A stretch of 64,000 nt of DNA, from the NCBI GenBank assembly GCA_963575745.1, contig CAUYUJ010014549.1, positions 737,001 through 801,000 of the forward strand, given 5' to 3'. Shown one piece after another: positions 1 to 64,000 of this stretch. The DNA comes from Prorocentrum cordatum (Eukaryota; Sar; Dinophyceae; Prorocentrales; Prorocentraceae). The notes under the pieces are model-generated. The model was given only the letters and a program-made list of their open reading frames with translations, did no database searches and was not told the origin of the DNA. The position numbers and the translations under genes are program-made. How positions within the stretch are numbered: the stretch's first letter is position 1; each line of letters starts with the position of its first letter.

Positions 1-137
1 AGGAACATTCAATAATAGTCATAACAAATAAAATGGATACGATGTTCAGACTATTTTTTTATTATCGTTGAATAATACATTTTGAACACTTGTTATTTGT
101 CGCCCCAAATCCGCCTGTAGGGGGACATGCCCGACCT
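1..137. repeat. Foldback family G, copy 1, truncated by window edge
   Basis: AT-rich core ending in a GC-rich arm (CCTGTAGGGGGACATGCCCG) that recurs at the right end of copies near 11.4, 11.75 and 36.05 kb. The complementary left arm should lie outside the window. Confidence 0.6.
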
Positions 138-514
138 GAAGCGATCGCTTCTCGGCGTGGAGCGGCCACACGCACACTCGCGCGGGCCGCGGGCAGAAGG
201 GGAAGAAGAAAGCGGAGGCGCAGGATCAGTAGAGGAAAGTGGTCCCATCTGCGTTCTTCCGTCAGTCCTCCCTCCTTCCTGTTGACTCCTCGGGGTCGCA
301 TTTTCTGTGGCAATGTGGTTCCGTACAATTGTGGCGGAGCCTCAAGAGAACGCCGCCTTCGTTAGTTCCCAGCGGTGCGCGAGATGCTTGGCAAGGTGCC
401 TCCAAGGAAGGTTGTGGCGCTCAAAGGCGGAGGAGAAGGAAGAGGAGCATCATGTAATGATAAAGAGGGCAGACTCTGTAGCCTGGGGGGTGAGGAGGGG
501 AGAGGTTGACGGGA

Positions 515-556
515 GATGAGGAGGAGGAGGAGGAGGAGGAGGAGGAGGAGGAGGAA
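515..556. repeat. (GGA)n array
   Basis: About 12 GGA triplets. The stretch 140-1020 around it shows no convincing exon. Confidence 0.9.
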
Positions 557-1029
557 GAGGAGGTTCAGATGACCTGAAGGACGCCTGGGCCTTTTTCTAG
601 ATTGCAAGGCCGGCGTGCTCTTTCCGTGTGTTTGGCGCCGTTTTTGTTACGTTTTCAGGTACCGGATCGGCCCGTGGCCCATTTGCTCGTTATATTCCCG
701 TTTGTTCATGCGTGTCAATGCGGTTTTGAAGTATCACAATGCTGCCTGCCTGACGTCGACATTCCAGGAAGTCGTTTCCAGAACGTTTTGATCGAGTCGA
801 GCGCAAAAAGTGGAAGTCGGGTACAGAAACGCCCCCAGCGTCGTTAATCACAGCTGGGGAGAGGCAGGTAAGCAGGATGGAGAGGAGATGGATGAGGCGG
901 GAGAAGGCAGAGGGCAGACAGAGGAGGAGCCAGGCCCCCAGCCCCTGTGGATGACAGAGAGGGCCAGCGATCCGTAGGCCGACGGGTGCGGCGGCTCTGG
1001 ACGTCCAATGCGAGGAAAGAAAAATGTCA

Positions 1030-1198
1030 TACACCTTAGGCGATGCTTAAGAAAACTTAAGTTTTCGGCCAGAGTCTCGATTATTCTTAACGTTTCAATG
1101 TAAATCCCAAGATCTTGATAGACGTTCTGGGTTTTTATTCAATTTCTGAGACTATGAATTTCTTAACCCATGATTTCTTAAGCATTTCGCATGGTGTA
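1030..1198. mobile_element. MITE family A, copy 1
   Basis: A 165-bp AT-rich element bounded by TA on both sides. The terminal inverted repeats are CACCTTAGGCGATGCTTAAG and its imperfect complement, ending in AGCATTTCGCATGGTG. Near-identical copies lie at 54246, 59412 and 60096. No transposase is encoded; TA flanks suggest a Tc1/mariner-type non-autonomous element. Confidence 0.85.
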
Positions 1199-1203
1199 CA
1201 CAT

Positions 1204-1744
1204 CAAAGATCATCGCAGGGCGCGGTATGCAGAGGGACATTCGGAAGGGCGGCCGCCCAGGGGAAGGGGGAGGGACGGCCGCCGCCTCCGCCGCCGCCGC
1301 CGCCCCACTCCTCCTCATCACACGCCTCCCTTACACGTCCTCGTTGTCCGACCCCTTCTCCTCCTCTCCCAGACCCCCCTTGGTAGAAGAAAAGAACGTA
1401 AGGTATAAGCGTAATCTTTTGGCGCTCTGCGCGGTTCTCTTAATCCGCGCTGGTCCCCCCCGGCGGCGCCTCCAGCGCCGCCCCCGGCGCGCTCCGCGCG
1501 CCGGGGATGGGGTCCAGCGGACATCCAAGAAATCCGCATGGAGCGCTGAAAGTTTATGTCTTGCCGGATTTTCTTCTTCTGCCAAGGGGAGGCGGGGTCG
1601 GACAACGAGGATGTGTAAGGGATGCGTGTGATGAGGAGGAGTGGGGCGGCGGCGGCGGCGGCGGCTGTGCGGCGGCCGTCCCTCCCCTTTCCTCTGGGCG
1701 GGTGCCCTTCCAGATGTCCCTCTGCATACCGCGCCCTGTGATCG
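1204..1744. repeat. Giant imperfect hairpin, about 540 bp
   Basis: The left arm from about 1207 (GATCATCGCAGGGCGCGGTA) is matched by its reverse complement ending near 1743 (TACCGCGCCCTGTGATC). The pairing continues inward with small mismatches through GTCCTCGTTGTCCGACCCC at 1337-1355 and its complement at 1597-1615. The centre is a family E foldback (about 1405-1562). Arms are about 250 bp. Open frames across it are by-products of the repeat. Confidence 0.85.
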
Positions 1745-2027
1745 GGGACAGGCCACTTCTGTTGGCCTGCCTCGTAGTTTTGACAGGCAGCGGTCTGAGG
1801 TCTTAATTCTTTGTTGCGCCACCCTTAGCAGCGATGTTGAAGTAGTCCTTCCCTCCCTCCTCTTCTCTTCCTAGGTCCATACGTCAATTCGCGTAATGCT
1901 ACCAGTCCATCCAGAAACGATGGCCAGACGAATTCCCTTGATCAGGGACGTGGAGGAGCATGTAGTGAACTCAAAGGCTGGGCACAACGTCGTACACCAA
2001 GAGGGGGAGGATGGATGTGGAATCGGA

Positions 2028-2205
2028 AGAGGAGGAGGATAATAAGTAGGAGGAGGAGGAGGATGAGGAGGAGGAGTGGTGAGAGAGACAGGATGAGGAG
2101 GGAGGAGGAAGGAGGATACTTGGGCGGATGAGGAAGACTAAGAGGAGGAGGAGGAGGAGGAGGAGGAGGAGGAGGAGGAGGAGGAGGAGGAGGAGGAGGA
2201 GAGAG
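2028..2205. repeat. (GGA)n array
   Basis: Purine-rich region that ends in a pure GGA run at about 2141-2200. 1750-2030 before it holds no supported gene. Confidence 0.9.
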
Positions 2206-2224
2206 GAGGAGGGCGAGCAGAAAG

Positions 2225-2475
2225 ATCAGAGGCATCTTGGATGCCTCTCGGAGTCTCGTCGGATGTCTGTCGAAAGCTTCTTGAAGGCCTCTGTGGGCGT
2301 CTTGGGGGCCTATTGGCAGTCCTGGGTGCCTCTTGAAGTCTCGTGGGTGCCTCTAGAGGGCCACGTTGAGCCTCTTGGGGGTCTGTTGGGAGCCTTTTTG
2401 GGGCATCTTTGGGGCTTCTTGGGGGGGGGGAACTTTCGGATGCTTTGGGGGCCATCTTGGGGCCATCTTGGAGGA
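2225..2475. repeat. Family D CTTGGGGGCCTC degenerate tandem repeat
   Basis: Irregular 10-14 bp units of the type CATCTTGGGG / GCCTCTTGGG. Also at 8.1, 17.9, 36.6 and 39.7 kb. Confidence 0.7.
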
Positions 2476-2719
2476 GATTGATCATATGAGGCGCCGTAGT
2501 GAATTAGCGACGCCCTCCCCCAAAAGAGGCCTGACTGCGGCCAACACTTTCGTGCAACCAATGAGTTTAGCATTTTCGCCGAGGCCAACACTGATCTTCT
2601 GACACCTCGCGAAACACCCCGTCCAAACCAGGGGGGAGGGGGTAGCGGGAGGAGCCTTCCTCGAAGGGGAAGAGGGAGATTGGAAGAGGACACCCGCTAA
2701 ACCATTCATGCGCTACAGG

Positions 2720-3235
2720 GTTGGTGGGCTGTATTATCATTGCGGGACGTGCCACATCAGAACACAACAGTCGTAGAATCTTCAATCGTGCCACAACACC
2801 GCTCCTGGGATTTCAACTCCGCGAATGCACGTGTGTGTGTTGCGTTCTGACAATCTCTACTCGTGCCAGAACACAGGTCTTGGGACTTCAACCATACGCA
2901 TCCTTGAACTGGCTGCAAGCTGTTACGACGAATGTGCACGGCGCCAAGGCGAGAACCACAATTTGAACATGTGCCGCCCCCATCCTTGGAATGGCTGCAA
3001 GCTGTTACGACGAACGCGCGCGGCGCTAAGGCGAGAGCCACAGTTTGAAGACCAATCACAGCGCATCCTTGAGACTGTCGTGAACTTGTGAGACGAACGC
3101 GTCGGGTGCTAAGGCGAGAGCCACCCTTTGAGACTTTGCTGCCCGCCATCCTTGGGTCTGTCGCGAATGGTTCAGACAAGCGTGTGCACCGCTCCGGCGA
3201 CAGCCCCAGTCTGAAAACCAGCTGCCGTTCACCCC
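2720..3235. repeat. About 83-bp tandem repeat, at least 4 degenerate units
   Basis: GGCGAGAACCACAATTTGAA, GGCGAGAGCCACAGTTTGAA and GGCGAGAGCCACCCTTTGAG recur about every 83 bp (2951, 3030, 3114), each after an ACGACGAANG-type segment. No coding frame is maintained. Confidence 0.7.
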
Positions 3236-3427
3236 CGAAGCTCCTGCAGAGCTCAAGCTCCAGGGTGATTACTTTGCGGGGAGGTCGGAGGCAAAGCGCC
3301 CCGCCCGCCCTACCGACGCGTCTGGGGGTAACGGCAGGTGGGATTCATGCACAAGGAGACTGGACGGGGGAGCAACGTGTACGTGCAGCTACCACACAGC
3401 AGCGAGCTTGCACCACCACCCTTTACG

Positions 3428-3625
3428 TTGCATCTTCGGGGGACCTCGCCGGTCCCCCAAAGTGGTGTCCTTTCTTGTGCCCAGCGCGGGCTCGATGCGG
3501 ACTCCTGGACATGGCGTGGATTCGACGCGTATTCGACACGGACTCGACAAAGATTTACATGGATTCGACGCGGATAGGGCAGCGACGGGACAGACAGGGT
3601 CCCCCGAGGTTGCGACATGACACCC
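3428..3625. repeat. Family S repeat, copy 1
   Basis: Shares GCATCTTCGGGGG, TTCTTGTGCC and a run of GATTCGACGCGG-like 10-12-mers with 23868-24085. 3630-4100 after it holds a family J-like fragment (about 3800-3900) and short GGCCTCC repeats. A weak minus-strand frame at 3915-4037 is not supported further. Confidence 0.6.
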
Positions 3626-4106
3626 TCTCGCTCGAAGACCCCCATTAGTCGTGTACTGCCCGGGCCACCCCACGGAACGCGGGAAGCGCCCCTTTGACAG
3701 CCTATCGCCCTATGGTTTGTCGAGGATCGAAGCTTCTGGACGTGCCTGCCCCTTCTCAGAGATCCGAGGAGATGATTTGGTCAATCCTGCGGTTGTTCCT
3801 GCATGCCGGCCTCCAGGGCCCGTTCTCCGGCCGGGAGGCCATCAAACAGGGACTCGGGACGGAACACCACCCCCAGGCGAGGGGTGGGGACCTCTGGGGC
3901 CGCGGGCTGAAGCAACCACATCGGTGGACGGCTGCGCTGCCAGAACTCCCAGAGGCCTCCAGGGACCTCCGGAGACTTCCTGGGCACCTCTTGCATGCAT
4001 CCTCCCAGAGACTGGTGCCGCCCCGCAGGCGTTCCACTGCTGCAGAAGGAGGCGGGGCCCCCTCTCTCTCCGATCAGGGGTGGCTGACGTATCCATAACA
4101 GCCCAG

Positions 4107-4272
4107 GCCTCCCAGATGGGGTCGGAGTAGATGGGGTCGGAGGATCGCGCCGCATCGCCGATGCATCGCCGATGTGGCTCGATGTGCAGCCCGAGCCTCA
4201 CGTCGACGATGCATCGCCGACTCATCGCCGATGTATCGGCGGTGCGGCGCGATCCCCCGACCCCATCTACAG
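4107..4272 (+). mobile_element. Foldback family B, copy 1 (introner-like)
   Basis: Begins CAG|GCCTCCCAGATGGGG and carries complementary arms: AGATGGGGTCGGAGGATCGC on the left, GCGATCCCCCGACCCCATCT on the right. The interior is built from GCATCGCCGAT units. The right end reads CTACAG, so a GC-AG intron is possible. Confidence 0.75.
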
Positions 4273-4282
4273 GGGAACGAAG

Positions 4283-4440
4283 AATGACAAAACATAACGA
4301 CTCGGAGTCCGCGCGGATTTCTCGGTCCGCGCTGGACCCCCCTGGCGGCGCCTCCAGCACCGCCCCATGGCGCGCTCCGCGCGGGGTCCAGCGCCGATCC
4401 GAGAAACCCGCGCGGACCTCCGAGTTTGTATGCTCCTCCA
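4283..4440. repeat. Foldback family E, copy 2
   Basis: Left arm GTCCGCGCGGATTTCTCGGT pairs with right arm ATCCGAGAAACCCGCGCGGA. The loop carries GGCGGCGCCTCC and GGCGCGCTCCGCGCG, diagnostic of the family. Confidence 0.8.
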
Positions 4441-4587
4441 CCTTTCGTTCCCCTAATTCCTCTCCGACCCCATCCAGGAGGTATCCATATCCAGGGCGCG
4501 ATTCCTGGGGGATCCTGCGGACGCACATGCACGGTGCTAGCGGGGGTCGTCCACGATAGGGCGCCCCGTATTTTGTTGGGGGGATTT

Positions 4588-4765
4588 TCCAGAAGGTGGA
4601 AGCCCATGCCAGGAAACACCCTGCTTGCCTCCAGGGTGCCCTTGGTTTCTTGGGTTACGATGGTTTTGCGACGAAGAGCTTGACGTTCCCACACACCATA
4701 AACCAATCGGCGTCCTGTGTTCTCAGGTTGGGGTTTCTTGTGGAAGGTCCTTGTGGTCGAGCTCC
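4588..4765. repeat. Family C repeat, copy 1
   Basis: About 178 bp. Conserved blocks are CACCCTGCTTGCCTCCAGGG, GATGGTTTTGCGA, GACGTTCCCACA and TTCTTGTGGAAGG. An internal hairpin pairs AGGAAAC with GTTTCTTG-type sequence. Confidence 0.8.
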
Positions 4766-5049
4766 TACTGTAACAGCCGCCACGCGCTCTGTCTCTCTCT
4801 CTCTCTCTCTCCCGCTGTTACTTCTCAAGCTCGCCGGGATGCAATGCCTGGCACATCAGATTCAGCATCGGCGCTGGTATATGTCCGAGATTGGACTCCG
4901 GCCTGTTTTGACACTGTTCCGCCGAGCCCCGCTTGATCCAGTTTCATCCCAGGCCAAATCCAGTTTAATTCAGTTTCTTGTTCATAAGTCGTGCGCTCAT
5001 CGGGCCTCGTCCTTCATCGGGCTTCATGGCTCCGATTTGGTGGGCGTCC

Positions 5050-5240
5050 ATGAGGGGGGTGACGGCTTTGGGGGGGTGATATGGCGGAGGGCATGTTTCC
5101 CCGGATCGCATGGCCTCTTCTTCGTTTTTTTCTCTTTTTCTGATTCTTTTGCGACACATGCCCTCCCATCTTTCGCGCACATGCCTCGGGCCGTCATTTG
5201 CGAACCCCCCTCTTTGAGGCTCCTCTCCTGGACGCCCCCA
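5050..5240. repeat. Foldback family M, copy 1
   Basis: GAGGGGGGTGA near the left and CCCCCCTCTTTGAGG / GGACGCCC at the right are complementary-type ends. ATGCCTCGGGCC is shared with the copy at 35225. 5250-5810 after it shows no supported gene. Confidence 0.65.
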
Positions 5241-5811
5241 AGCTGAATGGCCCTCAATCGTTCTTGCGAAGACTTTCGAGGATCTCCTGCTTAAATCTCG
5301 ACGTTTCTGGTGGTGCGACAGGGCCAGAGATGTGTCGCGGAAACACAGAGCTCGAGCGGTTCTGCCGTCAGTTTCGAAGTACAGACATCATTGTTTTTGA
5401 TCGTCGGGTTTCCAGCGTGGCCCAATTTAGATCCACGGTTTTAAGGGATACCCCTGAACGTATGGGTGGACTCGTCCCGTACATCTGCAGAACAGATCCC
5501 ATGTCCTCCCATGTTTTTGGCCCTCCTGACTAGGGTGCCCTCCTGAAGGGGTAGGGGCACTATCATTGCTTCTCATCCCCCTCCCCCGGGTAAGGACCGC
5601 TGCCAGGAATCATAGCAGTATCGATGTTGTTTCTCGCTGGGCGTCGTCGGATTTTTTTTTTTCCTTCGCGCCGCCCGCCCCCGCCCCGACGTGCCCCATC
5701 CCGCCCGGGCGTTGCCCTTACCTGGTGCCCCACCCCGACCCCACCACACCCCGCGTGTGGGTGGCAACCCTTCCCGTAAATACTCATCGGTCGTTCAAAG
5801 TACGGTAGGTT

Positions 5812-6000
5812 TGCGTCGTGTCGACCAGCGGCGACCCCAGCGCGGGCGTTCAAGGTTGAACGCCGCGGGCGACCCAGAATCGGTCGATGTTGAACGATTG
5901 GACGTTGCGGAAATGGCCGATCGTTCAAGGTTGAACGATCCCCGCGGTGTCAGGAACCAACGCCAGGGTCGACACGGCACGGACCTGCCGTAGGGATTTC
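5812..6000 (-). repeat. Foldback family N, copy 1
   Basis: Ends are GTCGTGTCGACC and GGTCGACACGGC. Internal GCGTTCAAGGTTGAACGCC and GATCGTTCAAGGTTGAACGA are perfect short hairpins. The inverted copy is at 52827. Confidence 0.75.
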
Positions 6001-6204
6001 TGGGTTCCCAGATTCCAATCTGCTTTGAGCGCCTCCCTGCCTCGAGGATCGAGTGGCTCCACCTTTTCTGTCCTCCCTGGAGGGGCGGACGGAGCCCAAT
6101 CTAGCTCCAACGCCTCCCTATTTCGTGCCTCTGCCAGCTCCCCCCCACCCCCCACCCCTTGCCCGGGTGGCCACCGTTCGCGGAAGTGCCGCAGAGAGAG
6201 TCGA

Positions 6205-6387
6205 CTACAGTGGGGACCCATGCCAAGAAGCACCCTGCTTGCCTCCAGGATGCCCTAGGTTTCTTGGGTTTCGATGGTTTTGCGATGGGGAGCGTGACGT
6301 TCCCACATCAAAAATCGATGGACGTCCTGGGTTCTCAGGGTTGGGTTTCTTGTGGACGGTTTCTTGTGGTCGGTTCCCTACTGTAGC
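6205..6387. repeat. Family C repeat, copy 2
   Basis: As copy 1, with clear terminal inverted repeats: CTACAGTGGGGACCC at the left and GGTTCCCTACTGTAG at the right. Confidence 0.85.
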
Positions 6388-6419
6388 CGTAAGAGTGACC
6401 CTTCGCCGGAGTGACCTTT

Positions 6420-6715
6420 GGTGCGGGCACAGATGGGTCCCCAGGTGGCTGAGAACGAAGCGGTAGCAGCTGCTCGCGCGCCCAGGTTTGGCCCCCCCGC
6501 GGCCCCCCAGAGGCCGCGCACCGAAGGCCGCTCTTGCCCAGGGCCGCTCGCACGTAGAGCCGAGGAGAGGCTCCTCGCGGAGTCCCCGGGCCCCTGCCTC
6601 CCTCGACGACCACGCACGGCGGCCTGGCGAGGGTGCCGGGAGAGCGCCGCCCCTCGGCCGTCCGGCGCCGCGCTGGGCAGCACGCTTAACCCTGCATGAC
6701 CAGCCCCCTGTGCCC
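6420..6715. other. Coding-like segment, strand and frame unresolved
   Basis: GC-rich, open in several frames on both strands for about 290 bp with no repeat signature. A plus frame (RAQMGPQVAENEAVAAARAP) and a minus frame (CYRFVLSHLGTHLCPHQ) are both plausible. It lies between a family C element and a TCC array, the usual setting of exons in this window. Product unknown. Confidence 0.3.
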
Positions 6716-6764
6716 CTGGCAATGAAGCATCCCCCAGCGCCTTGACACCACAGAGCTCGGAGAT

Positions 6765-6915
6765 CCTCCTCCCCCCCCTCGTGCTCCTCCTGGTCTTCCT
6801 CCTCCTCCTCCTGATCCTCGACCGCCTCCTCCTCCTCCTCCTCCTCCTCCTCCTCCTCCTCCTCCTCGGTTCTCAACTCCTCATCCTCTTCCTCCTCCTC
6901 TCCTCTCTCTCTCGT
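6765..6915. repeat. (TCC)n array
   Basis: Long CTC/TCC run with a few interruptions. Confidence 0.9.
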
Positions 6916-7037
6916 CTCTCCTTCTCCTCCCGTCGACCGTCATTCCCTCGTGACCCCGACTTTTGGGATCCCATGAAGAAGAGTATTAGGGGCACAAGGT
7001 CATGTTAGACGTTTTTTTTCAGGGATCTTCCTTGGGC

Positions 7038-7180
7038 CTACTACCTAGCAATTCTGTTCGACTCGAGTTCGACCGCAGTGCGACTCCAGTTCGACTCGAG
7101 TTCGACGCAGGTTCGACTCCGGTTCGACTCGAGGTCGACGCGTATCGACGGACGTTCGACGCAGCTTCGACGCACGAGTG
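7038..7180. repeat. TTCGAC 10-12-mer tandem array
   Basis: About 11 units of the type GTTCGACTCGA / GTTCGACGCAG in a row. Several contain or sit beside TCGA, giving many overlapping short palindromes. Confidence 0.8.
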
Positions 7181-7244
7181 GAGCGAGTGGCTCCAGGAAG
7201 GTCCCCAGAGTTAGCAGCCAACCTATGAGTGAGGCAGGATGGGG

Positions 7245-7430
7245 ATCGAGCATACAGTGGAGGCCCATGCCAAGAAACACTCTGCTTGTCTCCAGGGTGC
7301 CCTGGGTTTCTTGGGTGTCGATGGTTTCTTTGCGGTAGAAAGCGCGACGTTCCCACACCAAGAATCCAGGGACATCCTGGGGTCTCAGGGTTGGTTTTTC
7401 TTGTGGAAGGGTCTCTTGTGCTCTGGCCCC
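7245..7430. repeat. Family C repeat, copy 3
   Basis: ATACAGTGGAGGCCCATGCC start, TGGTTTCTTTGCGGTAG and GACGTTCCCACACC blocks, CTTGTGGAAGG near the end. Confidence 0.85.
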
Positions 7431-7543
7431 TGCTGGATTCGCTCGCAGTTGCTCGCGCTGGTGGGCGCGACGGATGGCAGCGCCAGTCGTCGCCGTGCCG
7501 GGGGGCTCCGCGCGCCGTCGGCACCCGGGTGCTCGTTTCCTCC

Positions 7544-7738
7544 TTAGTGCTTCTGCCGATCGGCGCGGGCCCTCGGAGCCCCCCCTCCCACCTCTGCGGA
7601 GCAGATCTTGGCTGCTCTGGGCGCCTGCTTCAGGGAGGTGGCGCCTCCCCCACGGGGCGCACCCCTGGCAAGCGGACGCCATTTGTAGCAGAGGTCAGGA
7701 GCCCGACCCCCCGCGCCCCCGTCCGCGCAATGCCGCAA
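7544..7738 (-). CDS. Possible C-terminal exon, unknown protein
   Basis: A minus-strand frame reads through ATSLKQAPRAAKICSAEVGG and ends in a stop after DRQKH. Third positions are mostly G or C. The protein is basic and Ala-rich with no recognised domain. Other frames of the same segment are also open, so frame choice is uncertain. It follows family C copy 3. Confidence 0.3.
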   Translation of the reverse strand: MRHCADGGAGGRAPDLCYKWRPLARGAPRGGGATSLKQAPRAAKICSAEVGGGAPRARADRQKH

Positions 7739-7799
7739 CGCCGGGTACGAAGACGTTCACCAGTCTTTTGGGCACAGGGCGTGGCATCGCTCGGGCGTG

Positions 7800-7905
7800 T
7801 GCATGTTCGAAGGATTGCAAAAAAACGAAAGATTGCAAACAAAAAACCTTTCTTGAACGAAGGATTGCAACAAAAACCCTTTCTTGGTTTTTTTGCAATC
7901 TTTCT
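7800..7905. repeat. AGGATTGCAA tandem with terminal hairpin
   Basis: Four GATTGCAA-type units followed by an inverted TTTTGCAATCTTT that can pair with the first. An A/T-rich island in GC-rich DNA, with no gene. 7910-8090 shows nothing further. Confidence 0.6.
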
Positions 7906-8089
7906 GGGCTCACCGGGCCCCATGAGGGCTCCCGAGACAGCCCGCAGGAGTGTCGTGCCAAAGGTTCACGGTATCATACTGTTGGGGGCTTGCCTGGAAT
8001 TCTGTGGGGGCCCTCGGGGGGCCCTCGGGGGGCGCTCGGGCGATTTCGGGCCCCTCACGGAGTACCTCACGGAGTATCTAGTGTCCTGC

Positions 8090-8700
8090 GGACCATCCCG
8101 CCACCGTGCCTGAGTAGTGGGCCACAATCCTCATGGATGCTTCTTGGGATCTCTTCATAGGGCTGTCGAGAGCCTCTCGAGGCTTCCTGGGTGCACCTTG
8201 GGGGCATCTTGGCAGCATCTTGGGAGCATCTTGGGGCTTCCTGGGGGCATCTTGGGGGCCTCTTGGGGCCTCTTGGAGCCTCTTGGGAGCCTCGTTGGGG
8301 CCGGTTGGGAGCCTCCTGTTTGCGGTGAGCTCGAAGTGTCGGTTCGTGTTCGCCCTCTGGGGCCCCTTTTTGGGGCGTTCTTGGGGCCGTCTCGGGCCGC
8401 TTTGGACGCCTCTTGGGCAGTCTTGGAGGCCGTTCGGGGCGTCTCGGCGCCCTCCTGACGGCCTCGTAGGCCATCTTGGGCCGATCTTTGCGGTCTCTTG
8501 GGCCGTCTTGGAGCGTCGGGAAGCCGGAAAGGCAGGAGCGCTAACATTGATCAGCAACAAACATGGATTCAATAGATATTGCCTTTTGGGGCCCAGGAGG
8601 TGGGAGTGCTCTTGAGGCCTTCTTGGGCGTCTTGGAGCAATCTTTTGGCGACTCTGGGCCCTCTTGGGCCCCCCTCGGATTATCTTGGGCCTGATTTACC
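8090..8700. repeat. Family D repeat, long copy
   Basis: Starts with CCGTGCCTGAGTAGTGGG, shared with 17932 and 36652. Continues as CTTGGGGGC-type units and ends in a less repetitive AT-richer tail with ACATGGATT, also present at 37000. 8700-9090 has no supported gene. Confidence 0.75.
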
Positions 8701-9098
8701 GAAGGAGGACCAAATTTGCTCGAAGGCGGCCTGAAAAGGGAGGGGGGGACCGTAGTCTGACCCAGACCACCCCCAGGGACCCCCCCAAGGACGGAACCCC
8801 CCGGGACCCCCTGGGTTCCCTTTCGACTCAATTACGACCTCGATTACGATCTGGCTTAATTCACCTCGACCTCGAGTGTCGAGCTTGGCGCGCCAAAGGA
8901 GGGTCTCGGGAGTTTCTCCGGGAATGACCGAGTAAATCGAATGAGCTATCGTCTGTTAGGAGCACCCGGGGACGACGGACCCGACAGGGTCGGCAGATTT
9001 GAGCTGCCGTTGCCTCATTCTCCCTTGCTCCGACCCACAGTGCCCAAGAACGGGCACCTCCCACGGGGAGCCTGTCGGCGATCTGTCGTCTATTTCAG

Positions 9099-9289
9099 GT
9101 CATTGCCCCTCCCCCCCGAAGAATGGACGAGAGAGGATCAGCAGGCTGTTTGCCGTGTCTCCGAGGCCTGTCGCTTGCGTGCTAAGCGCAGACTTCAGGG
9201 GCGGTTGCGCAGCTTCCTCCGAGCCTACCACGCGTACAGCAGCAGTGGCGGCAGCAGCCCCGGCAGCCTCTGGCCGATCGTCGACCTAC
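9099..9289 (+). CDS. Exon, unknown protein (chain 9.1-10.8 kb)
   Basis: Preceded by a strong acceptor, TCTATTTCAG|G. The frame reads EEWTREDQQAVCRVSEACRL then RAKRRLQGRLRSFLRAYHAY. It is Arg-rich and predicted helical, mixed in residue use, and unlike the low-complexity frames around it. A GT donor is possible at CCTAC|GTTG, just before a C-rich tract. No family recognised. It is the first of several plus-strand exons reaching 10.83 kb that may belong to one gene. Confidence 0.5.
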
Positions 9290-9344
9290 GTTGTTTTTGG
9301 GCCAGTTGCCCCCCCCCCCCACCCCCCTTTCGGCCCCCCTCACG

Positions 9345-9494
9345 TGTCGCCCACCCCGGCGGTTCGGGTCTCCTCCCTCCCTCCGCCTCCGCGGCCGCCC
9401 TCCTCTGCTCCGCCCGCTCCTCCCTGTGCCTAGATAGATAGTTCTGGGCGCGGTCCGCCAGCTCCTGCAGACGCGCTGGCGACCGCCAGCGCTG
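9345..9494 (-). CDS. Possible minus-strand exon, helical
   Basis: The minus strand has TTTGACCAG followed by an open frame RLQELADRAQNYLSRHREER then AEQRRAAAEAEG, a coiled-coil-like charged helix. It lies between two plus-strand exons, which is awkward, and purine-rich DNA can imitate such helices. Confidence 0.35.
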
Positions 9495-9599
9495 CTGGTC
9501 AAAAGATGCGACAGTGCACGGATGGGAAACGCACATCCTTGTTCACCTCTCCTCCTCCCTTCTAATCTCATCCTTTCTTCCTCTTCTCCCTCCTATCCC

Positions 9600-9822
9600 T
9601 CGATCGGTGATGCCTTTCGGCGGCGGCGATCGCAGGCAGCGCCTCTCGGTGGAGAAGCGGCCGGGGGCCCCTCGGCCCAGCTCGGCCGCCCATTGCCACG
9701 GCGGCGAGGTGACCAGCGCGACCCGCGTCGCCCCGGGCGCCCGCATAGTGTTCGTGTCCATGCCGCGGGACCGCTCTGCGGCCCCCCTGCGCGCAGGCAG
9801 GGGGCTTCGGTCAGGCAGGTAG
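9600..9822 (+). CDS. C-terminal exon, weak resemblance to 2OG-Fe(II) oxygenases
   Basis: Follows a 60-bp pyrimidine tract, with an AG acceptor possible at GATCGCAG|GCAGCG (9632-9633). The frame ends AAHCHGGEVTSATRVAPGAR IVFVSMPRDRS ... GLRSGR and then TAG at 9820-9822. The spacing H-x-G-x(2)-V-T-x(2)-x-R recalls the distal Fe(II)-binding His and 2-oxoglutarate-binding Arg of prolyl-4-hydroxylase-type dioxygenases, but no HxD part is visible here, so this is only a hint. Third positions are almost all G or C. A TCC array starts immediately after the stop. Confidence 0.5.
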
Positions 9823-9825
9823 ACC

Positions 9826-9996
9826 TCCTCCTCATCCTCCTCCTCCTCCTCCTCCCCGTACTCCTGCTCCCCCTCCTCCTCCTCCTCCTCCTCCTCCTCC
9901 TCCTCCTCCTTCTCCTCCCCAACCCTCCTGCTCCTCCTCCTCATCCTCCTCCTCCTCCTCCTCCTCCTCCTCCTCCTCCGCTTCCTCCTCCTCTTC
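9826..9996. repeat. (TCC)n array
   Basis: CTC/TCC run directly after the stop codon of the preceding exon. Confidence 0.9.
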
Positions 9997-10098
9997 CCGT
10001 CCTCCTCCTTCCTTCTTCGGCCCCCCTTTTTCATATTCTCGTCCTTCTCTGGCACGCCGACCCGATCAGGCTGCCGAGGCTGCACGAGCCCACTCCAT

Positions 10099-10237
10099 GT
10101 GCGAAGACACGGCTCACGTAGCACGCTCTTGGCACCTGAGCAGATTGCCGAGTCCTTCTTTTGCGCCAGCGGTTTGGCTCGTGTGTCAGCAGAGGTCCGC
10201 CGCCGCCTTCGCCCTCTACCCTTCTCTGGTTTCCTTC
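10099..10237 (+). CDS. Possible exon, unknown protein
   Basis: The frame STLLAPEQIAESFFCASGLA then RVSAEVRRRLRPL is amphipathic and not low complexity. Downstream it runs into TTCCTCC and (CTG)n sequence typical of an intron end. It may join the exon at 10352. Confidence 0.35.
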
Positions 10238-10351
10238 ACCTTCCTCTTCACGTTCCTCGCTTTCCTCCCCCTTGCTGCTGCTGCTGCTGCTCCTCGTCGT
10301 CGTCGTCCTTTGCCGCCTCCTGCTCGCGGTCGCCGCCCCCCCGCCACGCAG

Positions 10352-10463
10352 CCGAGCACCGGCGCGGACCGATGTCGCCGCAGCCTCGCAGGAGCGCTCC
10401 TGCGTCGGCCCCCCGTTGGCGGAGATGCGACACGACGAGCTGATCAGGCCGCGGGCCTGGGAG
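10352..10463 (+). CDS. Exon 5' of introner F
   Basis: An acceptor CGCCACGCAG| opens a frame TDVAAASQERSCVGPPLAEM RHDELIRPRAWE that stops exactly at GGGAG|GTGCGG. The donor is the AG|GT inside the 27-bp duplication that flanks element F. Splicing to 10735 gives ...RAWE|VRLPRVVYDIRHD with no frame change. No known domain; the predicted peptide is charged and soluble. Confidence 0.65.
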
Positions 10464-10750
10464 GTGCGGTTACCCAGGGCTTCGTGGGCCCTGGAAACGA
10501 CAGGGCCGTTTTTTTACCGGTTCCGTTTCGCCGTTTTCTTGCCGGTTCCGACGCCGTTTTTCTACCGGTTCCGTCGCCGTTTTTTGACCGGTTCTGGCTC
10601 CGGCTCCAATCCTGGAGCCGCTTTTTTGCCGTTTCTGGTCGCCGTTTCTTTGCCCTTTCCATTTTCAAGGGACATGTTCTCGGAAACGGTGAAAAAACGG
10701 CCGCCGTTTCCGGGGCCCACTAAGGGCCTGGGAGGTGCGGTTACCCAGGG
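10453..10750 (+). mobile_element. Introner element F, copy 1, with 27-bp target duplication
   Basis: Element body 10480-10723. The 27-bp direct repeats at 10453-10479 and 10724-10750 are identical (GGGCCTGGGAGGTGC plus GGTTACCCAGGG). Terminal inverted repeats are CTTCGTGGGCCCTGGAAACG and CGTTTCCGGGGCCCACTAAG. The interior holds repeated ACCGGTTCCG and GCCGTTTTTT blocks. Because the duplication contains AG|GT, the left copy supplies a GT donor and the right copy an AG acceptor, giving an intron at 10464-10734 (271 bp). The second copy is at 27655. Confidence 0.85.
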
Positions 10751-10833
10751 TGGTTTATGATATTCGGCACGATCCAAGTGGGAACGGAAGCAATGGACAC
10801 GAAGACCGAGAGGTGTTCTGCAGAAAGCACAAG
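10735..10833 (+). CDS. Exon 3' of introner F
   Basis: Exactly 33 codons: VRLPRVVYDIRHDPSGNGSN then GHEDREVFCRKHK, bounded by the F acceptor (GGGAG|GTG) and a donor CACAAG|GTAGTT that opens family K copy 1. Both junctions are phase 0. Rich in Gly, Asn, His and charged residues. No family recognised. Confidence 0.65.
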
Positions 10834-10988
10834 GTAGTTGCCCATACCTCTACCTTTTCCTCGTTTTCCCTTCTTGGGGCCTCCTCGGAGGCTCTCTTCG
10901 CCACCGCTGGATTCGCCTCAAAATTCTGGTCAGAACGCACCCCAGGAGAGGTCGTGGGAGTGTCGGCTCATGGTAATCGGTACGATCG
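10834..10988 (+). mobile_element. Foldback family K, copy 1 (introner-like)
   Basis: Starts at the GTAGTT donor with GTAGTTGCCCATACC and ends near GGTAATCGGTAC, which is complementary. The core GCTGGATTCGCCTC / TTCTGGTCAGA / ACCCCAGGAGAGGTC is the family hallmark. The following segment to 11036 reads YDRNGNGKHGSKDRQQ in frame and may be a further exon ending at TAG|GCCTCC of family B. Confidence 0.7.
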
Positions 10989-11036
10989 GAATGGGAACGG
11001 GAAGCATGGGTCCAAAGACCGACAGCAGCTCCCTAG

Positions 11037-11264
11037 GCCTCCTAGGCGGGGTCCGACCAGATGGGGTCGGCGGATCGCGCCGCATCGCCGATGCATCGGC
11101 GATGCGGCTCGATGCGGAGTCCGATTTGCTCGGCACCGATGTCGCCGTTACGCTGCCAACGTCGCCGATACATCGCCGGTGCATCGCCGATGCATCGCCG
11201 ATGCATCGCCGATGCATCGCCGATGCAGCGCGATCCTCACCCCGCCTAGTCGGACCCCGTCTAG
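11037..11264 (+). mobile_element. Foldback family B, copy 2
   Basis: Begins CCTAG|GCCTCCTAGGCGGGG. GATCGCGCCGCATCGCCGAT on the left is mirrored by CGATGCAGCGCGATC on the right. The centre has four tandem GCATCGCCGAT units. Confidence 0.8.
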
Positions 11265-11267
11265 GAT

Positions 11268-11438
11268 TAAGTTGGGCGTGTCCTTCTACAGGAGGAGTAT
11301 CCAGAAATAGTAAAACATTGTCTGGGGACGCTGTTTCTTTCTATGTTTGAATATGTTTGAGTATTGTTTGAAAATTGTTTTTTTTCCGTCCAAAGGTCCC
11401 AAGGTCCCCTGTAGGAGGACGTGGCCGATCTAAGCTCA
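11268..11438. repeat. Foldback family G, copy 2
   Basis: Arms TTGGGCGTGTCCTTCTACAG and CCTGTAGGAGGACGTGGCCG surround an AT-rich core with T runs. Confidence 0.8.
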
Positions 11439-11600
11439 GGAGGCTTCTGAATGCGTGCGAAGAGCGACAGCAGTTCTGCCACTTTTTTAGCGCAGGATTC
11501 GCCGTCGGTGACGTCGCTGGCGCTGTCCACATGTAACAGAAGGCCGCCTGCCCGACAGCAGTCGATGTCGATGTTGAATCATGTTGTTCAAATCTACCTT

Positions 11601-11767
11601 TAAGTCGGGCGTGTCCCTCTACAGGAGGAATATTCAAAAATGATAGAAGCATCATCAGTATGGGGACAAGTTGTTCAATATTGTTGCGCATTTTTAGTTT
11701 TGTTGTTTTTGCAAGTTTGAATGTTTCGTCCCAAATCTGCCTGTAAGGGGACACGCCCGACCTAAAC
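11601..11767. repeat. Foldback family G, cop​y 3 (most intact)
   Basis: Left TAAGTCGGGCGTGTCCCTCT pairs with right AGGGGACACGCCCGACCTAA. The core is AT-rich with no open frame of note. Confidence 0.85.
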
Positions 11768-11775
11768 CTACCTTA

Positions 11776-12010
11776 GCTTTGATCACCAGAGAGAATTCTG
11801 AGCACGAAGAAAGTACCGACGCGGGACGGTGTTCACGTGACGGGCCCTGGGAAGCGATACTCGTTCGGTACCGTTTCGACACTCTCCTGGGTGCTCGAGA
11901 GTATTTCTGGGCTGTGGTCCTGAAGTACGATGGGCGCAGCATAAGTGTTGGACAACATGTTTTGTTTGGCATCGTGCGTGCCCACGTTTTCTGTACCCTT
12001 TTCGGGCGTC
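11776..12010 (+). CDS. Possible exon; strand ambiguous
   Basis: An acceptor-like GATCACCAG| precedes a plus frame DGPWEAILVRYRFDTLLGAR EYFWAVVLKYDGRS, which looks like a folded beta-rich protein. The reverse strand also holds a 62-codon frame (NTYAAPIVLQDHSPEILSST) ending in a stop, so only one of the two can be right. No family recognised. Confidence 0.35.
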
Positions 12011-12164
12011 CAGAGGGGCAAATCAGAGGGCGGCGAGTCGAGGCAGAGGCCTTCGGGAGGGCCCCCTCGTCGCCAAGGCTGGGTGCGGCTCGGAAACTGT
12101 GCGCGTTTGGGCCCCAGGCGAGGCCCGTGGTCAGATTTTTTGGGGGGGCATTTGGAGACTCAAC

Positions 12165-12325
12165 GGCCTAAATATCAACTGTCGGAGCTCAGCGCGGATT
12201 TCCTAGATCTGTGTTGGGCTTCCCCCAAGCGCCGCCTCCGGCGCGCTCCGCGCGCCGGGCAGGGGAGGGGAGTCCAACGCGGATCCCAGATCTCCGCGCC
12301 GTTCTCCGAGAGTTTTTGTTGATTG
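12165..12325. repeat. Foldback family E, copy 3
   Basis: CAGCGCGGATTTCCTAGATC and its imperfect complement GATCCCAGATCTCCGCGC surround CGCCTCCGGCGCGCTCCGCG. Confidence 0.75.
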
Positions 12326-12374
12326 TCCCTCCTCTGTAGGCGAGCAGCCAGCTTATCCAGTCAACCCGCGTAGT

Positions 12375-12535
12375 AAGGACGGGCAATTTTCCCAAGGGTA
12401 CCCTACCCTTGCATCCTTGCCTTCTCCGTCCATCGTTGGCCACTCTCGTTGGCCGCGCCCCGCTCGAAGATGTTGGAAGTGGGCGTCCAAGGCCCTTGCA
12501 TGTTTGTTGTGCATCCTTATGATACGGATTGACTA
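12375..12535. repeat. Family Q repeat, copy 1
   Basis: Shares CGTTGGCCGCGCCCCGCTCG, GGGCGTCCAAGGCCCTTGCA and GCATCCTTNNGATACGG with 16545-16670 and, inverted, 57290-57450. Confidence 0.75.
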
Positions 12536-12599
12536 GGGGATTCGGCCTCCGCGTTCGCGGCCCAGTTGCCCCCCCAGAGTGCTCGCAGGAATCGGTTTT

Positions 12600-12955
12600 C
12601 ACACCAGAGGAGGAGGAGGGGGAGGAGGAGGAGGAGGAGGAGGAGGAGGAGGAGGAGGAGGACGAGCAGGAGGAGGAAGAAAGAGGAGGAGGAGGAGGAG
12701 GAGGAGGAGAGGAGGAGGAGGAGGAGGAGGGGGAGGGGGGAAGCTGGAGGGAAGCTGGAGGAGCAGGAGAAAGAGGAGGAGGAGGAGGAGGATGGAGAAG
12801 GGGGAGGAGGATGGGGGGGAGGAGGAGGAGGAGGATGGAGGAGGAGGAGGAGGAGAAGCATGGAGCTGGATAAGGAGGATGGAGGAGGAGGAGGAGGAGG
12901 AGGAGGAGGAGGAGGAGGAGGAGCAGGAGGAGCAGGAGGATGGAGGAGGAAGGAT
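12600..12955. repeat. (GGA)n array, about 350 bp
   Basis: GGAGGA runs with GGGGGA and GAGCAGGA interruptions. Long Gly/Glu/Arg frames through it are repeat translations. Confidence 0.9.
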
Positions 12956-13107
12956 GGAGGATGGAGGTGGGGGGGCCAGCGGCCCTCCCGCGTGCGCGGC
13001 CATCCGCGGATTGCCCGCAGGGATCGGGCTCGCAACCTTTCCCGGAGGAAGATGCGGTGGGGCCAGTAGTCCGTGCAACATGCCCAGCTTCTGTGGCCCG
13101 TGCGAAC

Positions 13108-13290
13108 TCCTACAGTGGAGACCCGTGCCAAGAAACACCCTGTTTGCCTCCAGGGTGCCGTGGGCTTCTTGGGTCTGGATGGTTTTGCGATGGACAGCGC
13201 GACGTTCCCACACCAAAAATCAGTGCACGTCCTGGGGTCTCAGGGCTGGACTTCTTATGGAAGGCTTCTTGTGGTCGGGCATCCACTGGT
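13108..13290. repeat. Family C repeat, copy 4
   Basis: CTACAGTGGAGACCC start, then CACCCTGTTTGCCTCCAGGG and GACGTTCCCACACC blocks. Confidence 0.85.
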
Positions 13291-13304
13291 ATCGGTGGCG
13301 GGAA

Positions 13305-13485
13305 AGAGGGGGGTGATGACTAGGGGGGGGATATCATGGCGGGGGCCATGATTTTTCCCCAGATTTCATGGCGCCTCTTCTCATTTCATTATGTCCCTGG
13401 CCCCCCCGCTGGGCCGCTCACATGCCGCCGGCCATGATCTGCACCCCCCCCCTCTTGGACGCCCCCCTCTTTGGCCGCTCCCGAA
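13305..13485. repeat. Foldback family M, copy 2
   Basis: GAGGGGGGTGATGAC / GGGGGGGATATCATGGC at the left, GCCATGATCTGCACCCCC and CTTGGACGCCCCCCTCTTTG at the right. Confidence 0.8.
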
Positions 13486-13497
13486 GTAGGGGAGTGA

Positions 13498-13660
13498 ATG
13501 ATGACACAATCATAGAAACTGGAAGGTCCGCGCGGATCTCTCGGATCCGCGCTGGGCCCCGGCGCGCGGAGCGCGCCAGGGTCGGCGCCGGAGGCGCCGC
13601 CAGGGGTGTCCAGCGCGAGTCCGAGAAATCCGCGCGGACTTCGAGTTTGTATGCTTATGT
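13498..13660. repeat. Foldback family E, copy 4 (opposite orientation of loop)
   Basis: GTCCGCGCGGATCTCTCGGA pairs with TCCGAGAAATCCGCGCGGAC. The loop reads GGCGCGCGGAGCGCGCCAGG, the inverse of the other copies. Confidence 0.85.
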
Positions 13661-14116
13661 CATGCTGCGTCCCCCCAGGCACAGTGAGGCCATTCCTCCA
13701 GGAAGAGGGGTGATGGCTGTCGGGGCGTCGCCCGGGTTCGTGGATTTCGTGCTCCGCGTCCGTCGTCCCCCGCCTCCTTGGTGCCAATTAGCTTGCTGGT
13801 TCGTACTCCGACCTCGGTCCCCACGCGCCAAGCGACCGCGAGCGCCGCGACAAGAGATCTTACAGTGCGTCTCTTCGTGGATGCATTCGATACACACGGA
13901 CCCATGCAAGCCGCTCGATGGAGCTGTGAGAATTATGATGGCCTCCTGCTACCCCCGCGGGGAGGGAATCACCATGGCCGCATCACAAACATACCTCGAA
14001 GGCCCCGCGTCCGTGAGACGACATCGGGGGCCTGGCCTCGACGTCCCTGACCCCGCTCTGCGTCGCCACGGGCTCTGTCTCGACCGACGGTCTCGAAGAA
14101 CGCATGCCCAAGAGAC

Positions 14117-14149
<33 letters not shown>

Positions 14150-14152
14150 TCT
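14117..14152. repeat. (AT)n(AG)n compound microsatellite
   Basis: ATATATATAGAGAGAG with the same compound structure as at 36585. 13660-14110 before it has no supported gene. Confidence 0.9.
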
Positions 14153-14224
14153 CGGACCGACGTGGGGGTTGGGGAATAGGTGATGAGGAGAAGATCGGGG
14201 AGGAAGAGGCAGAGAAGGACGTCC

Positions 14225-14400
14225 GGGAGGAGGAGGAGGAGGAGGAGGCGGAGGAGGAGGAGGAGGAGGTGGAGGTGAGGAGGAGAAGATCGAGGAGGAG
14301 GAGGAGGAGAAGATCGAGGAGGAGGAACAGGGGGCGGAGGAGAAGGAGGAGGAGGAGGAGGAGGTGAGGAGGAGAACATCGGGGAGGAGGAGGCAGGGAA
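14225..14400. repeat. (GGA)n array
   Basis: GGAGGA with AAGATCGAG interruptions. A second purine tract with GGGAGGGAGGC runs from 14620 to 14765. Confidence 0.9.
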
Positions 14401-14464
14401 GGACGGGGAGAGGGAGAAGGGCGGTCGAGGATCAGGGTTCTGGGCGCTCTGCGAGCTGCGTTTT

Positions 14465-14560
14465 GGTGCCTCCCGGGGGGGGCGGACTCGCCGCCACGGC
14501 CGGGCGTTCGCCTCGGAAGGGTGGCCAGAGCGCACCTCGGGAGGGGCCACGGGGAGCACG
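14465..14560 (+). repeat. Family K fragment
   Basis: GCCGCCACGGCCGG / GTTCGCCTCGGAAGGGTGGC / CAGAGCGCACCTCGGGAG match the K core; ends are not clear. Confidence 0.6.
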
Positions 14561-14959
14561 AACCAGACCTCCAGCGTCGGGCGGGTGCTACTGGGGGGGG
14601 GTGCCCCCCCAATGGGGGGGGGGAAGAAGAGGGAGGGAGGGAGGGAGGCAGAGGAAGAAGCAGAGGGAGGGAGGGAGGCAGAGGAAGAAGAGGAAGAAGA
14701 GGAGAGTGAAGAAGAGGCAGGACAGGGGGGTGCCCCCAAGGGGGGGGGGGGGAAAGAAGAGGGCCCCGAGGGCTTGCTTGGGCCCCTGCTGGCTCCAAGA
14801 AGCGCTCTCACGAGCCCCTTTGGGGCCCTTCTCTTCGCCCCCGCCCTTCGGGCCCCCCTCCATCAGCACCCGCCCGACGGCGTCGTGAAGGAACCGCGGC
14901 GAGCGTTCTGCTGAGAGTTCGGCTCGGGAGGGCCACGTCGCGCCCCAGGGCGAACACAC

Positions 14960-15780
14960 GACCCGCGACGGGAAACACGATCCCGGGATGGGATCGCTAG
15001 TACGTGGGCGCGTATGTCAGGAAGTCGTTGACACCATCTGGCCCATCGTTTGTGCCACCTTGCGTTGCGGATTGACGACGCCTACATTGTGATGGCGGTG
15101 TTCCCCCCCCCACACCCAGCTGTCCCGCCCGGTGAGCTCCTGTGATTTATAAAGCACTATCCTTATGTACGATGTCCCATGGAAGATGATGACCTGGAAG
15201 GAGTGCCCAGGGGGGCTATCCGCAGTGGGATGCCTTGGCACTTGCGGGAAAGGTAGCAGTATCAGCAATGGGCACACGAACAATTATAAACCTTGTGAGC
15301 TGCACATTCTGGTTGCAGCACCAGAAGAGACGTGGCAGGTGTTGCGGATGCAGTGACTGAATGTTTGGGTTCTGCAGCAGGATCAGCAGCAGTATTCATG
15401 CAGTTCGCACCTGCCACAGTAGCATGTGCACACACACTCATATTGTCAGTAGTCGGCTGAGTTCTCGTAGTAGTTGTACAGTGTTCAGTACCAGAGTTAC
15501 CGGGTACTCGTTGTAACCGGTTTTATAGCGTGAGTGGTTTGTGGAGCAGCAGTCGCGGCATTCCGAGTAGCCCAAGGAAGCGCTGTAATATTGCACCGCG
15601 CCAAGACGTACCAGCAGTGCCCAAGTACCGGCCGTAGTACATTTGATACTCTCTGTGGCATTACAGCGGCGCGCTTTTGAGTCAAACGTGCAGTTCTGCG
15701 ACCACTTGCGAACCCCACCCCAGCGGGTCCAATCGGTTCTGGGCTATCGGACACACCCGCTGTGGTCCACCTGGAAGCAG
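14960..15780. other. No supported feature
   Basis: Ordinary-complexity sequence with short open frames on both strands and no consistent third-position bias. One minus frame (15744-15830, ending DHSGCVR-stop) looks slightly coding. I call nothing here. Confidence 0.4.
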
Positions 15781-15862
15781 ACACCCTCCAGATTCAGAAC
15801 CTCGGCCTGTTCTTCAGGAAGCTGACATGCAGAGGTAGGGTTGGTGTGTGGTTGCCCAACAG

Positions 15863-16096
15863 TCCACCGCCCGTTTGGCGAGGCTGGGCAAGTTCGCGGG
15901 CTGGCTGGCGAAACGCTGCGAGCCGCGCGCGGTGTACTTCGTGCTGCCAGGCGTGCCGCGCACCCGCAGCGGCTCTGCTCGCGCGCGGCCGCCGCCACCT
16001 GCCGACAGCCGCCCCGAGGAAGCTCAGCATGTGCCTGGGGCCTTTGTCCTCATTGTGCCACTCGCTTCCCAAGGATCCTTCGGTCAAGGAAGATAA
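15863..16096 (+). CDS. C-terminal exon, unknown protein
   Basis: Acceptor TTGCCCAACAG|TCC, then STARLARLGKFAGWLAKRCE PRAVYFVLPGVPRTRSG, a Pro/Arg-rich linker, and DSRPEEAQHVPGAFVLIVPL before TAA at 16094-16096. Third positions are almost all G or C through the first 60 codons, which the other two frames lack. No recognised domain. An upstream frame (LQIQNLGLFFRKLTCR) may be the previous exon but is in another phase. Confidence 0.5.
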   Translation, partial: STARLARLGKFAGWLAKRCEPRAVYFVLPGVPRTRSGSARARPPPPADSRPEEAQHVPGAFVLIVPLASQGSFGQGR

Positions 16097-16179
16097 ACGG
16101 TCGGTGCCTTTCAATCGGTGGTCCCCGTCTCGGCATGTCGGTCGGCCAACCATTGCTTTTTCGGTTCCTCCTCTTCCTC

Positions 16180-16290
16180 CTTCTCCTCCTAACGTCTTTC
16201 TTCTTGCCCCTCCTCCTCCCTTTTCTTGATCTTCCTCCTTCTTCTCATCTTCTTTCTCCTTCTCCTTCTCCTCTTCTTTCTCCTATTCTT
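16180..16290. repeat. Pyrimidine (TTC/TCC) tract
   Basis: CTCCTTCTCCTCC-type run after the C-terminal exon. Confidence 0.85.
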
Positions 16291-16544
16291 CATCCCCGTC
16301 CTCACGTCCCAAGTTCTCGCCGCACGCTTCGGCGTTTCGATCGGCACCCCTTCGCCATCTTGGGCTCCCGCTCCGCTCGTGCGCCCTTGGGGACCCGCTG
16401 GGTTCCCCTCCTCGCCGCGGAGTGCCCCGTGTTTTCAAGGGAGCTGAGATCTAAAAACCGACCCACGTCCAAAAAAAGTCGGGCGTCGATTGATCACCTC
16501 AGCGATCCCGCCGCGTCCGATCATTGGGGGCCCAAGATCGGTGC

Positions 16545-16670
16545 ACAGTCAACCCGCGCCTTCCTTGGCCGCTCTCGTTGGCCGCGCCCCGCTCGAAAAG
16601 CTTTGACATGGGCGTCCAAGGCCCTTGCACCCTTGGCGCGCATCCTTGCGATACGGGCCGACTGCACATG
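16545..16670. repeat. Family Q repeat, copy 2
   Basis: CTCGTTGGCCGCGCCCCGCT and GGGCGTCCAAGGCCCTTGCA shared with the other two copies. Confidence 0.75.
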
Positions 16671-16814
16671 CCCTCCCCCCGCCGAGCAAGGAGGGCACGT
16701 GCACGGGTCCTGGTCCCAGGACGGGCGCGGCCGGGATTGGTGCGGTGGTCAACCGGCGTCCGCTGGGACACCGAGATCCCCAAGGCCCCCGTCGGGGGCA
16801 GGGCTAGGGGGTGG

Positions 16815-16975
16815 GGATGGCTCAGGGATCGACCCCGAAGATCCCCATTCATCGCCGAGCATCGATTGCCTCATGCCCTCCCAGGAGCGTGGAGATTCGC
16901 CATCGCGGGCCTATCGCTGATCCATCGGCGACCGATGGGCTATTCCAGTTCGGTGTTTCCCCACTTGAGCCTGTC
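16815..16975. repeat. Foldback family R, copy 1
   Basis: Contains ATCGCCGAGCATCGATTGCC and GGGCCTATCGCTGATCCATC. Related copies are at 18207 and 57690. Confidence 0.55.
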
Positions 16976-17054
16976 GACGGCGACGACTGTGGCGTCCCCG
17001 ACAGCGACGACAAAGACAAAGGCAAAGGTAAGGACAAAGGCAACGACACAGACT

Positions 17055-17055
17055 G

Positions 17056-17104
<49 letters not shown>
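17055..17104. repeat. (AT)n microsatellite, about 22 repeats
   Basis: Pure AT run, followed by a GAC/GACGAC tract to about 17200. Confidence 0.95.
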
Positions 17105-17106
<2 letters not shown>

Positions 17107-17261
17107 CGACGACAGCGACGACGATGGCGGAGACGACGACGACGAGGACGACGACGACGACGAGGACGAAGACGACGACGGCGAAGAGCGACGACATGCT
17201 CGACGAAGACGGCCGGCGGCGGCGGCGAAGACGGCGGCGGAGAAGACGCCGTTGCCGCTCG

Positions 17262-17396
17262 GCGCCCCTTGCCCCCCCGAGGCACCGTGGCCAAGGGCCC
17301 GCCGAGCGCCCTCGCGGCGGCCACCTGCGCCTGGCCGCTCTACGTGTCCCTCTGCACGGACGTGGCACGCCCCCCGGCGGGGCCGCGGCGGCCCCC
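17262..17396 (+). CDS. Possible exon, unknown protein
   Basis: The frame RGTVAKGPPSALAAATCAWP LYVSLCTDVARPP has essentially only G or C at third positions and varied residues, unlike the Arg/Gly frames around it. It lies between a GAC/GGC tract and a GGA array. No family recognised. Confidence 0.35.
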
Positions 17397-17454
17397 CCCC
17401 CCCCCCCCTCTCGGAGCGGAACGCGGGCGCCGCTGCGGCTCGCCGCGGGGAGGC

Positions 17455-17745
17455 GGCGGGAGGGGGGGGAGGAGGAGGGGGAGGAGGGGGAGGAGAGGAG
17501 GAGGAGGAGGGGGAGGAGGAGGAGAGGAGGAGGAGGAGGAGGAGGAGGAGGAGGGGGAGGAGGAGGAGGAGGAGGGGGAGGAGGAGGAGGTGGAGGAGGA
17601 GGAGGAGGAGGAGGGGGAGGAGGAGGAGGAGGAGGAGGAGGAGGGGAGGAGGAGGAGGGGAGGAGGGGGAGGAGGAGGGGGAGGAGGGGGAGGAGGAGGA
17701 GGAGGAGGGGGAGGAGGAGGAGGAAGAGGAGGAGGAGTTCAGGGG
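17455..17745. repeat. (GGA)n array, about 290 bp
   Basis: Longest near-pure GGA/GGGGGA run in the first third of the window. Confidence 0.95.
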
Positions 17746-17929
17746 AGGAGGAGGTGATTATATTCCGATATCGTCACCTCGCATGTTTGCCCTCTTGGGT
17801 CTCCTTGGACGCCCTCGTCCCCGAAGGTCGGTATCGCCTCGAACTCCTTGTCGGAACAACGTACTCCGGGAGGGGTCTGGATAGTAGGGGCAATTCTTGG
17901 TACCCAGTTGCTTGCGGCAAGTCCCGCAT

Positions 17930-18205
17930 CCGTGCCTGAGTTGTGGGTAAGAAGCCTATTGGATGTTCGTTGGAATCTCGTGGGAGGCCTCTCGGGGGCC
18001 TCTTGGGGGCAGGTTTGAGGCCTCTTGAGGGCCGTTTGGGGGCTTCGTCGGGGCCTCTTCGGGCCTCTCGGGGGCCTCTTTGGGGCCTCTTGGGGGCTTC
18101 TTGGGGCCTCCTAGGCACCTGTTGGTCCGTCTTGGGGTGCTTGTTGGACGTCTTGGGGCCCTCTTGGAGGCCTCTTGGGGCGCTCTTGGGGCCTCTAGGG
18201 ACGCA
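17930..18205. repeat. Family D repeat
   Basis: Opens with CCGTGCCTGAGTTGTGGG, then CCTCTTGGGGGC-type units. Confidence 0.75.
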
Positions 18206-18206
18206 T

Positions 18207-18345
18207 GGACCCACAATCGCCAATAGATCGCCGATAGGGGGGTCGATAGTTCACTTCCGCCAGGATATGGATTTACGATCGAGAGCCTATCGCGCATCTA
18301 TCGTTGATGTATCGCCGATTCGAGGCCGATGATTCCCTGCCTGAG
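18207..18345. repeat. Foldback family R, copy 2
   Basis: AATCGCCAATAGATCGCCGA at the left; CTATCGCGCATCTATCG and GTATCGCCGATTCGAGG at the right. Confidence 0.65.
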
Positions 18346-18574
18346 CCAGTCCCCATCGTTGCCCCGCATCTTCACAAGGCATTCCGCACCTTCTGCCCGC
18401 GGAGCTCGTGTTCGCCGAGCCTCGATCTTTCTCCTAGGCAGGGCGCCCGCACCTGGAGCGCAAGTGCCCGCGGCGTCGGCCGCGGAGCACAAAGCACCTG
18501 CCAAGTCGGGTCGCTCTCAGAGGTGATGCCCAGCTCCCAACGCTGACAGGCTCGCGCCGTGAATCAGAGGAGGG

Positions 18575-18717
18575 AAGGGTACCCACACCTCTACCCACCT
18601 CCCCTCGGTTTCCCCCTCTTGGGCCTTCGGGGCCTCCGTCGTCGCCGCCGCAGCGTTCGCCTCGAAGTCCTGGCCAGAGCGCGCCCCGGGAGAGGTCCGA
18701 GGAGCAGCGGCATTGGT
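18575..18717 (+). mobile_element. Foldback family K, copy
   Basis: AGGAGGGAAGGGTACCCACA start, core CGTTCGCCTCGAAGTCCTGG / CGCCCCGGGAGAGGTC, end GCATTGGTGCC. Confidence 0.7.
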
Positions 18718-18734
18718 GCCTTTTGGTGTCCCCA

Positions 18735-19007
18735 GCGAAGGACCGAGTCCCACAGGTGGGAAGGGCAAGGGCGAGCCTCGATGCTCGGCTCCACCCCCCG
18801 CGTGCCGGCGGAGTGGCGCTCGACCATGGCGGCACAGGCGCGGCACGGAGGGAGGGCGGCTCGCCCCCTCAGCCGCCGTTGGCCGTCCTTTTGCGCCTCG
18901 GCGGGCACCCGGGAGGGGCGGGCCTGCCGCTGGGCCTCAGGGGGCCCCTGGAGTTTCGGCGTGGACCTCAGAAGGGTCTCCGAGGCGGTCTCCTCCCAGG
19001 ACGTCAT
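18735..19007 (-). CDS. Possible exon with start codon, unknown protein
   Basis: From an ATG at 19005-19007 the minus strand reads MTSWEETASETLLRSTPKLQ then GPPEAQRQARPSRVPAEAQK, with GTRGVEPSIEARPCPSHLWD further on. G/C third positions are consistent. The plus strand is also open, so strand is not certain. No domain recognised. It ends near a family K element where GC or GT donors are possible. Confidence 0.4.
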
Positions 19008-19074
19008 GTTCCGTCCTGTTGCCGCATCCCTTCTGCGCTGTCCCTCCTCGTCCGTTGCTTCATTCCTCCATCAC

Positions 19075-19140
19075 GTCTCCTCTCCCCTCGTTCCTTCTCT
19101 GTCCTTTCCTCTCTCTCTCTCTCTCTCCCTGTCTCACCCA
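19075..19140. repeat. (CT)n-rich tract
   Basis: CTCTCTCTCT run within 19010-19380, which otherwise holds no supported gene. Confidence 0.7.
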
Positions 19141-19379
19141 CTCACTCCTTATGCCTCCGCCCGCCATTCCCGCCATGTCTTCTCGCTCCACCTACTCGGC
19201 CTCCTCCTCCTCTTTTCTCCTCTCCGCTGTCAAAAATCATATATTTTTTTGTGTATGCCCAGTCTTTCCTCCTTTCTACTCCAGCCCGGGCGCCAAAGAC
19301 GTGGACGAGGGACACATCATCAGGGACGCGCAAGGAGGGAAAGGGAGCGGGCGGGGTTCCCTTCTCCTCCCAGCCTACA

Positions 19380-19830
19380 CCTCCTGCTCCTCCTCCTCCT
19401 CCTCCTTCTCCTTCTCCTCCTCTTCCTCATTATCTCCTTTTTCCGCACGCTCGACTCCTCATCTCCTTTTTCAATGTGAGCGGACCTCCTCCCTTCTCAT
19501 CTCCTTCTCCTCTCCTCCTACTCCTCCCCTTCGCCTCCTCCTCCACCTCCGCCTCCCCCTCCTCGTCCTCCTCCTACTTTTTTACTTTGAGCGGACCTCC
19601 CTCCTCCTCCTCCTCCTCCTCCTCCTCCTCCTCCTCCTCCTCCTCCTCTCCTGCTCCCCCTCCTCCCCTCCTCATCCTCCTCCTCCCCTCCTCCTCCTCC
19701 TCCTCTCCTCCTCCTCCTCCTCCCCCTCCTCCTCCTCCTCCTCCTCCTCCTCCTCCCCCTCGTCCCCCTCCTCCTCCTCCTCCTCTTCCTCCTCCTCCTC
19801 CTCCTCCCCCTCCTCCTCCCTCTGCATCCG
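19380..19830. repeat. (TCC)n array, about 450 bp
   Basis: Longest pyrimidine array of the window, in several blocks. Pro/Ser/Leu frames through it are not genes. Confidence 0.95.
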
Positions 19831-19939
19831 CTCTTCCTTCTCGCCTCCCCCGCGGCCCCCCGAGGTGTGCCTGGACTCCGAGCGGTGGAAGAAGTCGGCC
19901 TGGGCCAGGCTCGGCTGGAGAGGAGGGACGGGGAGGGGG

Positions 19940-20115
19940 GGGAGGGCCCAGACACCCATGAGCAAATCAGGACTGGAGGGTTTCTATATTCGGCCTCTGC
20001 GGGCCCTCGCCGGGCCTCGGGACCGTCAGGAAACGATGCGGGAGGAGAAACCGGTGCCAGGGAAGAGGTCGATACCTCCAGGGTGGACTCTTTTAACACA
20101 TTATGACGTCGAGGG
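19940..20115. repeat. Foldback family J, copy
   Basis: TTCGGCCTCTGCGGGCCCTC / GGGACCGTCAGGAAACG core, ending TTATGACGTCGAGGG. The left end ATGAGCAAATCAGGAC matches other copies. Confidence 0.75.
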
Positions 20116-20454
20116 TCTGGAGAGGGGGGTACGCCTGGCTGGAGGAGAAGCTGCGGAAGCGGCGGTGGAGGAGGAAAAAGGGGGGCAGCGCCAATGGTGA
20201 AGGGGAGGGAGAGGCGCAGGTTGCGGTTACCGGCAGCTTCACAATACAATAACGAATCGGATCCTAAGCAGAGTTCTCCCCCGCCGTTCACCTCGTTGCA
20301 GCGCAAGTTAGCCCTTCTCACTGAGTGAACGAGAGGGGCCACGACGGCCCCCTCACGAGCGCCCCGCCTTGAAGAAGTGGTTATCGTAGAACTTGGAAGG
20401 CGGAACGGCGCACAGCGGGAAGAAATGGCGATTGGAGCAGCACGCAACTCACCT

Positions 20455-20693
20455 ATTGCCCCTTCCAGTGTTCTATCGCCGTCGGCTATCATCGATTCCA
20501 GCTGATCGAGACAGCGCTGAATGTCCCTCTCAAGCCCCTCTTTGGGCGCCTGCCTGTGCAATTGGCGGCCACCAGAGTATTGACTTGCATGCCAGATAGG
20601 TTTGACTACATACTCCATGGAACTGGGCGCAGCGAGATGAAGTTGATCTTACTATTGTCGAGCGTGTTTGCCACCTTCACGTGATGCATGGTC
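20455..20693 (-). CDS. 3' exons of the 20.5-21.9 kb minus-strand gene
   Basis: After the hairpin intron the minus strand reads ETMHHVKVANTLDN up to a donor AATA|GTAAGA (20651/20650). A further segment, KGLERDIQRCLDQLESMIAD GDRTLEGAI, ends at a textbook donor GCAATAG|GTGAGT (about 20453). The acceptor between them is either CACAG|GCAG or CCAAAG|AGG; the second keeps frame. Helical and charged, matching the upstream exons. No stop was found, so more exons should lie below 20453. Confidence 0.5.
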
Positions 20694-20698
20694 TCCCT

Positions 20699-20928
20699 TC
20701 AGAGCCCCGAATCATCAGGGCTAACTCGGGTCAGGGCTAACTCGGGTTGGCTTTTCGGGATTCCGAACCCGAGTTACCCCGGGCCCGAGTTACCCCAGAT
20801 AACTCGGGCGTCCAGAGCCCCAAATCATCAGGGGTAACTCGGGTCAGGGCTAACTCGGGTTCGTTCTTCGGGAATCCAAGCCCGCGTTACCCCAGACCCG
20901 AGTTACCCCGGATAACTCGGGCGCCCAA
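20699..20928 (-). mobile_element. Hairpin element H, tandem dimer (likely intron)
   Basis: Two head-to-tail units of about 115 bp, each made of GGTAACTCGGGT and its complement ACCCGAGTTACC. The outer ends TCAGAGCCCC and GGGCGCCCAA are identical to those of the single copy at 59617-59733. Flanked by the 5-bp duplication TCCCT (20694-20698 and 20929-20933). Removing it with one duplication keeps the minus-strand reading frame (GQLRETMHHV). Confidence 0.8.
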
Positions 20929-20933
20929 TCCCT

Positions 20934-21250
20934 CAGCTGCCCCAGGTCCGTCACTTGCTGGCGGTGCGTGATGATTGCGTTCTTGCTGGCCCCTTCGAGG
21001 CTCTCGATGGCGGCTCCCTCATGGGTGATAGCTGCCCAGATGTCCACAGCTGGCGGGTGTTTGGACCGCATTTCTCTAGCGCCGTCGGCGAGGATTGTAC
21101 GGCCTTCCGCATCAGTGATCACGTTGTCGCGCTGGAGCATAATTGTCTTGAACAGGGTGGCTTGGACGGCGCGTGTCTCCTCGTCGCTTTTCAAACCGAG
21201 ATTTGCAGCCAGCGGCAGGAGCCCGGTGATGTTCTCCGAATTCGACTTGC
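20934..21250 (-). CDS. Middle exon of the 20.5-21.9 kb minus-strand gene
   Basis: Reads ENITGLLPLAANLGLKSDEE TRAVQATLFKTIMLQRDNVI, then TDAEGRTILADGAREMRSKH PPAVDIWAAITHEGAAIESL EGASKNAIITHRQQVTDLGQ and LR at the H element. Diverse, helical and clearly protein-like. No family recognised. Same frame as the exon at 21370-21887, but a TGA at 21256-21258 separates them, so an intron or indel lies between 21250 and 21370. Confidence 0.65.
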
Positions 21251-21369
21251 CCCCCCCTTGTCACTGCGCGACGCTTGGCGCCCACAACAGGGGCATCCCG
21301 CGCCAGCGGCACCAGAGTTGCCAAGCGCAGCCGCAGCAGCGGCTGCGGCGCGCGCAGCGGGTCGTCGCC

Positions 21370-21887
21370 GTCGCCGCGGCGGCTCCCTCGGCGCGCCGAG
21401 CGGCAGTGGCGGCTTTCTCTTGCCTTGGCCCGGGCCTGCTGGCGTCGGCCTGCGCGAGCACCTGGTCCAGCAGGCCCTGCTCCACGGCGAAGTTGCCCAG
21501 CAGCTGGCCCAAGACCGCCGCCGTGATCTGCGCGCCGCCCGCGAGGCCGCCCAGCCAAACGTCAGGCTGGCTAGGCGGCAAAGGCACGCGCTCCATGCTC
21601 GCCGCCCGCTCGCTCTTGAGCCGCACGGTGCTGGCCCCCTCCTCCGGGATGCTGGCGCGCGCCCCCTCAGCCTTGGCGGCCAGTTCCTGCCGCTGGAGCT
21701 CCAGCGCCGCGAGCTCCTCGCGGCCCTTTCCCAGCTGTTTCTTCTGTTTCTTGACGCCGTCTTTCTGGCCCTGCGCGCCTGGCTGTTGCTGTCCCCCCCT
21801 GGTGCTCGTCGTCGAACTCTTCGGCGTATGAACGTCCCTTGTGCCTGTCGGCCGTCCCCCCCCTCTCGTTGCCCGCCGGCCAATTCG
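21370..21887 (-). CDS. Large exon, coiled-coil protein of unknown function
   Basis: Starts after an acceptor ACTAACTAG| on the minus strand, with a branch-like CTAAC. Reads NWPAGNERGGTADRHKGRSY AEEFDDEHQ, a Gln/Gly linker, then a heptad-like helix (KKQKKQLGKGREELAALELQ RQELAAKAEGA). It goes on through MERVPLPPSQPDVWLGGLAG GAQITAAVLGQLLGNFAVEQ GLLDQVLAQ. G/C third positions throughout. The 3' boundary is unclear: CCAAG|GCAAGA (GC donor) is attractive but gives the wrong phase with simple acceptors. Confidence 0.65.
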
Positions 21888-22091
21888 CTAGTTAGTGTTC
21901 CTTTTCTAGCTTCTCGCTGGAGCGGAGTTCGCCGCCTCGCCGCCGACGAAACAGTGCCGCAATGAGCGGCGGGGGCACTATGCATCTCCGTACAGTTCAC
22001 GATCCGTGTGAGAGGTGCGCTGGCGTGTGTAGGGCGACGCTATTTGAAACTTCCGTGTTAACTACAACTACCAGCAGGGCAACACATCCAC

Positions 22092-22206
22092 GTGAGGGGT
22101 GTGCCGCAATGCAATGGGGCCGTAGTTGGAGCTCCCTGTGGGGCACGATTTTTTTGAGGGGTGTGCCGAGATGAGTGTGGGGCCGTAGGTGGAGCTCCTT
22201 GAGGAC
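22092..22206. repeat. About 57-bp tandem duplication
   Basis: GAGGGGTGTGCCG and GGGGCCGTAG-TGGAGCTCC occur twice in a row. 21890-22090 and 22210-22380 show no supported gene. Confidence 0.75.
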
Positions 22207-22379
22207 AAGCTCCGTGCGATCGATTGAAAAGAAGGTGGCGCCATTCAGATATGTATGCCCGCGGGCAGATGCTCCCACGTGGCGATCATGGTGGGATGGC
22301 ACGCGTACCCATCGGCCGGTGAGTGTGACGCTGCGTTGCTTTGAGTAGAACATAAGTGCACGACGCGCGTTTTCGGTTC

Positions 22380-22635
22380 TGGTACATATATGTACACTAG
22401 ATATACATGATACTGTTCTTCTCTCATTCGGTTTCTCTCCCTCTCCCTTTTATCGTCCTGTCCCTCGTGGAACGAATCGGAGGAACACGGGTGATCTATT
22501 AATTTGGGATGCTTTGTTTCTGGTGTAGCCCGTTCAGGGCAAGTTACCAGTGGGACCTGGAGTTTGTCGCAAAGGGGGGGACTTCGAGTGGGTACGCGAG
22601 TTTTTGAGGGGTGTTGTCCAGGGGATCAGGGGATC

Positions 22636-22667
<32 letters not shown>

Positions 22668-23040
22668 AAGGGCGCCCCTCCACCCATTCCCATTATCCGT
22701 CTTCGCATCCCATTATTTGGTTTATTGTCCTATGCTCACTTGTCTGCTTTCCACGACCTCCCAGCATTCCCCGTTTCCAGTCCATGCGCTGGAACCGTCC
22801 TGCGACCATCCACCTGCCCTTGCCGCCCTTCTTGCCCTTGCACATGCTTGTTTCTGTGTGTATCTCTCTGTCTCTTTGTATGGATATATGGTTTGTGTAC
22901 ATTTATATACATGATGAGTCGTATACCTATAAATATATGTATGTATGTCGACCACCCCTGTTTTTGATATATATATATATATGTATTTATACATATATAC
23001 ACGTATCTATATATATATATATATATGTATGTATTCCGGC
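22380..23040. other. Low-GC region with TATA microsatellites, no gene seen
   Basis: (AT)n and (GTAT)n runs at 22968-23030 and a short GGA run at 22630. Unusually AT-rich for the window. Confidence 0.6.
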
Positions 23041-23662
23041 CTCCTTTCCACGGGTCCGCCCGCTGGTCGCCTCTTCCACTTGTCCCCGATATCCGCCCTT
23101 CCCCCCTCCCTCCCCCATGGCTCCCGCACGTCTCCCCCTTGCATCTCCTTCTATTCCCCATACGCTTCTCTGTGCTCAACTCTTTCCACCATATCCGTTC
23201 CCCCTTTCTTTTCTCCCCTTTCATATCTTCCCATCCCTTTTCTTCCTCCACCCCCAGTTGTCTTGAATCCGCTCGCCCCACACGTGGTTCGCTTGCGATA
23301 AGGTAGCTTGCCGTTGGCCACAGCTGATCTCTCAGAATCAATGAAACCAGCTCACATGAAGTGCCCGCCCGTCAGTGTTCGCGCTGTGATTTTGTGATGG
23401 TGGGCTCGTCACCAAAGCAATGGGGCTCCACGACTACGACCTGCCAACTGTCTCGCTCACTCGTTGATGCGGTCGTGCGCTCATTCATGGGCTCGGTTGT
23501 TCGCTCGATCGCACCCCTTGTGGCCGCTCGCTTGCCTGCTCGCTCTTCCGCGCTCTCGCCGTCTCGCTCTTCCACTCGCCCGCGATCTCTCACCCTTGCT
23601 CTCTCAGGCTTGCACGCTCTTTTCTCTGTGTTTTTTGCTGCTGTCTTTTGTTCGTCTCCTCT

Positions 23663-23698
<36 letters not shown>

Positions 23699-23867
23699 CT
23701 CCCCTCTCTTCTGCAGGCGTGCCCGCTCACCCCGCCCGTTCGCTCGCCCTCCGCACGACGGGGGCCCTCCCAGGCACGGGTCCTCGTCCTCGGGGCCTTC
23801 CCCGGGACCTGCCTCCGTCCCGAGTCGTCCAGTCCACGGTCCTGGGGCACGTGGAGTTGCGTTGCAT
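23041..23867. other. Pyrimidine-rich DNA, no gene supported
   Basis: CCTCC and CTCTCT tracts (for example 23670-23700). Frames through it are Ser/Leu/Pro low complexity. Confidence 0.5.
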
Positions 23868-24085
23868 TTTCGGGGGGCTCTGTCTGTCCCCAGCATTCGC
23901 ATCTTTTTTCTTGTGCCAGGCGCGGGCCCGAGGCGGACTCCGCGCGGATTTGGCGCGTCTTCGACGCGGGCTCGACGCGGGATGCGACGAGTCCGGCATG
24001 GATTCGACACGGGAGTTCGACGTTCCTGGGGCCTTCGATGGGACAGGCGAGGGCCCCCGAGGAGACAACGTCGATGTCCTGGGGC
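23868..24085. repeat. Family S repeat, copy 2
   Basis: GCATTTTCGGGGGGCTC, TTCTTGTGCC and GATTCGACGCGG-like units, collinear with 3428-3625. It also has J-like CCCCCGAGGAGACAACGTCG near its end. Confidence 0.65.
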
Positions 24086-24354
24086 ACTCGGGGCTGGACA
24101 GAACCCCCAACAGTGACACGTCGATTAGTGAATCGTCCGTTTTCGGTTCTCGAGAGGGCGCCGTGGCCGTTATTTCCCAGGCCTGCGCCCGCCAGGTTTG
24201 GGCCTCAGGTCGTTTTCACTAAACCACGTTTTACTAAAGGGAGGTCTGTCCATCCCCGACAGAGTGCCGGAACACCGGGGGAAAGACAGCGTCCGGGACC
24301 CGCCTCCTCCGGCGCCCCGTTCCCTCTCCTGCTGCTGGCTCGCCCGAGCGGTCG

Positions 24355-24485
24355 CAGCTCCTCCTCGTCGTCCTCCTCCTCCTCGTCGTCCTCCTTCTCC
24401 TCCTCCTCGTCCTCCTCGCCCTCCTCCTCCTCCTCCTCCTCCTCCTCCTCCTCCTCCTCCTCGTATTCCTCCTCCTCCTCCGTAT
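24355..24485 (+). repeat. (TCC)n array before an exon
   Basis: TCC/TCG run ending about 25-40 bp before the next exon, in the position of an intron polypyrimidine tract. Confidence 0.9.
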
Positions 24486-24509
24486 GTTCCTGTTCCCGCG
24501 GCGCGCTTG

Positions 24510-24742
24510 AGCGCTGGAGAAGAGCCCGCCCGCCGGAGAGGCTGGACGCGCTGCTGGCCGTGTGGGCCCGGAGGCCGCTGTACCTGCTGCCGGAGAAGTA
24601 CGAGCCGCCCATCGAGCTGGGCAGCCCCCCCGCCCGGTTTTTTTTCGGCCACGCGTCGAGGAGGAGTAGCGTCTGGGACGCGTCATCGCCCAATGCCCTC
24701 CTTTTTCGGCGAAGCTATATCATCGTCCGCTCCTGGATGTGA
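24510..24742 (+). CDS. C-terminal exon, unknown protein
   Basis: Acceptor likely at GCTTGAG|CGC (24510) or shortly after. Reads RWRRARPPERLDALLAVWAR RPLYLLPEKYEPPIELGSPP ARFFFGHASRRSSVWDASSP NALLFRRSYIIVRSWM then TGA at 24740-24742. The middle has G/C third positions and varied, clearly protein-like residues. No family recognised. The last 15 codons may be read-through if a donor lies near 24690. Confidence 0.6.
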
Positions 24743-24919
24743 TGCTCCGCCCCCAAGACCCCCAGTGCGGAATCCCAAGAGGATCATTATATAATCCCCC
24801 TACGCCCTCAACCGGATTCCAATCGGATTCTTCCAGGACTTCTGAAGGAATCCGGACTATTTGGGGCACATCCTGAAGATGCTCGAAGGTCCTTACGGAT
24901 TTCGTTATGGCTGCCAGTT

Positions 24920-24985
24920 CCCTGGATACCCATATATATACATAAACACATGTATATATTTGTGTATATATATATATATACACGG
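24920..24985. repeat. (TA)n/(TATG)n microsatellite
   Basis: TATATATATA runs. 24750-25750 around it shows no supported gene. Confidence 0.85.
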
Positions 24986-25749
24986 TGAGTGCAACCTGGT
25001 GCAAGCAAAGTACACTTGTTTGATTCCGGATTTACAGACAACGTAACGTGTTGCAGGCGAATTCCGTGTTTTCTATCGTGTGTGCAATTTGGTGCAACCG
25101 AAATTCATGTTGTACATGGAAATCGCGCCAGTGATCAAACGAACATTTTATGACCAAAACGGAAAGTTGGTGATGATTGCGATGATGATGGCGACGACGA
25201 TGAGAAGGAGGAGGAGAAGGATAGGAGGATGAGGATGAGGAAAGGATGCGTTGAATGTGCAACTGCCGCACGCCGCTCCCCTGCAGTCGGTGCCGCTCGC
25301 CAGGAGGCCTGCCGCCATTCGGACTCGGCACGGCGCTTCCTTCTGTTGTAACTTCTGGACGCTGCAGTGGACGCGCGTGTCACCCGACATTTCGTCGGTC
25401 ACCGTTACGGGTTCACTCCGAGTCCCCGTGTTTTTTTTTTGTTCGTCGGCGGCGAGGCAGAAGTGGCTGCACCGGCGAGAAAGCTAAAACGGGGGCACCG
25501 AGAAGCGATCTGGCCAGCGTGCAGCGCGGGAAGAAGGCAGGGAGGGCGGCCGCGGAGGGGGGGCAAGAAAAGGCCACTCAGACTTTGAAGAGTCCTCACC
25601 TGAGTGTGCTGGCGCGTCCAATCCCGTCAGCGGGATCCATGGCAGCTGCCGGGCCGCGGCGCTGGGGCACCCACGCGCGATGACGGGGCGCAGTACGTGC
25701 TCCAGTGTTAACATGGAAGAGCATCTATAGTGCGGGCGAGGCAGAATTC

Positions 25750-26680
25750 AGCAGTGCCCGCGGACGCGCGCGTACGCGCGCGCGTGTCGTTCACACGATA
25801 GACAATAGGAGAGGGCCCACTTGTTCTCAGCACATAGGTGATGAACGCCGCATTTATAGTCGCATTCTGGGCCTCATCATGGGATGATCCATTGCAACAA
25901 AGCGCGACGTTTCGCCCTGCGGGCGCGCACGCGCCTTCGCGTGCGCCATGCGAGACCACCCGGGCATGACACACTTCTACTCGTTTCACGCGTGCCCTAG
26001 TTCCCAACATGGTACGATGCAGCGTGCGCGAGGCCACAGGCCACAGTCAATTTGGAATGTCCACGTTGATTTGCAACACCGGATGGTGAAGGTCTCAACA
26101 TGAATGTACCTAAGGTGAGGCGACCGGCGTTCTTTCTTTCTCGCGCGCGTTCGCGCGCAAGAGCAATAAAGCGCATGATGTCGCAATGCAGTAACTATTG
26201 CACGTTGGGCACCCCCAGAACACGAGTGAAACAACATGTTTCCAGCATTCCGCATTGCAATTTCAAATAACCATTCCACATCGATGTTTGTATTGGGCGT
26301 GCGCGCGCGCACGTGCGCGCAATACGGACAGCTTATCACGAATACATACATAATTCCTTGTTGACGCCTTCAAAAAGCGAGGTCAGCAGTTAGCTTTCAC
26401 CACTCAGTATTCGAATACGGGCTGCCATGTTTGATTGTTTCTTTTATTGCGCTCGCGAGAGAATGCCCGCACGTCCATCGAAGAGCTGCATTGCGCCAGA
26501 AGTTGTTCCATTGGGGGGGGTCAAAATATGAGTTGAACGCATGGTTTCCACCATTCAGCTTTCGACAGTTTTCGACAGTAAATGTGCCATTCCTCAGTTG
26601 TTTCCGTATTGCGCACCAGCGCGCAATAAGAGGCGCTTTTGATATCACAAGATATCATACCATGATGGCCTCTTAAGAAC
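25750..26680. repeat. Degenerate satellite, about 150-200 bp spacing, CG-alternating cores
   Basis: Each unit has an alternating purine-pyrimidine palindromic core: ACGCGCGCGTACGCGCGCGC, GCGCGCACGCGCC, CGCGCGCGTTCGCGCGC and GCGCGCGCACGTGCGCGC at 25770, 25930, 26145 and 26305. Weaker cores lie at 26450 and 26615, with AT-rich spacers between. Confidence 0.55.
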
Positions 26681-27239
26681 ATACGTGCAACATTTGTTTC
26701 GCAATTCAGTCTTCGAAGTTATGTTGGGCATTCGTATTTGCATATTGTGTTGTTCAGGCTCGATATGGGAATCGTCTTTTGTTAGATTGTACAATCTTAC
26801 TTTGTGTCGCATTCATGCCGCGATCCAGAGTGCTTGCTGCCATCCGGACTCGATGTTCTCAGATTAGTGAACAATTCGAGTTCACGCAATCAACTAAACC
26901 AGCGAGCGGTTCAGCATTGCACTCAACAGAAGAGGACAGATCTTCAGGACTCCTCATCTGTTCAGAAGAAATCAATCATTCCCGTCGCCTCATACCCCCC
27001 CCGCTCCCCCGACCACTCAGCTCCGAAGGACTCCGGAATACCGGCGCTAAAAGTCGTGGTCGGTGCTGGGGGGAAGGCGATCTTTCTAGGAATGGGGGGG
27101 TCTTCCGGGGTCGCCGAGGGAACTAACATGATATGTGACGCGAGGAGAACCGCGAGGATCCGTCCAGACGGTGAGACTGAGTCTTTCTAGGAGTGCCGCA
27201 AGGATCCATCTCACGTAGCTCCCTGTGGGGAACCGTCAG

Positions 27240-27470
27240 CATCCACACACATGTTGAGGATACCGCTCGGATCCGCGCGAAACTTCAGGAGCCTTACGGA
27301 GCCCGTAGGCATCTTTAGGAATCCCGAGTGAATCGGACAAGGGGTCTTCAGCAATCTTTCTAGGGTCGGCAGGCATCTCTCCAGAATCTCCAGAACTCCT
27401 GTGGAGGAGCCCTCCAGGATTCCCCCAGGAACCTGCAGGAACCTCCAAGATTGTGCAGAAGCCCAGAGGA
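27240..27470. repeat. Degenerate CAGGAAYCTCCAG short repeat
   Basis: Irregular 10-14-bp units. The same word type, in both orientations, fills 27950-28380 and 28930-29285. Confidence 0.5.
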
Positions 27471-27654
27471 TCCCGAAATGCTGAGGGAGTGGGGTGTGGT
27501 CAGCGGGGGGGGGGGCATGTGTGGCCAGGGAAGTGCCCTGGTCGCTGTGCTGTGTAGCTCGTGCAACGGGCCAGGCGCCCCCTCTCTGCGCGGTTGCACT
27601 CGGTGAGAGACAGCAGCGAGAGCGCATGGGGCCCAAGACAGCCCGACCCAAGGT

Positions 27655-27918
27655 GGCCCAAGGCTTAGTGGGCCCTGGAAACGACCGGGCAGTTTTTTTA
27701 CCGGTTCCGTGTTACCGTTTTTGTCGCCGGTTCCGTTTTGCCGTTGTTTTACCGGTTCCGTAGCCGTTTTTTGACCGGTTCCGGCTCCAGTTCCGATCTT
27801 GGAGCCGTTTTTTTGCCGTTTCCGGTCGCCGTTTTTTTTGCCGTTTCCATTTTCAATGAACATTTTTTTTGGAAACGGTGAAAAAACGGCCCTGCCGTTT
27901 CCGGGGCCCACAAAGGCC
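27655..27918 (+). mobile_element. Introner element F, copy 2
   Basis: Termini CTTAGTGGGCCCTGGAAACG and CCGTTTCCGGGGCCCAC match copy 1, with the same ACCGGTTCCG interior. Flanked by the short duplication GGCCCAAG (about 27652 and 27915). No coding frame is visible on either side here. Confidence 0.8.
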
Positions 27919-28641
27919 CAAGACAATCCGGGACGGCCTAAAACCCAAGACAGCCGGGGACAGCCTGACCTTCAGGACACCTCCGGGATCCTCACGGCAC
28001 CCCCGGCATCCTCACGGCACCCCCGGCATCCGAAGGAACCTTTAGGAAGCCCGCTGGAATGTTGGATCCCGGCCGGCACTTGCAGGATTTGTTTGAAATT
28101 GCCACGGGGTTTTGCCAAATTGTTTGAGCTTCTCTGGAGGAACCGCCCAGAACTTGCCAGGTTTTCAGAAACCAGCAGGAATTTGCCGAAACCCGCAGCA
28201 TCCCGGACGATTTCTCAGGAGTCCTTCAGGTATCCTCGCAGGAACGTTTTTGAGAATTTGCCAGGAGTCTGAAGGAAACGCAAACATCAGATACACCAGG
28301 AATAGTTAAGTGCTTAAGCCGACCATCCTTCAAGAGTTTCCATGATCCCACAAGAGTCTTCAGGAATGCTCAGGACTGCAAAAGAAAAATCACCCCCCCC
28401 GGCGCGTTATCGATTCCGTGCGTGTCGCTCTGAGTGCCGTGCTCAAACGGAGGTCCGATAAAACATGCAATTGCTCTCGAATTGCGACAGGCAGTGATGG
28501 GTGATCTTGAGATTGACACGTTCACGCTCGCAGCGCAAACGTGCCATCCGCAGCCTGCTTTCCCTCCTGGTCCTCTTCTTCCGTGTTCTCTTCGCCCTTT
28601 CTCGTCCTCGGTGTTTTCCGCAATCATTGGGGCCGTCGATA

Positions 28642-28855
28642 GTTAGCCCCGGGCAGGGCGAAAGGGGGGGATAGGGAAAGGGGGGGTTACGAAATTTGCT
28701 GCATGCAGCTGGTTTCGGCCCCGCCGCCGGGCCCATTCCTCGATACATGGGCGCCTCCGGCGCCGGGAGACGCCGGGAAAATCAGCTACGTGAGCTGATT
28801 CTCAAACCCCCCCTTTGCTATCCCCCCCTTTCGCCCGACCCGATAGCCCCTGGAG
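28642..28855. mobile_element. Foldback family I, copy 1
   Basis: Arms GGGCGAAAGGGGGGGATAGG and its complement TATCCCCCCCTTTCGCCC. The middle has GGCGCCTCCGGCGCCGGGAG and AATCAGCTACGTGAGCTGAT hairpins. Flanked by TAGCCCC at both ends. Confidence 0.85.
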
Positions 28856-28929
28856 GCAATGAAGAATGGGGGAGGATGGAGAAACGTGACCTGCGCGGCC
28901 GTCTTGCGTTGCGGATTCCAGCATGATCC

Positions 28930-29285
28930 CCGAAGTAATCTTGCGGATGTTCAATGGATTCCCAAGGGATTTCGTGAAGATCGCTGCAATGTTCCTGAAG
29001 GTTTGTTGAGAAATGTGTTGGGTTCTTGTAGGTTCATGAAGGATTCCTGAAGGATTCCTGAGAATTCCTGACGGATTTCTTGCGCAGTGCTGAAGATTTT
29101 TGAAGGATTGCTGTTTGATCCGGGAGGATTCGTGGGGATCCTTGTAGATTATTGCGAATTCCTGTTGCGGGTTCCTGAAGATTCTTGTGGCACCCAGAAT
29201 GATCCATGAAGGGTTCCTGAGGATTCTTGCCAGTTCCTTCAGGTCCCTGTAGGATCCTGGAGTGATTTCCGAAGACTCCTGATAC
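28930..29285. repeat. Degenerate GATTCCTGAAG short repeat
   Basis: Repeated TTCCTGAAGGATTCCTGA words of variable spacing; no gene. Confidence 0.6.
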
Positions 29286-29439
29286 TCCCCCCTTCCGTTC
29301 CCCAGGAGTTCATGTGCGTTTTTCGGCGCTAAGGATATCGCTCGGCGGTTCCCTCCCTCGGCAGTTAATTAAACATGTTCGGTGATACGGATGTGCAAAG
29401 GGGTGGGATCGACAACGCGAGGGGAGGGCTAAATATGCG

Positions 29440-29525
29440 GTTTTTTTAGGATCCGCGCTGGGCCCACCTGGGGGCTCTTCTGGCGCCGCCCCCAGCGTGC
29501 TCCGCGCGCCAGTGAGGGGGTCAGA
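29440..29525. repeat. Family E, partial copy
   Basis: AGGATCCGCGCTGGGCCCAC and GTGCTCCGCGCGCCAG present. The outer right arm is missing; a family K fragment follows at 29560-29640. Confidence 0.6.
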
Positions 29526-29861
29526 GATGGGAGAGAGGCCAGGGTACCGTTGCCCTGCCCTCGTCCCCGCAGCCGGATTCGCGTCCGAACCCTCGTGGTC
29601 CGAGCGCACGCCTGGAGAAGTCGGGGGGGGTGGGTAGCGGCCTCGGTTTTTCCGTGTTTTCCCAGGCGCGCCCAGCGCCGATGCAGGACGCCCGCGCGGT
29701 CCTCCGCAGGGTCTCCGCGGTGTCCCTGTCACTGTGTACGGCAGGGTCCCCCGGAGGTGCTTTGCTGGCCTCGGGGTCCAGAGGCCCCGCTCCCCGGCCC
29801 CGGGGCCGTCGGAAGGTCCTCAAGATGGGAAGGGGCGGCCACGGCGACGACGACCCCAGAG

Positions 29862-30045
29862 ATGCAACGTATTGAAACTTTCCAGACGAAGGTTTTTTCC
29901 CAATCTTCGGCCTCTATAGGGGCCCTCGCCGGGCCCCGGGATCGTCAGAAAATGGTTCAGGATCCTCGAGGAAGAGCCCGTCTTGGGGAATGGGTCGAGA
30001 CTTCCCGGGACCGCGCATTGAAGACATCACGACGTCGGATCGCTG
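29862..30045. repeat. Foldback family J, copy
   Basis: TTCGGCCTCTATAGGGGCCC / GGGAATGGGTCGAGACTTCC / ATCACGACGTCGG blocks. 30050-30960 after it shows open frames on both strands but no convincing gene. Confidence 0.8.
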
Positions 30046-30961
30046 GGATTTCGTCTTCGTTTCGGAGGTTTGTGGGCGTTTCCAGGTATTCTCGTCGCCA
30101 CGGCTGGGCGCAGCAGTGCCCGACCCAGGCGGCATCTTCGCACTGTAAGCCGAGGGTGACGATGGTGCCTCCAGCGATGGGAAGGAATCCATCCTCCATC
30201 TTTTTCCTCCTGGTTGCTCTCATCCCTTCTCCCTCCTACATCCTTCAGCCTCACTTCTCCATCGTTCGTGTCGTCGTGGCATCGCCACATCGTCGTCATA
30301 GTCTCCATCATTTTCATACGCACCGCCGTCATCTTTCATTATCATGCCCACGATTCGCCCGTATATATCCGGGTACCAGGTCCCTTTGGACTCAGACATG
30401 CGTGTACTATGTGTGCGTCCTTTCCGCTGGGACAACGCGCGCACTGAAGCACCTTGTGTACAAGCACCGTGGCGGGCGTTTTTTGGCCAACCCTCTTGGG
30501 TAGCGATCTGCTATAAGATTTGTGTACTATATGTTCGTGTCGGGCCTGCGCGTCTATCAGAAATACGTAGTCCTACTGTGCCCGCCTGCGTCGCATAAGT
30601 CAGCGAGTCCCCCTTCTATTCAGAGTAACTCCATGACAGACTGCGCGTCACATGCCTGCGGAACACCTGCACGAGAATCCCCATCATGCGCACACGCAGG
30701 ACGCTCATCGCAAGGCCTGTCATCGTCGACGTCGTCATCGTCGCGATTGGCGTTTTGCCTGGCAGTCTGCAGCCGAGAAGCCCTGCAGAAGCAGCACCCA
30801 CGAGGCGGTGCATATTTTTCTATGCGATCGGGCCGCCTCGAGTCTGACGGCGCCTTCGGGCCTCCCGGGGATATTTGGGGGCATCGTGGAGGCTTCGGGA
30901 CATCGTGGGGCCACCTTTGGCTAACCTTTTCGTACACCGTCCACTCTAGAGGCACGTGATG

Positions 30962-31291
30962 CTAGTTGCCAGGGGCATGCGCGCCACGATCGGGTGGGGG
31001 GGCCGAAGCGCAACAGTTCGCAGACGCACGTCGGCATTTTGACGTATTCGTCCGTAGAAGTTGCGACGTTGTGTTGAGGAAGATAGGTGCCACATAGTCC
31101 TTGACGCCTGCTGAGTACACCTCCTGTTCAGCCCCACTTGGTTTTTTCGATGTCTTTCGCCTCTTGCGCTCCGAGGCGTCGACGTTTGTAGGTTCGCATA
31201 TCCCACTATCCCTTTCAGAAACGGATCCTGGAGGAGTTGTAGTGCGAAGGCTAGTGATGGACCATTCAAGAAACAAGTTGCGCCGAAACAC
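30962..31291 (-). CDS. Possible C-terminal exon, basic protein
   Basis: The minus frame reads SERDSGICEPTNVDASERKR RKTSKKPSGAEQEVYSAGVK DYVAPIFLNTTSQLL and stops at TAG (30962-30964) after RGAHAPGN. ERKRRKTSKK looks like a nuclear localisation signal. Third-position bias is only moderate, so this may be an older or unusual gene. No family recognised. Confidence 0.4.
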   Translation of the reverse strand: MFRRNLFLEWSITSLRTTTPPGSVSERDSGICEPTNVDASERKRRKTSKKPSGAEQEVYSAGVKDYVAPIFLNTTSQLLRTNTSKCRRASANCCASAPPPDRGAHAPGN

Positions 31292-31299
31292 GTCAAATC

Positions 31300-31790
31300 C
31301 GCATGGAGGCTCAGCCTGAGCAGCTTCCCAGTAATAACCAACTTTGGTACCTGGGTACCTCTGGCAGCCCCGTGCCTATTGAAGCAAACTCGGAGCTATC
31401 TTAAGGCCAGGTTCGAAACACTTGAGGCCCCTTTGACGCTCTCTTGGGGCCCTGTGGGGTTTATTCGCGTACGCTCTTTCGAACATGTTGGAAACAGTGG
31501 TAGCAAAGAAGAGATCGCCACTTGGGGTATAAAGGGGGTCGTCCTGGTACGATCTATCGGAGGTTTCATTGCCACCTCAGGCCGTCGTGGTGCTCTCAGA
31601 GGGATGCGTGGACGCAGGCTGGAATCCAGTTTGCAGCAAGTTGAACCATCTTGCGTTGTTTTTCAAGCCATCTTGAGCTGTCCGGTGCCCCTGGAGCCGT
31701 GCCCAGATTAGATCAGAACAACTTCTCGCGAACTTTCGAGTCAAACTTCCAGTTCAGGTCCCCCGGGGAAGGGGTAGGAGGGGGATAGTT
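31300..31790. other. No supported feature
   Basis: A 110-codon plus frame (31379-31711) exists but has no codon bias or family resemblance. Confidence 0.4.
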
Positions 31791-31795
31791 CTTCG

Positions 31796-31944
31796 GTGGC
31801 CACATATGAACCCTACCCTAACCCCTCACAATTTCTAAGGGTTGGGAGGGGTTCACTTCGTTCGGGAGCTCCCGAGCGAAGTGAACCCCCACCCCCCCTA
31901 AGAAATCGTGAGGGCTTGGGGATAAGGTTCGCATGTGGCCACCT
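31796..31944. mobile_element. Foldback family L, copy 1 (uninterrupted)
   Basis: GGCCACATATGAACCC at the left pairs with GGTTCGCATGTGGCC at the right. The centre is the hairpin TTCACTTCGTTCGGGAGCTC / GAGCGAAGTGAAC. It serves as the empty-site reference for the nested copy at 59395. Confidence 0.85.
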
Positions 31945-31954
31945 ATTTCCTCAA

Positions 31955-32461
31955 ATGGGGCGAAATTGTTTTTTTGAAGAGCTGCTCCCCTCAAGTGCCC
32001 AGAGTACTGCCAGGATCTTGATGTCCAGGCATCGTTTTCGGGCCTGGGGATCCAGAGCAAGAGCGCCCAGGGCGAACAAGATCAGTCTTCTGGATGGGGT
32101 CGTGAGCGGTGACCCACGACGCGCAAACATAAGGCATCCGCATCGGAGGTCTGCCCAGCGCCCTGTATGCCTCCCTAGACATGCGAGGCCTCGGCTTGTT
32201 CCATACGCGGCCTCCGAACGCCCCGGGAGCGATTTCTCTTCCCCGACGGTCCTGGGGGCCGGCCCGGCGAGGTTCCCCCACCGGGAGAACGAAAGTGGCC
32301 CACCATCTTCTCATTTTGTTCAACGACACTGCCTTCCATCCCGCGGCTTCCGCCCAGTCTTTTTTTGCCACTCCTTGCGTTGCACAGTTCGCTGCACGGC
32401 CACCCTGAACCGCTCGACTGGCCTGCGCGCGCTCGCCGGGTCCTCTCTGGGGAACCTATTG
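31955..32461 (-). pseudogene. Frameshifted coding relic or multi-frame exon, unknown protein
   Basis: On the minus strand, after an acceptor CCCCAATAG|G at 32462, coding-like text runs FPREDPASARRPVERFRVAV QRTVQRKEW. At the A7 run near 32362 it switches frame to KKDWAEAAGWKAVSLNKMRR WWATFVLPVGEPRRAG and continues to YVCASWVTAHDPIQK. It switches again to FALGALALDPQARKRCLDIK ILAVLWALEGSSSSKKQFRP before TGA near 31960. Two phase changes without splice signals suggest decay, or indels at homopolymers in the assembly. Confidence 0.5.
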
Positions 32462-32650
32462 GGGGGGGCACCTCCTGCGAGGAGGTCCACGATGCTTCTT
32501 CGAGCCCTCGAGGAGCCCACCAGGCGGGGTACCTCCAGCGAGGAGGACCACGATGCCTCCTCGAGCCGGGGACCAGCGGTGTCTCGAGCGAGGGGAGGGG
32601 ACTCCACACCACCAGGGGGGCCCCACTTGCTCCTCCCGCTCGTGGTTCCT
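32462..32650. repeat. Family O repeat, copy 1
   Basis: GGGGTACCTCCAGCGAGGAG / GACCACGATGCCTCCTCGAG duplicated in tandem once, and CACACCACCAGGGGG. Shared with 33945-34090. On the minus strand it ends in the AG acceptor of the relic above. Confidence 0.7.
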
Positions 32651-32693
32651 GGTGGATTGAATACGTATCAGTGCCTCCTGTTCCTGGATCTAG

Positions 32694-32882
32694 GCCTCCC
32701 AAACTGGGTCCGAGTGAGATCGGGTCGGAGGATCGAGCCGCGTCGGCGGTGCACCGGCGATGCGGCTCGATGTGGAGCCCGCCGACGTCGCCGATGCGTT
32801 GCTGACGTCGCCGATACATGAGCGATGCGGCGCGGTCTCCCGACCCCATCTACTCGTGCCCAGTCTAGGAGGCCTCTGCTAG
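32694..32882 (+). mobile_element. Foldback family B, copy 3
   Basis: GATCTAG|GCCTCCCAAACTGG start, GGGTCGGAGGATCGAGCCGC arm and GCGGCGCGGTCTCCCGACCC arm, end CTAGGAGGCCTCTGCTAG. Confidence 0.8.
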
Positions 32883-33120
32883 GGAATGTCTGGATTCCCC
32901 GCGACACTTGGCTCCGCTGCGATCGACACGTGGCTCCACCACTTGGCTTCTCCAGAGGCCCCTCGCCCCCGCAGCCGCTTTGGCTCCACCGCGATCGGCG
33001 CGGCCCCGAGCCCGCTGGCCTGCATCGGAGGCTGCGAGGCCCACGCGGAGGAAGTCCGCGCGGAGTGCTCGGTCTCCGTGTGGACCTGCTCCGCCTGGAC
33101 CCCGCCTCTCCTCGCTGCAG

Positions 33121-33487
33121 GCCCCGCAGGCCCTGCGCGCTCCACCGGCGGACGCGCACGCATGGAGCCCGCGGCGGCCGCGGAGCCCGCCGCCGCGGGG
33201 GGCAAGGCGGCGGGCAAGGGGCCGCCGCCCCCGCCCCGGACCGCGAAGGGCACGGCGCCGCGCGCGGCCGCCGGCCAGTGCGGCGCCCCCGGGCGCCTGC
33301 CGTGCGCCGGGGCGCCGCCGGCCACGGGCGCGGGGCGCCCGCAGGACGGCGGCGGCGGCAAGGCCAAGGGCCGAGGGCCCCCGCCGCCGCCCGCCGCCAG
33401 GGGTGCCCCCCCTGGGCGGCCGCGCGCGGCCGCCGGCGGGGAGGCCGGGCAAGGCGGGGCCCCTCCGCGCAAGCGCTCCCCTGACCC
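33121..33487 (+). CDS. Exon, Ala/Gly/Pro-rich with FH1-like proline runs
   Basis: Acceptor CTCCTCGCTGCAG| at 33120. The frame contains MEPAAAAEPAAAGGKAAGKG PPPPPRTAKGTAPRAAAGQ and later GGGGKAKGRGPPPPPAARGA, so there are two GKA-x-GKG-PPPPP-type repeats. Such KG-PPPPP repeats are typical of formin FH1-like profilin-binding segments, but no FH2 domain is seen here. The upstream frame from about 33000 (LACIGGCEAHAEEVRAECSV) may also be coding. Ends at or before family J copy at 33488. Confidence 0.45.
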
Positions 33488-33665
33488 AGAAGTCCGACGT
33501 ATGGAGCAAATCAAGACGGGGTTGTGTCGCAGTGTTCGGCCTCTCCGGAGGCCCTCGGCGGGCCCCGGGGCCGTCCAAGAGAAAACACAGCATGAAGCAC
33601 CGATCCTGGGGGACGGGTCGAAACTTCTGGATGCGCCGACGTATATCGAAAGAATCACGGCACCG
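33488..33665 (+). repeat. Foldback family J, copy (possible intron)
   Basis: GTCCGACGTATGGAGCAAATC start, TTCGGCCTCTCCGGAGGCCC core, GCGCCGACGTATATCG end. It separates two coding-like segments in the same frame. Confidence 0.75.
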
Positions 33666-33689
33666 GATCTCTGGGGTGGTCTGGGGGTT

Positions 33690-33873
33690 GCATATTCGTC
33701 AGATACCGGGCGTTTTCGCCATGTGTCCCCCCCCGGACCATCACAGATCGATGCGGCTTGGGAGATGCCGCACAAAGATGGGGTCTATAGGGCTCCGGTC
33801 GTGGTAGTCTGTCACGGTGCCGAAGTTTTGTCAGTATTCCTGGCGCCCCTCCCCGCGGCAGGGGCGGCAGGGA
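33690..33873 (+). CDS. Exon, unknown protein
   Basis: Reads GVAYSSDTGRFRHVSPPGPS QIDAAWEMPHKDGVYRAPVV VVCHGAEVLSVFLAPLP and ends near a donor GGGAAG|GTCCGTG. Same frame as the proline-rich exon upstream, from which a family J element divides it. No family recognised; the hydrophobic VVVVCHGAEVLSVFL may be a core strand-helix. Confidence 0.5.
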
Positions 33874-33944
33874 AGGTCCGTGCTCTTTCTACCTTGCGGC
33901 CTCCTGCCCCGCCGTTTTCCCGCTTCAATCTCGGAGGGAGGAGA

Positions 33945-34090
33945 AGCGACACCAAAACCACCAGGGGGCACACCTCCAGCGAGGGGGTCCACGATGCCTC
34001 CCCGAGCTGGAGGCTTGGAATGTCCCGAGCGAGAGGAGGGGACCACACCACCAGGGAGACCCCCCTTGCCTCCTCGCATCTCCTCGCCCT
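33945..34090. repeat. Family O repeat, copy 2
   Basis: ACACCTCCAGCGAGGGGGTC / CACGATGCCTCCCCGAGC / ACCACACCACCAGGGAG. Confidence 0.7.
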
Positions 34091-34124
34091 GGTGGTGTTG
34101 GTGTCGCGTTTTCTTCCCAGACAT

Positions 34125-34285
34125 ACGACGTCCTGTTTTTGTTTCAATCCGGGGCCCCTGGAAGTCCCGACCCCCCCTTCCCCCGGACCGGTCTTTCATC
34201 CTGAGCCGTTTGTTGACGGTCCCGAGGCCCAGCGAGGGCCCCCAGGGGCCGAAGACGGTCCAACACATCCCGTCCTGATCTTTCT
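34125..34285 (-). repeat. Foldback family J, inverted copy
   Basis: GACGGTCCCGAGGCCCAGCG and CCCCCAGGGGCCGAA are the reverse complement of the J core. Confidence 0.75.
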
Positions 34286-34295
34286 GCGGCGCGCT

Positions 34296-34520
34296 CCTGC
34301 CTGGGTTTGCCCTCACTGGCCCGCCGCTCCACCGCGCTCGAACACCCTGCCGCAGGGCCGAAGCCGTGCCCAAAGCAGCGGGCGATGTGCTCTGCCGAGG
34401 CTCCGCCCTCCGCGGGCGGCCGCGTGCGCCTCGTGGGCGCCCCGCCTGTGCGATCCCTGGGCGGGCCTGCGTCGAGTCGGCGGCCCCCCCAGCACTCAGC
34501 CACGCGCAGACAGGGGGGTG
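34296..34520 (+). CDS. Possible exon, strand ambiguous
   Basis: The plus frame SLARRSTALEHPAAGPKPCP KQRAMCSAEAPPSAGGRVRL is plausible, but so is a minus frame (EHIARCFGHGFGPAAGCSSA). Both have G/C third positions because the segment is nearly all G+C. Plus is preferred only because its neighbours are plus. Confidence 0.3.
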
Positions 34521-34529
34521 GGGCTCCTG

Positions 34530-34710
34530 CATCCACTGCGGTCCCTCGGGGGCTGCGAACTGTGCCACCGTCGCCCCTTTCGTGGGCTCCCGGGAGGCAC
34601 GGCTCCGCTCGGGGCAGCGCACCTCACTTCGAGACCTCGCGGCCGACTGCGCAACCGTCATAAACTCCCGTGCGCTCCTGGGGGGCACGGCTCACTTCAG
34701 GGAGGCGCAG
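34530..34710. repeat. Dispersed copy related to the 40.45-kb tandem repeat
   Basis: GCTGCGAACTGTGCCACCGT and TTCGTGGGCTCCCGGGAGG are the approximate reverse complement of words in the 101-bp unit at 40450-40685. Confidence 0.55.
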
Positions 34711-34715
34711 GTCAC

Positions 34716-34852
34716 GTCGAGGGAGGGGGGAGGGCTTCTGAGAAGCACCCTTGCTTCTCAGAAGGCGCGGGGGCCTTCTCTATATATGTGAGGCCGGCGC
34801 CTTCTAAGAAGCAGCCTCCTTCTAAGAAGCCCTCTCCCCTCCCTCCACCCCT
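34716..34852. mobile_element. Foldback family P, copy 1
   Basis: GGGAGGGCTTCTGAGAAGCA and CTTCTAAGAAGCCCTCTCCC arms, with two internal CTTCT-AGAAG hairpins. A shorter relative is at 54022. Confidence 0.8.
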
Positions 34853-34865
34853 TTGTGCGCACCGC

Positions 34866-35045
34866 CAAAACATCTTACACCAGAGAAGAACCTCAATCAG
34901 TGGACGGTCTGATCGACAAGGAGATCGACCGGGAACCGGGGAACCCAGAACCCACCGAAGTCGGCCGGGAGCCCATCACCAGGAACCGGAATGGGGAACC
35001 CGGGAACCCAGCCGGCCACCAACATCGGCGACCGAGAAATCTCAC
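34866..35045. repeat. Family T repeat, compact copy
   Basis: AATCAGTGGACGGTCTGATC, a single GACAAGGAGATCGACC, then GGGAACCCGGGAACC-type words and ACCGAAGTCGGCC. The expanded relative is inside 35440-35900. Confidence 0.7.
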
Positions 35046-35224
35046 AGTATATGCGTCGTGGCGGGCGCGTTCTGGCCACGCCGCTCGGGAAAAACGATGC
35101 TCCTCCAGGAAAAACAGACAGTCTTAGTATGTCTCTGTGCGTCCCATCGAGGGGTCGTCCGGGAGGTGTGCGACCGAGGGCACCTCGGGGGCGCCTCGTC
35201 CTGCTGGCATTCTATTTTCGGGAG

Positions 35225-35395
35225 CGGCCAAGAGGGGGGTGAAGACGAGGGGGGGAGGTATCATGGCCAGGGCCAGGATGTCTCCCCAGATTGCACGGCC
35301 ACTCTTATTTCAATGCGTTCCCTGGCCCCCACTGTGCCGCGAACATGCCTCGGGCCATGATTTGCACCCCCCCTCTTGGACGCCCCCGATACTGA
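35225..35395. repeat. Foldback family M, copy 3
   Basis: GGCCAAGAGGGGGGTGAAGA and ATTTGCACCCCCCCTCTTGG are complementary ends. Confidence 0.8.
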
Positions 35396-36056
35396 AATCG
35401 GACGTGTCCCTCTTCGGGAGGCATGCTCAAAAATAAGTACATCTGAGAAAACCCAAATCAGTGGATGATTTCAAAATTGATACTATGGATCTTGAGATCG
35501 ATTGTGAGATCAATAATGAGATCGATAGTGGAATCGATAGTGAGGACGATTGTAAGGTCGATCGTGAGACCGAGAGTGAAATCGATTCAATGAGATCGAT
35601 AGTGAGATCGATCGCGAGATCGCTATGCAATCTCTAGTGAGATATCTTGTGAGACTGATAGTGAGATCGATTGTGAGATCGATGGTGAGATCGATCGAGA
35701 AGTCGGTAATGAGATCGATGGTGAGACCGATCGATAAGAAGATCGACCAAGAATCCGGGAACCCGGGAACCTCGCCGCCCTCCGAAGTCGGCCCTGAACC
35801 CGCAACCAGGAACCCGGGAACCCGGAACCGGGAACCCAGGAACCCCGCAACCCAGCGTGCGACCAAAATCGGCGGGACATTTTCGCCAAATCCTTCAACA
35901 TCCGCGAGGAACCATTCAGTGCAAGCACTGATTGGGGAATAAAACATAGTTTGTCTGGGGACGATGTTTCCGTTGTTTTTTGACCATGCTTGAGCATGTG
36001 TGCACACTATGTTGTAATTCGTCGTCCAACAATTCGGAGGACACGCCCGACCTAAC
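35396..36056. mobile_element. Foldback family G, copy 4, split by family T insertion
   Basis: The left G arm (CGGACGTGTCCCTCTTCGGG) is at 35399 and the right arm (GGAGGACACGCCCGACCTAA) ends at 36055. Between them lies a family T copy whose GAGATCGATNGT 12-mer has expanded to more than 20 units (35500-35750). Confidence 0.8.
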
Positions 36057-36099
36057 ATGATACGTAGCGTTTATTACTCGAAGAAGGGAGCTGGTATAA

Positions 36100-36250
36100 T
36101 CATAAACTGTTGGCGCTCCGCGCGGATTTCTCGGATCCGCGCCGGGACCCCCCGGCGTCGCCTCCAGTGGCCCCTGGCGCGCTTCGCGCGCCAGGGAGGG
36201 GGGCCCAGCGCAGATCCAAGAAATCCGCGCTGAGCGCCAACATGTTAAAC
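36100..36250. repeat. Foldback family E, copy 6
   Basis: CTCCGCGCGGATTTCTCGGA and TCCAAGAAATCCGCGCTGAG arms with a GGCGCGCTTCGCGCGCCAGG loop. Confidence 0.85.
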
Positions 36251-36584
36251 TCGTTTTTTTTTTCCTGATACGTAGTTTACATTCCACTGCATACATTGCA
36301 TCACGCAGTTTGGACCTCACTTCGCTTACCACAGCTTGCACCGCATCAGTTTTCTTCTCGGAATGAAGGGTCGATTCCACCCCCTCCCGAACCCAGACTT
36401 AACCGTGGCACGCTTCAAATGCCACGCTATTCAGCCTCATCGCTCATTCTCGTCACGAGATCAAAGTTTTCCAGCCTGCCGGAATCGATCCCTCCTTCAT
36501 CTGGTTTAAGTCGTGCGATGCGCGCGCATTCGTTTAACGATTCCGAGAGATAATGTTACACTTGTAATTTGCTGCAGCAGGCTG

Positions 36585-36617
<33 letters not shown>

Positions 36618-36620
36618 GCA
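36585..36620. repeat. (AT)n(AG)n compound microsatellite
   Basis: Same compound structure as at 14117. 36260-36580 before it has no supported gene. Confidence 0.9.
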
Positions 36621-36639
36621 TATCACTATAGTGGCCTTC

Positions 36640-37025
36640 GGCCCATCCCGCCAACGTGCCTGGGTTGTAGGTCAGAGGCTTTTTGCATACCTGTGATGAT
36701 CTCTTGGATGACCTCTCGGATGCCTTTTCGTGACGATTCATTTGGTGTCTTGGCATCTTTGGGGCCTCTTGGGGCTTGATTTGGGCCTCTCGGGGGCTCT
36801 TGCGGGCCTCTTGGGGCCTCTTGGGCGCACCTTGGGGGCTTCTCTAGGCATCTTGGGGTCATCTCTGGGCGGAGGGCTCAAGATAGCAGTTTGTGTCTCC
36901 CTTTCTCGAGCTGGTTTGGGGCGATCTTGGGCGCCTCTTGGGCCGTCCTTTAGACGCTCGGAAGGTCGAAAAGATGGCAATACGAAAGCAATTAAGACAC
37001 GCATGGATTTTGACAAGAGGGTTGC
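36640..37025. repeat. Family D repeat, long copy 2
   Basis: CGTGCCTGGGTTGTAGGTCA start, CCTCTTGGGG units and a tail with GCATGGATTTTGACAAG, collinear with 8103-8580. Confidence 0.75.
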
Positions 37026-37059
37026 AGGGCGGTCCCCGGGGCCATCGGGAACCATGTTG

Positions 37060-37300
37060 GACATGCATGTCCCGAGCAGCGCGCTCTTGGCCTCCCGTAG
37101 AGGCACGCGCGCCCCGCAGCGCCCGGAATTCTTGGGCTGTGACCTCTCAAGGAATATATTCAAAAACGCAGGGGGCTCGAAGGGACGCGAGGACACTGCT
37201 GCCTGCCGCTTGCCGCCTGACCTGCTGCCTGTGGCCAGGCTTGGCCGTGGCGGCCCCTTTCGGCTTAATTATTCAACGAATCAGGGACTGCGCGCTACTG
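37060..37300 (+). CDS. Possible exon, strand ambiguous
   Basis: The plus frame RRGTRAPQRPEFLGCDLSRN IFKNAGGSKGREDTAACRLP is plausible. The minus strand also carries PFEPPAFLNIFLERSQPKNS GRCGARVPLREAKSALLG. No domain in either; one of them is probably real. Confidence 0.3.
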
Positions 37301-37880
37301 GCGCGCCGGCAGAGGCAAGGCCACCAGCGCGCCTACCTCTTTGCAACCTTTACGCGAGGACACTCCAACCCGTGCCCCAGGGCACGGTGGCGGATTACAA
37401 AGCACTCGCGCACGCGCAAATGTCAAAATCATTCCGCACGCATCGGGTCCCAAACATTTGCAAGACAAATTAGCAAGCTCTTCCTCAACAGATCTGGCAG
37501 ATCTTCTGTCCGCGCACACTTGCTGAAACCCTGTGGCGCCCATCTGGTCTGAGCAAAGTGGTCCAGGTCCGGAATGGTCATCTCACCACGCGGTGCACAT
37601 GCGACGACCCAGCACGCGCGCAGTGCACGCACCCGCAGTTAAGGATCCATGCAGGCCACGCGCGCTGACCGCCACGCGCGCACGCGCCGGAACCATTCCG
37701 AAATCCACCGGCTTTCGAATAATATCAAGATAGAGCTCTTCCAACGCATGCGCCCAAACACGTACTGTTCCAGTAAACGTTTGCCACGCCTGTCGAATTG
37801 TTGTGTGCGCACACTTCCTCACCATCACCTGCATCGGGGCCGCCGCATCACCGCCGTCACCGTCATCGTCGATCGCAGCC
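37300..37880. other. No supported gene
   Basis: Lower GC, with several short CGCGCG words resembling the 25.8-kb satellite cores. A minus frame at 37295-37543 lacks codon bias. Confidence 0.4.
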
Positions 37881-38055
37881 ATTGCCGCCGTCATCGGTCA
37901 AGCACTTTCAACATCGACACATGGACATCATCGTCGTCATCGTCGTCACCAGTTCCGGCGCCATCTTTGATTTTGCCGTCGTCATCGTCATCATCGCCGC
38001 CACCATCGCTACCATCATCATCGTTGCCACCGTTGTCGGCGTCATCATGATATCG
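37880..38055. repeat. (GTC/ATC)n imperfect microsatellite
   Basis: CATCGTCGTCATCGTCGTC runs on the plus strand. Confidence 0.8.
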
Positions 38056-38329
38056 TACCCGCCCGAGTGTTGACCCGCGCCGAAGTGCTTGAGCGCCAGC
38101 GCGCGCTGCCAAAACCCACTGGCAATCGCCAGTGCGGCCGCAGCACTTGTGCCAAACGAGCTGGTCGCTCTGCGTGCCAGCTTGCTCGCGCATGTGCGGT
38201 CGCAGAGGTACGCCAACCAGCCGCAAGTATCAACCGCAATCGTGGCCGAATGGGTTTTGCCGAACAACTTGCTGGTGGGAGAGTGGGGCGATTGCTCAAG
38301 CAGTTGAGTTGTCAAGTCCAAGTCTTTCC

Positions 38330-38650
38330 CAACACATTGCGCCACGTAGTTTCCAACACGCAGCCTGCACCACATACTTTGCACCACCACTTGAATGAAG
38401 CACGCTGTTTGCACCCATTCGCTTGCACCACGTAGCCTGTCCAATATATAGTTTACACAACGTGGCTTGTGCTACAAACGCCACGCGGCTTCACTAACAC
38501 TACATCAGTTACATCGCGCAGCTTGAACCACGACGGTCCTTCCATTGCGTAGTTTGCACAACATGGCGTTTGACTGAACAGTTCGAACATCATCCATTCA
38601 ACTGAACATCATGCGGCACAGCTCGCACCACATATATTGTACCATGTCGC
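38330..38650. repeat. Degenerate 15-30-bp repeat
   Basis: Words such as TTGCACCACGTAG, TTTGCACCACCAC and GTTTACACAACGTGG recur at irregular spacing. Confidence 0.5.
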
Positions 38651-39059
38651 TGGGAAACCAATGGTGCAATGACTCAGTGTTTCGGACCTGCGCTGGCGAA
38701 CACTTTTGTTTAGTTGTGTCAAATTGTTTCTCTCGCTCTCTCCCTCCGTCCAACTCTTTCTCCATCCTTCCTGCCGCCCGCCGTCATCCCATCTCCCCCC
38801 CTTCTGTCGTCTTCTTCCCCGTTTTCCTCCCCCCTCCGGCGCCGACGACCACCACCACCACCCCGCCTTCCTCCTCTGACGCCGACGACCACCACTACCA
38901 CTACCGCGACGGCTGCGACGACGACGACGACGACGACTTCAGCAACGGCGGCGGCGACGGCGACGACGACGGCGGCAACGGTGGAGGCCGGAGGCGGCGG
39001 CGGCGTCGACGACGGCGACACTGCGGCGGCGGCGGCCGGCCTTGGCTCGGAGGCGCCCC

Positions 39060-39190
39060 CGCGGCGGAGGCGCCCGTGGGGAGGCCGAGCGCGCCCGCGG
39101 CGCTGCTGGCCGTGGCGGCGCTGCAGCGGCCAGACGGCTCGTGGGTGCCCGAGCTGTTGGCCCGAGCGCTAGGCCCGCAGGCGGGCGCCA
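39060..39190 (+). CDS. Exon resembling the C-terminal motif of VIT/VWA-domain proteins
   Basis: Reads RPSAPAALLAVAALQRPDGS WVPELLARALGPQAGAK. The pattern LLxLQxxDGSWxLxxxLAxxLG is the conserved C-terminal motif of VWA5A/PARP4-like VIT plus von Willebrand A proteins, so I infer such a gene; the VIT and VWA domains themselves are not in the window. A GC donor is possible at CGCAG|GCGGGC. A GAC/GGC tract precedes it and a TCC array follows. Confidence 0.5.
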
Positions 39191-39199
39191 AGCACTGCT

Positions 39200-39370
39200 C
39201 GGGGGCCCCCTCCCCCTCCTCCTCCTCCTCCTCCTTTTCCTCCTCCTCCTCCTCCTCCTCCTCCTACTCCTCCTCCTCCTCCTCCTCCTCCTCCTCCTCC
39301 TCCTCCTCCTCCTCCTCCTCCTCCTCCTCCTCCTCCTCCTCCTCCTCCTCCTCCTCCTCCTCCTCCCCCT
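39200..39370. repeat. (TCC)n array
   Basis: Near-pure TCC run immediately after the exon. Confidence 0.95.
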
Positions 39371-39394
39371 CCCCGAGGGCGCGGGCCCCCAAAT

Positions 39395-39480
39395 GGGCCG
39401 CGCACGTGCCGCCGGCCACGATTTGCGCCCCCCCCCCCCCTTCTTGGACGCCCCCCCTCTTGGCCGCCCCCGATCCCCCC
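39395..39480. repeat. Family M, partial copy
   Basis: GCCGCCGGCCACGATTTGCG and CTTGGACGCCCCCCCTCTTG only; the left half is missing. Confidence 0.65.
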
Positions 39481-39729
39481 TGCACGCCTGGCGTGGGGGC
39501 GGAGCGTGCAGGCAGGATGCCCAACCGCACTGTTTTGTTTCCGTGGATCGGCGGCGAGCGAGGGGGGGCTCTCAGAGGGCGGCGGCGCTTCTCAGAACCC
39601 CGTCGCGCCTTCTGGGAAGTTTTCTGTGTCATCTTTTGGGCCCTATCAGCTCCTTGATGGACGCAACTGAGCACAACCTGCACATGAATGACGCGTGCAG
39701 CCCATGTTCGAACACGCGCAGTCCTCCTG

Positions 39730-40070
39730 GGGCGTTTTGGGTGCCCCTTGGCGGACCCGTGCGCCTTTTATGGCGTGTTTGGCGTCTCGGGGGGTCCTAA
39801 AGGTCATTTGGGTGCTTCTTGGGAGCCTCAAGGGCGCCTCTTGGCGGCTACTGGGCGCGTCTTCAGTTTTTTTCGGCGCCCTCTTGTGGGCTTCGGGGGG
39901 GCTCTTTGGAGGCAATCGATCAACGAAAGTGGGGTCTTTCTTAGCCTGGGCCCCTTGGGAGCTCCCGAAATCGCTGTTTGGCACGCTGTTCCGCTGTTGG
40001 GCGCTCTTCGAGCCCACTTGGCGCCCACATGAGCATCCTTTCGAGCCCTGCTCGAGCCATCTTGGAGCCA
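39730..40070. repeat. Family D-like repeat
   Basis: CTTGGGAGCCTCAAGGGCGC-type units, more degenerate than the other copies. Confidence 0.5.
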
Positions 40071-40224
40071 TATTGATGCTTTGGCAGGTCATCAGAAGCG
40101 AATTACCCGGGGACGTACCCAACCCTTTCTCAACAGGTGGCGGTTATACCCAAGACCGCACACGTAAAGCGAACATGTAAAAGAGTCCCACTGCGCAGAA
40201 GCGTACAGAAGACAATTCAGAAGA

Positions 40225-40435
40225 GCGCGGAAGCGAAAGCAACGAGAAAACCCAAAACGGTGCGACAAAAGGGCACGGCGGCGAGGGCAACCAGAGGGAT
40301 CCAAAAGTGGAGACGAAAAGACGTGGCGGCGACAGCAACGAGAAGCCCAACAAAGTGGAGATGTAAGGGCGCGACAAAGAGAGCAACAATAATCCCGAAT
40401 AAGTGGAGACAAAGGGGCACGGCTGCGAAGGTACT
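40225..40435. repeat. About 45-50-bp tandem repeat
   Basis: AAAGTGGAGACGAAAAG, AAAGTGGAGATGTAAGG and ATAAGTGGAGACAAAGG start successive units, each with GGCGGCGA-like and AGCAACNA words. A plus frame of KWR repeats is open through it but shows no other sign of coding. Confidence 0.65.
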
Positions 40436-40449
40436 GTAATCAGAAACAA

Positions 40450-40685
40450 CGATGGGACACGCGTGGCAACCGACGCCGTTGTACCTCCCATGAGCCCACG
40501 AACGCGGCGACAGTTGCGCAGTTCGCTGTCCCCAGGGATCCGCGAGTTCCCGACGGGATCCTCGTGGCAACCGACTCCATTGGACCCCCCATGGGCCCGC
40601 GACAGTGGAGACGGTTGCGCAATTCGCAGCCCCCAGCGAGCCGCGAGGTCCCGACGGGATCCGCGTGGCAACCGGCTTCGTTGAG
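40450..40685. repeat. 101-bp tandem repeat, 2.3 units
   Basis: GTGGCAACCGAC starts units at about 40462, 40563 and 40664. TTCCCGACGGGATCCTC / GTCCCGACGGGATCCGC ends the first two. Confidence 0.8.
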
Positions 40686-40975
40686 AATTCCAGGACCCCC
40701 CCCGCACGTGGCGACGAAAGTCGCTCGTGCAGCGCGCGCTGCACAGGGGAATCGCATCGAGCACGAATGCGCCAACTCATGTTGAGGCCCCGAATGTAAA
40801 TGAAACAGTTGCTTTTTCACAACCAGTTCTCGGACTACCCACCCGCTGGTGGGTCACCTGCGCGGTGCGTGCTACCTCCGGGAAGCGTGTGATTACGAAT
40901 AGACCAGCTCATGTCGAGGCCCAGAATGCAAGTCAAACAGTTGGTATGTTTCAACCAGCTTTCGGGTGACCTATC

Positions 40976-43245
40976 CGAGAACTGATGGGAAATACGAACG
41001 CAGGCGCGCGCGCGCGTGGTGGTTTCGGAGCGTTCGCAATAGGACAGCCTGCATGTCGGATTGGAAACTAGCGTGGGTCCATAGCAGTGTTCGATGGGAT
41101 GTCGAAGTGATCATGGGGCCTCTACGTGCCTGTTTGGGCGCAGCGTACAACACGCAGACGCGCGCGTTCGCGCGTGGTGGTTTTTGGTTGTTTGCAATAG
41201 GACGGCCTCTATGTTGGCTTGGGTACTAAACTGAACATGGGGCCTCTACGTTCCCGCCTATTGGCGCAGCATGCAGCGCGCAGGTGCGCGCGCGGTGTGG
41301 TTTCAGATTGTTTGCAATCGGACAGCCTCCGTGCTGGCCTGGGAACTGGGATGAGAACAGTGGCTGTGGTCGATGGGGTTCTCGAGCTAACATGGGGCCT
41401 CTGCGTGCCCGTCTACTGGCACCGCGTACAGAGCGCAGACGCGCGCGCGCTCGCGCGTGGTGGTTACTGAGTGTTTGCATTGGGACAGCCTCGATATCGG
41501 CCTGGAAATAAAGTGAACCGACGACGAGGTTCCACTTAGTTTATGTGGCGACGAGAGGTTCCACTTAGTTCATGTGGGGCCTTTTGCGTGCCCGGCCACT
41601 GGCGCAGCGTACCACGTGCAGACGCGCTCGCGCGTGGTGGCCTTTGCGCGCTGGCAAGCGGACGGCCCCTATGTTGGTCTGGAATCTAAAGTGAGCCTGC
41701 AGCGGTGGCCGCAAAGATTTCCACGGTTGCGTGGGCCCTCAACGTGCCCGTTTTTCGGCGCAGCGCACAACGCGCAGACGCGTGCCGGCGAGCTCGCGCG
41801 TGGTGGTTCCCGCTAGTTGAATGGGACGGCCTCCGCGTTGGGGCCCTTCGCGGTTGCCGATTGGACCTCCAAATTGACATGGGGCCTCCACGTGCGAAAT
41901 TGTTTGCGCAGCGTTCGACGCGCAGACGCGCGCGCGCGCGCTCGTGCATGGCGGTTCTTGATCGTTTGTGATAGGACAGCCTCCATGTTGGCCCGGAAAT
42001 TGAATTGGCCCCGGAGCAGTCATCGATGGGATTTCTCAGCCAGCATGGGGCTTCTGCGCCCCCCTCTCTTGGCGCAGCGTGCAACGCGCCGATGCGCGTG
42101 CGCGTGGCGGTTTCTCATCGCTTGCAATCGGACCGCCTCCACGCGATTCGCCTGGGAGCGAAAGCGACCCCTCAGCGGTGGGCGGCGAGAGAGCCCCAAA
42201 CTAACATGGGGCCTCTGCTTGCCCGTCCACTGGCGCAGCGTACCGAGCGCAGGCGCGCGCACGCGCGCGCGCCCCCCCCGCGCGCGATGGCTTCTGGGCG
42301 TTTGCGAACGGACAGCCTCCAGATTAGTCTTAAAACCAAAGTGAGATCTGAGCCGTAACCGATTGTGTTCTTCAAGTTAACCCGGGGCCTCTGCGTGCCC
42401 GTCTACTGGCGCAGCGTACATCGCCAAGACGCGCGCGCGCGCGCTCGCGCGTGGTGGTTTCATATTGTTTGCAAGCGGGCAGCCTCCATGTTGGCCCAGA
42501 GGCTGAAGTGACCCATAGCGGTGGCCGGTGAGATTTCCGAGTTAGCGTGGGGTTTCTACGTGCCCAGCTAGTGACGCAGCGTACCGCGTGCAGACGGGTG
42601 CGCGCGCGCTCGCGCGTGGTGTTTTTTTTATGATTGGTTGCATGAGGACAGCCTCCATGTTGGCCTGGAAACTAAAGTGGTCCCCAGCTGTGGTCGATTG
42701 GATTTCCACGTGAACATGGGGCGTCCACGTGCCCGTTTCACGGCGCAACGTACAACGCGCAAACGCGCGCGCGTGGCTGCAGGTCGCCGGGCTGGCCAGA
42801 ACACCAAAGTAAGCCCCTTGCAGTGGTCGGTGGGAATTCCCAAGATTGCATGGCCTCATCACGTGTTCATAAGTTGGATCAGCGTCCGGCGCGCACACGC
42901 GGCGCCGCGCGTGGTGATGTTTGTTTTGCCCACACTACAGAAGTTGCCTTGTTGGTTCGAAGAACGAAGTGGACCCTCAGCGGTGACCGGTTGGATTTCG
43001 AATATAGCATGGGCTCCATCACGTGCTCATCGCTTGGATCAGCGTGCGACGCTTGCACGCGCGCGCGCGCGCGGCCGCGCGTGGCGATGGCGGCCACAAA
43101 ACAGAAGTCGCCATGTGGGCTTGGAAAAGTAAAGTGGCCATTCAGCGGTTACCGATCGGATTTCGAACGACTCCATCACGTGCTCACCGCTTGCATGAAG
43201 GTTCGATGCACGTGCGCGCGCGCGGCCTGGACATTACAGTGGGCC
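40976..43245. repeat. Satellite array, about 160-bp period, about 15 units
   Basis: Each unit carries GGCGCAGCGTACAACGCGCA-like text followed by alternating CGCGCG and GTGGTGGTTT, then GACAGCCTCCATGTTGGC. CG cores fall at about 40998, 41153, 41277, 41436, 41616, 41778, 41922, 42086, 42249, 42425, 42591, 42759, 42895, 43055 and 43210. Units are 70-85 percent alike by eye. A two-unit degenerate relative lies at 40790-40970. Confidence 0.85.
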
Positions 43246-43436
43246 CTTGGTGGGCGCGGGTCGGGGGCGCTCGTTGGACAGGACACCATGGGCCGCCACG
43301 GGTATCCAACTGGTCGCGCGGTCCTTTGAATACCTTTTGTGTCCTGTGTGGCCCCCCGACGCGCGCAGCTTCTCATGCGAGGCCATGGCCTCGCCCGCCC
43401 CGCCCTTCAGGGGCCCGGGCACATGCCCGCACAGGC

Positions 43437-43470
43437 GTTCCGTTCCGTTCCGTTCCGTTCCGTTCCGTTG
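43437..43470. repeat. (GTTCC)n microsatellite
   Basis: Six perfect pentamers. 43250-44780 around it shows no supported gene. Confidence 0.95.
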
Positions 43471-44784
43471 TGTCCTGTGTGGCGTCGGGAAAAGGTTTGG
43501 TGTCTTGTCGCGTGCCCTGTGCAGTCAATCAATGCTGCCTGCAGCGTGGCCACATGGGAAAGGGGTCGCGTACATGCCCGGTCCCCTGCGCGAAGCCCTG
43601 GGCTGCTGGCACGCGGTGCGGCTTGGGGCCCCCTGTGCGTCAGCGAAAATTGGACAGTGGGCGCGTGGAGGCCCAGTCCCCCGCCCGAGCCCCCTCTTGG
43701 CATCGCTCGGACGTGTGCGTCTTTTCCTCGGCGAGGACCATCGAGGAGCATTCTTGATCACTTGGCGAAAAAACCACGATCGAAACCGAAAAAAAACACA
43801 AGGAATGGACGTCCGCGCGATGGCGAGCGAGCCCTGGCGTTCCTTGCGGCCTGGAGGTCGGGAGGTGAGCTGGCCTTGACGTCTTGCGCAGGGCCCGTGG
43901 CAGCGCGAAGGCCCTTGCCGTTCCCGGTCTTTTGTTCTGACCGTCGGAGGGGAGCGTGCTGCCGTGCGCGCGCGTTGGGGTACGGCGTCCGGCGTGCTTC
44001 ATCACGCCTTGCTCACGGGCCGCGCTTCCGCGTTCGATGTTGGAGCGTCGGGGGAGGGGGAGCGGGCGTTCCTCGGTGTTTTGGCAGAAGGGGTGGGACT
44101 GCAATCGCGAAGGCAAATCATGGCGGGACGCCGCTAGAAAGGGGCCCGGCCTTTCTTTCAGATTTCATGGATATAGTTGGTGCATGAGGTGTTTCGCTCA
44201 GTATTTATCGGTCCTAGGTCAACGCCCTGACATTGCGAAGAATAGCGTCTCCTATTCTAGATAAGCAGGCACTGCTGATGGGCATCGTGTTCATGTGTTT
44301 CCCGTCCCCACTCCTGGGGTTCAAATCCATTCAGGGCACCTGCCCCCATCCGCGTTGGGAGGCTTCTGCCATCGTCGACTCGGGAAGGGTACGGTGTATA
44401 GTTGTTTGGACCTCCGCGCCGAAGCGCCGCACCGCGTTGGAGCAGAAGAGGCCTGAGGGGAGTCCAGACATGGTGCGATGCATGGGCACCGTTCTCGTAC
44501 CTCAGCATCATTCAAACGATACCCACCCCGATAGCCCGTGGTATCTCAGGCCCGCCAGCCCACCCGCCCCCCAGGTGAGGATAGGCTTCGTGAAACCGAG
44601 AGCGAGCAGCACATATCCCCATCCAGGGGGGCAAAACGGTCAATAGGGTCAAGGCCGTGCTAGTGGGGTTCGGTGAAACGATGCTCATGTCCAGACCTCC
44701 TCGCGCTGCGAAGGGAGTGCGCCATGGATGTGGTTCGTTGGCGACGCTCAGCCTCTGGGGGGACCCTTTACATCAGAGGGGGAT

Positions 44785-44925
44785 AAGAGTACCGTTGCCG
44801 ATGCCCTTCAACGTTCTCGCCTTTGGGGGCCTCCGGGGAGGCCCACGTCGCTACGGCTGGATTCGCCTCGACACTCTGGTCAAAGGCACCCGGGAGAGGT
44901 CTTCGGAGTAGCTGTATCGGTATTT
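44785..44925 (+). mobile_element. Foldback family K, copy
   Basis: AGTACCGTTGCCGATGCCC start, TACGGCTGGATTCGCCTCG core, AGCTGTATCGGTATTTG end. Confidence 0.75.
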
Positions 44926-44934
44926 GTGGGGTCC

Positions 44935-45065
44935 CAATTGCCAGGCCCCGGGGCCGTCAAAAAGCGATTCGGGTTGAAACATGTTGTTTTGGAGAAGTGG
45001 TCTGAGCCCCGCGGGTCGGCGCTGCGACACAGAAACACGATTCTGGAGGTGTGGGTCGACACCAC
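44935..45065. repeat. Family J copy
   Basis: CCAGGCCCCGGGGCCGTCAA and GATTCTGGAGGTGTGGGTCG blocks, degenerate. Confidence 0.6.
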
Positions 45066-45070
45066 CGTGC

Positions 45071-45252
45071 CTGGCTGGGGGCATCCCGGGCTCCGAGAGT
45101 GTGTAGGCTTTCCTGGCCTCGGCCCTGCGGGCGAGTGTGGTAAACGCCTTGCCAGGGCCCAGGATGGCATTGGCCTTGCCCCCCACGCAACGTATCGCTT
45201 CGCTTGCTTTGAACCCATGCAGGGTGCGTTGATCGCTCGTGTTGCCCGTGCC
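45071..45252 (-). CDS. Exon, 182 nt, unknown protein
   Basis: Minus strand, between CGCTGCAAG| (acceptor) and CCAG|GCACGG (GC donor). Reads GTGNTSDQRTLHGFKASEAI RCVGGKANAILGPGKAFTTL ARRAEARKAYTLSEPGMPPA. G/C third positions dominate; the plus frame lacks this bias. No family recognised. The acceptor could also lie further upstream, because the frame stays open. Confidence 0.5.
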
Positions 45253-45304
45253 CTTGCAGCGGGGCAGTTGGACCATGGACCGTGGGCCAATCCTTACCCG
45301 AAGG

Positions 45305-45465
45305 AGAACAGGGCACCGATGCCGATGCCCTTCCCTCTCGTCTGCGCCTTGATGGCCCCCCTCTCGGCCCTCGTCGCCACGGCTGGGTTCGCCGCGAAGC
45401 TCAGGTCAGTTCACCCCTCGGGGAGGGAGGCGTCTGGGGAGTAGCAGAAGCGGTATACTTAATGC
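45305..45465 (+). mobile_element. Foldback family K, copy
   Basis: GGGCACCGATGCCGATGCCC start, GCCACGGCTGGGTTCGCC core, GCAGAAGCGGTATACTT end. Confidence 0.75.
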
Positions 45466-45804
45466 CCCTCACCTTTCGGGGGACGCCAACCCCTGCCAGG
45501 CCGTCGCGAAGGAAGGTCACGAAAGGTTTTGTTCTCCTTGTCTAAGACACAAGTGCTGTGTCTAGCTCGATGAGCTATATAGACAGAGCAGACATAGAGT
45601 CGAGTGCTCCAGTCGCGATTATACAATCAACTGCCTTATTTGTGACACCGATATCTTGGCGTGCTGCGTTTGCAGGATCGGAGTACGTGGCTCCTGGCCA
45701 AGTCGGGCCCAGACATCCGGAGCCCTGATGTTTTCCATGCGTGGGCCCATGCATCCTTCGTCCCCCCCACGGCCAGTTTACCACTCCCGGCCTTTGTGAC
45801 ACCG

Positions 45805-45874
45805 AGGAGGAGTAGGAGGAGCAGGAGGAGGATGAGGAGGAGGAGGAGGAGGAAGAGGAGGAGGAGGAGGATGC

Positions 45875-45907
<33 letters not shown>

Positions 45908-45911
45908 GGAG

Positions 45912-45952
<41 letters not shown>

Positions 45953-46035
45953 GGACGAAGAGGAGGCGGAGGAAGAGGAGGAGGAGGAGGAGGAGGAGGA
46001 AGAGGAGGCGGAGGAAGAGGAGGAGGAGGAGGAGC
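45805..46035. repeat. (GGA/GAA)n array
   Basis: GGAGGAAGAGGAGGAGG units. Confidence 0.95.
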
Positions 46036-46384
46036 CCGGTTTTCTTCGAGGCGCCATGCGGCCGGGGAGTGGCGCGCACACCGACCGTGGGCCCGGAGTG
46101 GGCCTGGCCTGGAGCGGTGTCTTCGGAGTCGGGGCTATGTGTCTCAACAGCTCTGCTGTGCAGTGTCGTGAACCGCTTGTCTTTGGGATGCAGTTCTGCT
46201 GCAAAGGGGAAAAACGAAACCGGAGCGAGGTAGAACGAAAACAGCGAGACATCGAGGGAGGGAAAGCCATCCCGGCTGCCATCATGAGTCACACAGCCCT
46301 GGGCCTTCACCAATTCAGTCCTGCCCTGTTCCATTACTCCTCTGGGTGAGTTTGCTGTTACAGGGCTTCGCCTGTTAGGGTGCT

Positions 46385-46475
46385 TCTGATGAGCGTGGTC
46401 CTCCTGCCCTGTGAGAACCAAAGCTCGGGCTCATCTGATGATGAGTGTGGTCCTCCTGCCCTGGGAAAGCCAAAG
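46385..46475. repeat. About 50-bp tandem duplication
   Basis: ATGAGCGTGGTCCTCCTGCC / ATGAGTGTGGTCCTCCTGCC begin two adjacent units. Confidence 0.8.
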
Positions 46476-46565
46476 CTTGGGCTGCGCAATCTGCGTCATG
46501 GTGCTCAGCTGGCGCCCCCTCGCAGGCCTGGAGCCCCGCGACCTGGCAGCCGCCTCCGCGGGAGG
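46473..46565 (+). CDS. Possible exon, F-box-like ending
   Basis: The frame CAICVMVLSWRPLAGLEPRD LAAASAGG resembles the second half of an F-box (L-x-P-R-D-L-A-x-A-S). It is short, and a second plus frame is also open, so this is tentative. Confidence 0.3.
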
Positions 46566-46674
46566 GGGGGGGGGGGGGGAAGCGCCGTGCGTATGTGTGC
46601 GCGAGTCGTGTTCATCGAAGCCTGTGAGCTCGGTCCCCAGACGTGCTCGGATGGTGAGAGAAAAATCAGTTCGA

Positions 46675-46815
46675 CGGGAGGTTGAGCCGTTTTCGGCCTT
46701 TGGAGGCCTTCGCTGGGCCCCAGGACCGTCAAACCATGAGTCGGGATGGGAAACCGGCCCTGGGGAAAGGGTCGGGACATCTGGGGACCCCGTATTGAAA
46801 AATCAAGGCATCGCA
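46675..46815. repeat. Foldback family J, copy
   Basis: TTTTCGGCCTTTGGAGGCCT / GGGCCCCAGGACCGTCAAAC / GGGGAAAGGGTCGGGACA. 46820-47580 shows no supported gene. Confidence 0.7.
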
Positions 46816-47586
46816 TGTCTTCGTCTTCTGCTGCGTGAGGGCTCCTAAAGTCGTCACCCACCACCCACCCAACCACCCCATCCCCGCCCGAAGGCACCAA
46901 TTTGCCCTCCGTTCCCACTAGGGGAGGGGGGGGTAGTGGAACATTGAAGAAACACACGTGGAACCCGTCCTCCCCCCAACTCGAAATTTGGGTATTCGGG
47001 TTTGGTTTGGGTGGTCTGGTGGGTAGTGAGTCACTCTCCCTGCTGTCTTTCGCCATGGTCCGCCCGTCCGCCGGCGGGTCATTGCGCGTGATTTCTCCGC
47101 GTCCGCGCCGCGGGGGGGAGAGGGGCGTCCTCTCTGGGTGCGCGGCAGAGTCGGGAGGATCGAGGATCGAGGATCTCGAGCATCGAGGGTCGATCGCGGA
47201 TCGATGATGGGAGGTCCATAAGAATAGCTTATGTTTCTTCAGCGTTTCGTGCGGAAGATCAAGAACATTGGGCCTTACCAAGACGCGGTTATATGCAGAG
47301 CTCGATGCGTCGGGGGGCAGTCATGGCTTCGCACGGGCTGACAGGAATGCAATATGATCGGCTCGCCACTCAAGAAATATATGAAATCTTGGCGGAATAG
47401 TTCGGTGGACGTCGTTGCATGTTGTTTTAATGCGTAAGTATGTGTCTGTCTTCTGCTTTGAAAACGCATGTATTGAGCGAGCTAGAAAACACGATCTTGG
47501 TCTTACGAAGACACAGCAAAACCGATTCGATTGCGAAGCAAGATGGGCACACGCGTGCGCGCACACAAACACACACACACACTTAC

Positions 47587-47780
47587 CTTGGCACTGTGGA
47601 CCATTTGCGCGCGGACGCACTGCAGGATTAGTGGAAGCCTGAGAGCCGACGCCGTGCAGGACTCTGCGTGCGAGTCCAACAGGGACAGTCGCCGCCTGTA
47701 CGCAGAGGTACGTTTGCATGTCGACGCCTGACGGTCGTTGTTCTCCAGCGCAACAGGCGTCGAGCATCGACTTGTCCTGC
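47587..47780 (-). CDS. Exon with consensus GTAAGT donor, unknown protein
   Basis: Minus strand: acceptor CATTGCGCAG|G, frame ALENNDRQASTCKRTSAYRR RLSLLDSHAESCTASALRLP LILQCVRAQMVHSAK, then GCCAAG|GTAAGT. A (GT)n microsatellite begins at the donor, inside the intron. Basic, with a Leu-rich helix. No family recognised. A second frame is open across the same segment, so phase is not certain. Confidence 0.5.
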
Positions 47781-47789
47781 GCAATGTAT

Positions 47790-48250
47790 TCCCACGTCTC
47801 CTTAGCTCCGAGACGCCCCTCGGACTCTAGATTCCTTCCCTTCTACATCTGCACCTCGGCGATGCGGTTCTCCGATGAAGATTCGATACAGATATATAAT
47901 ATCCCCTTCTTTGGTCAAAGTTCGGGGAAGATGTCAGAAACAGCTCTTCACACAGGCGTGGTAAACGTTCGAGGAAGTCCATGCGCTGTCTTCTTTTCCA
48001 GCCAGCTGCGCCTTGGAGATGATGAAATTGTGAGAGAGGGAGCGAGGTGCGGTACGCATAGTACTGATGTGAGTGATGTGTTTTTCACTGTTCGTCGGGC
48101 GCCTCTTCCAAATGCAACCTTTCCGCCCGTATTTGACCAGTCTGCCCTCTGGTGTGTTCTTGCCAGTTGCATGGCGATGCACGCGTAGGCAAATGAAGCA
48201 AAACGCGCACCACCAATCGCTCAATGCCTACACATATCTTACTTAAGAAC
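47790..48250. other. Possible coding, unresolved
   Basis: A 157-codon plus frame ends at 48188 and includes SSQLRLGDDEIVREGARCGT HSTDVSDVFF. Third-position bias is weak; I do not call it a gene. Confidence 0.3.
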
Positions 48251-48254
48251 GGGA

Positions 48255-48470
48255 ACCGAGAGTCTGGGCACTCTTGGTTCACGACGGGCATGCGCCCTTG
48301 CTCTCCCTCCCGAGACGCCTTCTGTGATATGTTCCGCGCCCAGGACATGGAGGACGATCAGGCCCAGTACGATGATGTGGGAGGAGAGACGATGGACGAG
48401 AGGCGGAGGGAGGGGTGCGCAGCACATTGCCACATTGCATCCGACAGACGGCACGCCCCACTTCTAGCGG
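48255..48470 (+). CDS. Exon, acidic protein of unknown function
   Basis: After CTTACTTAAG| the plus frame reads GNRESGHSWFTTGMRPCSPS RDAFCDMFRAQDMEDDQAQY DDVGGETMDERRREGCAAHC. Strongly acidic centre, good residue mix. It runs into a (CA)n region near 48480, so the true end is a little earlier. A minus frame (48265-48350) is also open. Confidence 0.45.
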
Positions 48471-48479
48471 GTTGCAGGT

Positions 48480-48990
48480 CTCAGGACGCACACACAAAAA
48501 CACACACAACGCAACAGCCGACACCCAACACACAACATGCAGCACACGACACAGAGCACACCACGCACGGCACACCACACACGAACACAACACACACACA
48601 CACACACGCCACACACGACACACCACACAACACACACCACGCACAACATCTACCACGCACCATTCACGCACACGCACACACGTATTCAAACACGCGCGCT
48701 CACATTCACACTCACACTCGCGCGCACATGTTTGCGTCGCGGCCTCGCGCGTAGCGTCGAGGTGTAGAAGGTCGGGAGGCGGGGCAAGCGGGAGCGCAGA
48801 TGGCCCACTCAGAAGCCAGGGACAGACACACACACACACACACACACACACATTCACTCGCACACACACACAAACACACACACACACACACACGCACACA
48901 CGCACACACACGCACTCGCACTCGCACACACACATACACTCGCACACACACAGACACAAACACACACACACACACACACACACGTGTTTT
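48480..48990. repeat. (CA)n-rich microsatellite region
   Basis: Two CA/ACAC blocks (48480-48720 and 48825-48985) separated by about 100 bp of mixed sequence. Confidence 0.95.
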
Positions 48991-49004
48991 GCATCGCACC
49001 ATCG

Positions 49005-49240
49005 ATGGTTATATTTGTCGGGACACCAGTGGCGGGACACGCTTTGCGCTATTTGATCACCTTCGTGATGAGCCTGAGGGCAAAACCGCTGCCCAGGGCA
49101 ACTCGCCGAGCGGCCGCCCGACCCGCCCGCCCCGTGAGGGCCCGCCCGCCCGACCCGCCCTTGAGGGCCCACCCGTCCGGCCCGTCGGACCCGCTCGTCC
49201 GTGTTTTCCCGCCCGACCCGCCCGACCGAGCCATCTGTGG
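49005..49240 (+). CDS. Possible exon, proline-rich
   Basis: The frame [40 protein letters not shown] is followed by REGPPARP / EGPPVRP repeats. The first half looks protein-like; the second is a CCCGCCCG repeat. Could end at a donor before 49150. Confidence 0.35.
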
Positions 49241-49356
49241 TGGTCCGCCCGCGGGGGTCGTCGTCGCCGTCGTCGCCCTGGTCGTCGTCGTCGTCCCTGT
49301 CGCCGTCCTCCTCGTCGCCGCCGTTGCTCTCACCATCCTTGGCGGCTGCAGGAGGG

Positions 49357-49520
49357 GTGCAGTGGAGGCCCATGCCAAGAGACGCCCTCCTTGCCTCCAG
49401 GGTGCCCCAGGCTTCTTGGGTCTCGAGGGTCTTGCTCTGGAAGGCGCGACCTTCCCGCGCCAAAAGTAGACAGGCATCCTGGGCTCTCGGGGCGGGGTTT
49501 CTCGTGGGAGGTCTATTGTG
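49357..49520. repeat. Family C repeat, copy 5
   Basis: GCAGTGGAGGCCCATGCCAA, CCTTGCCTCCAGGGTGCCCC and GCGCGACCTTCCCGCGCC blocks. Confidence 0.8.
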
Positions 49521-49605
49521 AAGTCGGGCCTGTCCCCCCTACAGGGGGACTATCGACGAAAAGCAAAAAATATCCCAAAAGTAGCCCAAAAATGATCCAT
49601 GATGA
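49521..49605. repeat. Family G, left half only
   Basis: TCGGGCCTGTCCCCCCTACA followed by the AT-rich beginning of the core; no right arm found. Confidence 0.55.
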
Positions 49606-49917
49606 GCACGAGCGTCGTCGCTGCTTTCTAAATCCACATCATCCACATCGTGAAAGGGTCCCATCGGCGACAACGCCGCCGCCGGAAGCCCCGATGTGGT
49701 CTTCTTGCCCGCCAGGGGCAGCAGGACGGCGCTGCGAGGGAGCTTCGAGCTTCGAGCTGAAGAAAATGATTGAGAACCGCGGTGACGCTGCTCAGCCTGG
49801 CTGAGCTGCTTCGGCCACAGGCCCGCCGTCAACCGATTGAGCTAATCACGACGGTGGGGCTTCACATATCAATCGCATGAGTCTCCGAGACCTCGCAACT
49901 GTCGGGGGGAGGGAGGG

Positions 49918-50118
49918 AATCGGGGCGGACGAAAGGGGGGGATTGGGAAAGGGGGGGTTACGAAATCTGTTGCGTGCAGCTGGTTTCGGCCCCACCGAGT
50001 GGCCCATTCCTCTATACATTGCCGCCTCCGGCGCCGGGAGGCGCCGGGAAAATCAGCTACGTGAGCTGATTCTCAAACCCCTCCTTTGCTATCCCCCCCT
50101 TTCGCCCGACCCGAGGCA
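49918..50118. mobile_element. Foldback family I, copy 2
   Basis: GGCGGACGAAAGGGGGGGAT / ATCCCCCCCTTTCGCCCGAC arms and the same AATCAGCTACGTGAGCTGAT hairpin as copy 1. Confidence 0.85.
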
Positions 50119-50159
50119 AGGGGGGAAGGAGGGGATCGTTATGAGCGTGAGGGTCGCGC

Positions 50160-50570
50160 TGCGAGGGAGGAGGGGAGGGCGGGTGGAGGGAGGGGAGAGG
50201 AGAAGGAGGAGGCGGAGAATTACACCTGCTGCCTGTCGGGAGGAGAGTGAGGAAGAAGGAGCACGGGAGGAGGAGGAGGGGGGGCGGGAGAGCGGAGGGG
50301 GGGGAGAGGAGTGGGGGAGTGCGGGGTGGGGGATTAGGAGGAGGGGGGCACGGAGAAGGAGGGGGAGGAGAGGGGAGGAGACGATGCGAGAGAAGGAGGG
50401 GGTGGAAGGGAGGGGAGGGAGGAGGGTGATAAGGGGGACGGGTGAGGGGAATGATGATTCGGGCCAGGCGGACGAGGAGGACGGGCGGTGGTAGAAGAGG
50501 AGGGGAATTTTGAGGGAAAATTCGGAGGAGGAGCAGGAGAAGGACTAGCACTTGGACAACAAGTGGATTA
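50160..50570. repeat. Purine-rich GGAGGG tract
   Basis: Irregular G/A-rich DNA with GGAGGA and GGGGGG runs. Continues more weakly to about 50840. Confidence 0.8.
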
Positions 50571-50844
50571 GCATACGGTGGAAGAGAAGGATGGGGAGCA
50601 TCTGGAGGACCAAGGGGAAGGTGGGGAACATCTGGAGGAGGAGGAGGCGGAGGAGGAGGAGAGCATCAAGATGGGCAAGCGGAGGGGGAGGCGGAATGTG
50701 GGGAGGAGGTGCGGAGGGAGAGTGGCAGGGGAAGGGACTTGCGGAGGCGGGGGCCTGGGGCAGGCGGGGGAGGGGGGGCGGGGGTGGCAGAGGGGGGGCG
50801 TGGGGGAGGCGGGGGGCAGAGGGAGGACGAGGGGCGCCGGGAGA

Positions 50845-51090
50845 AGGGGCGAGGCGGCGGAGGCCGGCAAGGAGGCCCGCAGAGAGAGGGCAGCGGGGCG
50901 GGGCGGCGGGGCAGGCCTGCGGGCAGCTGCCGCCGTCGGGCCGGAGCTCCTGGGCGCGATCTTCGCCACGTCCCTGGCGAGGCAGGCCGTGGAGAGGGCC
51001 GCCGCCATCGCGGCCGCGCTGCCCTCGCTTGCCGGCGGCGGCAGCGACAGGGACGAGCGGGCCAGAGCGCTCGCCCGGGCGGAGGCTCAG
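50845..51090 (+). CDS. Exon, helical protein (chain 50.8-53.8 kb)
   Basis: Reads GAGLRAAAAVGPELLGAIFA TSLARQAVERAAAIAAALPS LAGGGSDRDERARALARAEA then QRREGR, with G/C third positions throughout. Two hydrophobic helices and a charged helix. The 3' end coincides with TCAGAG|GAGGGAAGG, the conserved left flank of family K, so a GA donor is possible. Start unclear because the upstream DNA is purine-rich. No family recognised. Confidence 0.5.
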
Positions 51091-51099
51091 AGGAGGGAA

Positions 51100-51235
51100 G
51101 GGCGCCGATGCGGGTGCCCCTGCCGCGTTCTCGCCGTGTTGGGCCTCCTGGGAGGCGTGGCCACGGCCCGATTCGCCGCGAAAAATGCTGGTCAGAGCGC
51201 ACCCCGGGAGAGGTCCAGGAGTATAACGGGCGACT
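51100..51235 (+). mobile_element. Foldback family K, copy (possible intron)
   Basis: GGAAGGGCGCCGATGCGGGT start, GCCACGGCCCGATTCGCCGC / GGTCAGAGCGCACCCCGGGA core. 51240-51850 after it holds no clear exon. Confidence 0.7.
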
Positions 51236-51852
51236 GCAAAAGGTACGGTTACGCCAGGGTGTGGTTTGCGATGGGGGACACGACGTTGTCCTCGTCGGGC
51301 CTCCTCGGGGCGCGGCAGAGAATTCGATCGAGGTCCCCGCCAGCAGCGCAGGGTACCGGTTGCGAAGCACACCTTGCGGAGTCGCCGATGTAATTTGCAG
51401 TATCGGCGTCTGTTTCGGGGCGCCAAGAGGCTCGAGTTTGCCTGGACACGGTTCGCCGTCGTTTTTGTTACGGGCCTGGCCTGCATTTGCCAAATTTCAG
51501 ATTGGGTCCCGTCATTTCCCTGACGGGCCTGTCAGGCCAAGTCGAGTTCCCGAATTTGCCGGCCTGAAATTTCCGCCTGTCCCTATGATGGGCATCATCT
51601 CCCGTCGATGCCGATCTTAAGGACCGCCGCGGTTTCGGATGAAACAACTTTAAGCTTGCCGTCCACTTTTGATTTGTCCACCTCAGAGGCAGGGATAGGC
51701 ATGGTGCCGGTCACGAACCTGAGTCCTACGACCCCCCGATGGGTAGGGCGACGAGATGTGTGCGTGTCCACCGGCCCAGGCCCTGCCGGGGAGGCACACG
51801 CACCGCTCGTGGGCCCAGGATGGGCCATGCCTGCGGCACCGGATGTGTATAG

Positions 51853-52007
51853 ATCTCGTCGCCCTCGATCTGCTGGTCTCCCCAGAGGCGGCGTCTCCCC
51901 TCGGGCCCCAGATGCTGGCGGCTGCGGGCCGCTGGCTGGAGGCGGCCTGGGCGGCCGTCGGCGCGGAGGCGCAGCCGCAGCGGGCTCGCCTCGCCCTGGA
52001 GTCCAAG
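51853..52007 (+). CDS. Exon, unknown protein
   Basis: Acceptor GTGTATAG|AT. Reads DLVALDLLVSPEAASPLGPQ MLAAAGRWLEAAWAAVGAEA QPQRARLALESK and ends at a donor TCCAAG|GTGCGG. Leu/Ala-rich helices; excellent G/C third-position bias. Likely the next exon of the gene begun at 50845. Confidence 0.6.
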
Positions 52008-52479
52008 GTGCGGAGGAGGCCCAGAGCAGCACGGAGACGGCCATTCTGGAGCCGGCCGGGGGGTCCGAGGGGGTCCAGCATACGGGCTCCGGCCAGCAGC
52101 ACAGGCGGGCAGGTTTTCGAGGCTTCTGGGTCTGGGCAGGCTCTCGTTGCCTCGTCGCCCTCTGGGTGCCGTCTACGGGCCCCGAGACTGGAACGATGAT
52201 CGTGGGTGGGAAACTGGAGGGGCCTGGGGACCGATCTTGCGCGGATCGGGCGTTGTTCCCCCATTTGCCTGCGCCACGCGACGGCAGATTGGGTCCATGC
52301 CTGACGAAGGGGGGCTGAGAGCTCCCGAAACGCGTCGCATACACTTGGACGGCGTCTTGAACTGTGTACCGTGAAAAACAGATTCGGAGGAGGGCCACTT
52401 GAGTTGAGACACGATGGCGGCTCTCCCGCGCAGGCCAAATCCGCTCACCATCGGTCCCCGGAACCCTCGTGGGGTCCAT

Positions 52480-52548
52480 TCTGAGCCGCGTTTTTCGAAG
52501 CGGGTCCAACCGTGGCGACGAGAAGTCTCCCAAAAGCCTCCCCAGCAG
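52480..52548 (-). repeat. Family K fragment, inverted
   Basis: TTTTTCGAAGCGGGTCCAACCG / CGTGGCGACGAGAAGTC are the complement of the K core. 52010-52480 holds a J-like fragment at 52185-52260 and nothing else clear. Confidence 0.55.
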
Positions 52549-52651
52549 CGAAACGCCAGGGAGTGCCGCCGTGGTCTCGACCTGGCCCTCCTCGGAGAGG
52601 TGGGCGAGCTGCTCGACCAGCAGCTGCCGCGCCCGGACTGGAGGAGTCTAG
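52549..52651 (+). CDS. Exon ending exactly at a family B element
   Basis: Acceptor CCCCAGCAG|CGA. Reads RNARECRRGLDLALLGEVGE LLDQQLPRPDWRSL and stops at GAGTCTAG|GCCTCG, the start of family B copy 4, giving a GC donor in phase 1. Short amphipathic helix rich in Leu and Glu. Same strand as the exons on both sides. Confidence 0.55.
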
Positions 52652-52814
52652 GCCTCGCCAATCGGGTCCGAGCAGATGGGGTCGGAGTAGATCGCGCCGC
52701 ATCGCAAATGCATCGACGACGCGGCCCGATGTGACGCCGATGGCGCAGATGCATCGCCGACGCCGCCGGTGCGTGCAGATGCATCGGCGATGCGGCGCGA
52801 TCCTCCGACCCCAG
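52652..52814 (+). mobile_element. Foldback family B, copy 4 (GC-AG intron candidate)
   Basis: Starts GCCTCGCCAATCGGG; arms GATCGCGCCGCATCGC and GCGATGCGGCGCGATC; ends CGACCCCAG|GTGTGG. Confidence 0.8.
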
Positions 52815-52826
52815 GTGTGGCAGGTT

Positions 52827-52995
52827 GGTGTCGTGTCGACCCCGGCGTTGGCTCCTGACAACGCGGGGATCGTTAAGATTTTAACGATCGGTCGTTTCTG
52901 AAGCGTCAAATCGTTCAACATCGACGGGTTTTGGGTCGCCGGCGGCGTTCAACGTGGAACGCCAGTGGCGGGGCTGCCGCCGGTCGACACGACGC
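52827..52995 (+). repeat. Foldback family N, copy 2
   Basis: GGTGTCGTGTCGACCCCGGC and GGTCGACACGACG ends, GTTCAACGTGGAACGCC internal hairpin. 53000-53600 shows no clear gene. Confidence 0.75.
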
Positions 52996-53637
52996 GAAAT
53001 TGCCGCAATTCGGGATGATGATTTAGAAATATCCAGGGTCACGTTGACACGGCATCACCCAGGGTGAGGGTATTCAAAAAGCCGGCCTTTGGCCGGGCCA
53101 GCAGATTGCTTTTTGATAATTTCCTCATACCTTCGGCGGGCGCAAGCCTGGACAGTCGACGGGCCAAACGGAGCCGAGGCGGAGCGGAAACCGAAGATTC
53201 GGGAGTTGTTTTGTGAACCGTGCCCCCGACATTCTTCAGGTGACCGCCACCTTGCACTGCTCCGACCCCATCCGAGCGACGCAAAAGAAATCGGGGTCGT
53301 CTGCGCCGACATGCGCGCGTAAGATGCCCGCGCAAGGTCGCGCGCAAGCGCCTTCGTTGCCAAGGCAGCGTGCCGCGCTAGCGGCCCGCGACAGCCGCGG
53401 CGTAAGGTCGCAGCGACCTGGTCGCTAATTGTGCAATCTCACGTAATATCCGTTCTGTTAAGGAAGGAAAAGCCCGCCGGACCCGGCTCTGGGCGTTTAC
53501 TGAACAGCCCTGCCCTGTTCGATTTTTTATGTGGCCGCGTTTACGGAACGGCTTCGCGTGTCGGGGTGATTATTCTGGGGGTGGAGCTTCTGCCCTCTGT
53601 TTTCGATCGTCGCTCATCGGAGAGCCCCCCCCCAAGG

Positions 53638-53790
53638 AAGGAGCTGGCGAGGCGGAAGTCCGTGCTCCTCTCCTGCGACCGCTGCGGCGCCTCCTTCAGC
53701 GCCGCCGTCGCCCGGTGCCCCGCCTGCCGCCCGCCCAGCCCGCCGGCCGGGCTGGCGCGCCACCGCTCCGTGGACATCGGCGCGCTGTAA
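53638..53790 (+). CDS. C-terminal exon with a zinc-ribbon-like CxxC pair
   Basis: Reads KELARRKSVLLSCDRCGASF SAAVARCPACRPPSPPAGLA RHRSVDIGAL then TAA at 53788-53790. Two CxxC knuckles (CDRC and CPAC, 12 residues apart) could bind one zinc. Almost every third position is G or C. Acceptor probably CCCCCAAG|GAAG or one of the AGs just after. Probably the end of the gene whose exons lie at 50845-52651; function unknown. Confidence 0.6.
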   Translation, partial: KELARRKSVLLSCDRCGASFSAAVARCPACRPPSPPAGLARHRSVDIGAL

Positions 53791-53834
53791 GATCGGCCAC
53801 GCGCAGAGGGGGGGGGACAGGGGGACGACCGGAG

Positions 53835-53985
53835 GTCAGAGGAGGAAAAGGTACCCATACGCGGCCACCCTTCCCTCGGTCCCCCCTGTTTGGGCCGCCG
53901 GGGAGGCTCTCGTCGCCACCGCTGGATTCGCCATGGAGTTCTGGTCAGAAGGCACCCCAGGAGAGGACCGGGGAGCAGCGGTATC
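53835..53985 (+). mobile_element. Foldback family K, copy
   Basis: AGGAAAAGGTACCCATACG start, CACCGCTGGATTCGCCATGG core, GCAGCGGTATCGGTAC end. Confidence 0.8.
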
Positions 53986-54021
53986 GGTACTTTCTCTGGT
54001 CGGACTCAACCACCCGCAAAA

Positions 54022-54095
54022 GGTGGCAGGGGGAGGGGGGGAGGCTTCTTAGAAGCACCCCTGCTTCTAAGAGGCCTTTCCCCCTCCACCACCCC
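54022..54095. mobile_element. Foldback family P, copy 2 (short)
   Basis: GGGGGGAGGCTTCTTAGAAG and CTTCTAAGAGGCCTTTCCCC arms. Confidence 0.8.
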
Positions 54096-54245
54096 TCGCT
54101 CCTCGCGCCCCCGTGTTACGGATGACCTTCCGCTTGAGTGATCGTTGGCGTGGGCCCACAGGGGTCCCCCCCCAAGCGCTCGCGTGCGCGCCTGGAGTTG
54201 GTCGCCAAGCGGTCCTTTTCATCGGGGCCAAGAGCACGTCCACTA

Positions 54246-54413
54246 TACACCTTAGGCGATGCTTAAGAAAACCTAAGTTTTCGTCCAGAGTCTCGATTAT
54301 TCTTAATTTTCCAATGTAAATCCCAAGATTTTGATAGAAGTTCTGGGTTTTATTCAATTTCTGAGACTGTGAATTTCTTAACCCATGATTTCTTGAGCAT
54401 TTCGCAGGGTGTA
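54246..54413. mobile_element. MITE family A, copy 2
   Basis: TA-flanked; TIRs CACCTTAGGCGATGCTTAAG and GAGCATTTCGCAGGGTG. Few differences from copy 1. Confidence 0.85.
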
Positions 54414-54790
54414 CACTGGTATGTTTGTCCACCACTTCGTTGCAAATGGCGGCGCAAGCACAGTGCATGTTTGTTGTTACGGAACCTTCTGCCCCAAAGA
54501 GAAACACCAGGAGCGTTATACACTATCCGTTGTTCCTATTGGCGTTTCGTGAGACCCGATTGGACGTGGCTCCGATGTCTTAGTGTTTTATACGGGGGGT
54601 CATCATCTCTGGCAAGCAGTTCACGTGTCTCCCGTTTTTTTCGTTTGTTTGAATTGCCCGCATGTCTGTTCCTCCCGCGGGTTTCGCATTTCATATCTTA
54701 CGTCGTGCCGCTTGTGGAGGTGTTCGCTGGAATGTCAGTTCTCCTCTGCTCCCCCCAGAAAAAAATCTAGCCCGTGCGCCAAAGGTCACT
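54414..54790. other. No supported gene
   Basis: Lower-GC DNA; a 133-codon plus frame (54369-54770) lacks codon bias. Confidence 0.4.
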
Positions 54791-54799
54791 CTTGCTTGG

Positions 54800-54955
54800 G
54801 TTAAGGCGGGCCTGTCACTCTACAGGAAGGGAATCCGAAAATATAAAAAAACATAGTCAGGGTTCGGTCTGTTGGACTAGTTTTGATCATTCTTGAATGT
54901 TTTGTATTGTTCGTCCAAAATGCGCAGGTCGGAGGATAGACGCGACCTGGTGCTT
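54800..54955. repeat. Foldback family G, copy 6
   Basis: AAGGCGGGCCTGTCACTCTA start and AGGTCGGAGGATAGACGCGA end with an AT-rich core. Confidence 0.65.
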
Positions 54956-55079
54956 GGGGTCACTCTTGCGCGCAGCCGAGGACATCCTGCAGCAGTGGTG
55001 GGAGTTGCCCCCCGCGCCCGTGGGCGGGGCGGCTCTGCGCTGGAAGGATTCTGGGCCCCAAATCGGGACCAGGAGGGGC

Positions 55080-55195
55080 TCCCATCTCCTCCTCCATCTC
55101 CTCCTCCTCCTGCTCCTCCTCCTGCTCCTCCTCCTCCTCCCTCCTCCTCCTCCTCCCTCCTCCTCCTCCTCCTTCATCTGCTTCTCTCTCCTTCC
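55080..55195. repeat. (TCC)n array
   Basis: CTCCTCC run with CTGCTC interruptions. Confidence 0.9.
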
Positions 55196-55279
55196 GTCCA
55201 TGTTTCAGAGCATGTGCCACTTCGTATTGCACAGTGGAACAGGCTGCAGATAGGAAAGACAAGCTGGCTGTAGCAGTCT

Positions 55280-56840
55280 TTGGGTTGCTGCATTGGTTGA
55301 CCTCAAACCGTGGTAGGATAGCACTTATTGGGTTGCTGCCCAGGTTGTTGGTGTACCCCAAACCGTGGTAAAGAGAGGAGGGGGACGGATCGTTGTTTCG
55401 AGGGAACTAATAAATTGCGTGCTGGGCTGGCATTGAGGCTGGCCTGCGTCTCAGTAAGTATTGTTTACTCTCATCAAGTACTCTGGCGCAAGATGTTAGG
55501 CTGGTCCGGGGCAGAGATAGGCCTGCCAGCCAATAGCATGACCGTACAATGTTGCCCGGGCTGTGGGCAGGGGTGTTCGGTTGACCCCAAGCCGTCGAGG
55601 TTGAGAGGGGCGTGCCATCAGACAATCGAGCGAACGGGAGGGTGTACGCAGCAACAGTAAGGCCGATCAGAGGAGAGAGCGGGGTACGGGCCATAACAAA
55701 AGAGAACGTGCGGTTGACATGTACTACTGGTGCAGAGAGGGATGCAGCTTGTGCACCGTGACCGCTGACGGGGGCTAGTAACTCACGTGTACGGCTGTTG
55801 GGCGAGCAGGAAGACAGCCGATATGCATTTTTACATATAGTTGCGCATGTTGTGTGCAGGGGGTTGCTGGTTGACCCCGAATCTTAGCAAACAGGAATAG
55901 AGAGGCAGCGATACGTACGGCGTGTTGCCAGATTAAGAGCGTACTGCGATTGCTAGCAGATGGCATGGCCGTACATTGCCCGAGCAGTGCGCTGGGGTTC
56001 CTGGCTGACCCCGAACCGTCGAGGTTGAGAGAGGCGTACCGCCACCATGTCAAACGCACCGAGGGTGTAGGTATCACAAGTGAAGGTATCGATGAGGAGT
56101 AAGCGAAGTACTGGCCAGAAAGATCTGGGAATGCGGCTGACAGGTAGTACTGCTGCGGAGAGGTGTGCAGCATGTACCCCAAACCGCGTACGTGGGCAGT
56201 TTGCTCACGTGCACTGTTGTGGGACAAACAATCAGCCAGTATGGATGCACGTATGTATAGCCTTCCTTGCCCGTGTTGTGGGCAGGGCTTTTCTGATTGA
56301 CCCCAAACCGTCGCAGCAGGCACAGTGTGAGGCGAGCTGTATGTACGGCAGGGTGCCAGGACGCGGATTGTGCTTGCAAGCAAGTGGCATGGCCGTAAAC
56401 GTTGCCCGAGCTCTGGGCAGGGGTGTATGGTTGACCCCGAACCGTCGAATGTCAGAGAGGCGTACCACCAGCAGCAGTAAGACGGACTAAGGAGGTATAA
56501 CACGTGACGTAAGATGCGGCCAACATGCAGCGTACAAAGACGGCACGTTTAGCTCTTTGAGTGGGGTCGTACCGTGGTTGGGGGCGCAAGTGCGCACAGT
56601 GTGGTGGGTAGAAGAGGAGGGAGCCTTGCAACCGTGTCCCTTACGTGTAGCTAGCAATGCGCGGGCTGCGACCCAGGGTTCTGTAATGGCGGGCCCCAAA
56701 CCTGCAACTAGTTGCGAGTGAGGAGTTACCAGCGTGTCGGACAGCGCGACGGCGAGACAATGAGATGTAAGGTGCATCCGTGAGACACCTGTGTAACCGT
56801 GGCTGTGCACTGTGCAACTAGGGAGAGGGCTCAGTTGATG
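55280..56840. repeat. Degenerate satellite with TTGACCCCGAACCGTCG motif, about 135-150-bp period
   Basis: The motif or a close variant recurs at about 55290, 55345, 55570, 55850, 56005, 56175, 56300 and 56430, often after TTGCCCGNGCTNTGGGCAGG and before GAGAGGCGTACC. No coding. Confidence 0.7.
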
Positions 56841-57105
56841 TTCTTCTGCGGCACTAGAGGAGGTAGGAGTACTAGAGGTGAATGTTGTGGTAGGGCGCTA
56901 CCGTTGTGTGCTTAGACCACGGTGTGTCCTGTATCGTTGCGGCTCGTCGGTTTGGGTCATGGTGGCGTTCTGCATAGTCTCACCTTTTGCTTGGGCGCAT
57001 GCGCTTTGAAAGGGTTTCCCGCTGGATGGTCGTGGAGACTTTTGATGTACATCTCGTAGCGCGTCTGGTGTGAGCGGAGCATGTCGATGTAGTTCTGGAA
57101 GGTCG
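56841..57105. other. No supported feature
   Basis: Ordinary sequence without a convincing exon. Confidence 0.4.
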
Positions 57106-57109
57106 GGTC

Positions 57110-57220
57110 TCCTCCTCCTTCTCCTCCTCCCTCCTCCTTCTCCATCCTCCTCTTCTTCCTCCTTCTCCTCCATCCTCCTCCCCCTCCTCTTCCTCCTCCT
57201 CCTCCTCCTCCTCCTCCCTG
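57110..57220. repeat. (TCC/TTC)n array
   Basis: CTCCTCCTTCTCC run. Confidence 0.9.
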
Positions 57221-57289
57221 AGGAGCCCACCGCAGGAAGGGGGGCTATCTAGGGGGGCTTCGGCGGTATTGGCGGCCTTGTGGTCACTG

Positions 57290-57450
57290 TCGCTCGTGCA
57301 GTCGAGCCGTACCCGTACCATGAGGATGCGCGATAAGGATGCAATGGCCATGGGCGCCCATATCGAAGCTTCTCGAGCGGGGCGCGGCCAACGAGGGTGG
57401 CGAAGTGTGGACCGAGGAGGCAAGGATGCAAGGGGTACCCTCCGGAAGCT
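57290..57450 (-). repeat. Family Q repeat, inverted copy
   Basis: CGAGCGGGGCGCGGCCAACG and GATGCAAGGGGTACCC are the complement of Q words at 12.4 kb. Confidence 0.75.
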
Positions 57451-57540
57451 TGTCCCTCCTTGCTATGCGGGTTGTCTGTGCTCGTGCTGCGCCCCCGTCC
57501 TGCACCGCCCCTCCGCTCTGGTGACCCCCCCCCCTCCCAG

Positions 57541-57665
57541 CCTCGCCCCACGGTCCTGGGCCTGGCCGCGCGCGGGGAGAGGCGCGCCCCTCTATGTTGG
57601 CACGTGGTGCGCGCCGGGCTGTGGCGAGTGTGGAGAAGTCGCGTGGAAACCGAGGGGTCAGGGGC
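57541..57665 (+). CDS. Possible exon, Arg/Trp-rich
   Basis: Follows a C-rich tract and CCTCCCAG|. The frame TVLGLAARGERRAPLCWHVV RAGLWRVWRSRVETEGSGA has a good residue mix and G/C third positions. The end is near the start of the family R element. No family recognised. Confidence 0.4.
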
Positions 57666-57689
57666 AACGATAGGGGGGGGATAGGCACA

Positions 57690-57830
57690 GGGGGGGACAC
57701 ATCGACTCCCAATCGCCCATGGATCGCCGGCATGGGCCCGATAGTCCAAGCACGCCCATGAAAGTGCGGATTCATTATCGGGGGCCTATCGCCGATCTAT
57801 CAGGTATGTATCGCCCATTCGAGGTCGATG
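57690..57830. repeat. Foldback family R, copy 3
   Basis: CCAATCGCCCATGGATCGCC, GGGCCTATCGCCGATCTATC, GTATCGCCCATTCGAGG. Flanked by TAGGGGGGGGATAG and CCCCCCCTATG. Confidence 0.7.
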
Positions 57831-57892
57831 TTTCCCCCCCTATGTCTATCCCCAGCTCTCGTTGCCTCTCAAGGGGGGGGTCCCAGAGATCC

Positions 57893-58290
57893 AACGCAGC
57901 TACAAAAGTCAAGACGGAGGTTGTTCGCAATTCCCGGTGCCCTCGCCGGGCACCGGGACCGTCAAACAATTGTCGGGAGCCTTGAGATGGGGGTCAATGC
58001 AGACGGGGGTCAGCCAGAGCGCCAGATCTTGCTGGATCCTGCAGGGCCAGGGGCGCGTTGACCCGGGTTTGGGTGCAGGATCTTGCAGGATCTTGCAGGA
58101 TCCTTCGCGTTGACCCGGGTTTGGGTGCAGGATTTTTCAGGATTCTGCAAGGCCTGACTGACCCGGGGCTGGATTGTCCCGGGTCAGAGGATCCCCGAAA
58201 CTGGACAGGATGAAAAGCTTGTCCTGGGGAATGGGTCGAGACTTCCTGGGACCTTGAACAAAAAAGACATAAGATCTCAGGGGAGTCCAG
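57893..58290. repeat. Family J copy split by a short tandem array
   Basis: The J left half (CCCTCGCCGGGCACCGGGAC) ends near 57985. The J right half (GTCCTGGGGAATGGGTCGAG) starts near 58190. Between them, TTGACCCGGGTTTGGGTGCA followed by GGATCTTGCAGGATC words repeats twice. Confidence 0.75.
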
Positions 58291-58329
58291 TCTCCTTCTT
58301 TCTGTTTTATCCTTTTGTCACCCACCAAA

Positions 58330-58560
58330 CTCGGGCTGAACCCCACCTGCCTTGGAGACGTGGTCTCCTGGCTTCCGCACCCCTGCGACGTGGTCCCGCC
58401 TGCCTGGGAGGCGTGGTGCTCTGAACTCCCCCCGAAGGGGGAGCGCGCCAATACCTGAGGGGCCCTTGCGACGCGGGCCGCGGGCGCTGGGCGAGAGGGC
58501 AGGCCGAGAGGGGGGCTGATTGGAGGAGGGTCGGGGGAGGTCGGGCGAAGAGAACCGTGC
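58330..58560 (-). CDS. Possible exon, Pro/Ser-rich
   Basis: The minus frame RPTSPDPPPISPPLGLPSRP APAARVARAPQVLARSPFGG SSEHHASQAGGTTSQGCGSQ is open with G/C third positions. It looks like a disordered linker; no domain. Confidence 0.35.
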
Positions 58561-58619
58561 ACATGCTCCGATCCCGACAGAGCCCATTCTTGACCCAGCA
58601 TCGGTGCGTATGTACCTTC

Positions 58620-58762
58620 CCAGGGCTTGACCTAAACGGTGTGTTTGGTGATTTCGTGGGCCGTTTTCGTTTCGACGCCGTTTTGCGGTAAAGGCGGATT
58701 CGAGACAAGCGAGGCAAAACGAACACAAAACGAAAACGGAAAACACCGTCTAGGTTCAGCCC
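58620..58762. mobile_element. Foldback element with flanking direct repeats
   Basis: Arms GGGCTTGACCTAAACGGTGT and ACACCGTCTAGGTTCAGCCC; inner AAACGAAAACGG / CCGTTTTCGTTT pair. GTACCTTCC occurs immediately outside both ends. Confidence 0.75.
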
Positions 58763-58887
58763 TGTACCTTCCTGGCCCGGGGAAAGAGGGCGCATGCACC
58801 GATCCTGGGCTCAGGATATGGTCCTGGCCAGCAGCGGCGCACAGTCGGGGCCCTGAAGAAGGAACCCTTTCTCGTTGGGGAGGGGCT

Positions 58888-58989
58888 CCGCGTTCCTTAC
58901 GTGTTTCACAGCTTGCCTCAGGCTTCCCTTATGTTTTCGACAGGAAATCGAAGGTTAACGTATGGAAAAAAAGGGCCTCGTTCCTCCTG
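58888..58989 (+). CDS. Possible exon ending at family B copy 5
   Basis: The frame VSQLASGFPYVFDRKSKVNV WKKRASFLL ends in phase 0 at CTCCTG|GCCTCC. An alternative frame (HSLPQASLMFSTGNRRLTYG) is also open. Joined through the GC-AG element it would continue into the exon at 59235. Confidence 0.35.
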
Positions 58990-59234
58990 GCCTCCTAGAT
59001 GGGGTCGGAGTAGATGGGGTCGGAGGATCTCGCCGCATCGCCGATGCATCGGCGATGCATCGGCGATGCATCGGCGATGCGGCTCCATTCGGGGCCCGAT
59101 CTTCTCCACGCCGACGTCGCCGATGCACCGCCGACGTCGCCAGTGCATCGCCGATGCATCAGCGATTCGGCGAGATCCTCCGACCACATCTACTCGGACC
59201 CCATCTAGGAGGCTCCTTATTTAGGGTTCCTCAG
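58990..59234 (+). mobile_element. Foldback family B, copy 5 (most regular)
   Basis: GCCTCCTAGATGGGGTCGGA ... TCGGACCCCATCTAGGAGGC form the outer arms and GGTCGGAGGATCTCGCCGC / GCGAGATCCTCCGACC the inner ones. Three tandem GATGCATCGGC units. An AG acceptor follows at TTCCTCAG|GTC. Confidence 0.85.
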
Positions 59235-59385
59235 GTCAACGCCCCGACTGTGTGTGCCCGGCTCTCTTGCCTCGGGCCGGCTCCCAGCTCGGCGCCGCGG
59301 CGGGGCGGCCGCGATCCCGGCGGGCCTCTCGGCCTCTGCGCGGGCCTGCCGGGGAGCGGAGGGCCCACGCCGGGGCTGCCGAGGC
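59235..59385 (+). CDS. Exon with GTAAGT donor, unknown protein
   Basis: Acceptor GGTTCCTCAG|GTC and donor CCGAGGC|GTAAGT bound a 151-nt segment. Two frames are possible: VNAPTVCARLSCLGPAPSSA or RPDCVCPALLPRAGSQLGAA AGRPRSRRASRPLRGPAGER. Both have G/C third positions. No domain. The intron that follows contains the L/A/H element nest. Confidence 0.45.
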
Positions 59386-59411
59386 GTAAGTCGGAGGCCA
59401 CATGCGAACCC

Positions 59412-59580
59412 TACACCTTAGGCGATGCTTAAGAAAACTTAAATTTTCGGCCAGAGTCTCGATTCTTCTTAACGTTTCAATGTAAATCCTAAGATCTGAA
59501 TAGAATCTTTGGGTTTTCATTCAAGTTCTGAGACCATGAATTTCTGAACCCATGATTTCTTAAGCATTTCGCAGGGTGTA
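59412..59580. mobile_element. MITE family A, copy 3, inserted in L
   Basis: L copy 1 reads GAACCCTACCCTAACC; here it reads GAACCC-TA-[element]-TA-CCCCAACC. This fixes the element boundaries and shows duplication of TA. Confidence 0.9.
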
Positions 59581-59616
59581 CCCCAACCCCCCACGATCTC
59601 TGAGGGGGAGGGTGGG

Positions 59617-59733
59617 TCAGAGCCCCGAATCATCAGGGGTAACTCGGGTCAGGGCTAACTCGGGTTCCTTTTTCGGGGACCCAAACCCGAGTTACCCCGG
59701 ACCCGAGTTACCCCGGATAGCTCGGGCGCCCAA
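59617..59733. mobile_element. Hairpin element H, single unit, with 25-bp target duplication
   Basis: TCAGAGCCCC to GGGCGCCCAA, 117 bp. The 25-bp segment at 59592-59616 (CACGATCTCTGAGGG plus GGAGGGTGGG) is repeated exactly at 59734-59758. Confidence 0.9.
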
Positions 59734-59924
59734 CACGATCTCTGAGGGGGAGGGTGGGGTTCACTTCGCTCGGGAGCTCCTGGACGAAGTGAACCCCACC
59801 CTCCTCGGAAAAATCGTGGGGGGTAGTAGGGGTAGGGTTCGCATATGTGGCCCCCATATCAGGGCGTCTGGCGCCCGCGAGGTCCGCCGGCATGCCCGTG
59901 GGATTAGGGGAGCAAAGCAGTGGC

Positions 59925-60093
59925 ATAAACGTCAAAAACCCGGAGAGGTCCGCGCGGATTTCTCGGATCGGCGCTGGGGGGCCCCCCCCGGCGGCTCGCT
60001 CCGGGCGCCGCGCCTGGCGCGCCGTCGCGCGCCAGGGAGGGGGGGGGTGCAGCGCCGAGCCGAGGAAGCCGCGCGGGCCTCCGAGCTTTTGTG
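59925..60093. repeat. Foldback family E, copy 7
   Basis: GTCCGCGCGGATTTCTCGGA arm, GCGCCTGGCGCGCCGTCGCG loop and a GCCGAGGAAGCCGCGCGGGC arm. MITE copy 4 begins 3 bp after its end. Confidence 0.85.
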
Positions 60094-60095
60094 CT

Positions 60096-60263
60096 TACAC
60101 CTTAGGCGATGCTTAAGAAAACTTGAGTTTTCGGCCAGAATCTCGATTATTCTTAACGTTTCAATGTAAATCCTAAGATTTTAATAGAAATGTTGGGTTT
60201 TATTCAAGTTCTGAGACTGTGAATTTCTTAACCCATGATTTCTTAAGCATTTCGCAGGGTGTA
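60096..60263. mobile_element. MITE family A, copy 4
   Basis: TA-flanked, TIRs as other copies. Confidence 0.9.
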
Positions 60264-60265
60264 TG

Positions 60266-61215
60266 CCACTTTCTGTTCCCCCAGTGATGGGCTCAAGCGG
60301 GGCCTCGATCTCGGCGGTGCGCGTCTCGTTCAAGCACGCCTCCTCCGCCTCCATCTCAGCCTCAGTCTGGCCCTCCTGCGGGCTCTCTTGCAGGCGCGTG
60401 TTTGCTCGGTCTGGTTTGTTCGCCAGGAGGGCTCCCATCTTGATCAGCGGGCTGAGGTAGCTCTGCGTCCATCTTGCACATGACGACTTCCAAGTCATCA
60501 GGGGTTACTGCGAGACTGAGTATGTGTGTGCTGCTGCTGTCTCAGGTAGGTGGGCGCTGCCCTCACTTTGGACCATGATGGCGACATTGAGCACTTTGTG
60601 TTCCAGAATCTGTCCCCGTGCAGGCGGTCCACTGACTTCTGGGCGGGTTCAGCGGACGAGCATGGCAAGGTGACCTGGCCGCCCCTGGTGTCAGGTGCGT
60701 CGATGGGGCCGAACATGGTGAAGGTGGACTGGATGCCCGACATGTCGAGGGCACCGTGCTGCTTGTCCATGGTGACTGTTCGCCGCAGCACCTGGGCGTC
60801 CCTGCCCGCACACGACCACTTTCTCGGTCCTCGGGGGTTGTTTGCGCCAGAAGGGTTGCCTCGTGAGCCGTGCGCTCGCCGTGGCCCGCCTGGAAGCAGG
60901 CCGCTGCGGACAGCCCCCCCCCACCCCTGTGCGGGGAGCTGCATTCCGCTTGCTCGGCTGCTGGTTGGGCCCCCCACTCGGCGAGGAGCGCGGCCTCAGA
61001 GCTCGAAATGGGCGTGCGCTGCTGGACGCTTTGCCACCGGCCCTGCCGCACTACGAGCCAGTGCCTCGAGGCTAGTGTGTGCTTCTTCCGGAGGGTGCAG
61101 CATTGATCCAGGCCCGCATGGCCTCATGTTCTTTGCGGGCCAATGGCATCGTCTGTTCGGACGCAACCTCTGGGAGGTCAAATTCTGGCTTTGCCCTGGT
61201 CCGAAATCCATGCTT
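60266..61215 (-). pseudogene. Frameshifted coding relic, unknown protein
   Basis: Minus-strand protein-like text runs for about 950 bp but changes frame several times. In order: PEVASEQTMPLARKEHEAMR AWINAAPSG; PPEEAHTSLEALARSAAGPV AKRPAAHAHFE; SSEAALLAEWGAQPAAEQAE ... HEATLLAQTTPEDRESG; TVTMDKQHGALDMSGIQSTF TMFGPIDAPDTRGGQVTLPC ... YLRQ; PDDLEVVMCKMDAELPQPAD QDGSPPGEQ; and QTEAEMEAEEACLNETRTAE IEAPLEPITGG. Few splice signals sit at the switches. It abuts MITE copy 4. Either a decayed gene or retrocopy, or an exon array with assembly indels. No family recognised. Confidence 0.55.
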
Positions 61216-61370
61216 AATCCGGCTTAATCCCGTCCAATCCCGGTTTAAACCCGCGAAGTCCGGCCTAGTCCTGCTTAATCCGCGGCCTGAGCCGGCGTAG
61301 CACTCCTTAATTCTTCCGACGAAAATCTCCCAGTAGCTGCCTCCTAGCAAGAAGTGGTTTCTTTCTCCAG
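61216..61370. repeat. Short CGGNTTAATCC repeat
   Basis: CGGCTTAATCCC / CTGCTTAATCCG-type 10-12-mers, about five units. Confidence 0.5.
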
Positions 61371-61544
61371 AATTGAGCTGTCAAGTGGCAGCAATGGCTG
61401 CGCTCTCCATCGGGGCGCGCTCTGCCAACGCCAGCCCTTTCTGGCCATCGCGGGCACCGCGGCGCCTCCTCGCGGGAGTCCGCCGCGCTGGGGCGCCGCC
61501 TCGGTGGCCTTGTGCGGCAAAGGGGGCTCGGTCGATCGGGTCTC

Positions 61545-61800
61545 CTCCTCCCCCTCCTCCCCCTCTCCTCCTCCTCCTCCTCCTCCTCCTCCTCCTCCTC
61601 CTCCTCCTCCTCCTCCTCCTCCTCCTCCTCCTCCTCCCCCTCCTCCTCCTCCGCCTCCTCCTCCTTCTACTCTACTCAGACATCGAACTGTGCTCCAGAG
61701 GCGTGCGTCGCCGTCCTCCTCCTCCGCCGCCTCCTCCTCCACGCTTCTTCCCCCCATTTCCTCCTTGCTTCTCCTCCTCCTCCTCCTCCTCCTATTCCGC
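61545..61800. repeat. (TCC)n array in three blocks
   Basis: A long pure TCC block at 61565-61640, then shorter ones. Confidence 0.95.
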
Positions 61801-61964
61801 CTTGGCGCATGGTGACGGACCGCGTGGGGACCCCCAGTCGCACGAGACGTCCTCAGAGAACGACCCGAGTCCTGAAACCGTGCGGCGATCTGGGATCCTC
61901 ACTGACCCCGTGCGGTGTGGTCACCACGTTTTGGGACCCACGCAAAGAGTCGAGGACGAGCAAA

Positions 61965-62110
61965 CGGCATCAGCACGAATTGTTGGAGCTCCGCGCGGTT
62001 TGTTTCTTCTGATCGGCGCTGGGTCCCCGTGGCGGCGTCTCCAGCGGCCGCCCCAGCGTCCAGCGCAGGTCCAGGAACTGAGCGCGGACCTGCGAGAGTT
62101 TATGTTTATG
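61965..62110. repeat. Foldback family E, copy 8
   Basis: GGAGCTCCGCGCGGTTTGTT and GGTCCAGGAACTGAGCGCGG arms, GGCGGCGTCTCCAGCGGCCG loop; degenerate. 62115-62330 has no gene. Confidence 0.65.
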
Positions 62111-62329
62111 CCGTGCGAGGGTAACGTTAATGTGCATGCTGTTTTTTCGTTTCCCAAGAAGTAGTCAAAGAAGTGTCTGCTCATCTTGTATTGCATGTAT
62201 AGGGACAAATGCACCCCGGGCCCCGCCCGCTCCAGCCGCCTGAGGCCCCGCCTTCCTGTGCCATGTCTCCCTAAGCCCGCCTAGCTTTCAGCGGAAGAGG
62301 TTCTCTCGCCCCGCAGATCAAAATGTATA

Positions 62330-62400
62330 GGGCCCAATAGCGCGCAACGCGTCCGATAGCGCCGAATAGCGCGCCAGTAGCGCCCACTAGCTCCCAACAG
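62330..62400. repeat. TAGCGCC short tandem
   Basis: CGATAGCGCC / GAATAGCGCGCCAGTAGCGCC units. Confidence 0.6.
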
Positions 62401-62497
62401 CGCCATGTGGGGGAGATGCGCCGCGCGCTACTCGACGCGCTACTGGGCACCGCGGGGACGACCACAGGCGTCCGCGAGTTGCCTCCTGACCCCACAG

Positions 62498-62708
62498 GAT
62501 CGGGGGAGCGTAAGACCCGGGTTTGCCGGGACTCGGGTTCGCCATCGTTTTTTGACGACCGCGACTCGGATTTTGACGAGGAGGAGTTTCGTGGGATGTC
62601 TGCAGCGGGAGGCCTCGTCAAAATGCAGGCTCGGCCTCGTCATTTTTTTGACGATCTCGTCGGGGATTTCCGAGTCCCCCGTACCCGGGTCTTACGTCTC
62701 CCCGACAG
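62498..62708 (+). mobile_element. Inverted-repeat intron U (GA-AG)
   Basis: GATCGGGGGAGCGTAAGACC and GGTCTTACGTCTCCCCGACAG are mirrored ends; inside, GATTTTGACGAGG and CCTCGTCAAAAT are also mirrored. Flanked by CAGGA at 62495-62499 and 62706-62710, so splicing CAG|GA...CAG|GA restores one copy. Preceding coding sequence is not certain. Confidence 0.7.
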
Positions 62709-62890
62709 GAGGCCTCGGGCATGCTGCACCTCTCGGGCGGCACTGGCGGGGTCACGCTGTTCCGCCTGCCCGAGGGCGTGGCCGCCCTGAAGCCGTCGAC
62801 GATGCACGCGGTCGGCGAGTTCCTCGCGGGGCGCCTCGCCGAGTTCCTGGGCGTGCGGGTCGCGGGCGCCCGCCTGCTGAGGCACGCCAG
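62709..62890 (+). CDS. Actin-fragmin-kinase-like catalytic domain exon (N-lobe)
   Basis: Acceptor CCCCGACAG|GAG, 182 nt, donor CACGCCAG|GCCTCC in phase 2. Reads EASGMLHLSGGTGGVTLFRL PEGVAALKPSTMHAVGEFLA GRLAEFLGVRVAGARLLRHA. The order GGTGGV, then a KPS nucleotide-contact lysine, then GEFLAGRLAEFLGV, then RLLRH fits the N-lobe of actin-fragmin kinase and related atypical kinases (PI3K-like fold). The identification is from pattern memory. The catalytic loop must lie on later exons, outside or at the window edge. Confidence 0.6.
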
Positions 62891-63237
62891 GCCTCCCGAA
62901 GTGGGCCCGAGAGGTTGGGGTCGGAGGATCGTCGCCGAGAGCGAGGGAACAAGCCTGGCGTAGGTATAAGCCTGGGCGGTTTGGCTCGATGCATCTGCAG
63001 AGCAGATCCCCGATCCCTCATGTTTCTTGTCGGCTCTCCCGCCGTGGGCCCCCTCCCGATAGGGTTATGGGGTCCTCGCACTGCCAGTGAGGTCGCGCCG
63101 CGATGTGGAGCCCGATCTCCTCTGCGCCGACGTCGCCAATGCATAGCTGATGCGTCGCCGCTGCACTGGCGACGCAGCGGCACCGCGGCGCGACCCTCCG
63201 ACCTCTGCTTCTCGGACCCCCTGTTGGGGGCCTCCAG
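62891..63237 (+). mobile_element. Foldback family B, copy 6, as GC-AG intron
   Basis: GCCTCCCGAAGTGGGCCCGA to GGGGGCCTCCAG|GTG. Outer arms GGCCTCC...GGGCCCGAG and CTCGGACCCC...GGGGGCC pair, as do GGTCGGAGGATCG and GCGACCCTCCGACC. Removing it joins HA-R-CGDTEF in frame. Confidence 0.8.
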
Positions 63238-63309
63238 GTGTGGAGACACTGAGTTTATGCACATCAAGGATCGGAGGAGGGCCAGTCGAGACAACCTCTG
63301 CCCGGCCCC
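63238..63309 (+). CDS. Next exon of the kinase-like gene
   Basis: Completes an Arg codon after the B intron and reads CGDTEFMHIKDRRRASRDNL CPAP up to the GGA array. The donor is unclear; CCAGAG|GAGGAG (a GA donor inside the array) would be possible. The peptide fits the region after the first kinase helix, where RxxxxxDxE-type residues are common. Confidence 0.55.
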
Positions 63310-63435
63310 AGACCAGAGGAGGAGGAACAGGAGGAGGAGGAGGAGGAGGAGGAGGAGGAGGAGAAGGAGGAGGAGGAGGCGGAGGAGGAGGAGAAGGAGG
63401 AGGAGTAGGAGCAGGAGGAGGAGGAGGAGGAACTG
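63310..63435. repeat. (GGA)n array within presumed intron
   Basis: GGAGGAGGAG with GAAGGAG and GCAGGAG interruptions. Confidence 0.95.
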
Positions 63436-63462
63436 GAGGAGGGCCCCAGGCCCCATCCAGGG

Positions 63463-63660
63463 TCACATTGGAAACCTTTTCTTCGAGACGCAGCCAGCCG
63501 TGGCGACGAGGCGCCTCGTCCTGGAGGCCTCCAGAAGCACGAACAACGCGCTAGGGAGGGCCGCCTTGATGGCCTCGACCTGCCCTCTCCGAAAAAGGAA
63601 GCGCTGAGGGTCGCCCCCGCGCCCGTGGAGGAGCACCGGCCCATCGCCCTGCGGAGCCAC
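63463..63660 (-). CDS. Possible minus-strand exon; conflicts with plus gene
   Basis: The minus frame VLLHGRGGDPQRFLFRRGQV EAIKAALPSALFVLLEAS looks coding, then enters an inverted family K fragment (63470-63550). A plus frame (EGRLDGLDLPSPKKEALRVA) is open too. One of them may be the next kinase-like exon or a separate gene. Confidence 0.3.
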   Translation of the reverse strand: MAPQGDGPVLLHGRGGDPQRFLFRRGQVEAIKAALPSALFVLLEASRTRRLVATAGCVSKKRFPM

Positions 63661-63699
63661 GGCAGTCCTCGGGGTGTTGCCAGACCCAGACCCCCTCGA

Positions 63700-63865
63700 G
63701 TCATGACAAAAGTCACGACGGGTTTTTTCGCTATTTTCGGCCTCTGGGGGCCCTCACTGGGCCTCGGGACCGTCAAAAAACAGCTCAGGACGAAAAACCG
63801 GTCCTGGGGAATGGGTCGAGACCTTTGGGGGTCGATGTCGTGAACAAATCATGACGTCGGGGGTT
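63700..63865. repeat. Foldback family J, intact copy
   Basis: GAGTCATGACAAAAGTCACG at the left and AAATCATGACGTCGGG at the right are mirrored. The core is TTCGGCCTCTGGGGGCCCTC / GGGAATGGGTCGAGACC. Past 63870 there is only GGCCCCC-rich sequence. Confidence 0.8.
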
Positions 63866-64000
63866 CCATGGGCCAAGGTGCCCCCAGAATTTCCAAGGAG
63901 GCCCCCACGCCCTCAAGAGCACCCCTCAGGAGGATCAGAGGGGCTCACTGGCAGTGGTTCCAGAATTGAGCGCAAAGCTGGGGGCACCTTTGCCCAGGGA

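Follow-up and report, generated by a model that had tools for sequence, protein, structure and literature searches.

MITEs are short, non-coding elements with inverted ends that are present in many copies, and in most of these copies they are flanked by a target duplication of fixed length. The introners likewise combine inverted ends with a duplication and with a sequence potential for exact removal, and the previously known introner families are cited with duplications of 3-9 bp (PMC9860276, in the part available). In the Symbiodinium layout described in that same part, the duplication provides the donor and the terminal AG|G of the element the acceptor (PMC9860276). The introner elements of Amoebophrya pair hairpin-forming inverted repeats with direct repeats of 3-5 nt, and the excerpted account presents their introns as RNA-supported (PMC7789003).

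Element F of Prorocentrum cordatum, a non-autonomous, non-coding inverted-repeat element of about 245 bp, has features in common with all of these. It agrees with the MITEs in every trait named above and differs from them in that 5 of 103 F copies, together with 2 of the 32 places of an unrelated element, C, have 18-65 bp in place of the 8 or 5 bp that are usual for the two families. The Symbiodinium layout is shared by 39 of 77 ordinary F copies; in contrast to the introners cited, however, one copy, F1, has a duplication far beyond 3-9 bp, F sites lack codon signal above control, and F1 is known from sequence alone. Hairpin-forming inverted repeats with direct repeats are common to F and the Amoebophrya elements, whose shorter repeats and RNA support set them apart from an F1 read from the DNA. 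We consider it likely that F1 is a MITE insertion in repeat-rich DNA without coding signal, its ends joined about 26 bp apart, and that it is no spliceosomal intron. The novel part of the case is the class of long duplications to which F1 belongs.

Element F and its ordinary target duplication

The analysis started from a window, the whole 64,000-nt stretch of DNA under study, with a G+C content of 60.7%, in an assembly of 4.13 Gb and 21,875 contigs; the published genome of the species is given as 4.15 Gb with 59.7% G+C in the part of the paper available (PMC10666404). Genome searches for F with three queries gave 3800, 2551, and 3352 first-look candidates, 40 of which were scored in each. The sample was assembled from 39 fetched copies, a further 38 and 24, both copies in the window, and additional ones within the fetched loci, and removal of partial and duplicate copies left 103 full-length, non-redundant copies, which are those nearest to the three queries and under-represent older ones.

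The family is uniform at its termini, with 82 of the 103 copies starting in CTTAG and 95 ending in AAG; CTTAGTGGGCCC is an end sequence of F. An 8-bp target duplication with at least 7 of 8 bases matching flanks 77 of the 103 and is exact in 53, and the target has a consensus of approximately G[TC]C[CT]NGG[GC]. We take this 8-bp duplication and its GTCC.GG target to resemble those of the hAT or P superfamily. F thus has what marks a MITE, or TIR DNA transposon, namely terminal inverted repeats, high copy number with no coding capacity in its 245 bp, and, as a family, a duplication of fixed length (77/103), from which F1 itself departs. The other 26 copies comprise five with long duplications, F1 included, 20 with no duplication at the 8-bp position (at least one of them merely shifted by one base), and one further copy, L124. 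The 20 copies without a duplication nevertheless resemble the target at both half-sites (p=4e-4 and 3e-6).

Several candidate features were set aside. The 109-bp duplication that the script flagged at L124 is an ordinary 8-bp insertion within a tandem repeat, and a 9-bp duplication for the family was rejected since the additional G is part of the element. A supposed relative on viral contigs (L001) proved on reading to be a single 18-base match with no surrounding element. Separately, at locus L021 (G000:C3451:6511-9767) a sense-orientation F copy lies upstream of an open frame that by eye resembles a membrane exchanger exon, and the copy appears to lie inside a larger intron.

The long duplication at F1 and its counterparts

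F1 is a 245-bp, MITE-like element at 10480..10724 on the forward strand, with inverted ends CTTCGTGGGCCC and GGGCCCACTAAG and an interior of T-rich repeats (GCCGTTTTTT.ACCGGTTCC); the predicted RNA fold of 10453-10750 has z = -5.7. A sequence-only reading of the window had proposed that a transposon-like inverted-repeat element was inserted here with duplication of its target between identical 27-bp direct repeats, and the inverted ends do lie between identical repeats. The 27-mer GGGCCTGGGAGGTGCGGTTACCCAGGG occurs at 10453-10479 and 10724-10750 and has no further exact match in the window, whichever strand is read. While the identity of the repeats held, their length did not. Comparison with other F copies makes the G at 10724 the terminal base of the element (CTTNGTGGGCCC...GGGCCCACWAAG). 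The duplication proper then measures 26 bp, with a left copy at 10454..10479 and a right copy at 10725..10750, identical to each other, and reaches 27 bp from 10453 only with a chance G. The AG|GT that each repeat was said to contain is present in both copies as GAG|GTGCGG, and excision of 10464-10734 (271 nt, GAG|GTGCGG ... GGGAG|G) leaves exactly one repeat copy, as had been read. The second copy in the window, for which the same termini and an 8-bp duplication had been noted, was confirmed as F2, at 27664..27915 on the forward strand, with the same ends as F1, 86% identity to it, and duplications GCCCAAGG (27656..27663) and GCCCAAGA (27916..27923) that match in 7 of 8 bases. Since 77 of 103 F copies carry 8 bp, the F2 duplication is the norm and the long one at F1 the exception. 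The suggestion that the F1 insertion is recent found no support, because F1 is 5.7% diverged from the F majority sequence and 72 of 80 copies are nearer to that majority, which makes F1 older than most, even though its two 26-mers are identical. A search with the joined flanks for an empty allele found none, returning the two halves of the F1 site itself and ten short repeat matches.

A long duplication abutting both ends arose in 0 of 2000 mismatched pairs of left and right flanks, and a duplication of the F1 type is therefore not due to chance. The long duplications in F measure 18 bp (L060), 26 bp (F1), 28 bp with two mismatches (L070), 38 bp with one mismatch (L028), and about 65 bp (L074); the last contains an indel, its element is truncated by 8 nt at the left end, and it was recognized by eye, the other four by script. 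The share of F copies concerned is 5/103, or 4/102 without F1, which prompted the search.

Element C belongs to a family unrelated to F whose usual duplication is 5 bp. The long-duplication insertion of C in the window, at 59617..59733 on the forward strand, lies between exact 25-bp copies at 59592..59616 and 59734..59758, and a second C insertion (L086) has an imperfect duplication of 53 bp. According to counts made by hand, C is found at 32 places, of which 27 have a short repeat of 5-8 bp that abuts the ends or lies no more than 2 nt from them, two a long one (25 and 53 bp), and three no or an unclear duplication; the long share is accordingly 2/32, or 1/31 without the prompting case. The full set comprises seven cases, two of which were found first and prompted the work. 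In six of them (F1, L028, L060, L070, C3, and L086) the bases adjoining the two ends differ, which sets these six apart from ordinary insertions into a tandem repeat. A narrow search of the literature, covering its sources in part, returned no description of MITEs of which a minority of copies has a long duplication.

Some further features of C and its surroundings were seen in passing. C is frequently a head-to-tail dimer, as at L036 and at 20699..20928 on the forward strand, where the duplication is the ordinary 5-bp TCCCT (20694-20698 and 20929-20933), and many of the 32 places span about 230 bp. Beside that dimer, 20934-21776 on the reverse strand holds two open stretches of protein-like composition, whose one Pfam match is sub-threshold (Peptidase_M17, E=0.0064). 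At L094 an F-like element has a C dimer lodged in its right inverted end, between the flanks ccagggcccacta and cactaag. The segment at about 59390-59855 is nested, a D-type element being broken by C and by an A element that, by reading, has the ends TACACC...GGTGTA and an apparent TA duplication. A partly palindromic family with GCATCGCCGATGC-like internal repeats occupies 4102-4270, 11033-11266, 32690-32875, 52647-52813, and 58986-59213.

Proposed joining of the ends at distant half-sites

Under our preferred reading, a transposase would attach the two F1 ends to opposite strands of the target with a stagger of about 26 bp in place of 8; repair of the gap would then copy the stretch between the joins and so generate the long duplication. 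The log-odds scores of the 13 half-sites at long insertions, with the truncated left end of L074 left out, add up to 25.8, where the null has a mean of -16.7 (sd 7.3; p<=1e-4). For the nine that are left when F1 and C3 are omitted, the sum is 15.2, compared with -12.0 (sd 6.2) under the null (p<=1e-4); both p values are the floor of 10,000 draws. At single insertions, the left half-site of L028 fails to fit (-1.56), and that of L086 fits barely (0.19).

The main rival is capture of an excised F copy by end joining at a staggered double-strand break with long overhangs, followed by fill-in and involving no strand transfer by transposase. Breaks with 3' overhangs are described as giving rise, through fill-in, to small tandem duplications (PMC8355091), which would agree with ours in arising by fill-in synthesis and differ in that the account, in the part available, describes no inserted transposon. 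The variable duplication lengths, from 18 to 65 bp, speak for such capture, as do the truncated end of L074 and the altered termini seen in four of the five F copies with long duplications, compared with 18 of 59 canonical copies (p=0.044) and 27 of 75 others (p=0.071). Yet all but one of these five copies keep both ends to the last few bases, and the long cases, taken together, retain the half-site preference of the target. We regard this route as rather unlikely.

If two F copies had inserted at adjacent targets on different alleles or sisters, a crossover between them would give the order XMY[F]XMY; this seems to us distinctly improbable. Recombinants of this kind would be expected to keep a half-site preference without a duplication, as the 20 duplication-less copies do, and the two 8-mers adjoining F1 both look like full targets (GGCCTGGG, p=0.0019; ACCCAGGG, p=0.0076), whereas those adjoining L028 are not target-like. 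The scheme also calls for two separate insertions only tens of bases from each other, and their recurrence in a few per cent of two unrelated families (5/103 and 2/32) is unlikely.

Joining of transposon ends at separated half-sites stays our preferred account. The excess over the canonical length is 10, 18, 20, 30, and 57 bp in F and 20 and 48 bp in C. A helical periodicity of about 10 bp in these lengths, noticed after the fact in seven cases, is only a hint.

Coding tests of the F1 flanks and wider meaning

The sequence-only reading had gone further and taken F1 for an introner, through which a gene would recently have gained an intron, its donor and acceptor AG|GT being supplied by the two copies of the duplication and coding-like segments lying on either side. 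Removal does restore the reading frame exactly and in phase 0, and the joined frame runs for 299 aa with no stop, which favours this view; joined frames at 44 F sites, however, have a median of 221.5 aa against 255 aa at 900 control positions (p=0.81), and that of F1 ranks 12th of 44 by length (305 aa in this comparison, in which 8 bp were taken out of each site). With 67 of 79 (85%), F sites had joined flanks free of stops slightly more often than controls did (76% of 1260 draws); codon-position composition at these 79 sites, 67 of them open, was not above control (p=0.996). The codon contrast of F1 itself, 0.16, ties for third among F sites, a point in favour, yet among controls it reaches only the 76th percentile. 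A Pfam scan of the two proposed exons, each taken separately, gave nothing at E<=1; a separate scan of 10 ORFs of the window, the F1 joined frame not among them, gave three sub-threshold matches.

The proposed right exon, moreover, contains dispersed repeats. One segment, at 10764..10818, recurs at four other genomic places with 77-87% identity and is 77% like 10970-11025; a second repeat, R, at 10841..10961, has related copies at 53867, 44812, 18582, and 51141, five matches in the fetched loci, and a start that is found at six other genomic places. Dispersed repeats may lie in multi-copy genes.

The splice motifs themselves are common in this DNA. According to the part of the genome paper available, P. 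cordatum uses GT, GC, and GA donors with mostly AG|G acceptors, and its introns are enriched in introner elements (PMC10666404); introners with both splice sites derived from the site of insertion are described in the part of the source available (PMC9860276). Both points suit an introner at F1. Against this, among random 27-mers of the window 7% contain AGGT and 27% AGG[TCA] on one strand (50% contain AGG[TCA] when either strand counts), and 39 of 77 ordinary F copies are equally removable exactly, by way of G[TCA] as the first two bases of the duplication and an AG at the end of the element with a G after it; a separate exact-excision script found at least 47 such among 80 copies, its rows for the long duplications coming out empty. 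Because the usual duplication is 8 bp, splice sites within the 27-bp repeat reflect one aberrant insertion and not a mechanism of the family. Single F copies could be introns, the exact-removal layout of the family being a potential of the sequence, and F1 has that potential by reading. Its flanks, by these indirect tests, do not behave as coding exons: joined frames at F sites are no longer than at control positions, codon-position composition there is not above control, neither exon has a Pfam match, and the right flank carries dispersed repeats. With the divergence of F1 from the majority sequence added, we judge both the coding character of the flanks and the intron itself unsupported, and an introner at F1 very improbable.

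L1-like retrotransposition of an F transcript ('retro-DNA'), for which longer duplications are reported, is scarcely credible, because in the part of the source available the retro-DNAs have no inverted ends and in some cases a poly-A tail (PMC11195612), whereas the long-duplication F copies have both inverted ends abutting the duplication, no A tail beside it, and the half-sites of a DNA transposon.

An insertion of F1 as a MITE with widely separated joins carries a warning, namely that long direct repeats flanking an inverted-repeat element are, on their own, no evidence of intron gain. It is conceivable, though we hold it doubtful, that the ends of DNA transposons in this dinoflagellate can join half-sites tens of bases apart in a semi-independent manner, so that 18-65 bp are duplicated in one event and exonic cases could supply both splice sites. 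If this is true, a long-duplication insertion in an exon would add a second path to new introns, next to the usual introner with its short duplication. The length of the target duplication is usually treated as a fixed signature of the transposase; long duplications in a few per cent of the copies of two unrelated families within one genome would instead point to some property of integration or gap repair in dinoflagellate chromatin.
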